Positions 1 to 48,938 of a DNA stretch of 48,938 nt are shown here, piece after piece; within the stretch, counting starts at the first letter, position 1, and the number at the start of each line of letters is the position of its first letter. Origin of the DNA: Rhodococcus sp. (in: high G+C Gram-positive bacteria) (GTDB lineage Bacteria > Actinomycetota > Actinomycetes > Mycobacteriales > Mycobacteriaceae). The stretch is taken from the NCBI GenBank assembly GCA_012514505.1, contig JAAZAD010000314.1, positions 1-48,938 on the forward strand, read 5' to 3'. The notes under the pieces were generated by a model, which was given only the letters and a program-made list of their open reading frames with translations, did not search any database and was not told the origin of the DNA. The position numbers were made by a program, and so were the translations under genes.

Positions 1-1
1 C

Positions 2-523
2 GCAATCGCACTGTTGGCAGTACCTGGGTTAGCCGCATGCAGTGCTGAGCCCGCGCCTGTCTCCGATCGCTCACTCACCGAGATGTGTGAACGCCCAGAA
101 CAGTTTCTAGTGGAGGTGTGGCACTTCGACGAATCTGTCGTTGGCAAACCGCAGCCAACGACAGATGAGAACTACGACGGCACGATCGGCTCTTCTGGCG
201 GGTGCCGATTCGAAGTAGACGGTGCTCGCATCGCATCGGTGTCCGTCTTGAGAGATGTCCCAGGGTTCCTCGAGCCCCCTCCTAGCGCAGACAAGATCCA
301 CATCGGACAGCACACTGTGGAGGCATGGGTTTCGGGTCCTGTCTCCTTGCAGTTCAAAACCGTGAACGGTGGCTGGCGTGGATCGTTCGGCCTGACTGTG
401 CCCAACGATCTCGCCACCCGAGAACCCGTCACCACAGACGAGCAGATGCAAGCTACCGCCACCGAACTTGTGGAGATCCTGGCCGAATTCAAAGGCCCGG
501 ACCATACCCCCACCCCGTACTAA
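2..523 (+). CDS. DUF3558-type lipoprotein, first of three tandem copies (5' end outside window)
   Basis: The reading frame is open to the left window edge. The first codons encode the hydrophobic end of a signal peptide and a lipobox (LAAC), so the mature protein should be a lipid-anchored envelope protein; a TTG at 14 is inside the signal peptide and is not the true start. The body has the pattern also seen in the next two copies: a short acidic/Ser stretch, LTEMCERPEQFL, a paired cysteine (SGGCRF), a central VSVLRDVPGF segment and a conserved C-terminal EFKGPD-TPTPY. This is the layout of DUF3558 lipoproteins of mycolata, whose function is unknown. The stop codon overlaps the next start by one base (TAATG, 521-525), so the pair is probably translationally coupled. 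Confidence 0.8.
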   Translation, partial: AIALLAVPGLAACSAEPAPVSDRSLTEMCERPEQFLVEVWHFDESVVGKPQPTTDENYDGTIGSSGGCRFEVDGARIASVSVLRDVPGFLEPPPSADKIHIGQHTVEAWVSGPVSLQFKTVNGGWRGSFGLTVPNDLATREPVTTDEQMQATATELVEILAEFKGPDHTPTPY

Positions 524-1083
524 TGGCCAGGCTGATGTCGCGATTGCCTGGCGTCGCAGTTGTCACCACTCTGGCCGTTGCGGTTCTAGCCGGATGCGCG
601 ACCGACCCACCGGAACTATCGGGCCACTCCCTCGCCGAATTCTGCGAACGACCCGAACAGTTCCTGACGGACGTCTGGCACTTCCCCAAGCCCGTCACCG
701 GCGAACCCACCTTCACGGACAAGGACCACCCCGGCAAGGTCGGTTACGGGAGTGGATGCGCCTTCGCCGCTAACGGCGATCGGATCGCCACACTAGGGCT
801 GATCAGAGAAGTTCGCGGAATCGGCGAACCACCCAACGATGCAGATTCGATTTACCTCGACGATCAGACCGTGAAGACTTGGGCCGTCGACAGCGCAACA
901 TTGTCGTTCGAAACAGCCATGGGAGGCTGGCAGGCGACAATCACGGTGACGTCGGGAGCCGATCTCGATACCCGCGAGCCCGCTGCCACCGATACCCAGA
1001 TGAACGCCACCGCACACGAGCTCATCGACATTCTCGCCGAGTTCAAAGGCCCTGACCGTACGCCTAGGGCGTGTCTCCTATAG
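523..1083 (+). CDS. DUF3558-type lipoprotein, second copy; 3' end altered by transposon insertion
   Basis: The start ATG at 523 overlaps the previous stop. It is followed by a signal peptide with lipobox VLAGC, then the same body as its neighbours (LAEFCERPEQFL, paired cysteine SGCAF). A longer open frame starts at 325, but that part is the out-of-frame shadow of copy 1. The C-terminus departs from the copies: instead of GPD-TPTPY or GPD-TPTPH it reads GPDRTP followed by RACLL, and those last codons are the left terminal repeat of the IS element beginning at 1067. Joining 1066 to 2702 restores GPDRTPNEY and a TGA that overlaps the ATG of copy 3. The protein is therefore nearly complete but has a transposon-derived tail, and coupling to copy 3 is lost. 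Confidence 0.85.
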   Translation: MARLMSRLPGVAVVTTLAVAVLAGCATDPPELSGHSLAEFCERPEQFLTDVWHFPKPVTGEPTFTDKDHPGKVGYGSGCAFAANGDRIATLGLIREVRGIGEPPNDADSIYLDDQTVKTWAVDSATLSFETAMGGWQATITVTSGADLDTREPAATDTQMNATAHELIDILAEFKGPDRTPRACLL

Positions 1084-1095
1084 CTAATCGGTGAC
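1067..1095 (+). repeat. Outer left terminal inverted repeat of the IS element
   Basis: It begins GGGCGTGTCTCCTATAGCT and continues to GGTGAC. The complement of 2671-2699 begins AGGCGTGTCTCCCATAGCT and also ends GGTGAC; 24 of 29 positions agree. It lies directly after the TA at 1065-1066. Confidence 0.85.
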
Positions 1096-1158
1096 CCACT
1101 GGATGGGGCGAGTAAGTGGGTGTGGGGGAGCCCGGGTCCTGCTTCTATGCGAAGTGCG

Positions 1159-1170
1159 GATAATAGGACA
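1159..1170 (+). promoter_or_regulatory. Likely leaderless promoter (-10) of the passenger kinase
   Basis: GATAAT at 1159-1164 stands six bases before a GTG codon at 1171 that is in frame with the kinase. This spacing fits a transcript starting on the GTG. No convincing -35 is seen. Confidence 0.4.
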
Positions 1171-1725
1171 GTGCTCAACGCTGATGACAGGATCACCTGG
1201 GGGCCTAAGCGCATCGCGGTAGCTGGAGTCTCTGGCTCGGGAAAGACGACCTTGTGCGATGAGCTGGCAGAAGTCCTGCGTTGCGAGCGCGTCGAGTTGG
1301 ACAGTCTCTACCACGGCCCAAACTGGACCCGGCGAGAGACTTTTCTCGAAGACGTAGAGGACTTGATCTCGACACCTTGCTGGGTTGTTGAATTGCAGTA
1401 CCGCGAAGCGCGGCCCCTTATCGTCTCCCGAGCTGACACCATCCTGTGGCTGGACTACCCGACAAGGATCCAGATGGCCCGCCTCATCCGTCGGACGGTC
1501 CGCCGACGCTTGCAGCGCGAGCAACTTTGGAACGGGAACTACGAGCCGCCGCTATGGAAAACCCTCATCGACGAGGACCACATTCTGCGATGGGGCTGGC
1601 ACACGCGGAAGAAGCTCAAGCCAGTGATACCGACGTTGGAGGGCCGGTTTCCCGGGCTACACGTTGTCCATCTGACGCATCCGTCACAGACCTCACAGTG
1701 GGTCCGCGCCCTGGCGAGAAGCTAG
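1171..1725 (+). CDS. P-loop NTPase of the adenylate-kinase-like/topology-modulation type, IS passenger
   Basis: The Walker A motif GVSGSGKTT lies about 15 residues after the GTG at 1171. The rest fits the small AAA/FlaR-like kinase group: VELDSLYHGPNW after the first strand, an IL-WLDYP segment where the family has its base-binding or Walker B strand, and basic RLIRRTVRRRLQRE and HTRKKLKP stretches that could close over a phosphate donor. The substrate cannot be told. GTG 1171 was preferred because of the -10 box just upstream; the frame is open back to 1120 with an ATG at 1147. The stop codon TAG (1723-1725) is made by the junction with the inner IS end, so the natural C-terminus may have been lost. 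The gene is a passenger that moved with the IS. Confidence 0.72.
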   Translation: MLNADDRITWGPKRIAVAGVSGSGKTTLCDELAEVLRCERVELDSLYHGPNWTRRETFLEDVEDLISTPCWVVELQYREARPLIVSRADTILWLDYPTRIQMARLIRRTVRRRLQREQLWNGNYEPPLWKTLIDEDHILRWGWHTRKKLKPVIPTLEGRFPGLHVVHLTHPSQTSQWVRALARS

Positions 1726-2381
1726 GGCGTCTCTCCTAAATGGCGTAGCCAGGTCAGGATGGCGCAGAGGGTGACGGCGGCGCGGTAGGTGATCGCGAGT
1801 TTGTCGTAGCGGGTGGCCAGGGCGCGCCACTGCTTGGCCAGAGCGAAGGAGCGCTCAACGACGTTTCGCCCTCTGTAGAGGTCAACGTCGAGTTTCGGCG
1901 GCCGGCCGCCGCGTCTTCCCCGCCGGGCGCGGGCGTCAATGGTGTCACTCTTCTCTGGGATCACGGCGGCGATATCGCGGCTGCGGAGCTGGCGGCGGAT
2001 CGTGCCGGACGAGTACGCCTTGTCTGCGATCACCGCGTCCGGGCGGGTGCGAGGCCGGCCACGGCCAAGGCGCGGTACATGGATGTCGGCCAGTACTTCA
2101 GCGAGCATCGCACCATCATTGCGCTGCCCGCCGGTGACCACATTCGCCAGCGGCCGGCCGCGGCCGTCGACGGCACTGTGGATTTTGGTCGTCAGCCCTC
2201 CTCGCGAGCGACCAATGCCGTGACCTGCGGGTTCACAGTCCCGGAAGGATCGGTTCTTGTGATTCGACCTGGCCCCCTGTGTCCTGATCAGGGCGGGTGG
2301 TGTTCGTGCCGTGCTGATGAGCACGGCAGATCGTCGCATCGACCGAAACGTTCCAGTCGATCTTTCCGGCCGCATCGGCAT
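1722..2381 (-). CDS. IS5-family transposase, second reading frame (OrfB, DDE domain C-terminal part)
   Basis: The frame holds the second and third parts of a DDE transposase: GHGIGRSRGGLTTKIHSAVD, then the second catalytic Asp in DAVIADKAYSS, then the Glu in VVERSFALAKQWRALATRYDK, ending LTWLRHLGETP. The first catalytic Asp is in the other frame (2233-2652). It is probably not translated from its own start but by frameshifting from OrfA: the homologous overlap contains a run of five G on the minus strand (complement of 2273-2277), and the OrfB frame is offset by +1 there. Both frames are free of stops across the expected domains, so the transposase may be active. The first part of the open frame, before about 2280, is probably not translated. 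Confidence 0.8.
   Translation of the reverse strand: MPMRPERSTGTFRSMRRSAVLISTARTPPALIRTQGARSNHKNRSFRDCEPAGHGIGRSRGGLTTKIHSAVDGRGRPLANVVTGGQRNDGAMLAEVLADIHVPRLGRGRPRTRPDAVIADKAYSSGTIRRQLRSRDIAAVIPEKSDTIDARARRGRRGGRPPKLDVDLYRGRNVVERSFALAKQWRALATRYDKLAITYRAAVTLCAILTWLRHLGETP
1725..1740 (+). repeat. Internal copy of the IS left end
   Basis: GGGCGTCTCTCCTAAA matches the outer left end (GGGCGTGTCTCCTATA) at 14 of 16 positions and is preceded by TA at 1723-1724. It lies directly next to the transposase stop codon (complement of 1722-1724), where an IS end would be expected. It is probably the original left end of the core IS. Confidence 0.7.
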
Positions 2382-2652
2382 CGGCCAGGATCACGTGCAA
2401 GATACGATCCCAGGTCCCGTCCCGTGCGTAGCGGGCGTGGCGCTTCCACACCGTCTGCCACGCCCCGTATTCGTCGCGGGGCAGATCCCGCCACGGGATC
2501 CCTGCTCGGTAGCGGTAGATGATCGCCTCGACGATCTTGCGGTTGTCTCGAAACGGATGCCCCTGCCGCCCTGCATTCGAGGGCAGCAGGGGCTCGATCC
2601 GCTCCCACTGCTCGTCGGTGAACTGGCGGAACCGTGACTTCGTCTGTCCCAT
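2233..2652 (-). CDS. IS5-family transposase, first reading frame (OrfA, DUF4096-like)
   Basis: It begins MGQTKSRFRQFTDEQWERI, typical of the N-terminal DUF4096-like domain of IS5/IS427 transposases, followed by YRYRAGIPWRDLP and the first catalytic Asp in DWNVSVDATICRAHQH. After the switch region the frame continues for about 15 unrelated residues to a stop at 2233. The start is 47 bases inside the right end of the element. Together with the overlapping frame it makes a complete DDE transposase, which depends on a ribosomal frameshift near 2273-2277. Confidence 0.82.
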   Translation of the reverse strand: MGQTKSRFRQFTDEQWERIEPLLPSNAGRQGHPFRDNRKIVEAIIYRYRAGIPWRDLPRDEYGAWQTVWKRHARYARDGTWDRILHVILADADAAGKIDWNVSVDATICRAHQHGTNTTRPDQDTGGQVESQEPILPGL

Positions 2653-2670
2653 ACGGCCACGGTCTCGCGA

Positions 2671-2699
2671 GTCACCGCCGAGCTATGGGAGACACGCCT
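2671..2699 (-). repeat. Right terminal inverted repeat of the IS element
   Basis: The complement begins AGGCGTGTCTCCCATAGCT, matching the outer left end at 24 of 29 positions. The flanking TA is at 2700-2701. Confidence 0.85.
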
Positions 2700-2711
2700 T
2701 AACGAGTACTG

Positions 2712-3254
2712 ATGTCGCGCCTGTCTTGCGCGGCCATCGCCGGCGCTCTGTCGGTACCGGTTCTAGCCGGATGCGGAGCGGACCCGGCACCGTTGTCGGA
2801 TCACTCCCTGACCGAACTATGCCAACAGCCGGAACAGTTGTTGGCTGACGTCTGGAATCTCCCCGAACCCGTTGTCGGCACAGCAAAAGTTCCCAACTCA
2901 GACCACATCGACAGAATTGGAGCCGGAGGTCATTGCACCTTCGACGCCAACGGAGCGAGTGTCGCCTCACTTTCGTTGATCCGTGATACCCCCGGTTTCG
3001 GAGACCCACCCAACGATGCGCATGCGATCTCCGTGGGTGAACATACCGTCAAGACCTGGGCAATCCATAGCATCCGACTGACCTTCGAGGCGGTAATAGG
3101 CGGCTGGGAGGCAAGCATCACCCTGACTCCGGGGGCCGACCTCCATACGGGCAAGCCGGCCGCCACCGATGACCAGATGAAAGCCACCGCAAACAAACTT
3201 GTCGACATACTCGCCGAGTTCAAAGGTCCCGACTTCACCCCGACACCACACTGA
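2712..3254 (+). CDS. DUF3558-type lipoprotein, third copy
   Basis: The ATG at 2712 is followed by a short signal peptide with lipobox VLAGC, then the same architecture as copies 1 and 2: LTELCQQPEQLL, a second cysteine in GGHCTF, the central LSLIRDTPGF and the C-terminus EFKGPDFTPTPH. It is probably a lipid-anchored envelope protein of unknown function. Before the IS insertion its start overlapped the stop of copy 2 (TGATG), exactly as copy 2 overlaps copy 1. It now sits 12 bases beyond the IS right end, and its expression would depend on read-through or on an outward promoter in the IS. Confidence 0.85.
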   Translation: MSRLSCAAIAGALSVPVLAGCGADPAPLSDHSLTELCQQPEQLLADVWNLPEPVVGTAKVPNSDHIDRIGAGGHCTFDANGASVASLSLIRDTPGFGDPPNDAHAISVGEHTVKTWAIHSIRLTFEAVIGGWEASITLTPGADLHTGKPAATDDQMKATANKLVDILAEFKGPDFTPTPH

Positions 3255-3286
3255 TAGCCCGGTCGATTCCGTCATTACCCCATCAT

Positions 3287-3304
3287 CGGGTGAGCCCGTT
3301 TTAC
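3287..3304 (+). terminator. Weak candidate terminator after the lipoprotein array
   Basis: A short stem CGGG-TGAG-CCCG is followed by TTTTA. The four-pair stem makes this tentative. Confidence 0.3.
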
Positions 3305-3324
3305 CTGCATTTATTTACACATAC

Positions 3325-3346
3325 AGTCTTGAGTGAGACTATATAT
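3325..3346 (+). promoter_or_regulatory. Promoter with operator-like inverted repeat before the AbiE-like pair
   Basis: AGTCT (3325-3329) and AGACT (3336-3340) form an inverted repeat with a six-base spacer, directly followed by the AT-rich TATATAT, a likely -10. Placement just before the first gene fits autoregulation by the HTH protein encoded there, which is an inference. Confidence 0.45.
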
Positions 3347-3348
3347 GC

Positions 3349-4032
3349 ATGGGTGAGATGACCACTGCCGAGGCGAGCGCACTGCTCGGCGTCAGCACAC
3401 GGCAGACAGCCCGGATCGTCGCGTCCGGGGAAATAGCGGTGAAGCGCCGCGCTGGGAGTGCGCTGCTGCTCGACTCGGAGTCGGTTCAGAGGGCAGCCCA
3501 AATCTCTCGGGCACCGGGCCGCGTATGGTCCGAACCAGTGGCCTGGGCCGCATTCACCTTGCTTTCAGGGGGAGACGCAAGTTGGTTGGCGGCGTCGCAG
3601 CGCACGCGACTGCGCCACAAATTACGGAACACGACCGCCGATGAGGTGGCGGCCCTGGGACGGCATCGCGCGCGGGTCCATCGGTTTCGCGTCCACACCT
3701 CGGCAATTGCAAAGGTCGAAGAGCAACTGATAGTGACCGGCGATTCCGCGCTCAGCAATCCGACACTGGCGTCGCGTTTCGGTTTGACCGCGGGCCGCGA
3801 CCGAGTCGACGGCTATACGACAGATGCGGAGTTGAAGTGGCTGGTCGACACCTTCGGATTGGTTGCGGACCCTTGCGGCAACGCGACAGTCCGGGTCGTG
3901 CGCCACACCGACGCCTTCGGGAATGGACACACGCCGCTCGCCGCGATAGCCACGGACGTGATGGATTCCTTATCCACCCGGGAGCGCAGTGCGGGCCGAC
4001 GAGTCCTCCAGGAATTGTTGGATGCCCGATAG
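3349..4032 (+). CDS. HTH protein, probable antitoxin of an AbiE-like pair
   Basis: The N-terminal 45 residues (TTAEASALLGVSTRQTARIVASGEIAVKRRAG) look like an excisionase/MerR-like winged helix-turn-helix. The remainder, about 180 residues, has no motif I recognise but contains DGYTTDAELKWLVDTFGLVAD and an acidic/basic C-terminal helix. It is followed by a nucleotidyltransferase-like gene, the arrangement of AbiEi/AbiEii-type toxin-antitoxin systems, where the HTH partner represses the operon and neutralises the toxin. The start may be ATG 3349 or ATG 3358, since the -10-like TATATAT is very close. Assignment as antitoxin rests mainly on context. Confidence 0.6.
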   Translation: MGEMTTAEASALLGVSTRQTARIVASGEIAVKRRAGSALLLDSESVQRAAQISRAPGRVWSEPVAWAAFTLLSGGDASWLAASQRTRLRHKLRNTTADEVAALGRHRARVHRFRVHTSAIAKVEEQLIVTGDSALSNPTLASRFGLTAGRDRVDGYTTDAELKWLVDTFGLVADPCGNATVRVVRHTDAFGNGHTPLAAIATDVMDSLSTRERSAGRRVLQELLDAR

Positions 4033-4041
4033 GCGGTCGAC

Positions 4042-4825
4042 ATGGCGGATCTCCGCTCCGGCGGGAGGATGGGGTCCACCATGGCCGCAAGTAGCCGAAC
4101 TCACGCGAGCGGTTCCACCTGACCACTAGACCCTCGTCGTTGGGCTGATGGTGCAGCTACATGCGCTGTACGCCCGCCTACCGGCCATCCGTCCGACCGT
4201 CGATGTGGACATGATTCTTCACATCGAGACGGGTGCAACCACTTTCAAGAGCGTTCGTCATGCACTCGAAGACATCGGCTACGAGTTGCAATTACCGCTG
4301 GGGAAACATGCACCTGTTCACCGCTTCACCAGACAGGGTGAACAGGTCGACGTCATGGTCGCGGACAACCTTGCGCCTGCCTATCGTCCAACCGTGTTGG
4401 GACGGCCAGTCTTCGCCGTGCCGGCTGGTACGTCGGCCCTTCGAAAAACGGTGAACTGTTCGCTCGAGCGGAACGATCCGGCGGAGCCCCTGACCCTCAG
4501 CATCCCAGATGCACTCGGCGCACTTGTGCTCAAAGGAGCCGCCTACAGAGAGGATCCACGCGACCGCAGTCGACACCTCGACGACGCGGCGATTCTTGCC
4601 TGCGCGCTGACCGATCCACACGAAGATGTCCTGCGACTCAGGGGGCATGATCGAGGACGAATCCTCCTCCTGGCCGAGGCACTGACAGACACGAATCACC
4701 GATCTTGGCTACAGATGCCCGACGAGATGGCACAGCACGGACGCGACACCCTCCGACTACTGACTCGAAACCCGCAGACGACTACCCGGCCGCGCCAACT
4801 CGGCCGACGTGCCACAGACAACTGA
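4042..4825 (+). pseudogene. AbiEii-like nucleotidyltransferase, N-terminus broken by a frameshift and a stop
   Basis: The long open part starts at ATG 4148 and contains MVQLHALYARLPAIRPTVDVDMIL, which matches the start of AbiEii/MenA-like nucleotidyltransferase domains (glycine loop then DxD). The family needs a glycine-rich strand just before this. That strand (TLVVG-L) is encoded in frame upstream, but a TAG at 4127-4129 precedes it. Further upstream the same reading, with one base shift near 4087, gives AELTRAVPPDH; the neighbouring frame from ATG 4042 gives MADLRSGGRMGSTMAA. The pieces line up as one gene damaged twice. A shortened protein from 4148 would lack the strand before the loop and is probably inactive. 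If so, the antitoxin gene upstream is an orphan. Confidence 0.55.
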
Positions 4826-4845
4826 ATCCACATTCCCGTTCACGC

Positions 4846-4882
4846 AAAATGCGGTGCGCCCGAGAGTTCTCGGACGCACCGC
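4846..4882 (-). terminator. Rho-independent terminator of the minus-strand envelope operon
   Basis: A long hairpin at 4851-4882 (GCGGTGCG paired with CGCACCGC and CCGAGA with TCTCGG) is followed on the minus strand by ATTTTG. It lies 16 bases past the stop at 4898. Confidence 0.7.
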
Positions 4883-4897
4883 GCTACTGCTGCCCAA

Positions 4898-5581
4898 TCA
4901 GCCGGTGACCTCGATGATGTTCGCCTGAAACTTGGGAACGGTGGTGGAACCACCCATTGTCGTGCTGTAGGTCAGCGAGCCGACCACCTCGACGTACATC
5001 GTCACGAAGTCTTCCGCGACCACGTTGGCCAGCACATCGGGCGCACCCGTCACCATGGTGTTCTGGTCGTAGTTGTACGACTGCCCCTGTGGGTTGGCGG
5101 CAGTGTTCGCCCGGAAGGCATCCGGACCCGTACCCGAATCGAACTGGGTGACAACCCCGTAGACCACCAGCTTCCGGCCGGCTGCCGCATCGGGGTTCCT
5201 CATCAGCAGGGCAAAGTCCCGATCCCCGATCTGCTCATACGTCGCGGGGTCCAACCTTGCCGCTTCCTCCGCAGCGGCCTGCGCGCGCGCTTCCTCCTGA
5301 GCCAACCGTCGCCGCTCTTCCGCCGCCGCGCGAGCTTCGCTCTGCTCTCTGAACTCCGCCGCGGACATGGTGGTCGTCATCGCGGTCGTCGAACTTGCCG
5401 TGCTGCTGCGCGCGTCCCCTCCGGTCGCGACCTCGCCCGCCGTGTTCGCCCCCGCGGCGCCTATGGCCACCACGGCCACGGCGCCGACCACCCACGGCCA
5501 CTTCTTCGACTTCTTCTTCCCCGACTGATTGGGGTCGATCGGCGGATACTGCCCTCCGCCAGGGGGATACGGGTTGACCAT
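4898..5581 (-). CDS. Membrane-anchored hypothetical protein with KKKSKKWPW anchor
   Basis: A Pro/Gly-rich cytoplasmic N-terminus (PYPPGGGQYPP) leads to a basic patch GKKKSKKWPW and one transmembrane segment at about residues 28-45. A Thr/Ser linker follows, then an Ala/Glu/Arg-rich helix (residues about 75-110) that could form a coiled coil. The C-terminal domain of about 110 residues (PATYEQIGDRDFALLMRNPDAAAGRKLVVYGVVTQFD) resembles small OB-like or lipoprotein-type extracytoplasmic domains, but I cannot name a family. It is the last gene of a three-gene operon, 12 bases after its neighbour, and shares a 27-bp exact repeat (5492-5518) with that gene at the anchor. The start ATG at 5581 follows AGAAGGG. 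Confidence 0.7.
   Translation of the reverse strand: MVNPYPPGGGQYPPIDPNQSGKKKSKKWPWVVGAVAVVAIGAAGANTAGEVATGGDARSSTASSTTAMTTTMSAAEFREQSEARAAAEERRRLAQEEARAQAAAEEAARLDPATYEQIGDRDFALLMRNPDAAAGRKLVVYGVVTQFDSGTGPDAFRANTAANPQGQSYNYDQNTMVTGAPDVLANVVAEDFVTMYVEVVGSLTYSTTMGGSTTVPKFQANIIEVTG
5492..5518. repeat. 27-bp exact direct repeat, copy 1 (copy 2 at 6053-6079)
   Basis: Both copies encode the KKKSKKWPW membrane anchor on the minus strand, in the same frame of two adjacent genes. Identity at all 27 bases, including silent positions, suggests recent duplication or gene conversion. Confidence 0.75.
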
Positions 5582-5593
5582 GATGAATCCCTT

Positions 5594-6133
5594 CTAGAAT
5601 CCGGCGTTGCAGTTGACGACGGCGTACTGGCCTGTGGCGGTCTGCTCGTCCTCGACCTCGCCGTCGACGATCACGCGGCAGGTCACGGACGTGCCGTCGG
5701 TCTGCGCACCGACACCGGCGATCACGAACGTCGACGGGTTCTCGACGGTCAGCGACCACGGTGCGGATACGTTCTGCTTCTGCTGAATGGCGCTGTTCTC
5801 GTCGAACCAGGTCACCGAGTTGAGCGATCCCGAATCCGAGATCACCTCGTACTGAATCGACTTGCCGTCACCGGCACTCGGCGCCGGGGCCAGCGGCGGG
5901 ATCACCGGCTGTTCGGCTTCCGGCTGCGGGGCCGGTGCCTGGCCCTGCTCGGCCGCAGGCGCCGGGGCGTCCGCGGTGGTCGATTCGTCACCCGTCGAGC
6001 CGTTGGAGGCAATGGACGCGATGGCGATCACGCCGACGATGCCGCCGACGATCCACGGCCACTTCTTCGACTTCTTCTTGGGCGGCGTGGGCGGAACCGG
6101 CTGCTGCGGGTAACCGCCGTCGGGCTGTGTCAT
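5594..6133 (-). CDS. MmpS-like membrane-anchored protein
   Basis: The protein has 179 residues: a short Pro/Gln-rich cytoplasmic N-terminus, the anchor KKKSKKWPWIVGG followed by a single transmembrane helix, a Pro/Ala/Glu-rich periplasmic linker (residues about 50-85), and a C-terminal beta-rich domain with IQYEVISDSGSLNSVTWFD and a closing pair of cysteines (TCRVIV and VVNCNAGF). The YEV-SD----VTW pattern is that of the MmpS C-terminal domain in mycolata, where it partners RND-type MmpL transporters. No MmpL is in the window. The ATG at 6133 was chosen; the longer open frame upstream is the shadow of the next gene. It is operonic with its two neighbours. Confidence 0.78.
   Translation of the reverse strand: MTQPDGGYPQQPVPPTPPKKKSKKWPWIVGGIVGVIAIASIASNGSTGDESTTADAPAPAAEQGQAPAPQPEAEQPVIPPLAPAPSAGDGKSIQYEVISDSGSLNSVTWFDENSAIQQKQNVSAPWSLTVENPSTFVIAGVGAQTDGTSVTCRVIVDGEVEDEQTATGQYAVVNCNAGF
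6053..6079. repeat. 27-bp exact direct repeat, copy 2 (copy 1 at 5492-5518)
   Basis: See copy 1. The repeat covers the KKKSKKWPW anchor codons of the MmpS-like gene. Confidence 0.75.
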
Positions 6134-6177
6134 GGAACTGCTCCTTGCGTATGTGATGTGGTGATCGGCGGCGCGAA

Positions 6178-6522
6178 TCAGGAACCGAAGATGGACGGCA
6201 CCGGAGGCGGCGGCTGCATCACCCAGGTGCCGCACCGACGCGATTCGAACGCCGCGTCTCCGGGCATGATCTGGACGGTCTGGGGCCCGCTGGAGAAGTC
6301 GTTGGCGATGATGTCTTCGAACTCGCCACTGAAGCCGGACTGCCGCTCCCAGTAGCAGTCCTCGGTGTTGCCGGTGTGGTAGATGCCGGGGTAGATGTCG
6401 ATGCCGACGCGGTACTGGCCTTCTCCGAACGAGGTGGCCGGCGCCGCGCTGGCCACGCCCGCGCCGAGTCCGCTGCCGACCGCGACGAGAACGGCCGCGC
6501 TGGTGATGATGTGCCTGATCAT
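6178..6522 (-). CDS. Small secreted protein, first gene of the envelope operon
   Basis: The protein has 114 residues with a clear Sec signal peptide (hydrophobic core followed by ASA-AP at about residue 28). The mature part is about 87 residues with YRVGIDIYPGIYHTG, two cysteines (DCYWER and RRCGTW) that could form one disulfide, and a Pro-rich end. The YPG-Y---G-----CYW pattern recurs in secreted actinobacterial proteins of unknown function. It leads a minus-strand operon with the MmpS-like gene 44 bases downstream, so an envelope role is likely but not defined. Confidence 0.72.
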   Translation of the reverse strand: MIRHIITSAAVLVAVGSGLGAGVASAAPATSFGEGQYRVGIDIYPGIYHTGNTEDCYWERQSGFSGEFEDIIANDFSSGPQTVQIMPGDAAFESRRCGTWVMQPPPPVPSIFGS

Positions 6523-6757
6523 GGAATGCTCCTGAGCTGGATCGAATGGTTCGGTTGGTGCGTTGGGAAGAAGCTTGGACGCCGATTGGCACGAAAGAAA
6601 CGATTCGCCCGATAACCGGGGTTATCAACAGTCACCCGGCCACCCCATCTGATAGGGCTCTACCGTCGCCCCCATGAGTAATGGCGAGAAACTGGGCGAG
6701 CCGCCGCATGACCCCACCACCGGGCTTCTAAGTTGTGATGGTGGAAAGGTGCACGGA

Positions 6758-9700
6758 ATGAGCGATTCGCACGGATTGTCCGAGGACGACTGGGAGCACC
6801 TGGCTCTCGACACCCTCGGTGAGCTGGCCTGGAAGCCGCTACACGGGACGGCCATCGCACCCGGGACCGGCGAGCGCGATTCCTGGGACGAACTCGTGAT
6901 CGCCGCACGGCTGCGGTCGGCGATCGCCCAGCTCAATCCCGAACTGCCGCCGCACGTGGTGGACGAAGCCGTCACCCATGTCGTTACCGCCGGATCCACC
7001 AACGCGATCACCGAGAACGAGGTGATCCACGCGTACCTCACCACCGGTCTGCGGAAGATCAGCTACGTCGACGATTCCGGGGTGGAAATCACCCCGACGA
7101 TCCGCCTGGTGTCCGGCGAGGCCGACGACAACGACTGGCTGGCCGTCAACCAGGTGACGTTGGTGCAGGGCGACTACCGCCGCCGCTTCGACATCGTGCT
7201 GTACCTCAACGGCATGCCCGTCAGCATCGTCGAACTCAAACGCGGCGGCAGTGCTCACACCAGCCTCGCCGGGGCGCATGCCCAACTCGAAACGTATGTG
7301 CGCGAGTTCCCGCTGGCCTTCCGATTCGCGGTGTTCAATCTCGTCTCCGACGGCATCACCACCAGCTACGGCACCCCCTTCACCGCGTTCAACCACTTCG
7401 CACCCTGGAATGTGGACGACGATGGCAAGCCCGTCAGCCACTACGAGAGCGATACCACGTCTTTGGGCTTGGCCCTGCACGGCCTCTACACGCAGGGACG
7501 ATTCCTCTTGCTGCTGCGCGGCTTCACCGCGTTCGACAAGGACGAACGCGGCCTCGTGAAGCGAATCGCCAAGCCGCACCAATACTTCGCCGTCGCCAAG
7601 GCGGTGTGGTCGACTGTGCATGCGGTGGAAAGTCACGGCAAGGCCGGCGTCGTCTGGCACACCCAGGGTTCAGGCAAGTCCATGGAGATGGAGCTGTACG
7701 CCAACCAGGTGATCCGACACCAGAGCCTGGCGAATCCGACGATCGTCGTAGTCACCGACCGCACCGAACTCGACGGCCAGCTGTACGAGACGTTCGCGCG
7801 GTCGCAGCTTCTGCCCGAGCAGCCCCAGCAGATCCGTAAGCGTGAAGAACTGCGGCAAGAACTGTCCGGGCGCAACACTGGTGGCATCTACTTCACCACG
7901 TTGCAGAAGTTCGGGAAAACGAAGGAAGAGAAGGACTCCGGCGAAAGCCACCCACTACTGTCGTCGCGCCGCAACATCATCGTGGTGGTCGACGAAGCCC
8001 ACCGCAGCCACTACGACAACCTCGACGGGTACGCCCGACACCTCCGCGACGCGCTGCCCAACGCAACGCTCATCGCGTTCACGGGGACACCGATTTCCAC
8101 GGACGAACGCGACACCCGCGCCGTATTCGGCGACTACATCGACATCTACGACCTCACCCGCGCCGTCGCCGACGGTGCCACGGTGCCGGTGCACTTCGAA
8201 AGTCGGCTCGTGGAGGTGTCGTTCACGCCCGACGTCACCCAGGAAGAACTCGATGCCGCAGCCGATGCGGCCACCCAAGGTCTCGACGACACCGACCGCG
8301 ACCGCATCGAGAAGAGTGTCGCGGTGGTCAACGCCGTATACGGCGCACCCGCACGCCTGCGGCAGCTGGCCGAAGACATCGTCGATCACTGGGAAAAGCG
8401 CAGGAAGGCGATGAGCACCTTCGTCTCCTCCGACGACAACCCGACCGCACCCGGGAAGGCGATGGTCGTGGGCGCCACCCGTGAGATCTGCGCAAACCTC
8501 TACGCGGAGATCGTGAAACTACGACCCGAATGGCACTCCGACGACCTCGCCGCCGGACGCATCAAGGTGGTCTATTCGGGCAACGCAACGGACACGCCAC
8601 CCATCAGTGAGCACGTGCGGCGAGATTCGGCCAACGCCACGATCAAGAAGCGGCTCAAGAACATCGACGACGAGCTGGAAATCGTCATCGTCAAAGACAT
8701 GATGCTCACCGGGTACGACTCACCCCCGCTGCACACCATGTACCTGGACCGCCCCCTCAAGGGCGCCCTGCTGATGCAGGCACTCGCCCGCGTCAACCGC
8801 ACATTCCGGAGCAAACAGGACGGCCTGCTGGTCGCCTACGCTCCGATCGTCGACAACCTCGCCGAGGCTCTCGCCGAATACACCGAATCCGATCAGGCAT
8901 CCAAGCCGCTCGGCCGCGACATCGACGCCGCCGTCGACGCCGCCAAAGATCTGATCACTCTGATCGAGAACCTGCTGCACGGATTCGACTGGCGAGCCGA
9001 GCTGAAATCCACCGGCCCGGACGCATACTTCCGAGCCGCACAGGCCACGATCAACTATTTGCGGGATCCGCGTCTCCCGGAAAATCAGGTCGGCGAGGGC
9101 GAAGAAACGCTTACCGACCGCTTCCGGAAATTTGCCTCGCAGCTCTCGCGCACGTGGGCAATCTGCGGAAACCGCGAGGAACTTCGGGAGTACGCACCCG
9201 TAGCCAGGTTCTTCGAAGAAATGCGCGTCTACATGGCGAAGTGGGATGCCCAGGCCCGCCAGGCCAACGGCGAAGCGATTCCCGAAGACATCAAACGTGC
9301 CCTGCGCCAATTGATGGCGGCCTCCGTCGAGTCCGGCAAGGTCTTGGACATCTACGACGCCGCCGGCATGCCGCGTCCCGAACTCCGCGACATCAACGTC
9401 GACTTCATCAACAAGACCAAAGAGGCGAAGAACCCCAACCTCGCGATCGAGGCCCTGCGACGCCTCATCGACGAAGAGTCCCGCAAGGCCGTCAAGCACA
9501 ACGTCATACGCCAGCGCGCATTCTCCGAGAAGTTGCAGGACCTGATGGTGAAATACACCAACAGCCAACTCACCTCGGCGGAAGTCATTGCCGCGCTCGT
9601 CGAAGTGGCCCAAGAAGTGGTGGCCGAATCCGACCGCGGCAAGAACTTCACTCCCCCGCTGTCCGATGACGAACTCGCCTTCTACGACGCCGTGTCCCAG

Positions 9701-9943
9701 AACGAGTCGGCTGTCGAGGAACAGGGCGACACCAAGCTCGCGGCGATCGCCCGCGACCTCGTTGCCGTCATGCGCCGCGACGTCCGCACCGACTGGACCG
9801 TCCGTGAGGACGTCAAGGCGCGCCTGCGCTCACAGATCAAACGGCTACTCGCGAAGCACGGTTACCCGCCGGACAAGCAGCCCGCCGCCGTCAAGCTCAT
9901 CATCGAGCAAATGGAAGTACTGGCACCGACGATGGCTGCGTAG
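6758..9943 (+). CDS. hsdR: Type I restriction enzyme R subunit (HsdR), no HsdM/HsdS nearby
   Basis: The protein has 1,061 residues, usual for HsdR. In order: an N-terminal nuclease domain with the PD-(D/E)xK signature in FDIVLYLNGMPVSIVELKR (about 144-163); Walker A TQGSGKS at about 305; the DEAH box VVDEAHRSHY at about 412; TGTP at about 441; helicase motif VI in ALARVNRTFRSKQDG; and a long C-terminal domain that normally docks on HsdM. It would cut and translocate DNA in an R2M2S complex. The start ATG 6758 is preceded by GGAAAGG at a good distance and gives the usual MS-SHGLSEDDWEHLAL beginning; ATG 6674 is an in-frame alternative. Modification and specificity subunits are absent here, so they must lie elsewhere or the gene is an orphan. 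Confidence 0.92.
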   Translation: MSDSHGLSEDDWEHLALDTLGELAWKPLHGTAIAPGTGERDSWDELVIAARLRSAIAQLNPELPPHVVDEAVTHVVTAGSTNAITENEVIHAYLTTGLRKISYVDDSGVEITPTIRLVSGEADDNDWLAVNQVTLVQGDYRRRFDIVLYLNGMPVSIVELKRGGSAHTSLAGAHAQLETYVREFPLAFRFAVFNLVSDGITTSYGTPFTAFNHFAPWNVDDDGKPVSHYESDTTSLGLALHGLYTQGRFLLLLRGFTAFDKDERGLVKRIAKPHQYFAVAKAVWSTVHAVESHGKAGVVWHTQGSGKSMEMELYANQVIRHQSLANPTIVVVTDRTELDGQLYETFARSQLLPEQPQQIRKREELRQELSGRNTGGIYFTTLQKFGKTKEEKDSGESHPLLSSRRNIIVVVDEAHRSHYDNLDGYARHLRDALPNATLIAFTGTPISTDERDTRAVFGDYIDIYDLTRAVADGATVPVHFESRLVEVSFTPDVTQEELDAAADAATQGLDDTDRDRIEKSVAVVNAVYGAPARLRQLAEDIVDHWEKRRKAMSTFVSSDDNPTAPGKAMVVGATREICANLYAEIVKLRPEWHSDDLAAGRIKVVYSGNATDTPPISEHVRRDSANATIKKRLKNIDDELEIVIVKDMMLTGYDSPPLHTMYLDRPLKGALLMQALARVNRTFRSKQDGLLVAYAPIVDNLAEALAEYTESDQASKPLGRDIDAAVDAAKDLITLIENLLHGFDWRAELKSTGPDAYFRAAQATINYLRDPRLPENQVGEGEETLTDRFRKFASQLSRTWAICGNREELREYAPVARFFEEMRVYMAKWDAQARQANGEAIPEDIKRALRQLMAASVESGKVLDIYDAAGMPRPELRDINVDFINKTKEAKNPNLAIEALRRLIDEESRKAVKHNVIRQRAFSEKLQDLMVKYTNSQLTSAEVIAALVEVAQEVVAESDRGKNFTPPLSDDELAFYDAVSQNESAVEEQGDTKLAAIARDLVAVMRRDVRTDWTVREDVKARLRSQIKRLLAKHGYPPDKQPAAVKLIIEQMEVLAPTMAA

Positions 9944-10108
9944 CGGAAAAAGCGCCGGTGGCCGAACGTGCAGAAGAGGGCATTACAGAGAACAGCACAC
10001 ATCAGGTTTCTCCTGGATCGGGCCGGCCCCGGGTCGGGGCTACCGTCCGCACCCCTTGGCACTGACGCATCCGGAATAAACGCGGCACCCACACCGCTGG
10101 AACCCCAG

Positions 10109-11308
10109 GTGACCCGAGCTATTCCGATTCCGATGCTGATGGCCCTCGCACTGCTGTCCGCTACTGCCCCGCTTGCCACCGATATGTATCTGCCCGGGCT
10201 ACCGGTACTCGGCGAGGATCTTGGCACGTCGACGCAGATGGTTCAGCTCACTCTCACCACGTTCATGCTCGGGCTCGGTGTCGGCCAGCTGATCGTCGGC
10301 CCACTCTCGGACGGCTGGGGGCGACGCAAATTACTGCTCGGCGGCGCAATCGCGTTCGCGGCCAGCGGCGTGCTGTCCGCACTCGCACCGTCGGTAGAGG
10401 CGCTGATCGGTGCCCGCCTGCTACAGGGCCTGAGCGGCGGTGCGGCGATCGTACTGGCCCGCGCTGTGATCGCCGACCGGGCGAAAGGCGATTCGGCCGC
10501 CAAACTGTTCTCGATCATGATGATCATCGGCGGCGTCGCACCGGTGGTCGCGCCACTTCTCGGCGGCGCCCTGCTCGGCCCGGTCGGCTGGCGCGGCATC
10601 TTCTGGGTGCTCACGGGCGCAGGGGTACTGATGGTCGTCGGCGTACTCACCCTGATTCCCGAGACCCTGCCCGCCGATCGACGGCACGGTGGCGGTTTGT
10701 CCGGTCTGGCCCGCAACATGAGGTACGTGATGGGCAACCGGCGCTACATCGGTTACTCCCTGACGTTCATGTTCGGCTTTGCCGCACTGTTCTCATACAT
10801 CTCGGCGTCGCCGTTCGTGATTCAGGACGTGTTGGGTCTGACACCGGGCCAGTTCTCGATCGTATTCGGCGTGAACTCGATCGGTATCGTCGGCGGGAGC
10901 ATCGTCAACACCAGGCTGATCGGCCGGTTTCACGCACGCCAGTTGCTGAAGTTCGGCGTCCTGATGCTCCTGACCGTCGGCGTGCTACTGGTGCTCGAAG
11001 TGACGATCGGGGGCACGAACCGGTGGGTGGTCCTGTCGTTGCTGTTCCTGGTAACCACCGCAATCGGATTCGTGATGGGAAACGCAACCGCGCTCGGCCA
11101 GTCGGAGGTCCCGCAAGCTGCCGGGACCGGTTCCGCCCTGATGGGCGCCGGTCAGTTCGGTCTGGCAGCCGTTGTTTCACCGCTCGTCGGCGGCTCGGCG
11201 ACAGGCATGGCGACAAGCATTCTGGTGTGCGCCGCCATCGCCGCTACGGCCCTGCTGACGCTGACCAAGCCTGCGGCCTCGCGGCGGGATCTGCAGTACG
11301 TCGAATAA
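10109..11308 (+). CDS. MFS drug-resistance transporter, Bcr/CflA family
   Basis: About 400 residues with 12 hydrophobic segments. The Bcr/CflA signature is clear: LATDMYLPGLP in helix 1, GPLSDGWGRRKLLLGG (MFS motif A) after helix 2, and QGLSGGAAIVLARAVIAD in helix 4, with a second half containing the loosely repeated pattern. Such proteins export drugs, sulfonamides or small peptides by proton antiport. The start is uncertain: GTG 10109 gives VTRAIPIPMLMALALL with helix 1 in the usual place, whereas the frame is open to 9968 with no membrane-like sequence. It stands alone, 165 bases after hsdR. Confidence 0.88.
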   Translation: MTRAIPIPMLMALALLSATAPLATDMYLPGLPVLGEDLGTSTQMVQLTLTTFMLGLGVGQLIVGPLSDGWGRRKLLLGGAIAFAASGVLSALAPSVEALIGARLLQGLSGGAAIVLARAVIADRAKGDSAAKLFSIMMIIGGVAPVVAPLLGGALLGPVGWRGIFWVLTGAGVLMVVGVLTLIPETLPADRRHGGGLSGLARNMRYVMGNRRYIGYSLTFMFGFAALFSYISASPFVIQDVLGLTPGQFSIVFGVNSIGIVGGSIVNTRLIGRFHARQLLKFGVLMLLTVGVLLVLEVTIGGTNRWVVLSLLFLVTTAIGFVMGNATALGQSEVPQAAGTGSALMGAGQFGLAAVVSPLVGGSATGMATSILVCAAIAATALLTLTKPAASRRDLQYVE

Positions 11309-11338
11309 CCGGTTGACCTATCGTGCAATTCTTGGCGC

Positions 11339-11734
11339 ATGCCGAGTTCACTTGTGGAAGTACGTCGCCGCTACACCGAGGCGGAAGAGGTTGCGATCAT
11401 CGATGCGGTGCACGATGCACTGGTAAGTGCATTCCGTATCCCACCGGAAGACAAGCACATTCGACTCGTCTCTCACGAACCACACCGGTTCACGCACTCA
11501 CCCGGGTTGCCCCAGCCCGAGTTCTACACCCTGGTAACGATCGATTGCTTTGCAGGCCGATCGGTCGACGCAAAGCGGAATCTCTACACGGCGATCGTGG
11601 ATCGACTTGCCGCACTCGGCATTCCGAAGGACCACGCGACGATCGTTCTCCGAGAGATCCCACTCGAGAACTGGGGAATCCGCGGCGGCCAAGCCGCTTG
11701 CGACATGGACCTGTGGTTCGACGTGAACGTCTAG
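11339..11734 (+). CDS. Tautomerase-superfamily protein
   Basis: The protein has 131 residues beginning MPSSLVEV, so removal of Met exposes the N-terminal proline that is the general base of tautomerases. The two beta-alpha-beta halves are visible: RYTEAEEVAIIDAVHDALVSAFRIPPEDKHIRLV and GRSVDAKRNLYTAIVDRLAALGIPKDHATIVLREIPLENWGIRGG. The length fits the fused or long 4-oxalocrotonate tautomerase-like group (MIF-like size) rather than the 60-residue form. The substrate is unknown. It lies 30 bases after the transporter stop and could share its transcript. Confidence 0.82.
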   Translation: MPSSLVEVRRRYTEAEEVAIIDAVHDALVSAFRIPPEDKHIRLVSHEPHRFTHSPGLPQPEFYTLVTIDCFAGRSVDAKRNLYTAIVDRLAALGIPKDHATIVLREIPLENWGIRGGQAACDMDLWFDVNV

Positions 11735-11792
11735 TTCGCCGCCCGTAATCGGGGCGCTACGGTAGAACCCTTACGACGATGTAGGGGGAAAT

Positions 11793-11990
11793 GTGAAGGA
11801 CACCGTCAGATACGGGTTGCCGCCGGCGATCGTGTTCGGAGTGGGAATGGGTGTCACCGGGTACACCGGTATCTGGTGGGCGATGCTCTTCAGCGCCGTC
11901 CTCGGTGGTGTGATTTTCTACGTCCTTTACTCGATGCTGGATCGCAATCCGGCGGCCGAAGAGAGCGGCGACGTAGACCACGCCGCATAG
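11793..11990 (+). CDS. Small two-helix membrane protein
   Basis: The protein has 65 residues, starting at GTG 11793 after AGGGGG. Two transmembrane segments (about 8-24 and 27-46) are followed by an acidic cytoplasmic tail ending DVDHAA. No family is recognised; small proteins of this shape are common in Rhodococcus. A strong terminator begins three bases after the stop, which supports it being a real gene. Confidence 0.6.
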   Translation: MKDTVRYGLPPAIVFGVGMGVTGYTGIWWAMLFSAVLGGVIFYVLYSMLDRNPAAEESGDVDHAA

Positions 11991-11992
11991 AT

Positions 11993-12033
11993 ACGGCCCG
12001 GCCGCGAGACGAACTCGGGGCCGGGCCGTTTTC
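11993..12033. terminator. Bidirectional rho-independent terminator
   Basis: An 11-base-pair stem (ACGGCCCGGCC at 11993-12003 with GGCCGGGCCGT at 12019-12029) is followed by TTTT. It ends the small membrane protein gene on + and lies just past the VOC gene stop on -. Confidence 0.8.
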
Positions 12034-12044
12034 CTATCGTGGAC

Positions 12045-12434
12045 TCAGACCCACTGCACGAGTTGCCAGACGAGTCCGTTGGGGTCTGCGAACTGGCAGT
12101 AACGCTCGCCCCACGGTTCGGTTTCGGGCTCGGTGATCACTGTGGCACCTGCCGCCGAGATGCGGTCGAATTCGGCGTCGAGGTCGTCGACGACGAATGC
12201 GATCAGCATCCCCTGGCCGGCGGCCCCGGCGATGGATTCCGGTTTGAAGGTCGCGAGTCCGGTGCGCAGGAAGACGACATTGAGTCCTGTGTCCGGGTGG
12301 GCGAGGGAGACGAATCCGTCGTCCGACATGACCTCGGTGAATCCGAAGTGCGTCTTGGCGAACTCGGCTGAGGCGTCGGTATCGGGAACATTGAGCGACA
12401 GGGCAGTACCGGTGATCTTGATGGCGGCCTCCAA
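12045..12434 (-). CDS. VOC-family (glyoxalase-like) protein
   Basis: About 129 residues with the two beta-alpha-beta-beta-beta units of the vicinal oxygen chelate fold: ALSLNVPDTDASAEFAKTHFGFTEVM, and FVVDDLDAEFDRISAAGATVITEPETEPWGERYCQFADPNGLVWQLVQWV. The closing WGERYCQFADPNG-VWQLVQW is the usual end of bleomycin-resistance/glyoxalase relatives, with a Glu and Asp that can bind metal. The start is not sure: TTG at 12434 is in frame and best placed, since the frame open beyond it overlaps the regulator. It is divergent from a TetR gene and probably controlled by it. Confidence 0.8.
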   Translation of the reverse strand: MEAAIKITGTALSLNVPDTDASAEFAKTHFGFTEVMSDDGFVSLAHPDTGLNVVFLRTGLATFKPESIAGAAGQGMLIAFVVDDLDAEFDRISAAGATVITEPETEPWGERYCQFADPNGLVWQLVQWV

Positions 12435-12443
12435 TTGTAGATA

Positions 12444-12457
12444 ACCTTGTACAACGT
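12444..12457. promoter_or_regulatory. Candidate TetR operator between the VOC and TetR genes
   Basis: ACCTTGTACAACGT is palindromic at 12 of 14 positions around TTGTACAA (12447-12454). It is followed by an AT-rich stretch with a further imperfect repeat (CGTATA/TATAACG). Its place in the divergent promoter region fits a TetR dimer site; this is inferred. Confidence 0.5.
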
Positions 12458-12505
12458 ATAAAGTATAACGTGGATGTCGACTTCCCGCTACAAGAAGGAA
12501 CCCGC

Positions 12506-13228
12506 ATGGCTCGTGAGCTGATCGATCTACTGTGGCGCGACCACCCCGACGCGCCGAAGGCGCGCGCCCGAGGCCCCCGAGCGAAGGTGACCACAATGCA
12601 GGCTGTGGAAGCGGCAATCACCCTGGCGGACACAGACGGGCTCGACGCCCTCACAGTGCGCAGACTGGCCGCCGACCTCGGCATTTCAGGGATGGCGCTG
12701 TACACGCACGTGGGCTCCCGCGACGACCTGCTGGTACTCATGGCCGACTCGGTACGCGGAGGTCAGGAGCGTAGACCGTACGACAGCGAGGACTGGCGCA
12801 TGCGGGTGCGGCAGGTCGCAGAAACCGATCTCACCCTGTACGGCGCACATGCCTGGCTGCTGGACGTGACCGATCAACGCACCGCGATGGGACCCGGAAC
12901 GATCGCGAAGTACGACCACGACCTGCACGCGTTCGACCACACCGCTCTGACCGATGTCGACCGGGACGCGGCGCTGACGTTCGTTGCCGACTTCACCCGC
13001 GCATCGGCGCAGGCACGTCGACCCGACCCGCATGCGGCAGACATGACAGAGGTCTGGTCGGCCTGGCAACCACGCCTCGCCGCCTACCTGGGCGAGGATT
13101 TCCCTCTTGCGCAGCGAGTCGGTTCCGCCGCCGGTGAGGCCATGAACACGTCGTACAGCCCGGAGGCAGCCTGGGAGTTCGGCCTCGCCCGTGTACTTGA
13201 CGCACTGGAAGCCCTCATCGAGGTGTAG
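12506..13228 (+). CDS. TetR-family transcriptional regulator
   Basis: The protein has 240 residues. The N-terminal DNA-binding domain is preceded by a basic extension (PKARARGPRAKVT); the HTH is in ALTVRRLAADLGISGMALYTHVGSRDDLLVLMAD, with the family's typical Y-H/Y-HV-S--DLL signature. The C-terminal part fits the TetR_C_1 ligand-binding type. ATG 12506 follows AAGAAGGA; an in-frame ATG at 12470 has no such site. It is divergent from the VOC gene, which it probably represses, and the stop codon lies inside the operator of the next toxin-antitoxin pair. Confidence 0.88.
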   Translation: MARELIDLLWRDHPDAPKARARGPRAKVTTMQAVEAAITLADTDGLDALTVRRLAADLGISGMALYTHVGSRDDLLVLMADSVRGGQERRPYDSEDWRMRVRQVAETDLTLYGAHAWLLDVTDQRTAMGPGTIAKYDHDLHAFDHTALTDVDRDAALTFVADFTRASAQARRPDPHAADMTEVWSAWQPRLAAYLGEDFPLAQRVGSAAGEAMNTSYSPEAAWEFGLARVLDALEALIEV

Positions 13229-13240
13229 CAGATTGCTACA
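13224..13240. promoter_or_regulatory. Perfect palindrome, likely operator of the ParD-like/zeta pair
   Basis: TGTAGCA-GAT-TGCTACA, with seven-base perfect arms, overlaps the TetR stop codon and lies 43 bases before the antitoxin start. Antitoxins of this kind commonly repress their own promoter, so it is a good operator candidate. Confidence 0.6.
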
Positions 13241-13282
13241 CTTGGTTATGAGCGATGCCGCTTTCGCGCGAAGGAGCATGTC

Positions 13283-13660
13283 ATGACGAACGTCGCAGAC
13301 AGAGTGACCAGGTTCTCGTCGGATCTCGTGGATGCGGCCGCGAACGAGGGTGAACGCGAGAATCGATCCGCGCGCCAGCAACTCGAGCACTGGGCTCGGG
13401 TGGGTCGTGAGGTATCCGATCAGCGTCAAGTTGCGCGTCGCCGTGTCGAGGCTGCGCTCGCCGGGCGGATGCCGCTGAGCGAGTTGTCGGCCGAAGAAGG
13501 CGTGGTGTTCAACGCCGAGATCGCCGCCGCCCTGGAAGAGTCGCTGTCGACCGGCAACCACGTCGCCGATCGTGCGGCACAAGGCCGCGCATCGATCGTG
13601 CTCGACGAGCAGGGCCGCGTCGTCAAGCATCTGCCCGACGGCACCCAGATCGTGCTTTGA
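13283..13660 (+). CDS. ParD-like antitoxin partner of a zeta toxin
   Basis: The protein has 125 residues. The N-terminal part (ADRVTRFSSDLVDAAANEGERENRSARQQLEHWARVGRE) matches the ParD-like antitoxin family that often precedes zeta-type kinases, with the RSA-QQLEHWAR helix typical of it. The middle is alanine-rich, and the C-terminus VLDEQGRVVKHLPDGTQIVL is a short beta segment that could cover the toxin's nucleotide site. The ATG at 13283 is preceded by GAAGGAG. The last codons overlap the toxin start by four bases (TTGA), which gives tight coupling. Confidence 0.75.
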   Translation: MTNVADRVTRFSSDLVDAAANEGERENRSARQQLEHWARVGREVSDQRQVARRRVEAALAGRMPLSELSAEEGVVFNAEIAAALEESLSTGNHVADRAAQGRASIVLDEQGRVVKHLPDGTQIVL

Positions 13661-14241
13661 GGCGCCTCGATCTCGTCGTCGGACCTAACGGAGCCGGTAA
13701 ATCGACATTCATCGAACAGCGCCTCACACCGCTCCTGCCAGACAGCGTCTTCGTCAACGCAGATGAAATCGCGAAAGTCCGATGGCCCGACAGCGCAGAA
13801 GCTCATTCCTACGAGGCCGCCCGGATAGCTGCAACCATCCGCGACGCACTGATCGATCAAGGTGAGTCGTTCATTGCTGAGACGGTGTTCTCGCACCCGT
13901 CGAAACTCGAGTTGCTAGACCATGCCCACCACGCCGGCTACGTCGTGGTGCTGCATGTGATGCTCGTGCCCGTCGACCTGACGGTCGCACGTGTCGCCGA
14001 GCGCATCATCGAGGGCGGCCATCGAGTACCAGAAGAGAAGATCCGCGGACGGTTCGCGCGGTTGTGGCCACTGGTCGCCGATGCCATCGCTCGAGCCGAC
14101 CACGCGACGATCTACGACAACACTGCCGCCGATGTCACACGGATCGTTGCACGGTATGTCGAAGGTGATCAGATCGGCGTGTCCAACTTGCCCGCGTGGG
14201 CTCCAGCGGAACTGAAAGATCCAGACAGCACACCGAAGTGA
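13657..14241 (+). CDS. Zeta-type toxin (P-loop kinase)
   Basis: The protein has 194 residues starting at TTG 13657 inside the antitoxin stop. Walker A GPNGAGKST is at about residues 9-17, followed by the zeta-family pattern: NADEIAKVRWPD (substrate-binding Asp), AETVFSHPSKLELLD, and the basic lid GGHRVPEEKIRGRFARLWPLV. Zeta toxins phosphorylate UDP-N-acetylglucosamine or related nucleotide sugars and poison wall synthesis; the substrate here is not known. All core residues seem present, so it should be active unless bound by the upstream protein. Confidence 0.85.
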   Translation: MRRLDLVVGPNGAGKSTFIEQRLTPLLPDSVFVNADEIAKVRWPDSAEAHSYEAARIAATIRDALIDQGESFIAETVFSHPSKLELLDHAHHAGYVVVLHVMLVPVDLTVARVAERIIEGGHRVPEEKIRGRFARLWPLVADAIARADHATIYDNTAADVTRIVARYVEGDQIGVSNLPAWAPAELKDPDSTPK

Positions 14242-14253
14242 CGTGGAGTACGT

Positions 14254-14700
14254 TTACCGACCGTCACCGACGAGCGCCATCTGGTGACGCACCGCGGCCG
14301 CGACCAGTTCGCGCAGGTCCGAACGGTCTACGGCTTCAGGCTTCGCCAGCTTGAGGCTGCGCATCGAAAGTTTCCCTCCGGCCTGCGTGCCGCCCGAGGA
14401 AGGCAACAATCCATCGGGGTTCGGCAGCTCGCCGCCGTGATAGAAGCCGAGGGTGACGTGCTTCTTGAACGGCATGAAGTAGGCGAACTGTTCAGTGAAT
14501 TTCTTGGGCCCGACTCCCCAGCCCACCGACCCCTGTTTCGGCCACACGACCTCCACTGTTTCGGGATACACCTCGAACACGAGTGCACGCACGGCCAGCG
14601 CGATCGCCTGCACCACGTCCGACGAGGCAGACATCGCCTCACGGAAGACGGCGTCGTCGTCTAGACCATCGTGGTTCACCACTCCAGCTGATTCGGCCAT
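14254..14700 (-). CDS. DUF1801-family protein
   Basis: The protein has 148 residues with the DUF1801 (YdhG-like) core: a helix with VVQAIALAVRALVFEVYPETVEVVWPKQGSVGWGVGPKKFTEQFAYFMPFKKHVTLGFYHG, then a GLLPSSGGTQAGGKLSMRSLKL segment. Function is unknown; the fold relates to small iron- or ligand-binding domains. It is convergent with the zeta toxin gene with a 12-base gap. The start ATG 14700 is preceded by GGAGGAG. Confidence 0.78.
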   Translation of the reverse strand: MAESAGVVNHDGLDDDAVFREAMSASSDVVQAIALAVRALVFEVYPETVEVVWPKQGSVGWGVGPKKFTEQFAYFMPFKKHVTLGFYHGGELPNPDGLLPSSGGTQAGGKLSMRSLKLAKPEAVDRSDLRELVAAAVRHQMALVGDGR

Positions 14701-14712
14701 GTCACTCTCCTC

Positions 14713-14767
14713 CCACCACGTGTTGCTCGCTAGATCATCACACGAGTTCGATCTGGCAACGTGGTGG
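14713..14767. repeat. Imperfect inverted repeat upstream of the DUF1801 gene
   Basis: CCACCACGT-TTGC...AGATC (14713-14736) pairs with GATCTggCAACGTGGTGG (14750-14767) around a 13-base loop. No T-run follows, so it is not a simple terminator. Confidence 0.6.
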
Positions 14768-14781
14768 TGGCCAGCCCAACG

Positions 14782-14834
14782 CCGACGAATGTCACACCAG
14801 TTCGCGCGAGCTGAACATGTGTGACATTGGTCGG
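14782..14834. repeat. Strong inverted repeat, 16-base arms (15/16)
   Basis: CCGACGAATGTCACAC (14782-14797) and GTGTGACATTGGTCGG (14819-14834) are inverted copies with one mismatch and a 21-base loop. No T-run is present on either side. The role is unknown. Confidence 0.75.
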
Positions 14835-14864
14835 TGAACGGGCGCAGATGCAGCCGGGCAAGCG

Positions 14865-14902
14865 AAAACCCCCAGGCAGATGATTATCTGCCTGGGGGTT
14901 TC
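14865..14902 (-). terminator. Terminator of tRNA-Arg
   Basis: A long perfect stem (CCCCCAGGCAGAT with ATCTGCCTGGGGG) is followed on the minus strand by TTTTCG. It lies just beyond the 3' end of the tRNA. Confidence 0.85.
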
Positions 14903-14907
14903 TACTG

Positions 14908-14980
14908 TGCGCCCGAAGGGATTCGAACCCCTAACCTCTTGATCCGTAGTCAAGTGCTCTATCCGTTGAGCTACGGGCGC
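14908..14980 (-). tRNA. tRNA-Arg (anticodon ACG)
   Basis: The complement reads GCGCCCGTAGCTCAACGG at the 5' end, has the anticodon stem CTTGA/TCAAG with loop CTACGGA, and ends GGTTCGAATCCCTTCGGGCGC plus A. That is 73 bases with all stems closed; CCA is not encoded. Confidence 0.95.
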
Positions 14981-15016
14981 GAGTCTTAAATTGTTACCGG
15001 CCAACTATCACCGGTG

Positions 15017-15108
15017 TGGCGGAGGCGAGAGGATTTGAACCTCCGGTCCCTCGTAAAAGGGACAACTCATTAGCAGTGAGTCCCATTCGGCCGCTCTGGC
15101 ACGCCTCC
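15017..15108 (-). tRNA. tRNA-Ser (anticodon GCT)
   Basis: The complement begins GGAGGCGTGCCAGAGCGG, has the anticodon loop CTGCTAA, a long variable arm (GTCCC...GGGAC) and ends GGTTCAAATCCTCTCGCCTCC, G, CCA. The long variable arm is typical of serine tRNAs, and CCA appears to be encoded. Confidence 0.95.
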
Positions 15109-15193
15109 CTGGGGTGGTTCCGATCCCTTCGGACCGCCGGTGCGAAAGATTACACACCTTTCCACCCCAATGGCAAAACGGGTGGTCACGGCG

Positions 15194-15919
15194 TTAACGA
15201 AGGTTGCTGTCGAACCAGTCGAAGATGCGGCGCTGCGCATCCAGGATCGCCTCGGCAAGAGTTTCGTCGCCACCGTCGCCCGGAACCTGCGGTGGTTCGT
15301 CCGCGCGGTGCGCGAGACCCGAGTAGCTCACGACGAGCGCCGCGACCTGGGCTTTGCCGGCAGCCTCCCGCAACTGATCGACGTGTGACGGTGGGATCGC
15401 CGGATCGTCGTCGCCGTACAGTCCCAGCCACGGCACCTGCAGCGCCGGCGCGGCAAGCACCAGTGCGGTGGCGTCTTCTGCGATGGGTTCGACGATTCCC
15501 GGTGCCGCGACGCTCACCGCCGCCCCCAGCTGCCGCGTCGTGGCGACGAGGAAGGCCGCTGTCCCTGCGTCGTCGAAGCCGAGAACCCCGATGCAGTCCC
15601 CGTACACACCACGGCCCACCAGCCAATCGAAGGTGGCGTCGAAATCGGTGAACAGGTGGTCACCAAACACTTCGGCGGTGCTGTGCGCGGGCTCGCGATG
15701 GAACAGATGAGGCGCTACCGCCACCCACCCTTCGAGGGCCAACGAACGCATCAACTCCAAGAACGGCTCGGTGAAATCCCTGCTCTCGTGCAACACGACG
15801 ATGCCGCCGCGCGCCGGACCCTCCGGTTCGATCACCGTGAGGGGCACGTGGCCAGGAGCGTCGTCCGACGCTTCGCCGACCGCACGCAACGGCGCACTGT
15901 CTTCGAAGATTCCCGACAT
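15194..15919 (-). CDS. Dienelactone-hydrolase-like protein without the usual nucleophile
   Basis: The protein has 241 residues with the alpha/beta hydrolase layout of the DLH family: GGIVVLHESRDF (oxyanion strand), FTEPFLELMRSLALEGWVAVAPHLFHR, the elbow GVLGFDDAGTAAF, an acid in YGDDDPAIPP and a histidine in GLAHRAD. In DLH enzymes the elbow is GxCxGG; here the cysteine position reads Asp (GFDDAG), so the classic Cys-Asp-His triad is incomplete. It could be a non-hydrolytic relative or use a different nucleophile. The start ATG 15919 was chosen over a much longer open frame that overlaps the divergent aminotransferase. It is divergent from that gene, 94 bases away. Confidence 0.78.
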   Translation of the reverse strand: MSGIFEDSAPLRAVGEASDDAPGHVPLTVIEPEGPARGGIVVLHESRDFTEPFLELMRSLALEGWVAVAPHLFHREPAHSTAEVFGDHLFTDFDATFDWLVGRGVYGDCIGVLGFDDAGTAAFLVATTRQLGAAVSVAAPGIVEPIAEDATALVLAAPALQVPWLGLYGDDDPAIPPSHVDQLREAAGKAQVAALVVSYSGLAHRADEPPQVPGDGGDETLAEAILDAQRRIFDWFDSNLR

Positions 15920-16001
15920 ATCACCACCTTTGCATGGACGGGCCGCGGGTGCATCCCCTTGCCGCACGCATCCCACGCCGCCTGCATCACATCCCGGAGC
16001 G

Positions 16002-16013
16002 CATAATCGGACG
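16002..16013 (+). promoter_or_regulatory. Likely leaderless promoter of the aminotransferase
   Basis: CATAAT (16002-16007) stands six bases before the GTG start at 16014, the spacing expected when transcription starts at the codon itself. Confidence 0.45.
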
Positions 16014-17090
16014 GTGACCACTCGGACCCGCGCAGACCTCGATTCGATCCCGGCGTACGTTCCCGGAAAGAACTTTCCCGGTGCGATCAAACTGGCCAGC
16101 AACGAGACCACGCCGTCCCCCCTGCCGGGTGTGCAGGAGGCGATCGCTGCCGCCGTCATCACGGCAAACCGGTACCCGGACAACGGATCGACTGCGCTGA
16201 TCGACGCGTTGGCGCAACATCTGGGAGTTCCCCGCGAGCACATCGCAACAGGCTGCGGATCGGTGAGCTTGTGCCAGGAACTCGTGCAGGCCACCTGCCA
16301 CGACGGCGACGAGGTCGTGTTCGCCTGGCGCTCGTTCGAGGCGTACCCCGTGGTGACCCGCGTCGCCGGGGCCGTCCCCGTGCAGGTCCCGTTGACCGCC
16401 AACTACGGGCACGACCTCGATGCGATGGTCGCGGCAATCACTGAACGCACCCGCCTGGTGTTCGTGTGCAATCCGAACAACCCCACCGGCCGGTCCCTGG
16501 GCCGCGACGAACTCGAGCGTTTCCTCGACGCCGTCCCAGATCGCGTGGTGGTGGCGCTGGACGAGGCGTACTTCGAATACAACCGCTCCGATGCGGACGG
16601 CATCACCCTGCTGGAGGGTCGCCCCAATGTGGTCGTTCTCCGCACGTTCTCGAAGGCGTACGGCCTGGCCGGCATCCGGGTCGGTTACGCGGTCGCCGAC
16701 CCTGCGCTCATCACGGCGCTCGGCAAGGTCCACATTCCGTTCAGCGTCAGCGCGCTCGCACAGACCGCAGCCATCGCTTCCCTCGAGGCCCGCGACGAAC
16801 TGCTGCACCGGACCGACGGCGTGATCGCCGAACGCGAGCGGATGCGTGACTCCTTGATCGCCGCCGGATACGACGTCCCGCAGTCGGCCGCCAACTTCGT
16901 CTACCTGCCGCTCGAGGATCGTTCGGCAGCGTTCGGTATGGCGAGCGCCGAAGCCGGCGTGCTGGTGCGCCCGTACGGCGAGGACGGGGTGCGGATCACC
17001 GTCGGCGACCCGCACGAGAACGACGCGTTCCTGACCTTCGCCACCGACGCCGAAACGGTCGCGGTGGCAGGCGTGCGCCGGACGGCTTAA
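16014..17090 (+). CDS. pat: Aromatic/histidinol-phosphate aminotransferase (PLP fold type I)
   Basis: The protein has 358 residues. It has PNNPTGRSL, DEAYFEY (PLP-binding Asp and Tyr) and the lysine in TFSKAYGLAGIRVGYA, all in HisC/Pat order; the end RPYGEDGVRITVGDPHEND is the usual substrate-carboxylate arginine region. Mycolata have a HisC2/Pat paralog acting in phenylalanine or tyrosine formation, and the same neighbours (oxidoreductase, aminotransferase-like protein, Bpa) follow it in M. tuberculosis, so pat is the better name, although a histidinol-phosphate role is not excluded. The start at GTG 16014 is supported by the -10 box; the longer frame to 15771 lies opposite the hydrolase gene. 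Confidence 0.82.
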   Translation: MTTRTRADLDSIPAYVPGKNFPGAIKLASNETTPSPLPGVQEAIAAAVITANRYPDNGSTALIDALAQHLGVPREHIATGCGSVSLCQELVQATCHDGDEVVFAWRSFEAYPVVTRVAGAVPVQVPLTANYGHDLDAMVAAITERTRLVFVCNPNNPTGRSLGRDELERFLDAVPDRVVVALDEAYFEYNRSDADGITLLEGRPNVVVLRTFSKAYGLAGIRVGYAVADPALITALGKVHIPFSVSALAQTAAIASLEARDELLHRTDGVIAERERMRDSLIAAGYDVPQSAANFVYLPLEDRSAAFGMASAEAGVLVRPYGEDGVRITVGDPHENDAFLTFATDAETVAVAGVRRTA

Positions 17091-18085
17091 AGCCCCAGCG
17101 AGTCCTTCAGCGTCGGCCATGCGGCGCGCAGCTCGTCGTTCCAGTACGGCCAGGAGTGCGTGCCCCACGGGTGGTACGAGAACGTGGCGGGGATATCGAG
17201 TTCGTTCAACCGCTGCTCGAAGGACTGCGTGCACACGTAGGCAGCGGCTTCGAGCGGGCCTCCGACCGCGATGGTGGACGCGAGGTCCCCTCCGGCGGCG
17301 CGCTCGTGCGGGCCGGGCAGCCCGTTGCCCGAGGACACGTAGATGTGCTTGCCCCGCAACTGCTCTGCGTTGAATGATGGATTGTGCGCACGCCATGCGG
17401 GATCCGACATCGGGCCCCACATGTTCGTCACGTCGCCACCCTTGAACGCCACCGTTCCGCTGACCGAGTGTTGCGAACTTGGCGACGAGTTGTCGAGGCA
17501 CCCGCTGAACGCGGCCAGGCCCTGGTACATCTCGGGGTGGCGGGTGATCAGGTTGCCGGCCCCCATGGCGCCCATGGACACCCCGCCGACGGCGTTGGTG
17601 CCGTTGCCACCGAACTCGGAGTTGATGATCGGCGGAAGTTCCCGAGTGAGGAACGTTTCCCACTGGTTGATCCCGAGGACGGGATCCGGGCGCTCCCAGT
17701 TCGTGTAGTACGAACCGGTACCGCCGACGGGGAGCACGACGTTGACGTTCTTGCCTTCGAAGAATTCGACGATGTCGGTCTTGAGCGTCCACGTGCTTTC
17801 GTTGTAGTCGGACTCCTCCCCCGCGCCGACGCCGTCGAGCAGGTAGAGCGAAGGCCGCGAGCCGTCGTGTTCGGGGTGCAGCACCTGAACCTGGACGACC
17901 TTCTGCATGGACGGTGAGTCGATGAAGACAGCGCTACGGGTGGGCGTCAGCTCGTCGATCCGCTCGATCTGCGCGGTCGCGTTGTTCGCGCTGTCGACTG
18001 GAGCGGGCTGGGCATTCGCCGTCGCCACCCCCATGAGGGACAGCGACAACGCCATCCCGGCAGCAGCGATTACCCGACGACGCAT
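17087..18085 (-). CDS. Secreted antigen-85-like esterase/mycolyltransferase-family protein
   Basis: The protein has 332 residues with a Sec signal peptide (MRRRVIAAAGMALSLSL...ATANA-QP). The mature part has the antigen 85/esterase D fold: VQVLHPEHDG-RPSLYLLDG near the start, VVLPVGGTGSYYTNW, the Ser elbow GGVSMGAMGAG, and a C-terminal His in HPWGTHSWPYW. Antigen 85 proteins move mycolic acids between trehalose and arabinogalactan, so the protein fits the cell wall theme of the window. The start ATG 18085 is preceded by AGAGGA. It is convergent with the aminotransferase, their ends overlapping by four bases. Confidence 0.85.
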   Translation of the reverse strand: MRRRVIAAAGMALSLSLMGVATANAQPAPVDSANNATAQIERIDELTPTRSAVFIDSPSMQKVVQVQVLHPEHDGSRPSLYLLDGVGAGEESDYNESTWTLKTDIVEFFEGKNVNVVLPVGGTGSYYTNWERPDPVLGINQWETFLTRELPPIINSEFGGNGTNAVGGVSMGAMGAGNLITRHPEMYQGLAAFSGCLDNSSPSSQHSVSGTVAFKGGDVTNMWGPMSDPAWRAHNPSFNAEQLRGKHIYVSSGNGLPGPHERAAGGDLASTIAVGGPLEAAAYVCTQSFEQRLNELDIPATFSYHPWGTHSWPYWNDELRAAWPTLKDSLGL

Positions 18086-18194
18086 ACAGATCCTCTTCCC
18101 CGAACGATGTGAACCGCAATTGCACAGCACAGACGGCGTCCGGTCAACCCTTCGCACCCAACTTTATGACTCGTCAGTAACCACTGCGTAGCGC

Positions 18195-18554
18195 CTAGTG
18201 ACAGCTCGCCACGATCGCATTGGCGGAACGGCCGGTGAGCCTGATGTCGTAACTGTCTTGGACCTCGGATATCACCGTGTTGAGCGTCCACCGTGCTCCC
18301 CTGTCCGGATCCTCGGTCAGCATGGCACAAGCCCTATGACGGTAGGTGTCGACGACGCTGATTTGGGCGGCGCTGAATCCGTCCGAAGCCATGACGGTGC
18401 CGAACGACTGCGAGGCCGGTTCGAGGACGAGCTGCACATTCCTCACCGGGGCCTGGGTGGTCGGTGGCGAGATCGTCTCCGCATTCAGGGTGGGCCCACA
18501 GGCCGCAAGACACCCGACCAGAGCTGCGAACGGTAGTGCGGCGAGCTTCCTCAT
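18195..18554 (-). CDS. Small lipoprotein
   Basis: The protein has 119 residues with a signal peptide and lipobox CLAAC at about residue 19. The mature part is Thr/Pro-rich then a compact domain with FGTVMASDGFSAAQISVVDTYRHRACAML and a cysteine near the end that may pair with it. I recognise no family. It lies 109 bases upstream of the esterase on the same strand, perhaps co-expressed. Confidence 0.7.
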   Translation of the reverse strand: MRKLAALPFAALVGCLAACGPTLNAETISPPTTQAPVRNVQLVLEPASQSFGTVMASDGFSAAQISVVDTYRHRACAMLTEDPDRGARWTLNTVISEVQDSYDIRLTGRSANAIVASCH

Positions 18555-18681
18555 GCGCTTCTCACTTTCGTGAAGGTGCGGAAAGAAACGCTAGTGAAAA
18601 CACATGAAGACACGCCGAGTAGATGACCATTGTTGCCAAAACGTAACCACGTCGGCGTCGACGAAGGCCCGATCGAGGCAC

Positions 18682-18717
18682 AAAAAAGCTCCCCACCTGC
18701 GTACAGGCGGGGAGCTG
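18682..18717 (-). terminator. Terminator of tRNA-Ser(TGA)
   Basis: The stem AGCTCCCCACCTG/CAGGCGGGGAGCT with a short loop is followed on the minus strand by a run of six T, just after the tRNA 3' end. Confidence 0.88.
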
Positions 18718-18718
18718 A

Positions 18719-18808
18719 TGGCGGAAGCGGAGGGATTTGAACCCCCGGTGGGTTTAACGCCACGCTCGCTTTCAAGGCGAGTGCATTCGGCCGCTCTGCC
18801 ACGCTTCC
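18719..18808 (-). tRNA. tRNA-Ser (anticodon TGA)
   Basis: The complement starts GGAAGCGTGGCAGAGCGG, carries the anticodon loop CTTGAAA, a long variable arm and the T-arm GGTTCAAATCC, and ends CGCTTCC, G, CCA. Ninety bases including the encoded CCA. Confidence 0.95.
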
Positions 18809-18850
18809 GTAGGCGATCCTATCGGTACACGACCTGCCGGCGGCAACCGG

Positions 18851-19333
18851 TCAGCTGGTCCCCATAGCCTTGTCGACCCGTTCGAACACCTCTGCCAGCA
18901 CCTTCAGCTGGTTCTTGGTGAGGAGATCCACCAGGTTCCGGCGGACTCCGACCACATGAGTGGGTGCGGCGACGGCGAGACGGCGGCGGCCTTCGTCGGT
19001 GATCACAGCGAGGACTCCTCGACCGTCCTCGATGCAGGTGTCACGGACGACCATGCCTTCGTTCTCCATACGCCGGATCTGATGCGTGAGCCGACTGCGT
19101 GACGACATCACACCGTCCGCCAGATCACTCATGCGCAGCGAACCGTCGGATGACTCCGACAGAAGAACGAGGATTCGATAGTCCGCGAGCGACAGATCGT
19201 GATGCTGCTGCAGATCCCGATTCAGCACCTCCATCAGCCGCTGACTGCCGTCCATGTACCCCCGCCAGGCACGCTGTTCGGCGGGCGTGAGCCAGTTCGG
19301 CTCCACAATCGTGTCCGTTCGTTCTGCTGTCAC
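18851..19333 (-). CDS. MarR-family transcriptional regulator
   Basis: The protein has 160 residues. The winged HTH is clear: LSLADYRILVLLSES-DGSLRMSDLADGVMSSRSRLTHQIRRMENEGMVVRDTCIEDGRGVLAVITDEGRRRL, with the wing D-RG that touches DNA in the family. The start is GTG 19333. It is divergent from the quinone oxidoreductase gene, 95 bases apart, which could be its target. Confidence 0.88.
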   Translation of the reverse strand: MTAERTDTIVEPNWLTPAEQRAWRGYMDGSQRLMEVLNRDLQQHHDLSLADYRILVLLSESSDGSLRMSDLADGVMSSRSRLTHQIRRMENEGMVVRDTCIEDGRGVLAVITDEGRRRLAVAAPTHVVGVRRNLVDLLTKNQLKVLAEVFERVDKAMGTS

Positions 19334-19428
19334 ACGACCATCTTAGGGGTGTAGACGGCGTCCAGCCCGCGGGATCGACGTCTCACAGAGCCGACTTCGA
19401 TACGTGAATGTTCGATAACGTCGACGAC

Positions 19429-20418
19429 ATGCACGCCATCGCGATTTCCCCATCGGATTCGGCCGACCTGACGTGGACCGAACACCCCGATCCGCAATTG
19501 GAACCGGGTCACGTCATCGTCGATGTCGCGGCCACTGCAATCAACCGTGCCGACCTGCTGCAACGACGTGGCCTGTATCCGCCACCTCCCGGCGCGAGTG
19601 AAGTTCTCGGCCTCGAATGTTCCGGCGTCGTATCCGAGGTTGCCGAGGACGTCACCGCTTGGGCAGTGGGCGATCAGGTGTGTGCACTGCTCTCCGGTGG
19701 TGGCTATGCGCAGAAGGTGCTGGTACCCGCCACTCAACTGCTCCCGCTCCCCGAAGGTGTGGACCTGCTGGCGGCCGCGGCACTTCCCGAGGCCGCGTGC
19801 ACGGTCTGGTCCACCGTCGTGATGGGCGCGGGGCTGCGCCAGGGGCAAGTACTGCTCGTCCACGGTGGCGGCGGCGGTATCGGCACCCACGCCATCCAGG
19901 TCGGCAAGGCGCTCGGTGCGACTGTGGCCGTCACCGCCGGTTACGAGAACAAGCTGGCCCACTGCCGTGACCTCGGCGCCGACATCACGATCGACTACAA
20001 GAATTCGGACTTCGTCGAAGAACTCCGGAAAGCCACGGGCGGCCACGGCGCCGACATCATCCTGGACAACATGGGCGCCTCCTACCTCGATCGCAATATC
20101 GATGCTCTGGCAGACGACGGTCAGCTCGTCGTGATCGGCATGCAGGGCGGACTCGTCGGTGAACTGAATCTCGGCAAGATGCTCGGCAAGCGTGCCTGTG
20201 TGAGCGCCGCCGGTCTGCGCAGCAGGCCGACCACCGGGAACGCCGGCAAGGCCGCGATCGTCGAGGACGTCCGGGCCCGGTTGTGGCCACTGATCGCGGA
20301 AGGTGCTGTCACGCCGGTCGTGCACGCAGAATTGCCGATCACCGAAGCAGTCCGCGGGCACGACCTGCTCAATTCTGCCGACACCGTCGGCAAAGTGGTC
20401 CTGACGATTCCCCGGTAG
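19429..20418 (+). CDS. NAD(P)H-quinone oxidoreductase-like MDR protein
   Basis: The protein has 329 residues. It is a medium-chain dehydrogenase/reductase without the zinc ligands: INRADLLQRRGLYPPPPGASEVLGLECSGVV (the PIG3/quinone oxidoreductase signature), then the nucleotide-binding VHGGGGGIGTHAIQVGKALGA, and an ending AVRGHDLLNSADTVGKVVLTI. It reduces quinones or enals using NADPH. ATG 19429 matches the family N-terminus (MHAIAI); ATG 19408 is an in-frame alternative. The same gene order (Rv3777, Rv3778c) is known from mycobacteria. Confidence 0.88.
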   Translation: MHAIAISPSDSADLTWTEHPDPQLEPGHVIVDVAATAINRADLLQRRGLYPPPPGASEVLGLECSGVVSEVAEDVTAWAVGDQVCALLSGGGYAQKVLVPATQLLPLPEGVDLLAAAALPEAACTVWSTVVMGAGLRQGQVLLVHGGGGGIGTHAIQVGKALGATVAVTAGYENKLAHCRDLGADITIDYKNSDFVEELRKATGGHGADIILDNMGASYLDRNIDALADDGQLVVIGMQGGLVGELNLGKMLGKRACVSAAGLRSRPTTGNAGKAAIVEDVRARLWPLIAEGAVTPVVHAELPITEAVRGHDLLNSADTVGKVVLTIPR

Positions 20419-20429
20419 CGGAAGGCAGG

Positions 20430-21632
20430 TCAGCCCAGAGAGGCGACCTCGGCCGCCAACTGGTCGATCTCGTACCTCGTTGTATAGGGCGCCAAACCGA
20501 CCGTCACGGCACCACCCTCGTCGTTGACGCCGAGTGCGTCGAGCAACCGAGACCCGCCGTGCGAACCGCTGACGGTGGCGATGCGCTTGTCGGCCAGATG
20601 CGACGCCACCTTGTCGGCCGGTACGCCCTCCACGGTGAAACTGACGGTGGGGACACGGCTCGGCGAACGACCGATCACCATCACCTGTGGCAGACGCTGC
20701 AGGTGCGCCATAAGGCGGTCGAACAGCGCGTCCTGGTAGTTCTGCAACGTGCTGATCGACGTCTCGAGCTTCTCGCGGCGCGTGCCCTTCGCGGATTCGT
20801 CGAGGCCCGCGAGGAAGTCGATGGAGGTGGTGAGACCGGCCAGCAGGGCGAATTGGTGCTCGCCCACCTCGAGCCGCTCCGCGCCGCGGGCGTACGGATT
20901 CAACGACACCGCCGGAATCCGGTCCAGCAGCGTGGGGTCGCGGAACACCAGGGCACCCACCTGCGGGCCGCCCCACGAGGTCGCGTTGAGGGCGATGACG
21001 TCCGCGCCCAGCTCGTCGAGATTCACGTGTGCGTACGGGGCTGCGCCGTTCGCATCGACGACGATGAGGCCGCCGACCTCGTGCACCCGATCGGCCGCTG
21101 CCCGAACATCCGGGGCCGACCCAGCGATCGAGGAGGCCGCCGTGAGCGCGACGAGTCGTGTAGTGCCGGTGATCAGATCGTTGAACTGCCAGGCGGGCAG
21201 TTCGCACGTCTCGATCTCGACTTCCGCCCACTTGACCTGTGCGCCGTAGCGGCCCGCCACTCGAAGCCAGGGGGCGACGTTCGCCTCTTCGTCCAACCGG
21301 GACAGCACCAGTCCGGTGCCCAGTCCCAGCCGCGTGCTGAGCGACTCCGCCAACCACGCGAGCAGGACCGAGCGGTCCGCACCCAGCACCACACCTGCCG
21401 GGTCACCGCCGACCAGATCCGCGACGGCGGTGCGCGCGGCCTCGAGCACCGCGGCACTACGCCGGTTCGAAACATGTCGGCCGTTCGACGACGATGCAGA
21501 CGCACGGAACGCGGTGGACACGGAGCGTGACACAGCATCCGGGATCTGCATTCCGGCCTGCGGGTCCAAATGGATCCAACCGTCGCCGAGCGACGGGATC
21601 AGTCCCCGCACACGGGCAACGTCGTAAGCCAT
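20430..21632 (-). CDS. Class-V aminotransferase-like (cysteine desulfurase-like) protein lacking the PLP lysine
   Basis: About 400 residues of fold type I, class V: N-terminal HLDPQAGMQIPDAV, FRASASSSNGRHVSNRR, VVLGADRSVLLAWLAESL, VDANGAAPYAHVNLDELGADVIALNATSWGGPQVGALVF, and a C-terminal RIATVSGSHGGSRLLDALGV segment. In cysteine desulfurases the segment after the DE/GADV strand is S-x-H-K-x-x-GP, giving the PLP lysine; here it reads NATSWGGPQ, with no lysine. It therefore may not form the normal internal aldimine. It corresponds by position to Rv3778c. The start ATG 21632 was chosen; the open frame beyond has no homology. It is convergent with the oxidoreductase (11-base gap). Confidence 0.82.
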   Translation of the reverse strand: MAYDVARVRGLIPSLGDGWIHLDPQAGMQIPDAVSRSVSTAFRASASSSNGRHVSNRRSAAVLEAARTAVADLVGGDPAGVVLGADRSVLLAWLAESLSTRLGLGTGLVLSRLDEEANVAPWLRVAGRYGAQVKWAEVEIETCELPAWQFNDLITGTTRLVALTAASSIAGSAPDVRAAADRVHEVGGLIVVDANGAAPYAHVNLDELGADVIALNATSWGGPQVGALVFRDPTLLDRIPAVSLNPYARGAERLEVGEHQFALLAGLTTSIDFLAGLDESAKGTRREKLETSISTLQNYQDALFDRLMAHLQRLPQVMVIGRSPSRVPTVSFTVEGVPADKVASHLADKRIATVSGSHGGSRLLDALGVNDEGGAVTVGLAPYTTRYEIDQLAAEVASLG

Positions 21633-21730
21633 GACGGACACTCTAGGACCCGCAGCCGTTACGGTCGAAGCCAGATGTCTATTGCGACACCCAGACCGCA
21701 CAAGTGAGACAGAACAGACAAGATGGAGTT

Positions 21731-22225
21731 ATGGCGAACGAGGAAAACGACGGAGTCGTGGAGAAGTTGAACGACGACACGTCGGAGGTGGCCGATCTGG
21801 TCGAACAGCCTGCAAAGGTGATGCGGATCGGCACCATGATCAAACAGCTCCTCGAAGAGGTGCGCGCGGCACCGCTCGACGATGCCGGCCGCAACCGGAT
21901 GAAGGAAATCCACCGCTCCTCCATTCGCGAGCTGGAACAAGGCCTGGCCCCGGAACTTCAGGAAGAACTCGAGCGACTCACACTGCCGTTCACCGACGAG
22001 CACACGCCGTCCGATGCCGAACTGCGGGTCGCGCAAGCTCAACTCGTCGGATGGCTCGAGGGCGTGTTCCACGGAATTCAGACCGCGCTGTTCGCCCAGC
22101 AGATGGCGGCCCGATCCCAGCTCGAGCACATGCGCCAGGATGCACTCCCGCCAGGGGCAAATCTCGGCAAGCCGGTAGAGCGGCCGGATCAGAAGCACAC
22201 CCCCGGCACCGGCCAGTACCTCTGA
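21731..22225 (+). CDS. bpa: Bacterial proteasome activator Bpa
   Basis: The protein has 164 residues, largely helical, with KVMRIGTMIKQLLEEVR, MKEIHRSSIRELEQGLAPELQEELERLTLPF and a third long helix, as in the four-helix Bpa (Rv3780) protomer that forms a dodecameric ring. The C-terminus is GQYL, the motif that docks in pockets of the 20S proteasome and opens its gate without ATP. Acidic tails at the start (ANEENDGVVEKLNDD) are also typical. ATG 21731 was chosen over an ATG at 21704. Confidence 0.93.
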   Translation: MANEENDGVVEKLNDDTSEVADLVEQPAKVMRIGTMIKQLLEEVRAAPLDDAGRNRMKEIHRSSIRELEQGLAPELQEELERLTLPFTDEHTPSDAELRVAQAQLVGWLEGVFHGIQTALFAQQMAARSQLEHMRQDALPPGANLGKPVERPDQKHTPGTGQYL

Positions 22226-22296
22226 TGGCATACATCATCGCACCGCGATAGCGGCCAGGCTCGACCCCACGAACGATGGCGGTAGGCTCGGTCTCC

Positions 22297-23169
22297 GTGT
22301 CAGCATCCGCAATCGCATCCGAGGCAACGGGCGACGCCGCTCCCGTGTCCGACTCGCAGACGTTCCGCCGCGCGTTCAAGGACCTGAAGAACGGCTTCGA
22401 CCACCGGGAACTGTGGTTGAGCCTCGGCTGGCAGGACATCAAGCAGCGATACCGCCGCTCGGTCATCGGACCGTTCTGGATCACCATCGCGACCGGCGTC
22501 CAGGCGTCGGCCATCGGTCTGCTGTATTCGGCGCTGCTCGACATTCCGCTCACCGAGTTCCTGCCCTACGTGACGGTCGGCCTCATCGTCTGGAACCTCA
22601 TCAACGCGAGCATCACCGAGGGGTCCGAGGTGTTCATCGCGAACGAGGGGCTGATCAAGCAACTGCCGTCGCCACTGAGCGTGCACGTGTATCGGCTGGT
22701 GTGGCGGCAGATGCTGTTCTTCGCCCACAACCTGCTCATCTACGTGATCATGCTCGTCGCGTTCGGAGTGTGGCGGGAACTGACCTGGGCGTCTCTCGCC
22801 GCCATCCCGGCGCTGGGGCTGATGGTTCTCAACGCCCTGTGGGTGTCGATCGTGTTCGGGATCTTCGCGACCCGGTACCGGGACATCGGGCCCATCCTCG
22901 GCAGCCTGACTCTGCTGTTGTTCGTCCTGACCCCGATCATGTGGACGACGCAGAGCCTCGAGGCCCAGGGCGGCGCGGCAGCCGAGCGCGTGAAGCTGGC
23001 CGAGATCAACCCGCTGTTCCACTTCCTCGACATCGTCCGGGCACCCATGATCGGCCAGGAGCAGGAGGCGTACCACTGGTACATCGTGCTCGCCTTCACG
23101 GTTGTCGGCTGGGCACTGGCACTGTTCGCGCTCCGCAAATATCGGGCCCGCGTGCCCTACTGGGTTTAG
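22297..23169 (+). CDS. wzm: ABC-2 permease of the galactan (wall polysaccharide) exporter, Wzm type
   Basis: About 290 residues with six hydrophobic segments and the ABC-2 permease pattern: LGWQDIKQRYRRSVIGPFWITIATGVQASAIGLLYSALLDIP near the start, IANEGLIKQLPSPLSVHVYRLVWRQMLFF in the middle, NPLFHFLDIVRAPMIG near the end. In mycobacteria the equivalent pair (Rv3783/Rv3781) moves the lipid-linked galactan across the membrane. The start is between ATG 22276 and GTG 22297; the latter is preceded at eight bases by TAGGCT, a possible -10. The ATPase gene follows after 12 bases and glfT1 after it. Confidence 0.88.
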   Translation: MSASAIASEATGDAAPVSDSQTFRRAFKDLKNGFDHRELWLSLGWQDIKQRYRRSVIGPFWITIATGVQASAIGLLYSALLDIPLTEFLPYVTVGLIVWNLINASITEGSEVFIANEGLIKQLPSPLSVHVYRLVWRQMLFFAHNLLIYVIMLVAFGVWRELTWASLAAIPALGLMVLNALWVSIVFGIFATRYRDIGPILGSLTLLLFVLTPIMWTTQSLEAQGGAAAERVKLAEINPLFHFLDIVRAPMIGQEQEAYHWYIVLAFTVVGWALALFALRKYRARVPYWV

Positions 23170-23181
23170 AGGTAGCAGCAC

Positions 23182-23994
23182 ATGACGAAACATGTCGGCA
23201 TCGAGACGCACAACGCCTGCGTCGACTTCCCCATCTTCGATGCGAAATCGCGTTCCCTGAAGAAGGCATTCCTCGGCAAGGCCGGCGGTTCGATCGGCCG
23301 CAACGACTCCGACGTCGTGGTCGTCGAAGCCCTCAAGGACATCACCCTGTCCCTGAAGGAAGGCGACCGAATCGGACTCGTCGGGCACAACGGTGCCGGC
23401 AAGTCGACACTGCTGCGGCTGCTGTCCGGCATCTACGAACCCACGCGTGGCAGTGCCCGCATTCGTGGCCGCGTCGCGCCGGTATTCGATCTCGGCGTCG
23501 GCATGGACCCGGAGATCTCCGGCTACGAGAACATCATCATCCGCGGACTGTTCCTCGGCCAGACCCGCAAGCAGATGCTCGCCAAGATGGACGAGATCGC
23601 GGAGTTCACCGAACTCGGCGACTACCTCGACATGCCACTACGCACCTACTCGACCGGTATGCGAGTGCGTGTCGCGATGGGTGTGGTCACCAGCATCGAC
23701 CCTGAAATTCTGCTCCTCGACGAGGGCATCGGGGCTGTCGACGCCGAGTTCATGAAGAAGGCGCGCGTGCGCTTGCAGGCCCTGGTGGAGCGCTCCGGCA
23801 TCCTGGTCTTCGCCAGCCACTCCAACGAGTTCCTTGCGCAGCTGTGCGACTCGGCCATGTGGATCGACCACGGCCAGATCCGCCAGCACGGCGACATCGA
23901 GGACGTCGTCCGCGCCTACGAAGGTGACGACGCCGCAGATCACGTTCGCCGCACCATCGAGGAGATGGAACGCGACGAGAAGGCCGCGCAGTGA
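23182..23994 (+). CDS. wzt: ATPase of the galactan exporter, Wzt type
   Basis: The protein has 270 residues. Walker A GHNGAGKSTLLRLLSG at about 72, then RVAPVFDLGVGMDPEISGYENIIIRG, a signature YSTGMRVRVAMGVVTSI and Walker B EILLLDEGIGAVD, and an H-loop FASHSNEF. The D---SGYENI insertion is typical of polysaccharide exporters of the Wzt/TagH group. There is no long C-terminal carbohydrate-binding domain, so the substrate is probably recognised by the permease. The last codons overlap the glfT1 start by four bases (GTGA). Confidence 0.92.
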   Translation: MTKHVGIETHNACVDFPIFDAKSRSLKKAFLGKAGGSIGRNDSDVVVVEALKDITLSLKEGDRIGLVGHNGAGKSTLLRLLSGIYEPTRGSARIRGRVAPVFDLGVGMDPEISGYENIIIRGLFLGQTRKQMLAKMDEIAEFTELGDYLDMPLRTYSTGMRVRVAMGVVTSIDPEILLLDEGIGAVDAEFMKKARVRLQALVERSGILVFASHSNEFLAQLCDSAMWIDHGQIRQHGDIEDVVRAYEGDDAADHVRRTIEEMERDEKAAQ

Positions 23995-24902
23995 CGAAAG
24001 CGGCAAAGCCGGGCGGTCGCATCGTCGGTGTCGTGGTCACCCACAAGCGGCGCGAGCTGCTGGCCGAGTCTCTGAAGGTGCTGGAGTCGCAGTCGCGGCC
24101 CCTCGACCATCTCGTGGTCGTCGACAACGCGAACGAGTCCGCGGTGCGTGACCTCGTCGAGTCCGCGGCAGTACCCACGTCGTACCTGGGCTCCGAGCAC
24201 AATCTGGGTGGCGCGGGCGGATTCGCCCTCGGCATGCTGTACGCGCTGTCGCTCGGCGCGGACTGGGTGTGGCTGGCCGACGACGACGGCCGCCCTGAAG
24301 GTCCGGACGTGCTCGAAACGCTGCTCGCGTGCGCGCAGCGGCACGACCTGTCCGAGGTGTCCCCCGTGGTGTGCGACATCGACGATCCCGACCGTTTGGC
24401 GTTCCCTCTGCGCCGCGGCGTCGAATGGCGTCGCCTGCGGTCCGAACTCGGCACCGACGAGTTGCTGCCGGGCATCGCCTCGCTGTTCAACGGCGCCCTG
24501 TTCTCGGCGGCGGCCATCGACGCGGTCGGTGTGCCGGACCTGCGTCTGTTCGTGCGCGGCGACGAGGTGGAGGTGCATCGTCGTCTGGTGCGCTCGGGCC
24601 TGAAGTTCGGGACGTGCCTGCAGACCGCGTACGTGCACCCCAACGGTGCCGAGGAGTTCAAGCCGATCCTCGGTGGCCGGATGCATACGCAGTACCCGGA
24701 CAACGAGACGAAGCGCTTCTTCACCTACCGCAATCGCGGTTACCTGATGTCGCAGCCCGGAATGCGCAAGCTGCTGCCGCAGGAGTGGGCGCGGTTCGGC
24801 TGGTATTTCCTGATCACCCGACGCGACCCTGCGGGCCTGCGTGAATGGATGCGACTGCGCAAGCTGGGGCGTCAGGAGAGGTTCGAACGCCCGACCGGCT
24901 GA
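23991..24902 (+). CDS. glfT1: Galactofuranosyltransferase GlfT1
   Basis: The protein has 303 residues, GT2 fold: VGVVVTHKRRELLAESLKVLESQSRPLDHLVVVDNAN, EHNLGGAGGFALGMLYAL, then the metal-binding DDDG, LFNGALFSAAAIDAVGVPDLRLFVRGDEVEVHRRLVRSG. Mycobacterial GlfT1 (Rv3782) adds the first two galactofuranose units to the rhamnose-GlcNAc linker made with dTDP-rhamnose, which ties it to the rml genes at the end of the window. The start is GTG 23991, overlapping wzt. The 3' end overlaps the convergent PAP2 gene by 31 bases. Confidence 0.9.
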   Translation: MTKAAKPGGRIVGVVVTHKRRELLAESLKVLESQSRPLDHLVVVDNANESAVRDLVESAAVPTSYLGSEHNLGGAGGFALGMLYALSLGADWVWLADDDGRPEGPDVLETLLACAQRHDLSEVSPVVCDIDDPDRLAFPLRRGVEWRRLRSELGTDELLPGIASLFNGALFSAAAIDAVGVPDLRLFVRGDEVEVHRRLVRSGLKFGTCLQTAYVHPNGAEEFKPILGGRMHTQYPDNETKRFFTYRNRGYLMSQPGMRKLLPQEWARFGWYFLITRRDPAGLREWMRLRKLGRQERFERPTG

Positions 24903-25570
24903 CCGGCGAGCGGCCACCGACCGAAAGTGATGGTGGTGGCCATCAACCACAAGGTCCCCAGTAAGAACCCGGCGAGCACGTCGGAGGGGTAGTGCACTCC
25001 GAGCCCGACACGAGTGGCGGCGATGGCGACAACGAACACCACCGCGGCAGCCACGACGAGCTTGCGGAAGCGTGCAGAAACGGCGGGGAGAAAGACGGCC
25101 AGCAGCACGCCGCACATGACGGTCGACCCCAAGGTGTGCCCGCTCGGAAAGCTCAGACTCGTCTCCGCGGACACCTGGGACTCCACCACCGGACGCGCCC
25201 GCCCGACCAGCGCTTTCACTCCGGGAATCAGTACTGCGGCGCCGAGACCGGTCACTGCCGCGTACGCAGCGAGCGGGTAGTCACGCCGGATGAGAAGCCA
25301 CACCACCGTCGCCGACATGACGAGCCACACCGCGACGGTCCCGCCCAGGTTGGTGATCGTGGTCAGCGCCGTCGACAACCATGAGGTGTCCGCGACGACG
25401 GAATTCACTGCATCGATGACGGCTTGATCGAAGCGCAGCAGCGGCGACCACTCGAGCACCACCAACGTCACGACGAGAGCGAACAGCACCCCGACCACGA
25501 CACCGCCGTAGACCGCACGACGCGCGGGGACGGCTCGCACGTGCACGAGTGAGTTTCGTCCGTACTCCAT
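24872..25570 (-). CDS. PAP2-family membrane phosphatase
   Basis: About 232 residues, six transmembrane segments. The three phosphatase motifs are seen: KALVGRARP, PSGHTLGS and RVGLGVHYPSDVLAG. Such enzymes remove phosphate from prenyl or lipid phosphates; in mycolata a PAP2 protein of the glfT2 region (Rv3807c) has been linked to decaprenylphosphoryl-arabinose synthesis, and a similar role is plausible here. ATG 25570 was preferred to GTG 25573. It is divergent from the sigma factor gene. Confidence 0.85.
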   Translation of the reverse strand: MEYGRNSLVHVRAVPARRAVYGGVVVGVLFALVVTLVVLEWSPLLRFDQAVIDAVNSVVADTSWLSTALTTITNLGGTVAVWLVMSATVVWLLIRRDYPLAAYAAVTGLGAAVLIPGVKALVGRARPVVESQVSAETSLSFPSGHTLGSTVMCGVLLAVFLPAVSARFRKLVVAAAVVFVVAIAATRVGLGVHYPSDVLAGFLLGTLWLMATTITFGRWPLAGQPVGRSNLS

Positions 25571-25610
25571 CACCCATTCCTACACGGGGCCCGGACGGAG
25601 ATACCCGGCC

Positions 25611-25622
25611 TACACTCCAGTT
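25611..25622 (+). promoter_or_regulatory. Likely leaderless promoter of the sigma factor
   Basis: TACACT (25611-25616) is six bases before the GTG start at 25623, the same spacing as at the aminotransferase and the IS passenger. Confidence 0.4.
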
Positions 25623-26606
25623 GTGTCCTCGCCGACCGATTACGCAGACCTCGAGCTGCTTCGTGGTCCGCTCACCGCCTACTGCTACCGGATGCTCGGC
25701 GGCTCGGGTGAGACCGACGACGCCGTCCAGGAGACGCTGGTGAGAGCATGGCGCAACCTCGATCGGTTCGAGCCGCATCAAGGCCGACTCTCCACCTGGA
25801 CGCACCGGATCGCTCACAACGTGTGCGTGGACATGCTGCGCGGCGCCCAGCGTCGAGCACTATCGATGGATATGTCTCCCGCCGCCAAGGCTGGTGACCC
25901 ACTCGGCGCTCCCCTGTCCGCGGACCGCTTCGTCGAGCCGATGCCCGATGGGCGCATCCTCACCGCAACCGATCCCGGCGAGATCATCGCCGAACGCCAG
26001 ACGGTCCGGTTGGCGTTCGTCGCCGCTTTACAACACCTGACCCCGTACCAGCGGTCGGCGCTGATTCTCCGGGATGTTCTGCGTTTCAGTGCCGCCGAGA
26101 CCGCGGCGGTGATGGAGTCCTCGGTCGCTGCGGTGAACAGCGCCGTGCAGCGGGCCAGGAACCAGATGGCGTCCGTGAATCCTGCCCCGACGGACCTGTA
26201 CGACCCCACCGATCCCGGTCAGTGCGAGCTCCTCGACCGCTACGTTCGCGCGTTCGAATCCCACGACGTCGACGGTCTGATTGCCGTGCTTCGGGACGAC
26301 GCGACGACGACGATGCCGCCGTTCGTGTGGTGGCTGCGCGGTGGTCGGACGATCGCCGAGCTCATGGCGTTCAGCGACAGTTGTGCCGGGGCGCGATTGA
26401 TTCCGGCGGTCATCAACGGGTCACCCGGGTTCGGGCAGTACCGGCCGGACGACGGCGGCGGCCACAGCCCGTTCGCTCTGGTCCAGGTCGACATTACGGG
26501 CGGCACAATCTCGGGGCTCGTGACTTTCCTCGGCACGGCCGACCGATTCGTCGAGTTCGGTCTGCCCGCACAGCTACCGGAAAATTGCGCGCCGGCCGCG
26601 CGATGA
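25623..26606 (+). CDS. ECF sigma factor with SnoaL-like C-terminal domain (SigG/SigJ type)
   Basis: The protein has 327 residues. Region 2 is in residues about 10-75 (PLTAYCYRMLGGSGETDDAVQETLVRAWRNLDRFEP...STWTHRIAHNVCVDML), region 4 at about 130-180 (LQHLTPYQRSALILRDVLRFSAAETAAVMESSVAAVNSAVQRAR). Residues about 195-320 form an NTF2/SnoaL-like domain (LLDRYVRAFESHDVDGLIAVLRDDATTTMPPFVWWLRG), which in this group replaces an anti-sigma factor in controlling activity. The two following genes are close enough to be one operon. The signal it senses is unknown. Confidence 0.88.
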   Translation: MSSPTDYADLELLRGPLTAYCYRMLGGSGETDDAVQETLVRAWRNLDRFEPHQGRLSTWTHRIAHNVCVDMLRGAQRRALSMDMSPAAKAGDPLGAPLSADRFVEPMPDGRILTATDPGEIIAERQTVRLAFVAALQHLTPYQRSALILRDVLRFSAAETAAVMESSVAAVNSAVQRARNQMASVNPAPTDLYDPTDPGQCELLDRYVRAFESHDVDGLIAVLRDDATTTMPPFVWWLRGGRTIAELMAFSDSCAGARLIPAVINGSPGFGQYRPDDGGGHSPFALVQVDITGGTISGLVTFLGTADRFVEFGLPAQLPENCAPAAR

Positions 26607-26635
26607 ATTCGCGGCCGCCGATACGTACAAGAATC

Positions 26636-27250
26636 ATGACTACTCCGACAGCACCCGACCCACTCGTCATCGACACCTTCGCCCAACGCCGGTATCTCGC
26701 CGAGATCCTCGAGTCGCTCACTGCGCAGCAGTGGTCGCATCCCTCGTTGTGCAGTGGCTGGCGTGTACGAGAGGTCGTTGCCCACATCACCCTGCCGTAT
26801 CGCCACTCGATTCCCCGGATCCTCGCCGGCATCGTCGCGGCTCGCGGCCGTTTCAACGTGTTCTCGGATCGCATCGCCCGCCGCGACACCCGAGAACTCA
26901 CCGACTCCGAACTGCTGGAGTGCCTCGCTCACAATATCGAGCATCGGTGGCGACCACCGGGAGGTGGACAGGTGGGCGCGCTGAGTCACGACGTGATTCA
27001 CGGTCTCGACATCACCGAAGCACTCGCTTTGCCCGGACCTCCCGCCGAGCGGATTCACACCGTGCTCGCCCATACGGAACCAGACCAGCTGGGTTACTTC
27101 GGCGTGGATCTGTCCGGGGTGCGCTTGCAGGCCACCGACTGCGACTTCTCCATCGGTGAGGGAAAGACCGTGCAGCTGCCCGCGAAAGACATCCTGCTGA
27201 TCGTCACGGGCCGACGAAGTGTCCCGATGCGTGAACCCGAAGGAGCGTGA
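26636..27250 (+). CDS. Maleylpyruvate-isomerase/DinB-fold protein, mycothiol-related
   Basis: The protein has 204 residues with the four-helix TIGR03083 pattern: RRYLAEILESLTAQQWSHPSLCSGWRVREVVAHITLP in the first two helices (with metal-binding His in VAHI), then LECLAHNIEHRWRPPGGG and SHDVIHGLDITEALALP, which give the other histidines. Members bind metal and use mycothiol in thiol transfer or isomerisation. It lies 29 bases after the sigma factor gene and its stop overlaps by one base or nearly meets the start of the next gene, so all three are probably one transcript. The ATG 26636 was chosen; the frame beyond it lies within the sigma gene. Confidence 0.78.
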   Translation: MTTPTAPDPLVIDTFAQRRYLAEILESLTAQQWSHPSLCSGWRVREVVAHITLPYRHSIPRILAGIVAARGRFNVFSDRIARRDTRELTDSELLECLAHNIEHRWRPPGGGQVGALSHDVIHGLDITEALALPGPPAERIHTVLAHTEPDQLGYFGVDLSGVRLQATDCDFSIGEGKTVQLPAKDILLIVTGRRSVPMREPEGA

Positions 27251-27251
27251 A

Positions 27252-28094
27252 ATGCGAACCGAAGTCAACGGCGTGAAGTTGTGGGTGGAGACGTCCGGGA
27301 ATCCGGCGGACCCGCCGCTGCTGTTGATCGGTGTCACCGCATCGACCTGGCCGGAGGAGCTGTGCACGGCCCTGACCGGCCGGTATGTGGTGCGCTACGA
27401 CCTGCGTGACGCCGGGCAGTCGACGTTCGCCGACCCAGATGCTCCCAGCTACGGGCTGCGCGATCTGGTGACCGACGCCTCCGCTCTGATCGTGTCGTTG
27501 GGATTGGGCCGCACGCACGTGGTGGGGATGGGCGTCGGCGGCTTCGTCGCGCAACTGCTGGCCCTCGACCATCCTGAGCAGGTTGCGTCGCTGACGCTGA
27601 CCTCGACGCGCCCGGTCGCACCCGGGCCGGTCGATTCCGATCTTCCCGACCACGATGCGACCGTAATGAAGCAGGTATTCGGCCGACCACGGCCCGACTG
27701 GTCCGATCGCGGCGCAGTGGTCGACTACATGACCGCTTCCGCAAAGTTGATGGCCGGGTCACGGGGCTTCGACGAGCAAGATGCACGGCTGGCGGCGGGA
27801 GCGGTGTTCGACAGAACCGCACCGACGGCGAAGGCGCAACAAGCAAGCCACCTCGGAACCATGTTCGCCGCAATCGATTGTCGGCCACGATGGCGCGAAC
27901 GACTCGGTGAGATCGAAGCGCCGACCCTGGTGATCCACGGCGACGAGGATCCGTTCTTTCCGCACGGGAACGCGGAGGTGCTGGCTGCGGAAATCCCGGG
28001 TGCCACGTTGCTCACGCTGACCGGAATCGGCCAGGGCGTACCGCGCGTGACGTGGCCGACCGTCGTGGATGCCCTGCTGCGCCACACCACCTGA
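27252..28094 (+). CDS. Alpha/beta-hydrolase-fold protein with degenerate catalytic residues
   Basis: The protein has 280 residues. The fold is close to RdmC-type esterases: MRTEVNGVKLWVETSGNPADPPLLLIGVTAS, YDLRDAGQSTFADP, VVGMGVGGFVAQLLALDHPEQVASLTL, PTLVIHGDEDPFFPHGNAEVLA, and a final LTGIGQGVPRVTWP. In active relatives the elbow is GMSMGG and the last motif has G-GH; here the serine position is Gly (GMGVGG) and the histidine position is Gln (GIGQG). The Asp in GDEDP remains. It probably is not a serine hydrolase. It follows the thiol-isomerase-like gene by one base and may serve binding or sensing in the sigma factor operon. Confidence 0.8.
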   Translation: MRTEVNGVKLWVETSGNPADPPLLLIGVTASTWPEELCTALTGRYVVRYDLRDAGQSTFADPDAPSYGLRDLVTDASALIVSLGLGRTHVVGMGVGGFVAQLLALDHPEQVASLTLTSTRPVAPGPVDSDLPDHDATVMKQVFGRPRPDWSDRGAVVDYMTASAKLMAGSRGFDEQDARLAAGAVFDRTAPTAKAQQASHLGTMFAAIDCRPRWRERLGEIEAPTLVIHGDEDPFFPHGNAEVLAAEIPGATLLTLTGIGQGVPRVTWPTVVDALLRHTT

Positions 28095-28171
28095 CACCCT
28101 GGTGCGTCCGGAACAGAAAGAGAACGAGCGTACATCGCAGTGCCCCGATCCGGTACCTCAGTGCCTCGAAG

Positions 28172-28549
28172 TCAGCTCGCGATCTCGCCGGTCACCCGCG
28201 CCAGTGCTTGGCTGGTCTGCTCGTCGGTGGTCAGAGTGTCGGCGATCTGGGCGCCCACCGTGTCATGAATCGCCTTCAGGCAGAGGATGTGGTCATCGAT
28301 GCGGTCGATGAACTGCTGAGTCACCTCGGTGAGAATCTTCGACAGATCATCGCCACACGTGAAGTCCCCCAACGGGGGAGTCTTCGCGCGCAGTACCATC
28401 CCGTCTTTCACTTCCTGGAGGGAGGCAATTGCCTCCGTGCACGCATTCGCACAGTCTTGTGCCACGCTGGGATCGAGAACGAGCTCCCCCGCCTTCGCCC
28501 GCGCCGCGTTCTACATCAACACATCCATCGTCGGCGCCGTACTGCTCAT
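28172..28549 (-). pseudogene. Small gene interrupted by an in-frame amber codon (ESX-like helical protein)
   Basis: From ATG 28549, preceded by GGGGGAG, the frame reads MSSTAPTMDVLM, then TAG (complement of 28511-28513), then NAARAKAGELVLDPSVAQDCANACTEAIASLQEVKDGM and continues to a stop at 28172. Replacing the amber by CAG gives a single 125-residue frame. The remaining open part from GTG 28465 is 97 residues. It is helical, with two cysteines in DCANAC and an FTCG, and resembles WXG100/EspC-like small proteins of mycolata, although no firm family match can be made. It follows the DUF3558 lipoprotein by 50 bases on the same strand. It could be a pseudogene, a truncated protein from GTG 28465, or a case of read-through. 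Confidence 0.55.
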
Positions 28550-28599
28550 CTCAGCTCCCCCCATGAAACGCCAGAATCGCCTCGGAACTTTAACCGCAG

Positions 28600-29121
28600 T
28601 CAAGGTATCTCGGCAACCACAACGTCACCGATCCGCACCGCCACCTCGCACATCGGCGTGGCCTCCTTGGAAAACGGCGATCTGCTGACCTGCATCAGCA
28701 CCAGCCCCTCGCTTTCGAACGGCAGCAGCAGCCAACAATATGATCGCTCCTCGTCCCCTTCGGAACGGAACGTGACCGCTGAGCGGTCTCCCACTGTCAC
28801 CTTCCGAAAATCGATGTTGTCTGGACGGTCACGGAATTGGTCTACTGTCGCCGTGGACAGCGCGTTCATGCTCACACCGATATCGTCGTAGGTCTTCCAT
28901 CCGCAGTTCTCTTCCCACGGAGTCTCCGCCGCCAATGCCGGCCCTTGGGTTGCCGGATCTATGGTGGCTTTGCGTAGTGTCTCCTCGGACAGGGTGCACG
29001 GATCCCACGGTTTTTCGAAGGTTGTGGTCTCCGAGGTGTCGTCGTTGCCGCACCCGGTGGCGCCCAACGCAACTACCGCCAACAATGCTGCCGCACCCGC
29101 GGCCACTCCCCTCGAGGTCAT
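28600..29121 (-). CDS. DUF3558-family lipoprotein
   Basis: The protein has 173 residues. Signal peptide with lipobox GATGC (Cys at about 24). The mature part has the DUF3558 pattern with paired cysteines: PWDPCTLSEETLRKATIDPATQGP, ENCGWKTYDDIGVSM, and CWLLLPFESEGLVLMQVSRSPFSK... ATPMCEVAVRIGDVVVAEIP. It is a better match to the family than the three proteins at the start of the window. It is upstream of the interrupted small gene on the same strand, a common pairing in Nocardia and Rhodococcus as I remember it. Confidence 0.85.
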   Translation of the reverse strand: MTSRGVAAGAAALLAVVALGATGCGNDDTSETTTFEKPWDPCTLSEETLRKATIDPATQGPALAAETPWEENCGWKTYDDIGVSMNALSTATVDQFRDRPDNIDFRKVTVGDRSAVTFRSEGDEERSYCWLLLPFESEGLVLMQVSRSPFSKEATPMCEVAVRIGDVVVAEIP

Positions 29122-29249
29122 ACGCTAATCCTGCCGTACTGCCCGAAGCGGTCCTGCACTGGTTCGGGCACGAACCTGGTCGAGGCCCGGGTCCCGCCAC
29201 ACCCGCTGACATCCTGGCCACAGCGAAGCGCACACGGCACCATGGGGTC

Positions 29250-30092
29250 ATGTTGGATCGTGTGCGAGACAGTGCCCGGCGCAAGCTTCAACGCGCACTC
29301 TCCGAGGTGATCCGCGAGGAGGTCGGCGCGTCCGACAAGCGCATTCGAGATCTTGCCGAGACGCAACACCGCCGACTGCTCGAGGAGCTGGATGGTCTCA
29401 GCGCCCAGCTGAGCGATACCCGTGCCCGCATCGACCACCTCGAGCAGCAGGTGCGACGCGACCTCACCCACGTCATGGACGTCGAGGCTGCGCGCACGAC
29501 CGGCGAGTTCGTTCTCGAGCACATGCCGAAGGTGCCGCACTTCTGGAGTCCACACGACACGTTGCGTCACGGGTTGTCCAAGGTCGCAGCGCCCGGCCTG
29601 GCGCTGGAATTCGGCGTGGCAACGGGTTCCACCCTGCGGATCATCGCCGAAGAACTGCGTGGTCGGCACGACGTCTACGGCTTCGACGTCTTCACCGGGC
29701 TGCCGCAGACCTGGAGAACCGGTTTTCCCGCAGGAGAATTCGCACAAGCGGCGCTACCGGAGGTGCCCGGCACCGAGTTGATTCCGGGACTCTTCGAGGA
29801 CACGCTCCCCGGATTCCTCGCCGAACACCCCGAACCCGTGTCGTTCCTGCACCTCGACGCAGACCTGTACTCGTCCACCGCCACCGTGCTCGACCTGATC
29901 TGGCACCGGCTCGTCCCGGGAACGGTGATCGTGTTCGACGAATTCTTCAACTTCCCGGGCTGGCAACGTCACGAGGCGCGCGCATGGCAAGAGTGCGTGG
30001 ACCGCACCGGCATCCGCTTCGAATACCTCGGCTACACGGCGGACCACGAACAGGTGGTCGTGCGGATCACCTCGGCAGGTGTGCCCCGGTGA
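29250..30092 (+). CDS. Class I SAM-dependent methyltransferase (TylF/MycF-like)
   Basis: The protein has 280 residues. An N-terminal coiled coil at about 10-75 (LQRALSEVIREEVGASDKRIRDLAETQHRRLLEELDGLSAQL) is followed by the methyltransferase: LALEFGVATGSTLRIIAEEL (SAM loop), VYGFDVFTGLP, then SFLHLDADLYSSTATVLDLIWHRLVPGTVIVFDEFFNFPGW with the two metal-binding acidic residues of the TylF family. TylF/MycF enzymes O-methylate sugars, so methylation of a wall sugar is possible given glfT2 next door. The start is ATG 29250. It is convergent with glfT2, only four bases apart. Confidence 0.83.
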   Translation: MLDRVRDSARRKLQRALSEVIREEVGASDKRIRDLAETQHRRLLEELDGLSAQLSDTRARIDHLEQQVRRDLTHVMDVEAARTTGEFVLEHMPKVPHFWSPHDTLRHGLSKVAAPGLALEFGVATGSTLRIIAEELRGRHDVYGFDVFTGLPQTWRTGFPAGEFAQAALPEVPGTELIPGLFEDTLPGFLAEHPEPVSFLHLDADLYSSTATVLDLIWHRLVPGTVIVFDEFFNFPGWQRHEARAWQECVDRTGIRFEYLGYTADHEQVVVRITSAGVPR

Positions 30093-30096
30093 GAGG

Positions 30097-32013
30097 TTAC
30101 TTGGAGTAGAGGCGTTCCCAGTTCGCTCGGCTCGTCAACTCCGGCACCGCATCCCGGTACCGCTGCTGAACCGAGTCGCCTTCTTCTTCGAGGCGCTTCA
30201 GCAGTTCGAACGTGCGCCGGAGCAGCTTCTCGGCAGTCTTCTTGTCGCGGCGACGAATCCGGACGCCCGACTGCGACGCATCCGTGACGACCACATGGTC
30301 GAACAGGGACACGTGCCACCAGTGTGCGTCCTCCCGCGGAACGGCCACCGGACCGCCCTGAATGCGGCCGAACCACTGGTTCACCGCACGCTTGAACAGC
30401 ACCAACAGCGGCCGGCTCGGCTCGCCACCCGTGGCACGTCGAGGGGTGACGTCTGCATCCCGAACGGGCGCAGTGGCAGCCGGATGCGCCACCGTTTCCG
30501 GGTACTCTCCGCGCTCGCGGCGAATGGCCGCCATCGCCTCGATCCCACCGTCCCGCAGCACGTCCGGGCCGGACAGGAAGTCCTCGATACCCCGCAGGGT
30601 GGTGGCCGCGAGCCCGTACTGCATCGCCACCAGGTATTCGCTGATCTGGCGCAGGAACTGGCGCCGGATGGACTTGGTGGTGACGTCCCCGTGGAGTGCA
30701 CCGACGATCAACGAGTTGCGCGTGCTGAAGTAGCGCGCCCAGTCGTCGAAGTCCTTCCAGTAGAAGTCCGCGTGCCACACCGCCGCGTTCGGCAGGGTGA
30801 CGGTGACGAATCCCGCGTTGCGGGCACGGACCCCGTACTCGACGTCGTCCCACTGGAAGAAGATCGGAATGGGCAGGCCGATCTCCTTCACCACCTCGGC
30901 GGGGATCAGGCAGGTCCACCAGGCGTTGTATCCGGCGTCGACACGACGCTCCTGGTTCTTCTTCAGCATGCTGGTGTTGGACAGGGCCTTCTCGACCTTC
31001 TGTCCGTGCGCCAGACGATCGAGGTGCACCTCTTCTGCGCCGACATTGAGGTAATCGGGATTCAGGAGGTACATCATCTGCGCGCCGACGAGTGTCGGTT
31101 CCACGGTCACGTTCGCGAAAGCACTCAGGCGCAACACCGTTTCGGGCTCGCACAGAATGTCGTCGTCCATGAGAATGACGTCGGTGTGTTCGCTCGTCGA
31201 CGACACCTCGTACAGGCCGCGAGTGAATCCGCCGGCACCGCCGAGGTTCGGCTGACGCACGTAATGCAGCTTGTCACCGAAACGCGGGGCAACTTCCTGA
31301 TACACGTCGCGGCTCTCGACGAGATCGGTGCCCTGATCGACCACGTAGACACCGTCGAGCGTCTCGAGTACGCGGTCGTCGGAGGCGAGAGCTGCGACGG
31401 TGTTCGCGCAGTCGTCCGCGCGGTTGAACGTGCAGATCGCGATGGCCACCGGGCGCACGGTGGACGGCCCCTCGACGGTCCACTCGACGTCGGAGATGTC
31501 GACGGTGCCACCGATCGCATCGAACTCGAGCCACAGCGCGCCGCCGTCGACGAACTTGTCGAGCGGGGCGGTCAAGGCAACGGTGTCGGATCCACGCACC
31601 ACCGCGGACGACACGATGCGGCGGTGCCCGGCGATGTCCGAGGCCACCAACCGCACCTTGCACTTGGACTGCGCGGTGACGCGGGCGCCGACGACGACCT
31701 CCTTGACCGTGGTCCACCGCTGCCAGTAGCTGGCCGCGAACCGGCCGAAGTAGGTGTTCGTGTGGGCGCGGGCATCACGATCGAGGTGCAGTTCGAAGCG
31801 GGTGTGCTCGTAGCCGCCCTTGACCACGGCGTACAGCCGGTCGTTGACGATCGGTGACGTACCGGCGAACAGCCCACGCTGGGCCAGAAGGCGACCGGTC
31901 TCTGAGTGTTCCGACACCATCAGTTCTGCATCCGCCTTCTCGGGCACGCGCACACCATCCACAACTCGTTCGATTCCCACACCATTCTCTGGAAGCGTAG
32001 CGCGAACCCTCAA
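30097..32013 (-). CDS. glfT2: Galactofuranosyltransferase GlfT2
   Basis: The protein has 638 residues, close to the 637 known for mycobacterial GlfT2. The N-terminal beta-rich domain (residues about 40-165) is followed by the GT-A domain: VAIAICTFNRADDCANTVAALA, RQPNLGGAGGFTRGL, the metal-binding MDDD at about 283, the catalytic FQWDDVEYGVRARNAG at about 390, and WHADFYWKDFDDW; the C-terminal helical part includes RNSLIVGALHGD. It polymerises alternating beta-1,5 and beta-1,6 galactofuranose onto the GlfT1 product. The start is a GTG or ATG at 32013, just before the divergent membrane protein gene. Confidence 0.95.
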   Translation of the reverse strand: MRVRATLPENGVGIERVVDGVRVPEKADAELMVSEHSETGRLLAQRGLFAGTSPIVNDRLYAVVKGGYEHTRFELHLDRDARAHTNTYFGRFAASYWQRWTTVKEVVVGARVTAQSKCKVRLVASDIAGHRRIVSSAVVRGSDTVALTAPLDKFVDGGALWLEFDAIGGTVDISDVEWTVEGPSTVRPVAIAICTFNRADDCANTVAALASDDRVLETLDGVYVVDQGTDLVESRDVYQEVAPRFGDKLHYVRQPNLGGAGGFTRGLYEVSSTSEHTDVILMDDDILCEPETVLRLSAFANVTVEPTLVGAQMMYLLNPDYLNVGAEEVHLDRLAHGQKVEKALSNTSMLKKNQERRVDAGYNAWWTCLIPAEVVKEIGLPIPIFFQWDDVEYGVRARNAGFVTVTLPNAAVWHADFYWKDFDDWARYFSTRNSLIVGALHGDVTTKSIRRQFLRQISEYLVAMQYGLAATTLRGIEDFLSGPDVLRDGGIEAMAAIRRERGEYPETVAHPAATAPVRDADVTPRRATGGEPSRPLLVLFKRAVNQWFGRIQGGPVAVPREDAHWWHVSLFDHVVVTDASQSGVRIRRRDKKTAEKLLRRTFELLKRLEEEGDSVQQRYRDAVPELTSRANWERLYSK

Positions 32014-32081
32014 CGGTGGCCGAATATCTGCTTGTCGTTCGGTTATGGTCTGAGCACATCCTCAGCCACCCGGGAGGTTTC

Positions 32082-34301
32082 GTGACGCTCGCCCCCGCAC
32101 GTTCCGGACACGGAGAGCGTCTGGCGTGGGGTGCACTCGTCGCCTTCATCGTCAGCTGCGGGTTCGCCGTGATCAGGGCGGTAGACCCGCGCTATTTCTA
32201 CGTCGACGACACGGAGTCCGGCGCGGTCGGGAACTGGATACAGCTCGGTCACCTCATGCAGGAAGGGCAATGGTTCCCCACGCTGGTGCTCGACCAGTGG
32301 ATGGCGGGCAACTATCCGGTCGAGGGCCAGGGCGGGCTGTTCAACCCCGTCCAGATGGGTATCAACTACATCGCGCCCTCGGTCGACGATATGGCGATGC
32401 TGGCAATGCTGGTCAAGCTCGGATTCTCGATCGTCCTCGCCTGGGGTGTGTACCGCGTGGCCCTCGAGTACGGGGCGCGGCCGGGATGGGCGGCCGTCGC
32501 GGCGGCGAGCGCACCGTTCACCGGTTTCACGCTGTATTTCGAGCAGACGTCCTGGGTGACGTCGTTGATCGGGATGGCCTGGGTGGTGCAGGCGTGGGCC
32601 TCGGGTATTCGATACGCGCGGGGGCGGTCGGGGCCGCTGCCCACCTTCGTGTTCCTGTATCTCGCGATCAGCGTCGGGTACGCGCACGCCGCGCTGCTCG
32701 CCGGGGTGACCCTCGGATCGCTGATGATCGGCGAGTACGTGTTCCGGGGGCGATGGCGCGACGTCGCCCGGTTGGCCGCTGTGGGCATCGCCGCAGCGTC
32801 CGCGGGCGCGATCACCTTCTTGCCGGCGATCTTGTCGTCGGACGTCACCTGGCGCACCGGTGAGGCGGGCACGCTCAACGACAATTTCCTCACCGCGCCC
32901 TGGTCGGAGACGCTGACGGCGAGCATCCCGTCCTCGGTGTCGAGCATCGAATCGTGGACCGGTGAGACCACCACCGCCCCGATCACCTACATCGCCTGGT
33001 TCGTAATTCCTGCGCTTGCCTTCATCGGCTGGCACGCCGCCAGGCATGCCCTGCGCGAACTGACGGCCCCCTTGCTGCTGCTCGTGTTCGCACTGCTCTT
33101 CACCGCCGGCCCCAGTGACATCGGACAGATCCGCTGGCCGGCCCGCCTCCTGCCATTCGTCGCGGTGATCGTGTTGATCCTCGTGGTGGTTCTGGTCAGC
33201 CGGTTCGGGACGACCAGACCACTACGGCCACGACTGATCGCTGCCGGGCTGCTGATCGTGGTGCTGGTGCTGCGAGCCAGCTCGTCCGGGCCTCAATACT
33301 TCGGGCGACACGTGATGTGGGGCGTGGCGATCGCCGCCTTCGGCGCGCTGACGATCTACCTCGGACGGAAATACGGCACGAACACGCTGGTGGCGCTGCT
33401 GCTGGTGACCATCGTCCCCGTGGTGCTGTATCAGGTGTCGACGTACCCGAAAGCACTCAACAAGCTGTACCTGCCGACGAGTCAGTCCGAGGCGAAGGCC
33501 GAGTTCCCCGACTTCGAGGGCACCACCCTGCAGTTGAGCACCCGGGGGCTCATGGAGATCAATGCGAGCACTCCTCGCCTGCCGTGGCACTCCCTGGTGT
33601 CCGGGAACTACGCGAAAATGCTCGACCTCGATTACGTCAATGCGTACACCCCGGTCGGTCATCGTGCCTTCAGCAAGCTGCTGTGCATGAGCTTCGAAGG
33701 TTCCACCTGCGACGAGGCCTACGCCAGCCTGTTCACGGTCGACCCGTACACGCAAGCCACGTTCGCAGACCTGATGCGGCTCGACCGTGTGGTGCTGCAA
33801 CGCGAGCAGTACCCGCACATCGACGAAACACCGCCGCCGCCCGGCTGGCATTGGGTCGAACCGCCACCCGTCGCCAAGGGCGAGATCGTCGTTCTCGAAC
33901 GCGATGGCGGTCCCGTCTCCACCGCACCGGGCCGGGTGTCCGCGACGGTCGGTGTAGACGTCCGACCGATCTCTTCGACTGTCGACCACGAACGCCTCGA
34001 GGTGACCTCGCCGACCGGCGGTTCCGTCGTGTTCGCGCGGCTCGCGTGGCCGGGCTACACCGCCACACTCGACGGCAACCCCCTGCAGACCAAGGGACTC
34101 GGGGACATGTTCCTGTACGTCGACATTCCGCCCGGCACTCATGCAGCCGAGCTCGATATCCACTTCGATCCCCCGGGGTGGCAGCTCGGCCTGGCCGGAA
34201 TGGGCTTCGGCTTGCTCGTACTCCTGGTTCTGATGGCGCTGCACTATCGGAGCAAGTTCCGCCGACACCCGCCGGAACGGGTATACACTCCGGCCCTGTG
34301 A
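32082..34301 (+). CDS. Large GT-C-like membrane protein (Rv3779 position/type)
   Basis: About 739 residues. The N-terminal two thirds hold 11-13 transmembrane segments; the first loop has YFYVDDTESGAVGNW and LDQWMAGNYPVEGQGGLFNPVQ, with acidic residues where GT-C enzymes keep their catalytic site. The last third (about 450-690) is an extracytoplasmic domain, closed by one more membrane helix. The build resembles YfhO/Rv3779-like envelope glycosyltransferases that use a polyprenyl-phospho-sugar. GTG 32082 was chosen because GGGAGG stands six bases before it; the frame extends to 32016. Its stop overlaps the next gene, which probably makes the lipid-linked donor. Confidence 0.78.
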   Translation: MTLAPARSGHGERLAWGALVAFIVSCGFAVIRAVDPRYFYVDDTESGAVGNWIQLGHLMQEGQWFPTLVLDQWMAGNYPVEGQGGLFNPVQMGINYIAPSVDDMAMLAMLVKLGFSIVLAWGVYRVALEYGARPGWAAVAAASAPFTGFTLYFEQTSWVTSLIGMAWVVQAWASGIRYARGRSGPLPTFVFLYLAISVGYAHAALLAGVTLGSLMIGEYVFRGRWRDVARLAAVGIAAASAGAITFLPAILSSDVTWRTGEAGTLNDNFLTAPWSETLTASIPSSVSSIESWTGETTTAPITYIAWFVIPALAFIGWHAARHALRELTAPLLLLVFALLFTAGPSDIGQIRWPARLLPFVAVIVLILVVVLVSRFGTTRPLRPRLIAAGLLIVVLVLRASSSGPQYFGRHVMWGVAIAAFGALTIYLGRKYGTNTLVALLLVTIVPVVLYQVSTYPKALNKLYLPTSQSEAKAEFPDFEGTTLQLSTRGLMEINASTPRLPWHSLVSGNYAKMLDLDYVNAYTPVGHRAFSKLLCMSFEGSTCDEAYASLFTVDPYTQATFADLMRLDRVVLQREQYPHIDETPPPPGWHWVEPPPVAKGEIVVLERDGGPVSTAPGRVSATVGVDVRPISSTVDHERLEVTSPTGGSVVFARLAWPGYTATLDGNPLQTKGLGDMFLYVDIPPGTHAAELDIHFDPPGWQLGLAGMGFGLLVLLVLMALHYRSKFRRHPPERVYTPAL

Positions 34302-35335
34302 CGACCGACACCGAATCGTCAGCTGCCGCACCGCCGGTGACCCCACACCGGCTGTCCATCGTCGTGCCGGTTTACCAGGGCGAGAAGACACTCGACGCCT
34401 TGGTGACGGAGATTCTGCCGTGGACCACCGAAGGTACGACGCCGGCCGGGCGGCCCATGATCGTCGAAGAAGTTCTTCTCGTCTTCGATCACGGCCCCGA
34501 CAATTCTGCCGCCGTGATCCGCAAGCTTGCCGCGACCCACGACTTCGTCCATCCCATCTGGCTCAGCCGCAATTTCGGCCAGCATCCCGCAACCCTCGCC
34601 GGTATGGCGTCGAGTGGTGGCGAATGGGTCGTCACTATCGACGAGGACGGGCAGCACGATCCCGCCGCGATCGGCGGACTCCTCGACACGGCTCTCGACG
34701 AGCAGGCAACCCTCGTGTACGCCCGGCCGACCAATGCCGCACCGCACGGGGGTTTCCGCAACACGGCGTCGCGGTCGTCGAAATGGCTGTTGACACACCT
34801 GCTCTCGGGCGAGAACTCGTCCAACTATCAAAGTTTCCGGCTGGTCCTGGGCGAAGTCGGCCGGTCGGTCGCCGCTTATGCGGGGTCCGAGGCCTACCTC
34901 GACGTCGCGTTGGGCTGGGTTGCCGGCTCGTCCACCACCAGCCCGGTTCGGCTGCGGGAAGAAAGCGAACGCAGATCCGGGTATCGACTGAGGTCACTGC
35001 TGTCGCATTTCTGGCGGATGGTGCTCTCGAGCGGCACGAAAGGGCTGCGCCTCGTCAGCCTCATCGGATTCTTGTTCGCGGTCGGCGGGGTCGGGGTTCT
35101 GATCTACGTGTTGGTGTCGTACCTCTGGTTCGACGCCGGGATAGAAGTTCGCGGCTGGGCGTCGACCATGGTGGTGATGCTCCTCGGCTTCGGATCGACC
35201 TTGTTCTCACTGGGGGTGATCGCGGAGTACGTCGGAGTCAACGTGAAGACTGCGATGGGCAAACCGCCGTACCTCATCGTGAGCGATCCAGCGGACGGCC
35301 CACTCGGCCGCTGTGCACCCGGGCGCGAGTCATAG
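34298..35335 (+). CDS. GT2 glycosyltransferase, polyprenyl-phosphate sugar synthase type
   Basis: The protein has 345 residues. GT2 N-domain: SIVVPVYQGEKTLDALVTEI, VFDHGPDNSAAVIRKLA, LSRNFGQHPATLAGMASSGGEWVVTIDEDGQHDP with the DxD-like DED at about 115. Two transmembrane helices follow at about 250-275 and 290-312, and the end EYVGVNVKTAMGKPPYLI is typical of ArnC/GtrB/PpgS-like enzymes that load a sugar onto polyprenyl phosphate. GTG 34298 overlaps the upstream stop by four bases (GTGA). It should feed the GT-C-like protein upstream. Confidence 0.86.
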   Translation: MTTDTESSAAAPPVTPHRLSIVVPVYQGEKTLDALVTEILPWTTEGTTPAGRPMIVEEVLLVFDHGPDNSAAVIRKLAATHDFVHPIWLSRNFGQHPATLAGMASSGGEWVVTIDEDGQHDPAAIGGLLDTALDEQATLVYARPTNAAPHGGFRNTASRSSKWLLTHLLSGENSSNYQSFRLVLGEVGRSVAAYAGSEAYLDVALGWVAGSSTTSPVRLREESERRSGYRLRSLLSHFWRMVLSSGTKGLRLVSLIGFLFAVGGVGVLIYVLVSYLWFDAGIEVRGWASTMVVMLLGFGSTLFSLGVIAEYVGVNVKTAMGKPPYLIVSDPADGPLGRCAPGRES

Positions 35336-35338
35336 GCC

Positions 35339-36265
35339 ATGTCGGTTCCCACGTGGGTCGTCGGTAGCGGAGGTCTCCTCGGCAAGACACTCACGGCGGA
35401 ACTACGACGCCGCGGCGACGACGTCCGGACGTCGCATGTCCACTGGCACGACAACCGCTTGGCGCGTGACGTGCTGCTGGCGGACGCACGTCGGCTCGTC
35501 GCCGACGCGGCCGGGCAGCCCTGGCGAATGGCCTGGTGTGCCGGTGTCGGCGTCAACGGCACCAGCACGGAGAGGTTCGCGGCCGAGAATGCGTTGTTCG
35601 CTGCGGTTCTGGACGAACTGGGTGGGGCTGCGGGGCCGGGCACCGTGTTCTATGCGTCGTCGGCCGGCGGCGTCTACGCGGACTCGTCCGCACCCCCGTT
35701 CACCGAATCGAGCCCGGTCGCCCCGCTCGGCAACTACGGCACGGCCAAACTGACGGCGGAGAGGATCGTCGCCGACTTCGTCGAGAACACCGAATCCACC
35801 GCTATCGTCGGACGCCTCGCGAATCTGTACGGACCGGGCCAGAACCTCGCCAAGCCCCAAGGCCTGATCTCACATCTGTGCCGCGGGTACCTGCTGTCGT
35901 CCCCGGTGTCGATCTACGTGTCGATGGACACCCTGCGCGACTACCTCTACATCACGGACGCCGCAGAAATGGTCGCCGACAGCCTCGACCATGCACAGTC
36001 TGCCCTCGCCGGCGTCACCACCAAGATCTACGCCTCCGGGCACAGCGTGACCATCGGCTCGATCCTCAGCGCCTGCAGTGCAGTGTTCAAGCGCAAGCCG
36101 AACGTGGTGCTGGCGGCGTCGCCCCTTGCAGCCCTCCAAGCACGGGATCTCCGGCTGCACTCCGTGGTGTGGCCGGAGATCGACGAACGCACACACCGTC
36201 CACTTCCCGCCGGAATCGCCGCCACCCTGGAGTCGATACGACACCGCGTGACCGTCGCGTATTAG
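35339..36265 (+). CDS. NAD-dependent epimerase/dehydratase (extended SDR)
   Basis: The protein has 308 residues. The cofactor loop is GSGGLLGKTL, later FYASSAGGVYADSS and the catalytic YGTAK, then RLANLYGPGQNLAKPQGLISHLCRG, the usual substrate-side pattern of sugar epimerases. The first strand is short and the glycine motif (GSGGLLG) is not the common GxxGxxG, but fits. It starts three bases after the GT2 stop, so GT-C-like protein, GT2 and epimerase are one operon, probably making and attaching one wall sugar. Confidence 0.85.
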   Translation: MSVPTWVVGSGGLLGKTLTAELRRRGDDVRTSHVHWHDNRLARDVLLADARRLVADAAGQPWRMAWCAGVGVNGTSTERFAAENALFAAVLDELGGAAGPGTVFYASSAGGVYADSSAPPFTESSPVAPLGNYGTAKLTAERIVADFVENTESTAIVGRLANLYGPGQNLAKPQGLISHLCRGYLLSSPVSIYVSMDTLRDYLYITDAAEMVADSLDHAQSALAGVTTKIYASGHSVTIGSILSACSAVFKRKPNVVLAASPLAALQARDLRLHSVVWPEIDERTHRPLPAGIAATLESIRHRVTVAY

Positions 36266-36300
36266 TGCAAGTCTCCGGCACGGGATGACACCATCCCGCA

Positions 36301-36338
36301 CTAACAGGACGCTATACTATTAGTAACTGTTAGGAGGG
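36301..36338 (+). promoter_or_regulatory. Promoter with operator repeat and strong RBS of the RES toxin-antitoxin pair
   Basis: CTAACAG (36301-36307) and CTGTTAG (36327-36333) are perfect inverted copies spaced by 19 bases, enclosing TATACT (36313-36318), a near-consensus -10. AGGAGGG (36332-36338) is the ribosome site. This fits autorepression. Confidence 0.6.
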
Positions 36339-36344
36339 TTCGTG

Positions 36345-36944
36345 ATGGACGCTCTCGAGGACCGCTACGTTGCGGGTGAACTCGACTTCGAGGATGCTGC
36401 GAGCGAAGCGCTCGGCACTCCCATCGACCGGCGCGAGATGGCGTCCGTACTGCATTGCCTGCGCATGCAATCGCACCCGACCGCACAGATCAGCAACGCC
36501 GACGCCGAGCTGTACGACGACGCAGGCTTCCAGAAGGACCCCACCGCGGTGATCGGCGCACTGCTCACCCGTGAAGGCGCGATGGCTGCACTGACCAGCT
36601 CTGCCCTCACGGTCGGGGAGGCCGCAGAACGTCTTGGTGTCGGCGCCTCACGCATCCGGCAGCGCGCCGTCGAGCGCAGTATGTGGGCGATCAAGGTTGG
36701 GCACAAGCTTGTTCTGCCAGCGGTTCAGTTCACCCAGAACGGAATGGTCGACGGACTGGGGACCGTTATCGCGAAGATCCCGGCGCAGGCTCGCCCCCTC
36801 GCGGTGAACGGCCTACTAACAGAACCCAGTGACCTACTGACGGTCGACGGTGCACGGGTCTCGATCGTTCAGTGGTTGTCGACCGGCGGCGACCTGAACA
36901 CGGCGCTCGAGGTAGTCGAAGCGTTCACTTGGGAGGGGAACTAG
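36345..36944 (+). CDS. HTH antitoxin of a RES-type pair
   Basis: About 199 residues. A first part (DALEDRYVAGELDFEDAASEALGTPIDRREMASVLH) is acidic and helical; the second half has a clear excisionase/MerR-like HTH (LTVGEAAERLGVGASRIRQRAVERSMWAIKVGHKLVLPAVQF). The C-terminal part (DLLTVDGARVSIVQWLSTGGDLNTALEVVEAFTWEGN) is where Xre/RES antitoxins hold the toxin. ATG 36345 was preferred to the GTG before it because of the AGGAGGG spacing. The stop overlaps the toxin start by one base (TAGTG). Confidence 0.75.
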   Translation: MDALEDRYVAGELDFEDAASEALGTPIDRREMASVLHCLRMQSHPTAQISNADAELYDDAGFQKDPTAVIGALLTREGAMAALTSSALTVGEAAERLGVGASRIRQRAVERSMWAIKVGHKLVLPAVQFTQNGMVDGLGTVIAKIPAQARPLAVNGLLTEPSDLLTVDGARVSIVQWLSTGGDLNTALEVVEAFTWEGN

Positions 36945-37588
36945 TGGCAGCGATGCTGCCGAAACCTCCGAGCGAGGACGACCTGAAACAACTAGGCATT
37001 CTCCCTGATGAGATCGAAACCATCCACACCGAACAGGTGGTCTGGCGCGTTCATCGCACAATCGGCGCCCATTCGCTGCCGTGGAACGTGCCCCGTGCGT
37101 ACGGTCCACTCCTACGATTCGACCCGCACCCGCTCCCTCGTCGCAGTCATCCCACCCTACGAGTTTGGTACGGCGCGGCGGATATTCCAGGCGCTCTGGC
37201 CGAGGGATTTCAGAGCACCCGTATCATCGACCGGGAACTGGAAAACCCGTATCTGACGGGATTTCGGTTCACACGGCCGCTTCGGCTTCTCGACATCGGA
37301 GGATTCGGTGCGGGGCGGTGGCCGGTTCGCGTCGGCGGCACCTATGCACTCGATACAGGGCCACGGAGCGTCACCCAGCAGTGGGCACGCACCATGTGCA
37401 CTGCACATCCTGACCTCGACGGTTTGCTCTACCGTGGTCGTCACTCAGGCGGCCGGTGCCTGGCCCTCTTCGCCCCGGCATCCGACGCCTTCCCAACCGC
37501 ACCGCTGTCGACCAATCCCCTGGCGCATCCCGATCTGTACAACCGGCTTGCCCTCGCGGCCAAGACGATCGGGTACACACTCGACTGA
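36944..37588 (+). CDS. RES-domain toxin
   Basis: The protein has 214 residues. The RES fold residues are recognisable: VWRVHRTIGAHSLPWN (Arg), LRVWYGAADIPGALAEGFQSTR (Tyr and Glu), and a last GLLYRGRHSGGRCLALFAPASDA (Ser). RES toxins (MbcT in mycobacteria) degrade NAD+ by phosphorolysis or hydrolysis. It starts at GTG 36944, with GGGAGGGG before it, overlapping the antitoxin. The 3' end is seven bases from the convergent monooxygenase. Confidence 0.85.
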   Translation: MAAMLPKPPSEDDLKQLGILPDEIETIHTEQVVWRVHRTIGAHSLPWNVPRAYGPLLRFDPHPLPRRSHPTLRVWYGAADIPGALAEGFQSTRIIDRELENPYLTGFRFTRPLRLLDIGGFGAGRWPVRVGGTYALDTGPRSVTQQWARTMCTAHPDLDGLLYRGRHSGGRCLALFAPASDAFPTAPLSTNPLAHPDLYNRLALAAKTIGYTLD

Positions 37589-37595
37589 GTTCGCG

Positions 37596-38804
37596 CTAGC
37601 CGGTCGTCTTCTCCCCCGCATCCTCGTATTTCCCTCGAGGCTCCGTGACCGCGAGTGTCGGCACCGTGAAGCGCATCGGTTCGGCGTTGATCTTCTTCAC
37701 AACACCTGCGGGCGCGTACCGCAGGAACCAGTCGCGGACACCGCGAGCGATCGGATTTTCGAGCTGCTCGCTCTTACTCAACCGGCGGGAGCCTTCGACG
37801 AGACCACGGGTACGCGGAATCCGTGCCTGCTCGTAATTGCGAAGCGCGGCAATGTGATCGTCGGCCGTGGCCAGGTGATGTGCCAACACATACCCGTCCT
37901 CGATGGAGGATCCGGCACCCTGACTCAGGCTGGTCAGCATCGGATGTGCGGCATCGCCGACCAGAGTTACCGGCCCCTCACCCCACGTTGACGAGAACGG
38001 GCGATCCTGTGCGGGCACCGCGACGATCGCCGCTTCATCGGTCTGTTCGATCGCCTGCACAACTTCCGGCGCCCAGCCTGCGTACGCGGCGAGGATATCG
38101 TCCTTGCCGCCCTGCCAATCGCGTGCCTGATGCGCAGGCATGTTCGCGGTTCCCCACCAGTAGGCGTTGCCACCACCGATGTCGATGAGTCCGAACCGCC
38201 GCCCGGAACCCCAATAATGCCTGGCGTATCCGGTCGCCAACCCTGGATGTGTGAACGGGATCGTGGCAAGCCAGCAGACGTATCCGTACTCGGTCACGGG
38301 CGCGGCACCTTGCAGTTGGGCACGCACCACGGATCGGATACCGTCCGCGCCGATCAGCAGGTCGGCCTCGGCCGCGCGCTCATCGCCGAAACGCACGGTG
38401 ACACGATCACCGTCGATCGTGTAACCCGTTGCCTGCGCACCGTAATGGATCGGCGTATCGCCCACGGCGTCGTGTAGCGCGTCGGCCAGCTCGCTCCGAT
38501 GGATACTGACGACCGGTGCACCGAGTTCGGTGGCGATCTCAGGGATCGGCAGCTCACGCATCAGATTTCCTGTAGTGGTGAGGAGTTCGAACTTGCGCAC
38601 CTCCTGCCCGCGCAGTCGTATGTCGATACCGAGCGCATCGAGCACCGACGTGGCGTTGGAGGCGATACCGAGCCCCGTGCCACTGTTGCGCCGCTGATCC
38701 GCCGCCTCGTAGATCTCGACGTCGACGCCGATCTTGCGCAGCGCTGCAGCGGTGGTCAACCCACCGATTCCTGCGCCGACGACAATCGCTTTCCTGGTTC
38801 CCAT
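37596..38804 (-). CDS. FAD-dependent monooxygenase (group A) beside the NRPS
   Basis: The protein has 402 residues. FAD loop VVGAGIGGLTTAAALRKIGVDVEIYEAA; DG motif LLIGADGIRSVVR; second FAD motif GDAAHPMLTSLSQGAGSSIEDGYVL. This is the salicylate/3-hydroxybenzoate hydroxylase type. The start ATG 38804 lies five bases after the NRPS stop with AGGACGG as ribosome site, so the pair is an operon and the enzyme may tailor the peptide or its precursor. The C-terminal tail KYEDAGEKTTG copies the tail of RmlB ([13 protein letters not shown]), encoded by near-identical DNA (37599-37632 and 46161-46194), which is odd for unrelated proteins. Confidence 0.87.
   Translation of the reverse strand: MGTRKAIVVGAGIGGLTTAAALRKIGVDVEIYEAADQRRNSGTGLGIASNATSVLDALGIDIRLRGQEVRKFELLTTTGNLMRELPIPEIATELGAPVVSIHRSELADALHDAVGDTPIHYGAQATGYTIDGDRVTVRFGDERAAEADLLIGADGIRSVVRAQLQGAAPVTEYGYVCWLATIPFTHPGLATGYARHYWGSGRRFGLIDIGGGNAYWWGTANMPAHQARDWQGGKDDILAAYAGWAPEVVQAIEQTDEAAIVAVPAQDRPFSSTWGEGPVTLVGDAAHPMLTSLSQGAGSSIEDGYVLAHHLATADDHIAALRNYEQARIPRTRGLVEGSRRLSKSEQLENPIARGVRDWFLRYAPAGVVKKINAEPMRFTVPTLAVTEPRGKYEDAGEKTTG
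37599..37632. repeat. Direct repeat bounding the monooxygenase-NRPS cassette, copy 1
   Basis: 29 of 34 bases match 46161-46194, both in the same codon phase at the 3' ends of minus-strand genes (DAGEK tail). A run of 13 identical bases is in the centre. Confidence 0.65.
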
Positions 38805-38809
38805 TTCGT

Positions 38810-41800
38810 CTACCGTCCTGCCATCTTGGAATTGTGTTCGGACCCCGACAGCGCGGCCGACAGCTTCGCCGTGAGAAGTTCGACGAACGGATCGGTCATC
38901 ATTCGCAGATGATAGCCCGGCACCGATTGCACGTCGAGCGCACCCTCGACGTAGGAATCCCAGCCGTTGGTCTTGCTGTCGAACATCGTGCCGATCACCT
39001 CGTGCGCGAAATCAACCCCCGGAGGCAACCCCTCCTCTGCGCGCAACAACGTCACGTCCAACGCCAGTGGTGACGGTTGAAACTCCAGGGTCGCCACGTA
39101 ATTCGCATGAAAGATGTCGTAGAGCCGGCGGATCGACTGTGGCGAGCTGTCCATCGGCAGGATGCCCTCCTCGACAGCTTCACCCAGCATCTTCGCGAAC
39201 AACTCGTCGCTGTCGAGCACTTCGTTGTCGAACTCGAAGGTCGCGGCACCCTCACCGCGGGCATACCACAGCAGTTCCATGAAGAACCATTTCATCAGGT
39301 CCTTTTCCGGGATCGATGCGCGTGCGCCCGGGCGCAGCGCGATAGTGTCGAGCAGCGTAATACTCGCGACATCGGAATCCGGTAGCTGACCAGCCATTTC
39401 GAACGCGACGTAGCCGCCGAAGGACCACCCGCCGAGGTGGTAGGGACCTTCCGGTCGAACCCGCCGGATAGCCTCGATGTACGACTTCGCCATCGCCGAA
39501 ACCGACCGTTCCGGCTCACTGCCGACGTCAGCGCCAGCCGCCTGCAACGCATACACCGGTCGATTCTTGGGCAGGTATCGCACCAACGGCAGGTAGCACA
39601 GTACGTTTCCGCCGATCGGGTGTACGAGGAACAACGGAATACCGTCGCCCTCCGCCTGCAAGGTCACGACGGGATCGAAGGCCCGACGCTCGCCGCCCGC
39701 GCGGACGAGGACCGCGAGCCTCTCGGCGGTCGGTGCGCCGAGGAAGGTGTCGAGTGGGATTTCCACGTCCCAGCGGCGATTGAGGCTCAACACGACACGC
39801 ATCGCACCGACGGACGTACCACCGACGTCGAAGAAGTGCTCGTCCACACCGATCTCGGCGACTCCCGCGAACTCGGCCATGATCGCGGCGATAGCGCTCT
39901 CGTACTCGTCGCGTGGAGGTGTCTTCTCGGCTGTACGGGCGACGTTGCCGAATGGTATCTCGCGCAGGGCTTTGTCGTCGCGCTTCCCGCTGGGAGTACG
40001 TGGCATCGAGTCCAGCCACACGACATGCGCCGGCACCATGTGCGCCGGCAGATCCGCCCTGAGTACGTCCATCAAGCCACGCACGTCGGTGCTCGATTCG
40101 TCGCCGACGACGAAGGCGGTGAGAACGCCATCCGTGGCACCGAACGTCCTGGCAAGTACGGCAGATTCACGAATACCCGGGAACTGTGCGGCCGCCGCTG
40201 CCAGCGTCAACTCGACCTCGGCCGGTTCGACGCGGTAGCCGCGGATCTTCACCTGACTGTCGGCGCGACCGCGGCACACGATGTCACCGGACTCCAACGC
40301 GATTCCCAGATCACCTGTGCGATAAAGCAGGGCACCATTCGGCCCGGCCGGGACGAACCGCTGCGCGGTGAGCGAGCCACGCCCTTCGTAACCGAGGGCC
40401 AGCGCCTGCCCACCGAGGTAGATCTCGCCTTCCACACCGGCCGGAACCGGACGCAACCTCTCGTCGAGCAGGTGCGCCGAAGCACCGGCGATCGGCTGTC
40501 CGATGGGCGGTAGTGCCGGATAACGGTGGGCACCGCCAGCCATCGTATAGCTCAGTGCCACATGTGTTTCCGTGGGCCCGTACTGGTTTTCCAGTATCAG
40601 ATTCGGGATGGCGTCGCACAGCTCTCGAATCTCCGGAGTGATCCGGAGCTGCTCGCCCGAGGAGATCAGCACCTTCAGCGAGGTGGGATACAAGCCCATC
40701 GACACAGCAGCCTCGGCGAACGACTGCAGTGCGACGAACGGCAGGAACAGGCGCTCTATCCCTTCATCCATCACCGTGTGCAGCAGCGCCACAACATCGG
40801 AACGATGATGGGATCCGGCAAGCCTGATCGTCGCACCCGAGGCGAGCGTCGAGAATATCTCCTGGAACGACACGTCGAAGCTGAGAGGTGCGAACTGCAT
40901 CGTGCTTCCCACGTTCGATCCCGAGGCGGTGCGATTCTGCCATTGCACGAGATTCGTCAACGCCGAGTGCGGCATCGTGACTCCCTTGGGCTCGCCTGTC
41001 GAACCCGAGGTGAACAGGACGTATGCCGGCGCGCCCGGAGAGATCACGGGGTGCATCACACCGTGTTCGTCGCCGTGCGCGGGTTCATCAAGATCGCCTA
41101 GGAGCTCCTGCGCATCCAGTAACAGAGAAGGGTCGGAGACCAATTCTCGGTACTCGGCATCGGCTATCACCGCTCCAGGCCGCGATCGCTCGATCATCAG
41201 GCCGATTCGACGGGCCGGGTAGGTGGTGTCGAGTGGGACGCACACGGCACCGACCTTGGCGATGGCCACGACCGTGGCAATCAGTTCCGCGCGGCGGTCC
41301 ATCAGTACCGCCACCCGTGCTTGCGGAGCGAGTTGCAGCGCGGCGAGCCGGGCGGCGATCACATCGACCCGACGGATCAGCTCGTCATAGGTCCAGCTGT
41401 CGTCGTCGGACACGACGGCAACCGCGTCCGGCGTGCGCGTGGCCTGATCGTCGATCAACTGCGCGACATCACCCGCGATGGCGCGGCTTGTCCCGGTGTC
41501 GACAACCGCCGCCGGTTGGTCGACGATACAGTTCAGCATCCGAATACATGCTGCTGCAAGCGATTCACACTGCTGATCGCTGATCGTCTCGTCACCGTCG
41601 ACTCGAATCGACATTCGCCCGCTACGTGGATCGGTCAGTGCGGTGACCAACGCCGAGAAGTTCGTCTCCTCGCGTACGTCGAGGCCCAGGAACTCGACCC
41701 CGTCCAAGTCGATGAGCTGACCGAACACGTGATAGTTCACGAAGTTGAACGCGGTGTCGAACGCCGTCGCGCCCCGCGCCGATGTTCGGTCGCCAGATGC

Positions 41801-44800
41801 GAGGTCGTTGAGCATCGACCGGAGCGGGTACCGCCGGTGCGGGTAGCTCTCCCGCTCCCGTAGCGCGACCTGCCGAACGGCGTCGACCCAGGTCAGCGCC
41901 GAGGAGTCGAGTCGCATCGGCAGAGTGTTCAGGAACAACCCCGCTGTCGACTCTGCGTCACCGCGACCTGGCCGGCCGTGTCCGATGACGCCGGTGGTGA
42001 CATCGTCCAGCCCGGTGACCGTACGCAACGCAAGGCAGTGCGCTGCGAGGAACACCGCTTTGAGCGGGACATCGTAGGTGGCGCTGAACTGCGTTACCCG
42101 CGCCTGCAAGGCCCGGGACAACAGCCGAGTACTCTGCGTCCGCTCGGGCTTGTCGGGCGGTAGGTGCGGGGCGAGTGAGGTGAGTGCGGTTGGATTCGCG
42201 CCTGCAAGCAACTGTTGCCAGTAGCGCGAATGCGCCGGATCTGCATCCGCGTTTCGTTCGGCGTTTGCGTACTCGGCCAGCACGGTGGACGAGCGTGGCC
42301 GGTCGTCGACCGGCGGAAGTGCGAAACCCAGGCGCACCAGATAGGACTGGATCAACTCCCGCATCACGTTCGCGACGCTCCAACCGTCGAGGATCGCGTG
42401 ATGGAAGCTCAGCACCAGATCCACTCGCGACCCCACGAGGTACGCGCGCAGGTGGAACAGGGGCGCGTCGGTTATCGAATACGAGTGGTGACGGCGTTGC
42501 TCGATGAACTGGCCGATAGCCGATTCTGCTGACGGACCATCGATTTCGGTGAGATCGACGATCGACAGCGCCTCGTCGATGCGCTCGTGCACGATCTGTA
42601 GTGGTACCGAATATTTGGTGAGGTCGAACGAGGTGCGCAGTGCCGGCTGACGGTCAACCAGAGCGCCGAATACATCACGAAAGGCGCTCTCGTTCCACGG
42701 CATCGCGATCCGATAGCGGAACACATCTTTGTACAGGGTCGAATCCGACCGTTCGCTGCTGTGGAACAGCATGCCCAGTTGCAGCGACGTGATGGGGAAC
42801 GCGTCCTCGGCGGCGTGCAGCGCAGCCTTGTCGACCAGCGGGAGCAACTCGAAAGGCGCCGACACTCGATTGGGATCAGCATTCGGATGATCGGAAACAT
42901 GCTGGGCGAGTTCGGCGATGGTCGGGCGCATGAACAGCTCGTCGATATCGATATGGAGCCCACGCGCCTCGGCTGCGGTACGTAACGCCAACGCCAGGAT
43001 GGAGTCGCCACCATGTGTGAAGAAGTTGTCGTGCACGCCGATCGTGTCGATACCGAGCACCTGCGCGCACACTTCCACCAGCGCGGACTCCGTTGCGTTC
43101 CGCGCTACGCCTCCCACCGACTCGGTGACCTGGGTGCGCGCGAGCGCACGGCGATCCAGCTTGCCGTTCGCCGTCAACGGAATCTCGTCGACCTCGACGA
43201 ACCTGCTGGGCACCATGTAAGCGGGTAGTCGATTACCGAGATGGTTCGACATGGCGCCATCCCCGACACCGGTGCCGACGAAGTAGCCGACGAGATAGGT
43301 TCCGTGGGTCTCGGACGGCATGTCGATGACGGCAGCACCCCGCACTCCGGGGCACGTGAGCATCTCGTTCTGGATCTCGCCCAGCGTGACGCGGTTGCCC
43401 CGCACCTTCACCTGGTCGTCGCGCCTGCCGAGGTACTCGATGTTGCCGTCGCCGAGCCACCGTGCGATATCGCCGGTGCGGTAACGACGTCCGCCGGGCA
43501 CGTCCGCATCCGGCACGAAGGTTTCGGCAGTCAACTCCGGGCGGTCGAGATACCCGCGGGCAACTCCGACCCCGGCGATATTGAGTTCTCCCGCCACGCC
43601 TCGCGGAACCCTCCGACCGTCCTGGTCGAGAATCAGCAGCGAGATGTTGTCGATCGGTTTGCCGATCGGAACCACATCGAGCTCGGTGTCGCCTGCCGGA
43701 CAATCGAAGTAGGAGACGTCGACCGTCGCTTCGGTCGGTCCGTAAAGATTGACCAGCTGCGGCGGATTCGGAACCTTCGAGAACACGGTGTTGAACCGCC
43801 GAACCACCGCAGCCGGGAGCGCCTCGCCACTGCAGAACACGCGGCGCAACGACGAGACCCTCGGCAACACAGCGTCATCGTTCTCGAGCTCATCGAGATA
43901 CGGGCCGAGCATGGACGGCACGAAGTGCATCACGGTGACGGCGTCGGCGTCGATCGTGTCGATGATCCGGCGCGGATCCCGTTCGGCTCCGGGCGCGAGA
44001 AGGCTGACTCGGGCTCCCACTCCTGCCCACCACAGCAGCTCCCAGACGGAGACATCGAACGTCACCGGGGTCTTCTGCAGGATCACGTCGGACTCGCCGA
44101 GCGGATAGCGGCGCTGCATCCAGGTCAGACGGTTGACGACCGAGCGGTGCTCGACCATCACTCCCTTCGGCTTTCCGGTCGAGCCCGAGGTGAAGATGAC
44201 GTAGGCGAGGTCGGTCGGGCTTGCCGCAGAGTGGGTGAGCTTGACGGGGTCTGCCGCGTGCGGGTTCACCGAAACCCGCTCGACATGCACACCGACAGCC
44301 GATTCGGACACATTCGGAGCGACGACCGCGAACCGGGCACCGCTCTCACCCACCACTGCCGCGATTCTCTCGTCCGGGTATCCGGGGTCGATCGGGACGT
44401 AGGCGGCGCCGGCGCGGAGAACGCCGTAGACGGCGACCAGCATGTCGATCGAACGGGTCAACACGACCGGAACACGTTCGTCGGGCTGTACACCCCGGCG
44501 GACCAGTTCCGCAGCGAGTCGGCACGCACGATGGTGGAGTTGCCGGTACGTCAACGACTCGTCGCCGAACACCACCGCGACGGCCTCGGGTGTGCGGGCG
44601 ACCTGCTGATCGAATATTTGGTCCAGTCCGGATTCGGGAAACTCGGAATCGGGGCCGCGCTCCCAGGATTCGAGGGCTTGCCGCTCCCGGCCGGAAATCC
44701 GGGCGATCTTACGTATCGGGAGATCCGGTTCGTCCAGAGCGCGGCGCAACAGTCCGACGAACCCGCGTACTGCGGATTCCATCGGGAAGCTCGTATCGAA

Positions 44801-45994
44801 GACGTCTGCGGAATAGAAGATGTGTACATCGAGCGAACCGTCGCGCTCGTGCTCGATCGCCACGATGTTGACCGCATCCATCGACGAACCTGCCGAGAAG
44901 ATGTGCGACTTCTCGAGCAGTCGTTCGAGATGGTCGGCATCAGGCAGGCGATTGTAGGAATAGGTGACGTCGAACAATGCAGCCGATGCGGGCCCCCCGT
45001 TCTTCAGGGTCCGGGCGATGTCGCCGTAGGCGAAGCCTTGCCTCTGCTTCAACTGGCGGACGTCCGCGGCGATGCTCGTCGCAACGTCGAGTGTGGTCGG
45101 ACCGTCGTCCATGCGAACGCGCAGTGGAATCAAGTTGGTGAAGTCACCGCACGTGATCAATTCTTCGGGCGTATTGCGGTTGAGCATCGGGACGCCGAGC
45201 ACGATCTCGTCCGCTGCATGAACGAGCGCGAGATAGGACGAAAGTACGGCAGAGGTGAACGAGAAGATCGACAACCCGGTGTCGCGGATGCGGTCCACGA
45301 GCTGCGGATCGACCTTCAGCGTGTATGCGTGGCGTTCCACCTTGTCCAAGGTGGCCTTTCGCGTGAACAACGCGGGCGTCACATCGGAGAGGTAGTCCGC
45401 CAACCAATCTCGGTCCGACTCCCAACGCGGCGACTCACGATATTCGATATCCCGCTCGACGAAGTCCAGATATGACGGCATCCGGTATTCGGCCAGTTGG
45501 TCGGCCGGTACCGAACTCTCGTAATCGGTGATGACCTGTCCGACAATCAGATTGATCGCCCAGGCATCAGCCACGGTGTGGTGAACGCGTGCGTAGAGGA
45601 AGAAGGAGTCTGCACTGTCGATCAGGACTGCGAACCGGAACATCGCCGTATCGGCGCTCAGGGCATCTCGGTTGGCTGCTTCCATGAAAGCCATGGCCGC
45701 GCCTGTCGGATCGACATCCGCCGAGAAGTCCTGCACCTCGAGCTCGGCGGACTCATCGGTGAGCCACTGTCTGAACTCGCCATCGATCAGGCCGATGCGC
45801 AACCGAGGTGCGTCGTTGCGGACGAACACCATCCGCACACACTCGGCCATCCGCTCGGCGTCCACCGCGGTGTCGAGATGGCTGTAGGCCGACTGCTGGA
45901 CGAGCGGCAGATCGGGGTGGCGAGAGGCGACACCCATCAGATCTCGCTGGTACGCGGTGAGCGGCCAAGTGTCGTTCGACGAATGATCGGTCAT
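38810..45994 (-). CDS. Two-module NRPS, C-A(Ser)-T-C-A-T-TE
   Basis: The protein has 2,394 residues. C1 (about 1-430) has HHTVADAW at about 137; A1 (about 455-950) has FTSGSTGKPKG at about 605; T1 GGDS at about 995; C2 HHAILDGW at about 1200; A2 FTSGSTGEPKG at about 1665; T2 GGTS at about 2058; TE GWSFGG at about 2191. By alignment with GrsA the A1 pocket reads D-V-W-H-F-S-L-V-D-K, the EntF serine code. A2 reads D-V-Q-F-I-S-Q-V-A-K, which I cannot assign; it is nearest to proline-type codes. A condensation domain comes first, so an acyl donor supplied in trans may be joined to Ser. No MbtH, phosphopantetheinyl transferase or epimerase is in the window. The TE would release or cyclise an acyl-Ser-X product. 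ATG 45994 follows GGGGGAG. Confidence 0.93.
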   Translation of the reverse strand: MTDHSSNDTWPLTAYQRDLMGVASRHPDLPLVQQSAYSHLDTAVDAERMAECVRMVFVRNDAPRLRIGLIDGEFRQWLTDESAELEVQDFSADVDPTGAAMAFMEAANRDALSADTAMFRFAVLIDSADSFFLYARVHHTVADAWAINLIVGQVITDYESSVPADQLAEYRMPSYLDFVERDIEYRESPRWESDRDWLADYLSDVTPALFTRKATLDKVERHAYTLKVDPQLVDRIRDTGLSIFSFTSAVLSSYLALVHAADEIVLGVPMLNRNTPEELITCGDFTNLIPLRVRMDDGPTTLDVATSIAADVRQLKQRQGFAYGDIARTLKNGGPASAALFDVTYSYNRLPDADHLERLLEKSHIFSAGSSMDAVNIVAIEHERDGSLDVHIFYSADVFDTSFPMESAVRGFVGLLRRALDEPDLPIRKIARISGRERQALESWERGPDSEFPESGLDQIFDQQVARTPEAVAVVFGDESLTYRQLHHRACRLAAELVRRGVQPDERVPVVLTRSIDMLVAVYGVLRAGAAYVPIDPGYPDERIAAVVGESGARFAVVAPNVSESAVGVHVERVSVNPHAADPVKLTHSAASPTDLAYVIFTSGSTGKPKGVMVEHRSVVNRLTWMQRRYPLGESDVILQKTPVTFDVSVWELLWWAGVGARVSLLAPGAERDPRRIIDTIDADAVTVMHFVPSMLGPYLDELENDDAVLPRVSSLRRVFCSGEALPAAVVRRFNTVFSKVPNPPQLVNLYGPTEATVDVSYFDCPAGDTELDVVPIGKPIDNISLLILDQDGRRVPRGVAGELNIAGVGVARGYLDRPELTAETFVPDADVPGGRRYRTGDIARWLGDGNIEYLGRRDDQVKVRGNRVTLGEIQNEMLTCPGVRGAAVIDMPSETHGTYLVGYFVGTGVGDGAMSNHLGNRLPAYMVPSRFVEVDEIPLTANGKLDRRALARTQVTESVGGVARNATESALVEVCAQVLGIDTIGVHDNFFTHGGDSILALALRTAAEARGLHIDIDELFMRPTIAELAQHVSDHPNADPNRVSAPFELLPLVDKAALHAAEDAFPITSLQLGMLFHSSERSDSTLYKDVFRYRIAMPWNESAFRDVFGALVDRQPALRTSFDLTKYSVPLQIVHERIDEALSIVDLTEIDGPSAESAIGQFIEQRRHHSYSITDAPLFHLRAYLVGSRVDLVLSFHHAILDGWSVANVMRELIQSYLVRLGFALPPVDDRPRSSTVLAEYANAERNADADPAHSRYWQQLLAGANPTALTSLAPHLPPDKPERTQSTRLLSRALQARVTQFSATYDVPLKAVFLAAHCLALRTVTGLDDVTTGVIGHGRPGRGDAESTAGLFLNTLPMRLDSSALTWVDAVRQVALRERESYPHRRYPLRSMLNDLASGDRTSARGATAFDTAFNFVNYHVFGQLIDLDGVEFLGLDVREETNFSALVTALTDPRSGRMSIRVDGDETISDQQCESLAAACIRMLNCIVDQPAAVVDTGTSRAIAGDVAQLIDDQATRTPDAVAVVSDDDSWTYDELIRRVDVIAARLAALQLAPQARVAVLMDRRAELIATVVAIAKVGAVCVPLDTTYPARRIGLMIERSRPGAVIADAEYRELVSDPSLLLDAQELLGDLDEPAHGDEHGVMHPVISPGAPAYVLFTSGSTGEPKGVTMPHSALTNLVQWQNRTASGSNVGSTMQFAPLSFDVSFQEIFSTLASGATIRLAGSHHRSDVVALLHTVMDEGIERLFLPFVALQSFAEAAVSMGLYPTSLKVLISSGEQLRITPEIRELCDAIPNLILENQYGPTETHVALSYTMAGGAHRYPALPPIGQPIAGASAHLLDERLRPVPAGVEGEIYLGGQALALGYEGRGSLTAQRFVPAGPNGALLYRTGDLGIALESGDIVCRGRADSQVKIRGYRVEPAEVELTLAAAAAQFPGIRESAVLARTFGATDGVLTAFVVGDESSTDVRGLMDVLRADLPAHMVPAHVVWLDSMPRTPSGKRDDKALREIPFGNVARTAEKTPPRDEYESAIAAIMAEFAGVAEIGVDEHFFDVGGTSVGAMRVVLSLNRRWDVEIPLDTFLGAPTAERLAVLVRAGGERRAFDPVVTLQAEGDGIPLFLVHPIGGNVLCYLPLVRYLPKNRPVYALQAAGADVGSEPERSVSAMAKSYIEAIRRVRPEGPYHLGGWSFGGYVAFEMAGQLPDSDVASITLLDTIALRPGARASIPEKDLMKWFFMELLWYARGEGAATFEFDNEVLDSDELFAKMLGEAVEEGILPMDSSPQSIRRLYDIFHANYVATLEFQPSPLALDVTLLRAEEGLPPGVDFAHEVIGTMFDSKTNGWDSYVEGALDVQSVPGYHLRMMTDPFVELLTAKLSAALSGSEHNSKMAGR

Positions 45995-46151
45995 ATCTCC
46001 CCCAAGGCACAGTTTTACCTACGCCCAGAAGCGTACGCAGCGAGTTCGCTTTCACGGCAGCGACTGCTCCGTCGATAGCCAGGGCGTGACCGATTTCACC
46101 GTGTTTGACACGCAACCGAGCTCGACATGAGCACGGTGACCGTCGAATCCA

Positions 46152-48135
<1,984 letters not shown>

Positions 48136-48143
48136 GGGAGTCG

Positions 48144-48761
48144 ATGGAGTATCGGGAACTGAAAGTCGAAGGTGCCTGGGAGTTCACGCCGAAACAGTTC
48201 GGGGACGACCGCGGGGTCTTCCTCGAATGGTTCCGTGATCCGGGATTTGCGGGTTCCCCGGGTTTCTCGGCGGCCACCGGCCGCACGCTCGATCTCGCGC
48301 AGGCCAACTGCTCCGTATCCGCCGCCGGTGTCCTGCGCGGTATCCACTTCGCCGACGTCCCACCTGGACAGGCCAAGTATGTGACGTGCGTGCGGGGCGC
48401 AATCCTCGACGTGGTCGTCGACCTGCGAGAAGGCTCCCCCACATTCGGGCAGTGGGATTCGGTACTGCTCGACGACGTGGATCGCCGTACGGTGTTCCTC
48501 TCCGAGGGCCTCGGCCACGGGTTCCTGAGCCTCGAGGACAATTCGACAGTGGTCTACTTGTGTTCCTCCGGCTACGATCCCAAGCGCGAACACGGTATTC
48601 ACCCCCTCGATTCGCGCGTCGGTATCGAGTGGCCGGTTCTCGGCCGCGACGGCAGCCCACTCGACTTCCAGCTGTCCGAAAAGGATGCCGCTGCACCGTC
48701 ATTGACTCAGGCACGCGATTCGGGCGTGCTCCCGACGTATCGCGAGCCGAACCGGAACTGA
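48144..48761 (+). CDS. rmlC: dTDP-4-dehydrorhamnose 3,5-epimerase RmlC
   Basis: About 205 residues. MEYRELKVEGAWEFTPKQFGDDRGVFLEWFRD, QANCSVSAAGVLRGIHFADVPPGQAKYVTCVRGAILDVVVDLREGSPTFGQW (with the catalytic His in RGIHF), and FLSEGLGHGFLSLEDNSTVVYLCSSGYDPKREHGI are the RmlC pattern. ATG 48144 is preceded by GAGGGAG; GTG 48129, inside the rmlA end, is an alternative. RmlD is not in the window. Its stop overlaps the next ATG (TGATG). Confidence 0.94.
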   Translation: MEYRELKVEGAWEFTPKQFGDDRGVFLEWFRDPGFAGSPGFSAATGRTLDLAQANCSVSAAGVLRGIHFADVPPGQAKYVTCVRGAILDVVVDLREGSPTFGQWDSVLLDDVDRRTVFLSEGLGHGFLSLEDNSTVVYLCSSGYDPKREHGIHPLDSRVGIEWPVLGRDGSPLDFQLSEKDAAAPSLTQARDSGVLPTYREPNRN

Positions 48762-48938
48762 TGGCCACGGTGAACGAACCGCAGGATCCACCGGTCACGC
48801 CGCCCGCCGGCATGAGCGGGCGCCCCGGCCCGCTCATGCGGGTCGTCAAGAACCAGGGTCTCGCGTTCGTGCTCGTCGGCGGATTCAACACCGCCCTCGG
48901 CACACTGTGGTTCATCGCCTGGCAACTCGCACTCGGCG
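48761..48938 (+). CDS. GtrA-family membrane protein (3' end outside window)
   Basis: The first 59 residues: a Pro-rich start, then FVLVGGFNTALGTLWFIAWQLAL, the first transmembrane helix of GtrA-like proteins, which help pass lipid-linked sugars across the membrane. It overlaps the rmlC stop by one base. The rest is cut by the window end. Confidence 0.7.
   Translation, partial: MATVNEPQDPPVTPPAGMSGRPGPLMRVVKNQGLAFVLVGGFNTALGTLWFIAWQLALG

Follow-up and report, generated by a model that had tools for sequence, protein, structure and literature searches.

At the start of a 48,938-nucleotide stretch of DNA from Rhodococcus sp., referred to here at its full length as the window, a lipoprotein gene is interrupted by a P-loop kinase gene and an insertion sequence (IS), which raises the question of whether the kinase gene and the IS arrived separately or moved as one unit. 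The interrupted gene is copy 2 (523 to 1083, forward strand), the second of three tandem lipoprotein genes, which is broken three residues before its end and now terminates with GPDRTPRACLL inside the outer end of the insert, copy 3 lying at 2712 to 3254 on the same strand. The unit of kinase and IS occupies positions 1067 to 2699 (1,633 bp) and is bordered by a TA target duplication, carrying no strand, at 1065 to 1066 on the left and 2700 to 2701 on the right. When the flanks are joined (1066 to 2702, giving cgccTAacgag), the end of copy 2, GPDRTPNEY followed by a stop codon, is restored, and the stop overlaps the start codon of copy 3 as TGATG; copy 1 ends in GPDHTPTPY and runs through TAATG into copy 2, and copy 3 ends in GPDFTPTPH. 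An earlier note on this DNA had given these coordinates and an exact reconstruction of the target, both of which are borne out.

An empty form of this insertion site was not found by a lipoprotein search of 28 genomes of the genus (3 with a match, the source genome included), 201 genomes of the family (3 with a match, the source genome included), and plasmids (none); beyond the three copies of the window there were three weak matches, with 22%, 27%, and 40% identity over part of the sequence. The three tandem lipoprotein genes, in window positions 1 to 3254, are accordingly without a close homolog in these collections. Further along, a region at about 7093 to 8925, within an open reading frame (ORF) at 6674 to 9943, is approximately 74-75% similar to type I restriction R subunit genes, its relatives being located on Paenarthrobacter and Arthrobacter plasmids, and possible defence genes would then adjoin the locus. 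The source assembly is a draft (609 contigs, 6.9% contamination), and the contig may therefore come from a relative.

The IS carries two overlapping transposase ORFs on the reverse strand, ORF A (DUF4096, IS5 family) at 2233 to 2652 and ORF B (DDE_Tnp_1, IS5 family) at 1722 to 2381, which match the IS5-family model NF033580 of NCBIfam with 123.1 and 143.7 bits against a cutoff of 110. This frameshift-type layout is present in the window and in the kinase-free copies L032 and L033, and its retention in the copies of Dietzia kunjamensis and Rhodococcus qingshengii, which are about 12% apart from that of the window, speaks against decay. A G-run on the reverse strand in the overlap of the two ORFs (2273 to 2277) is a candidate frameshift site. 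The 2-bp TA target duplication, a feature of that group, is present at the window site, at the Dietzia plasmid site described below (L031), and at L032 and L033. Because the NF033580 match, the 2-bp TA duplication, and the two overlapping ORFs coincide, the assignment to the IS427 group of the IS5 family is supported, in agreement with the earlier description of the element as IS5/IS427-like. The targets of IS5-type elements are labelled Y-TA-R, and in the window unit only TA is common to both sides. For IS5 of Escherichia coli, a 4-bp target consensus of C-A/T-A-G/A has been given (PMC11677980).

The transposase has no stop codon of its own; its TAG (1724-1722) is supplied by the C-TA of the target. 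On the other side, the kinase stop codon, TAG at 1723-1725, is composed of TA and the first G of the IS end, and the converging kinase (forward) and transposase (reverse) genes therefore both stop at a single CTAG (1722 to 1725, no strand), the inner TA of which lies at 1723-1724.

The unit has three ends rather than two. The outer left end (OL) begins at 1067 and extends to 1097 on the forward strand (GGGCGTGTCTCCTATAGCTAATCGGTGACCC), the inner left IS end (IRL) begins at 1725 and extends to 1745 on the forward strand, and the right IS end (IRR) occupies 2666 to 2699 on the reverse strand, with T as the terminal base at 2699 in the window and C in the Dietzia plasmid copy. The inner end is worn: it reads GGGCGTCTCTCCTAAATGGCG, where the copies of D. 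kunjamensis and R. qingshengii have GGGCGTGTCTCCCAATTGGCG. The bare IS, bounded on the left by this inner end, corresponds to 1725-2699 (975 bp), because kinase-free IS copies match only from about 1722 to 2701. Over about 34 bp, OL resembles IRR and not IRL (GGGCGTGTCTCCTATAGCTAATCGGTGACCC compared with GGGCGTGTCTCCCATAGTTAAGCGGTAACCC of D. kunjamensis), and it matches the right IS ends of the plasmid copy and of related IS copies over 32-34 bp with 87.5-91% identity and E values of 1.5e-4 to 7.9e-8. Beyond about 34 bp, OL has no match in the plasmid collection except the unit itself. The outer ends of the unit as originally proposed are thus real, and the refinement consists in the third, inner end at 1725 and in the outer left end being of the IRR rather than the IRL type.

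Fourteen occurrences of a pattern of the OL-type end, mostly at right ends of IS copies, were found in 11 of 23 Dietzia genomes, against none for the reversed control pattern; together with the 87.5-91% matches, this led to the rejection of OL as a chance sequence. The same pattern had no match in viral collections, and the whole unit had none in phages. Dietzia genomes also contain a solo IRR-type end of 38 bp (L163) and a 76-bp near-palindrome bounded by two IRR-type ends (L167 5597-5672; G442:C19), a miniature element of which one copy was seen. A strict pattern for miniature elements found none in 23 genomes, and this pattern could not match even the known 76-bp element.

The passenger is a P-loop kinase of 184 amino acids at 1171 to 1725 on the forward strand, with the GTG start as annotated in the Dietzia record. 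A GATAAT at 1159 to 1164 (forward strand), 6 nt before the GTG, may be the -10 element of a leaderless promoter belonging to the kinase itself, and the stretch containing it is conserved in the Dietzia aurantiaca alignment. The earlier term adenylate-kinase-like holds at the P-loop level and not as a closer class: matches to Pfam are restricted to sub-threshold P-loop families (AAA_18, 24.3 against 29.4 bits), and those to NCBIfam are also sub-threshold, the best being NF005994 with 58.1 bits against a cutoff of 215. The PRK08118-type 'DNA topology modulation' proteins of NF005994 share the P-loop part of the sequence, but the kinase is not a member of that family by score and carries WVxExQY rather than the WIIDGNY-type motif of that family. 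Likewise, matches to PDB sequences are short and located around the P-loop (best E 0.0013), and the single-sequence AlphaFold2 model is poor (mean pLDDT 42.6).

At E 0.001, the kinase has a match in 153 of 397 genomes of the order, its own included, and the weaker of these matches may be other P-loop kinases. In an alignment of the window sequence with 33 homologs, as judged from the first 16 of the 34 sequences, it keeps the motifs GxSGSGKTT, ExDSLxHGPxW, WVxExQY, WLDxP, and LWNGNxEPPL of the better homologs, and among these it thereby shares family motifs with actinobacterial proteins found elsewhere in the order. The closest kinases outside the unit are encoded in 3 of 23 Dietzia genomes (70-71% amino acid identity; the next reach 52-54%), which makes a Dietzia-like genome the probable source of the gene. 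No IS ends were found near these Dietzia kinases in the stretches examined, and no relatives of the kinase were found in viral collections. For the kinase, comparison of the window with D. aurantiaca gives 21 synonymous changes over 138 sites and 17 nonsynonymous changes over 414 (Fisher p 4.5e-5; dN/dS 0.25), and the gene appears to be intact and to have been under purifying selection as it diverged.

Whether the kinase and the IS move together is addressed by copies at other sites. The plasmid NZ_CP027239.1 of Dietzia sp. oral taxon 368 (L031) carries the whole unit at 73431-74992, matching that of the window in two pieces (99.7% and 98.8%) and sitting at a different TA-flanked target, GCGG-C-TA / TA-G-TTGG compared with ACGC-C-TA / TA-A-CGAG in the window; the plasmid target is the C-TA-G of the stop codon of an Lsr2 gene. 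OL and the kinase are identical in the two copies, and the IS part differs by 5 substitutions and a 74-bp deletion in the transposase. It is the only one of 72,556 plasmid records, 260 of them with some match, in which 80% or more of the unit is present. The earlier note held that kinase and IS moved as one transposon with a TA duplication and proposed looking for further copies of the whole unit at other TA-flanked targets; the plasmid copy is such a copy and supports the claim, and a third site, with OL and the kinase, exists in D. aurantiaca. The kinase lies between OL and IRR at both complete sites, as a passenger between moving ends would in a transporter IS.

At the third site (NZ_JAIFXZ010000011.1, L034), OL and the kinase are present at 91% identity over 671 bp without the IS. 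To the right, the kinase stop region reads GAGAAGC-TA-GCTGAAG and continues into host DNA; to the left of OL, CA stands where TA would be expected, so that one of the six outer dinucleotides over the three sites reads CA and the rest read TA. The sister genome G443, with flanks 97% and 95% identical to those of D. aurantiaca, has the empty site, CGGTCGGC-TA-GCCGAAG, with no insert. Elsewhere in the D. aurantiaca genome, nothing matches the unit at E 0.001. Other collections yielded few relatives: near-full-length OL plus kinase was found only in the source genome and in D. aurantiaca (G498) among 401 family genomes (36 with some match), the full unit only in the source genome among 397 order genomes (16 with some match), and in the contig collection 22 stretches matched a pattern, 3 of them relatives, one of these close. 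Kinase-free IS copies of 966-975 bp occur in L033 and L032 with C-TA...TA-G flanks, and on plasmids the four best records (H2-H5) are 86-88% identical to the IS of the window.

These sites bear directly on one alternative, a plain nested insertion in which the IS landed beside a resident kinase, OL is a chance sequence or solo relic, and the lipoprotein junctions have nothing to do with movement of the kinase. The solo 38-bp end and the 76-bp two-ended element in Dietzia speak in its favour, but the joined flanks restore both the lipoprotein end and the gene overlap, and the OL-kinase block recurs with other flanks in two more genomes, one of them having an empty sister site. Contradicted by three different flanks, this alternative was rejected and can be regarded as extremely improbable.

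The D. aurantiaca site could also be taken as ancestral, with OL and the kinase forming an older small mobile cassette with its own right terminus, at the edge of which the IS later landed. Such an origin would fit the OL-kinase block standing without an IS between CA and TA, in a genome lacking any further match to the unit, but the kinase-side edge (GAGAAGC) has no IS-like end, the IS would have needed to land exactly on the duplicated TA, and a whole unit that had lost precisely its IS would account for that edge as well; we consider the cassette unlikely. The simplest account of the D. aurantiaca state would be that the whole unit was inserted and the IS was later lost exactly, since such a loss would leave just the right edge that is observed. 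For IS5, one case of exact excision has been mentioned (PMC11677980).

A further alternative starts from a composite transposon whose second IS copy was mostly lost and which never behaved as a lasting unit. It draws on the IRR type of OL and on pairs of this particular IS flanking other genes (L173, L168), but the reduced form, consisting of a 34-bp tip, the kinase, and one IS, occupies different targets in the window and the plasmid, and thus seems to have moved itself. The two flanking IS copies that define a composite transposon are not present here, where there is one IS and, on the left side, a 34-bp IRR-type end. This alternative is improbable; as an account of origin it merges with the preferred explanation.

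According to that explanation, which we hold to be very probable on the comparison of sites, the unit is a transporter IS of the IS427 group in the IS5 family. A complete IS would have inserted at C-TA-G at the 3' end of a Dietzia-type kinase gene, on whose other side a spare IRR-type end (OL) was present. The transposase of the IS, presumably the acting enzyme, would then have paired OL with the distal IRR, bypassing the worn inner IRL, and OL, kinase, and IS would have entered C-TA-R targets together, duplicating TA. OL itself may descend from a second IS copy that decayed. The parts directly visible are the unit or the OL-kinase block at three sites, the TA flanks, one empty sister site, and the IRR-like outer end, and from comparison of these sites the unit appears to move as one. 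A worn inner IRL would favour the use of OL; the only other complete unit found, with its transposase deleted, is very close to that of the window, and the worn inner end in the two copies is therefore not independent evidence.

Related arrangements exist elsewhere. In the same family, L186 72-2561 (G584:C3) contains an IS 86% identical to that of the window, with IRL at 72 and a worn IRR at 1050, followed by a dprE1 gene (760 bits against NF053785, cutoff 500) whose C-terminus runs into the IS end. The outer end at 2561, TAGGGCGTGTCTCCTATAGCTAAGCGGTGA, is 97% identical over 30 bp to the OL of the window, TA is found at both outer ends, and the passenger lies on the IRR side. This is a probable second three-ended unit of the same IS group, with dprE1 as passenger. 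In plasmid records, its passenger stretch has only 60-80% relatives (7 records), and a search of titles and abstract openings found no mobile dprE1 in the literature on dprE1 and transposons.

Other genes are also associated with these IS copies. On R. qingshengii pCP2, an inverted pair of bare IS (L173 2083-17162) surrounds a stretch of about 13 kb that includes merA and merB among other genes and is a possible composite transposon. A 2.93-kb segment adjoining IS copies (L168 6142-9070 and L187) is shared at 99.7% identity by two genomes that belong to different genera and, by eye, looks to carry a multicopper oxidase gene.

The TA target was part of a TAG stop codon at 3 of 10 insertion points with inspected neighbours, as a raw count: at the Lsr2 gene (L031), a membrane-protein ORF (L034), and a recombinase gene (L175). 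The remaining points are in the window, L032, L174, L176, and L177, with two on L173; the IS in L176 and L177 are only about 75% like that of the window, and the count excludes a partial copy in L178 and IS copies in unannotated genomes. The kinase stop is a site of the same TAG type. TAG stop codons can supply the C-TA-R target, and the IS would then be able to insert precisely at the 3' terminus of a gene that stays intact.

Transporter IS (tIS) are defined in PMC9330008, and tIS-type elements are described in the IS481, ISL3, and ISNCY families (PMC6305408). The present unit resembles them in being an IS derivative with a passenger gene inside ends that would move together, but it differs in that the inner end of the bare IS is still visible and the passenger lies outside the bare IS. 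Transposable modules (TMo) of the IS1380 family (ISPme1 and ISEcp1; PMC9330008) similarly combine one IS with adjacent DNA through an alternative end; they use variable end-like regions, whereas the present unit has a 34-bp IRR-type end and the same endpoints in two complete units. The IS427-group elements IS1248 and ISPsp10 share the 2-bp duplication, short ends, and two overlapping ORFs (PMC3281130, PMC4133298), and in the entries seen in these sources the duplication is 2 bp except for ISPha1 (4), being TA for ISPsp10. The transposase stop of ISPsp10 is taken from the target (PMC4133298), as in the present unit. These IS427 entries measure 832-865 bp compared with 975 bp for the bare IS, and a passenger in the IS427 group was not found described in the parts of these sources available. 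Judged by title and abstract opening, none of the papers listed in literature searches, which covered sources other than ISfinder and most subscription journals, deals with a kinase-carrying IS427-group element.

The kinase and dprE1 units, with a near-equal outer end and a worn inner end, may be independent products of an IS group acting as a recurrent gene-capture device, a reading to which we give somewhat less than an even chance. If it is true, a spare OL/IRR-type end beyond a gene turns that gene into cargo. The states that lead from a minimal IS to a gene carrier can be put in order: the bare IS; the IS at the 3' end of a gene with a spare end beyond it; the unit at different sites, in Dietzia and presumably in Rhodococcus; and a remnant with the gene and without the IS. 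A stop-codon target combined with a spare end would constitute a capture rule testable across genomes. The ends that bound the IS in both complete units are absent from annotation, which suggests that the cargo of very simple transposons readily escapes notice. The related copies in three actinobacterial genomes further suggest how an ordinary gene can become the cargo of a very simple mobile element.

Follow-up and report, generated by a model that had tools for sequence, protein, structure and literature searches.

The second of three lipoprotein genes in the window, the whole 48,938-nucleotide stretch analysed here, is split by a kinase-carrying unit that is very probably an IS5-family unit transposon (IS427 kind) with a single passenger gene, in which a plain insertion sequence (IS) and an orphan IS end lie around the kinase gene and would be mobile with it as a 1.63-kb piece. 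Reading of the sequence placed a 1,633-bp transposon at 1067–2699 between TA flanks at 1065–1066 and 2700–2701. Between an outer end at its left and the right end, the unit holds a plus-strand kinase gene, then an internal IS end located at the kinase stop, then two minus-strand transposase frames, B followed by A; the individual features are as follows.

523–1066, plus strand: lipoprotein gene copy 2 of 3, portion 5' of the insertion
1065–1066, no strand: left copy of the TA target duplication; joining the flanks restores an intact end of the lipoprotein gene
1067–1097, plus strand: outer left end, an orphan IRL-type IS end with no transposase behind it and a perfect core, GGGCGTGTCTCC
1159–1164, plus strand: possible –10 box GATAAT, six bases before GTG, putatively of leaderless type
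1171–1725, plus strand: P-loop kinase gene carried as the passenger; the start at GTG 1171 gives 184 aa (profile, homologue and fold searches)
1723–1724, no strand: TA at which the IS had entered the kinase stop codon; in Dietzia aurantiaca the copy has GCTAGCTGAAG at this place and lacks the IS
1725–2699, minus strand: complete plain IS5-family element (IS427 kind), delimited by plain kinase-free copies in plasmids
1725–1752, minus strand: inner IS end, IRR type, GGGCGTCTCTCC, with one core mismatch (end comparison)
1722–2381, minus strand: transposase frame B, DDE domain (PF01609, 1.1e-21; NF033580, 143.7 bits)
2233–2652, minus strand: transposase frame A, DUF4096 domain (PF13340, 3.8e-28; NF033580, 123.1 bits)
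2669–2699, minus strand: outer right end, IRL type; its last base is T, compared with C in the Dietzia plasmid copy
2700–2701, no strand: right copy of the TA target duplication (sequence)
2702–2712, plus strand: 3' remainder of the interrupted gene, with a TGA that overlaps the ATG of copy 3

In its present form the interrupted gene ends in GPDRTPRACLL. Joining 1066 to 2702 by script gave ...AEFKGPDRTPNEY*, with the protein end GPDRTPNEY and a TGATG overlap onto the next gene. The neighbouring copies 1 and 3 end in GPDHTPTPY and GPDFTPTPH, respectively, and a protein search with copy 3 as the query returned three outside homologues ending in GPDFTPTPH, GPDRTPTEY and GPDFTPTQY, of which GPDRTPTEY belongs to an uninterrupted metagenomic relative. 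The rejoined end thus agrees with independent sequences. A preliminary description of this DNA had proposed this restoration together with a 1,633-bp unit and a TA duplication; the scripted joint and the endings of the relatives bear out the former, and the borders and the TA at either side were found as it had placed them. Scoring at most ten candidates per genome, we found no DNA match to the lipoprotein array in any of the 27 remaining members of the genus, and hence no empty sister site.

The transposase was assigned to the IS5 type on the basis of the DDE model NF033580 (IS5_3), whose cut-off of 110 bits is exceeded by both frames. These overlap (2652–2233 and 2381–1722), and the overlap contains ACACAGGGGGC in all four copies compared, a putative frameshift site. 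Kinase-free copies of the IS in four plasmids, from Dietzia kunjamensis (two), R. qingshengii and Dietzia DQ12-45-1b, align at 86–88% and only over unit positions 657/658 to 1637. Since these plain copies begin exactly at the kinase stop, the IS proper corresponds to 1725–2699; it entered at a CTAG supplying the kinase stop codon, whose TAG consists of the target TA and the first base of the IS. A TA is present at both borders of the unit in the window and of the unit at locus L002, and among nine distinct plain copies it was found at 9/9 IRR borders and 8/9 IRL borders, the exception being locus L167. The search of the window's own genome yielded no second copy of the IS. The earlier label "IS5/IS427-like" is in agreement with the NF033580 assignment, the TA duplication and the two overlapping frames, as elements of the IS427 group are described as mostly having 2-bp duplications and overlapping frames (PMC3281130, PMC6514802). 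Within this group ISPssp5 resembles the present element in its ends, its TA direct repeats and its overlapping frames: its description gives the inverted repeats GGGTGTGTCATCAATTA and GGGCGTGTCATCAATTA, a TA duplication and two overlapping genes (PMC6514802). The same description presents ISPssp5 as an 837-bp element with no passenger gene (PMC6514802), whereas the plain element here measures about 975 bp.

The unit therefore carries a third, internal IS end at 1725 directly 3' of the kinase gene, which places the kinase outside the IS, between the IS and an orphan end. The positions 1065–1095 and 2671–2701 are complementary at 26 of 31 bases, and the outer left end (unit positions 1–33) matches the transposase-start end (IRL) of related IS copies over 31–33 bp at 87–91%. 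Both outer ends of the kinase unit are of the IRL type, and the outer left end is an extra, third end rather than the missing half of the IS at 1725–2699. The inner, IRR-type end has one core mismatch, as does the right outer end in the window, and single core mismatches also occur in 3/18 plain IS ends (2/9 IRRs and 1/9 IRLs). Of the proposal that an IS had carried the kinase as its passenger, the joint movement stood, with the refinement that the gene does not lie inside the IS: a whole IS and an orphan end surround it.

The kinase comprises 184 residues from GTG 1171, or 191 from ATG 1150. The likely start is the GTG, which follows GATAAT at a distance of six bases and would then be leaderless; the stretch GGATAATAGGACAGTG around GATAAT and GTG is identical in the Dietzia aurantiaca copy. 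We found 2,442 relatives of the protein, of which the nearest named ones belong to Dietzia (93%, 82% and 71%), and within the window's genus the best match in any other genome reaches 47% identity at most, so that the source of the kinase appears to be Dietzia-like. We infer that the unit passed from such a source into a Rhodococcus-like genome, perhaps by plasmid. The genus is taken as Rhodococcus-like because one of its genomes (G009) shares the coordinates of an IS with R. opacus B4 (NC_012520.1). The nearest NCBIfam models are of the FlaR-type "DNA topology modulation protein", far under their cut-offs (NF005994, 58.3 bits compared with 215), and membership of this kinase group is not indicated. 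The AlphaFold2 model had a mean pLDDT of 90.7; a substrate could not be derived from the fold, which gave generic P-loop matches only (gluconokinase, CINAP, shikimate kinase) with TM values of about 0.4–0.6, and a role as a defence gene was discarded as PADLOC returned no match. Between the window and the Dietzia aurantiaca copy, the kinase genes differ by 38 changes over 552 bases, 21 of them at third positions, and dN/dS is 0.25 (NG86) or 0.31 (YN00). These values indicate that the kinase protein has been kept.

A complete second copy of the unit is located on plasmid NZ_CP027239.1 of Dietzia sp. oral taxon 368, with CTAG on either side, at the end of an lsr2-type gene. It differs from the unit in the window by five substitutions, all in the IS, and by one 74-column gap in the transposase; over the 658 bp from the outer end through the kinase there is no difference. 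The unrelated target indicates that kinase and IS moved together, and the same unit at two targets with exact rejoining of the flanks upholds the earlier proposal that the 1,633-bp piece moved as one transposon; the search it had suggested, for other genomes joining the kinase to these IS ends, thus led to this plasmid and a different target. The whole unit was present in one of the 260 plasmid records with any match, outer-end searches of plasmids gave no further unit among the 5 and 7 matching records, and no further complete unit was found in 401 genomes of the family and 397 of the order with two candidates per genome scored. For 22 kinase loci in genome contigs, within the bases available, the outer end stands beside the kinase in one (Dietzia aurantiaca) and the transposase in none. 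Hence, among readable DNA, kinase and IS occur together only in two near-identical copies, those in the window and in NZ_CP027239.1. No record with joined flanks of the NZ_CP027239.1 site was seen among the best 25 of 234 plasmid records, and viral contigs gave no match to the kinase peptide patterns or the outer-end pattern. A metagenomic kinase (P0004, 87%) continues with YGVSP after the conserved ALARS, which would be the expected reading of the IS end behind an altered stop codon.

A search of 401 genomes of the family with the outer-end pattern gave 20 matches in 16 genomes. Besides the window, a perfect match was obtained only in genome G218, of the same GTDB family as the window genome, where one locus (L138) reads TA, IS, a 464-aa gene, outer end and TA, forming a 2,486-bp unit at 74–2559. 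The passenger scores as a DprE1 equivalog at 760 bits over a cut-off of 500; this DprE1-type oxidase, a cell-wall enzyme, is 63% identical to the resident DprE1 of G218 and 100% identical to a protein named from R. pyridinivorans (P0121). A decayed start of the same unit is present in a Dietzia genome (G230) at 75%. In this unit both outer ends are perfect and the inner IS end is degenerate, with two mismatches in the 12-base core; in contrast to the kinase unit, gene and transposase are co-oriented, with an inner end of IRL type. At the site matching Cys387 of M. tuberculosis, located through an alignment to the M. smegmatis enzyme, the passenger has Ser, whereas the resident DprE1 of G218 and of G112 has Cys and that of the window's own genome Ala. 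The exchange C387S in M. tuberculosis DprE1 is reported to confer benzothiazinone resistance (PMC6153800). However, Ser was found in 112 of the 120 nearest homologues listed, the other eight being unmatched by the motif, so that Ser is the rule in this branch of DprE1 and allows no inference on selection; we therefore rejected it as a mark of selected drug resistance.

Between the kinase unit and the DprE1 unit, the outer ends agree at 29 of 30 positions, compared with 30 of 33 for the best plain left end seen. Being closer to each other than to plain ends, they may share a passenger-bearing ancestor. Tentatively, an IS427-type clade of Dietzia and Rhodococcus might repeatedly build one-gene transposons from an orphan left end, a gene with its own start and a complete IS, the inner end decaying and the outer ones being kept, and a shared, gene-exchanging ancestor may exist.

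The arrangement suggests the following mechanism. A plain IS would insert at a kinase gene that has an orphan IS left end just upstream, its target being the CTAG of the stop codon; that the orphan end was already in place when the IS arrived is the presumed order of events. The transposase would then pass over the inner end and pair the orphan left end with the left-type end on the far side of the IS, so that everything between the outer ends would move as a 1.63-kb piece with duplication of TA. A weakened inner end, as the core mismatches in both passenger units may reflect, would keep the gene aboard. Because the ends of plain copies and the right end in the window vary as well, this decay is at most suggestive, and we discarded it as proof.

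For the origin of the orphan end we lean towards a reduced composite transposon, in which two opposite IS copies had flanked the kinase gene and the left one shrank to its outer 31–33 bp. This would be the simplest origin, more specific than the orphan-end mechanism and compatible with it. Two IRL-type outer ends are expected from two inverted copies, and in the Dietzia genome with the decayed DprE1 unit the outer end and the bases behind it align with the left end of the IS over 123 bp at 74%, including the transposase start, with tnpA residues 5–25 at 62%. A possible precursor arrangement, two copies of this IS around a multicopper-oxidase-like gene, occurs in another Dietzia genome (G169, locus L193), but in direct orientation. 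A further candidate composite (G031, locus L192) was dropped, as its frames read as an IS interrupted by IS21-like genes. Against such a reduction, nothing of a transposase remains behind the orphan end of the kinase unit, and the base after the core is T in the outer ends of the passenger units versus C in 9/9 plain IRLs, so that the orphan end may derive from another IS subtype.

The copy in Dietzia aurantiaca J3 consists of the outer end and the kinase, 91.5% identical over unit positions 2–661, and ends at the kinase stop CTAG with host sequence directly after GCTAG and no IS. Across this site another Dietzia genome (G268, only 64% complete) reads CGGCTAGCCG, with flanks 94–95% identical, which identifies the kinase cassette as an insertion at CTAG. 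In a search of the 22 remaining Dietzia genomes, no kinase match lay beside the flank matches, and the absence thus looks ancestral. Most simply, the J3 copy would have lost its IS between two CTAG repeats, since loss between 4-bp repeats would require no new mechanism. The orphan end and the kinase could instead have moved alone, using the CTAG at the kinase end as second end. Although the sequence outcome is the same as for a full unit that later lost its IS, no inverted repeat is seen at the right border of the cassette, and we consider this rather unlikely. A mobile insertion cassette fits neither case: the unit in the window has a transposase, and the J3 copy, which lacks it, shows no right inverted repeat.

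It is improbable that the IS had used a chance end-like sequence upstream of the kinase as a surrogate end that selection later refined, in the manner of a TMo. Elements of the IS1380 family are reported to mobilise adjacent DNA with a single IS (PMC3281130), but the outer end shares its 31–33 bp with IRL at the identity given above, and in a random control of 200,000 31-nt pairs from window positions 3300–48900 none was as alike as the two ends of the unit, the highest value being 22 compared with 26. That the kinase recombined into the lipoprotein gene and the IS came alongside later is practically ruled out, although the IS is found alone and kinase relatives without it, because removal of the whole unit joins the flanks precisely at TA and restores the gene end, and the kinase–IS pair recurs at another target.

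The unit transposon around the kinase may be compared with several known systems. The term tIS denotes members of IS families with passenger genes (PMC7986276), and the kinase unit is alike in its one transposase, passenger gene, IS-type ends, movement as a unit and short target duplication. The passenger is unrelated to transposition (2,442 kinase relatives; this transposase at 0/22 kinase loci), and movement as one unit is indicated by the two targets on sequence evidence. It differs from a tIS in that the passenger lies outside a complete IS, between the inner and the orphan end, resulting in three IS ends. A TMo is described as a segment mobilised by a single IS copy, with ISPme1 of the IS1380 family as the example (PMC3281130); a single IS moves adjoining DNA here as well, but the unit has as its second end 31 bp recognisable as an IS end, and its two complete copies share the same borders. 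As in a composite transposon the gene is bracketed by IS ends; in contrast, there is a single transposase, only the end remains of the left IS, and no transposase is found left of the kinase, where a second full IS copy would stand. Passenger-bearing ISs of the IS481, ISL3 and ISNCY families are described from Arthrobacter plasmids (PMC6305408), which are likewise actinobacterial but of other families and with 2 to 12 passenger genes. Among the matches listed in a search of the open literature by title and abstract opening, we found no IS5/IS427 element with such a passenger. By analogy, the kinase unit would work like a transporter IS, or like a composite transposon cut down to one IS and one end.

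Taken together, the preliminary description was right in its observations and, as the data support, right in the main in its interpretation, to which the present analysis adds an internal third end, two further insertion sites, a derivative lacking the IS and the unit with DprE1. The plain IS, the IS pair around a gene, the orphan end with gene and IS, and the IS-less leftover are likely intermediates on the path from an IS to a transposon. In this manner ordinary chromosomal genes, such as those for the kinase and DprE1, are made mobile by an IS that is annotated, where at all, as "IS5 family transposase", and because the passenger lies outside the annotated IS, such units are easily overlooked.

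Besides the kinase unit of the window, we observed another passenger-bearing unit of the IS427 type in genome G218 (locus L138 on contig C3, positions 72–2561). It consists of an outer IRL (the transposase-start end), a DprE1-type gene, a degenerate inner IRL, the transposase and the opposite end, IRR, with TA at both borders. The passenger is located as follows:
L138 1028–2422, minus strand, DprE1-type gene

The residue equivalent to Cys387 (M. tuberculosis DprE1 numbering) is serine in this passenger, whereas the resident copy of G218 carries cysteine. The start of the DprE1 unit was also found, decayed (75%), in the Dietzia genome G230 (locus L194, contig C499, 3477–3759), with transposase-start remnants present behind the outer end.

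In the copy of the kinase unit on the Dietzia plasmid NZ_CP027239.1 (L002), the transposase frame is damaged by a 74-base gap, at the site of which (5072–5083) lies a short GACCA repeat. The plain IS, lacking the kinase, occurs in other arrangements. In Dietzia G169 (L193, contig C1, 847–5746), two directly oriented copies enclose a multicopper-oxidase-like gene, and the same transposase-like sequence lies outside both copies in opposite orientations. In G031 (L192, contig C1, 702–4290), a copy is split by frames of IS21-like appearance (istA/istB).

The window carries an array of three lipoprotein paralogues (14–3254), for which a protein search yielded only three relatives outside the window and a DNA search of 27 other genomes of the genus, scoring at most 10 candidates per genome, gave no match. 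Beyond the array lie:
3349–4825, two genes, the first coding for a protein that matches HTH_17 only weakly, under the Pfam cut-off
4148–4825, the second of these genes, after the HTH_17-matching one, of unknown family with no Pfam match

This pair could be a two-gene module.

For three distinct relatives of the window kinase from the protein search (P0017, P0023 and P0024; 61–65%), the longest contig is in every case exactly 1,626 bases long, a shared size that may reflect collapsed or circular small elements.
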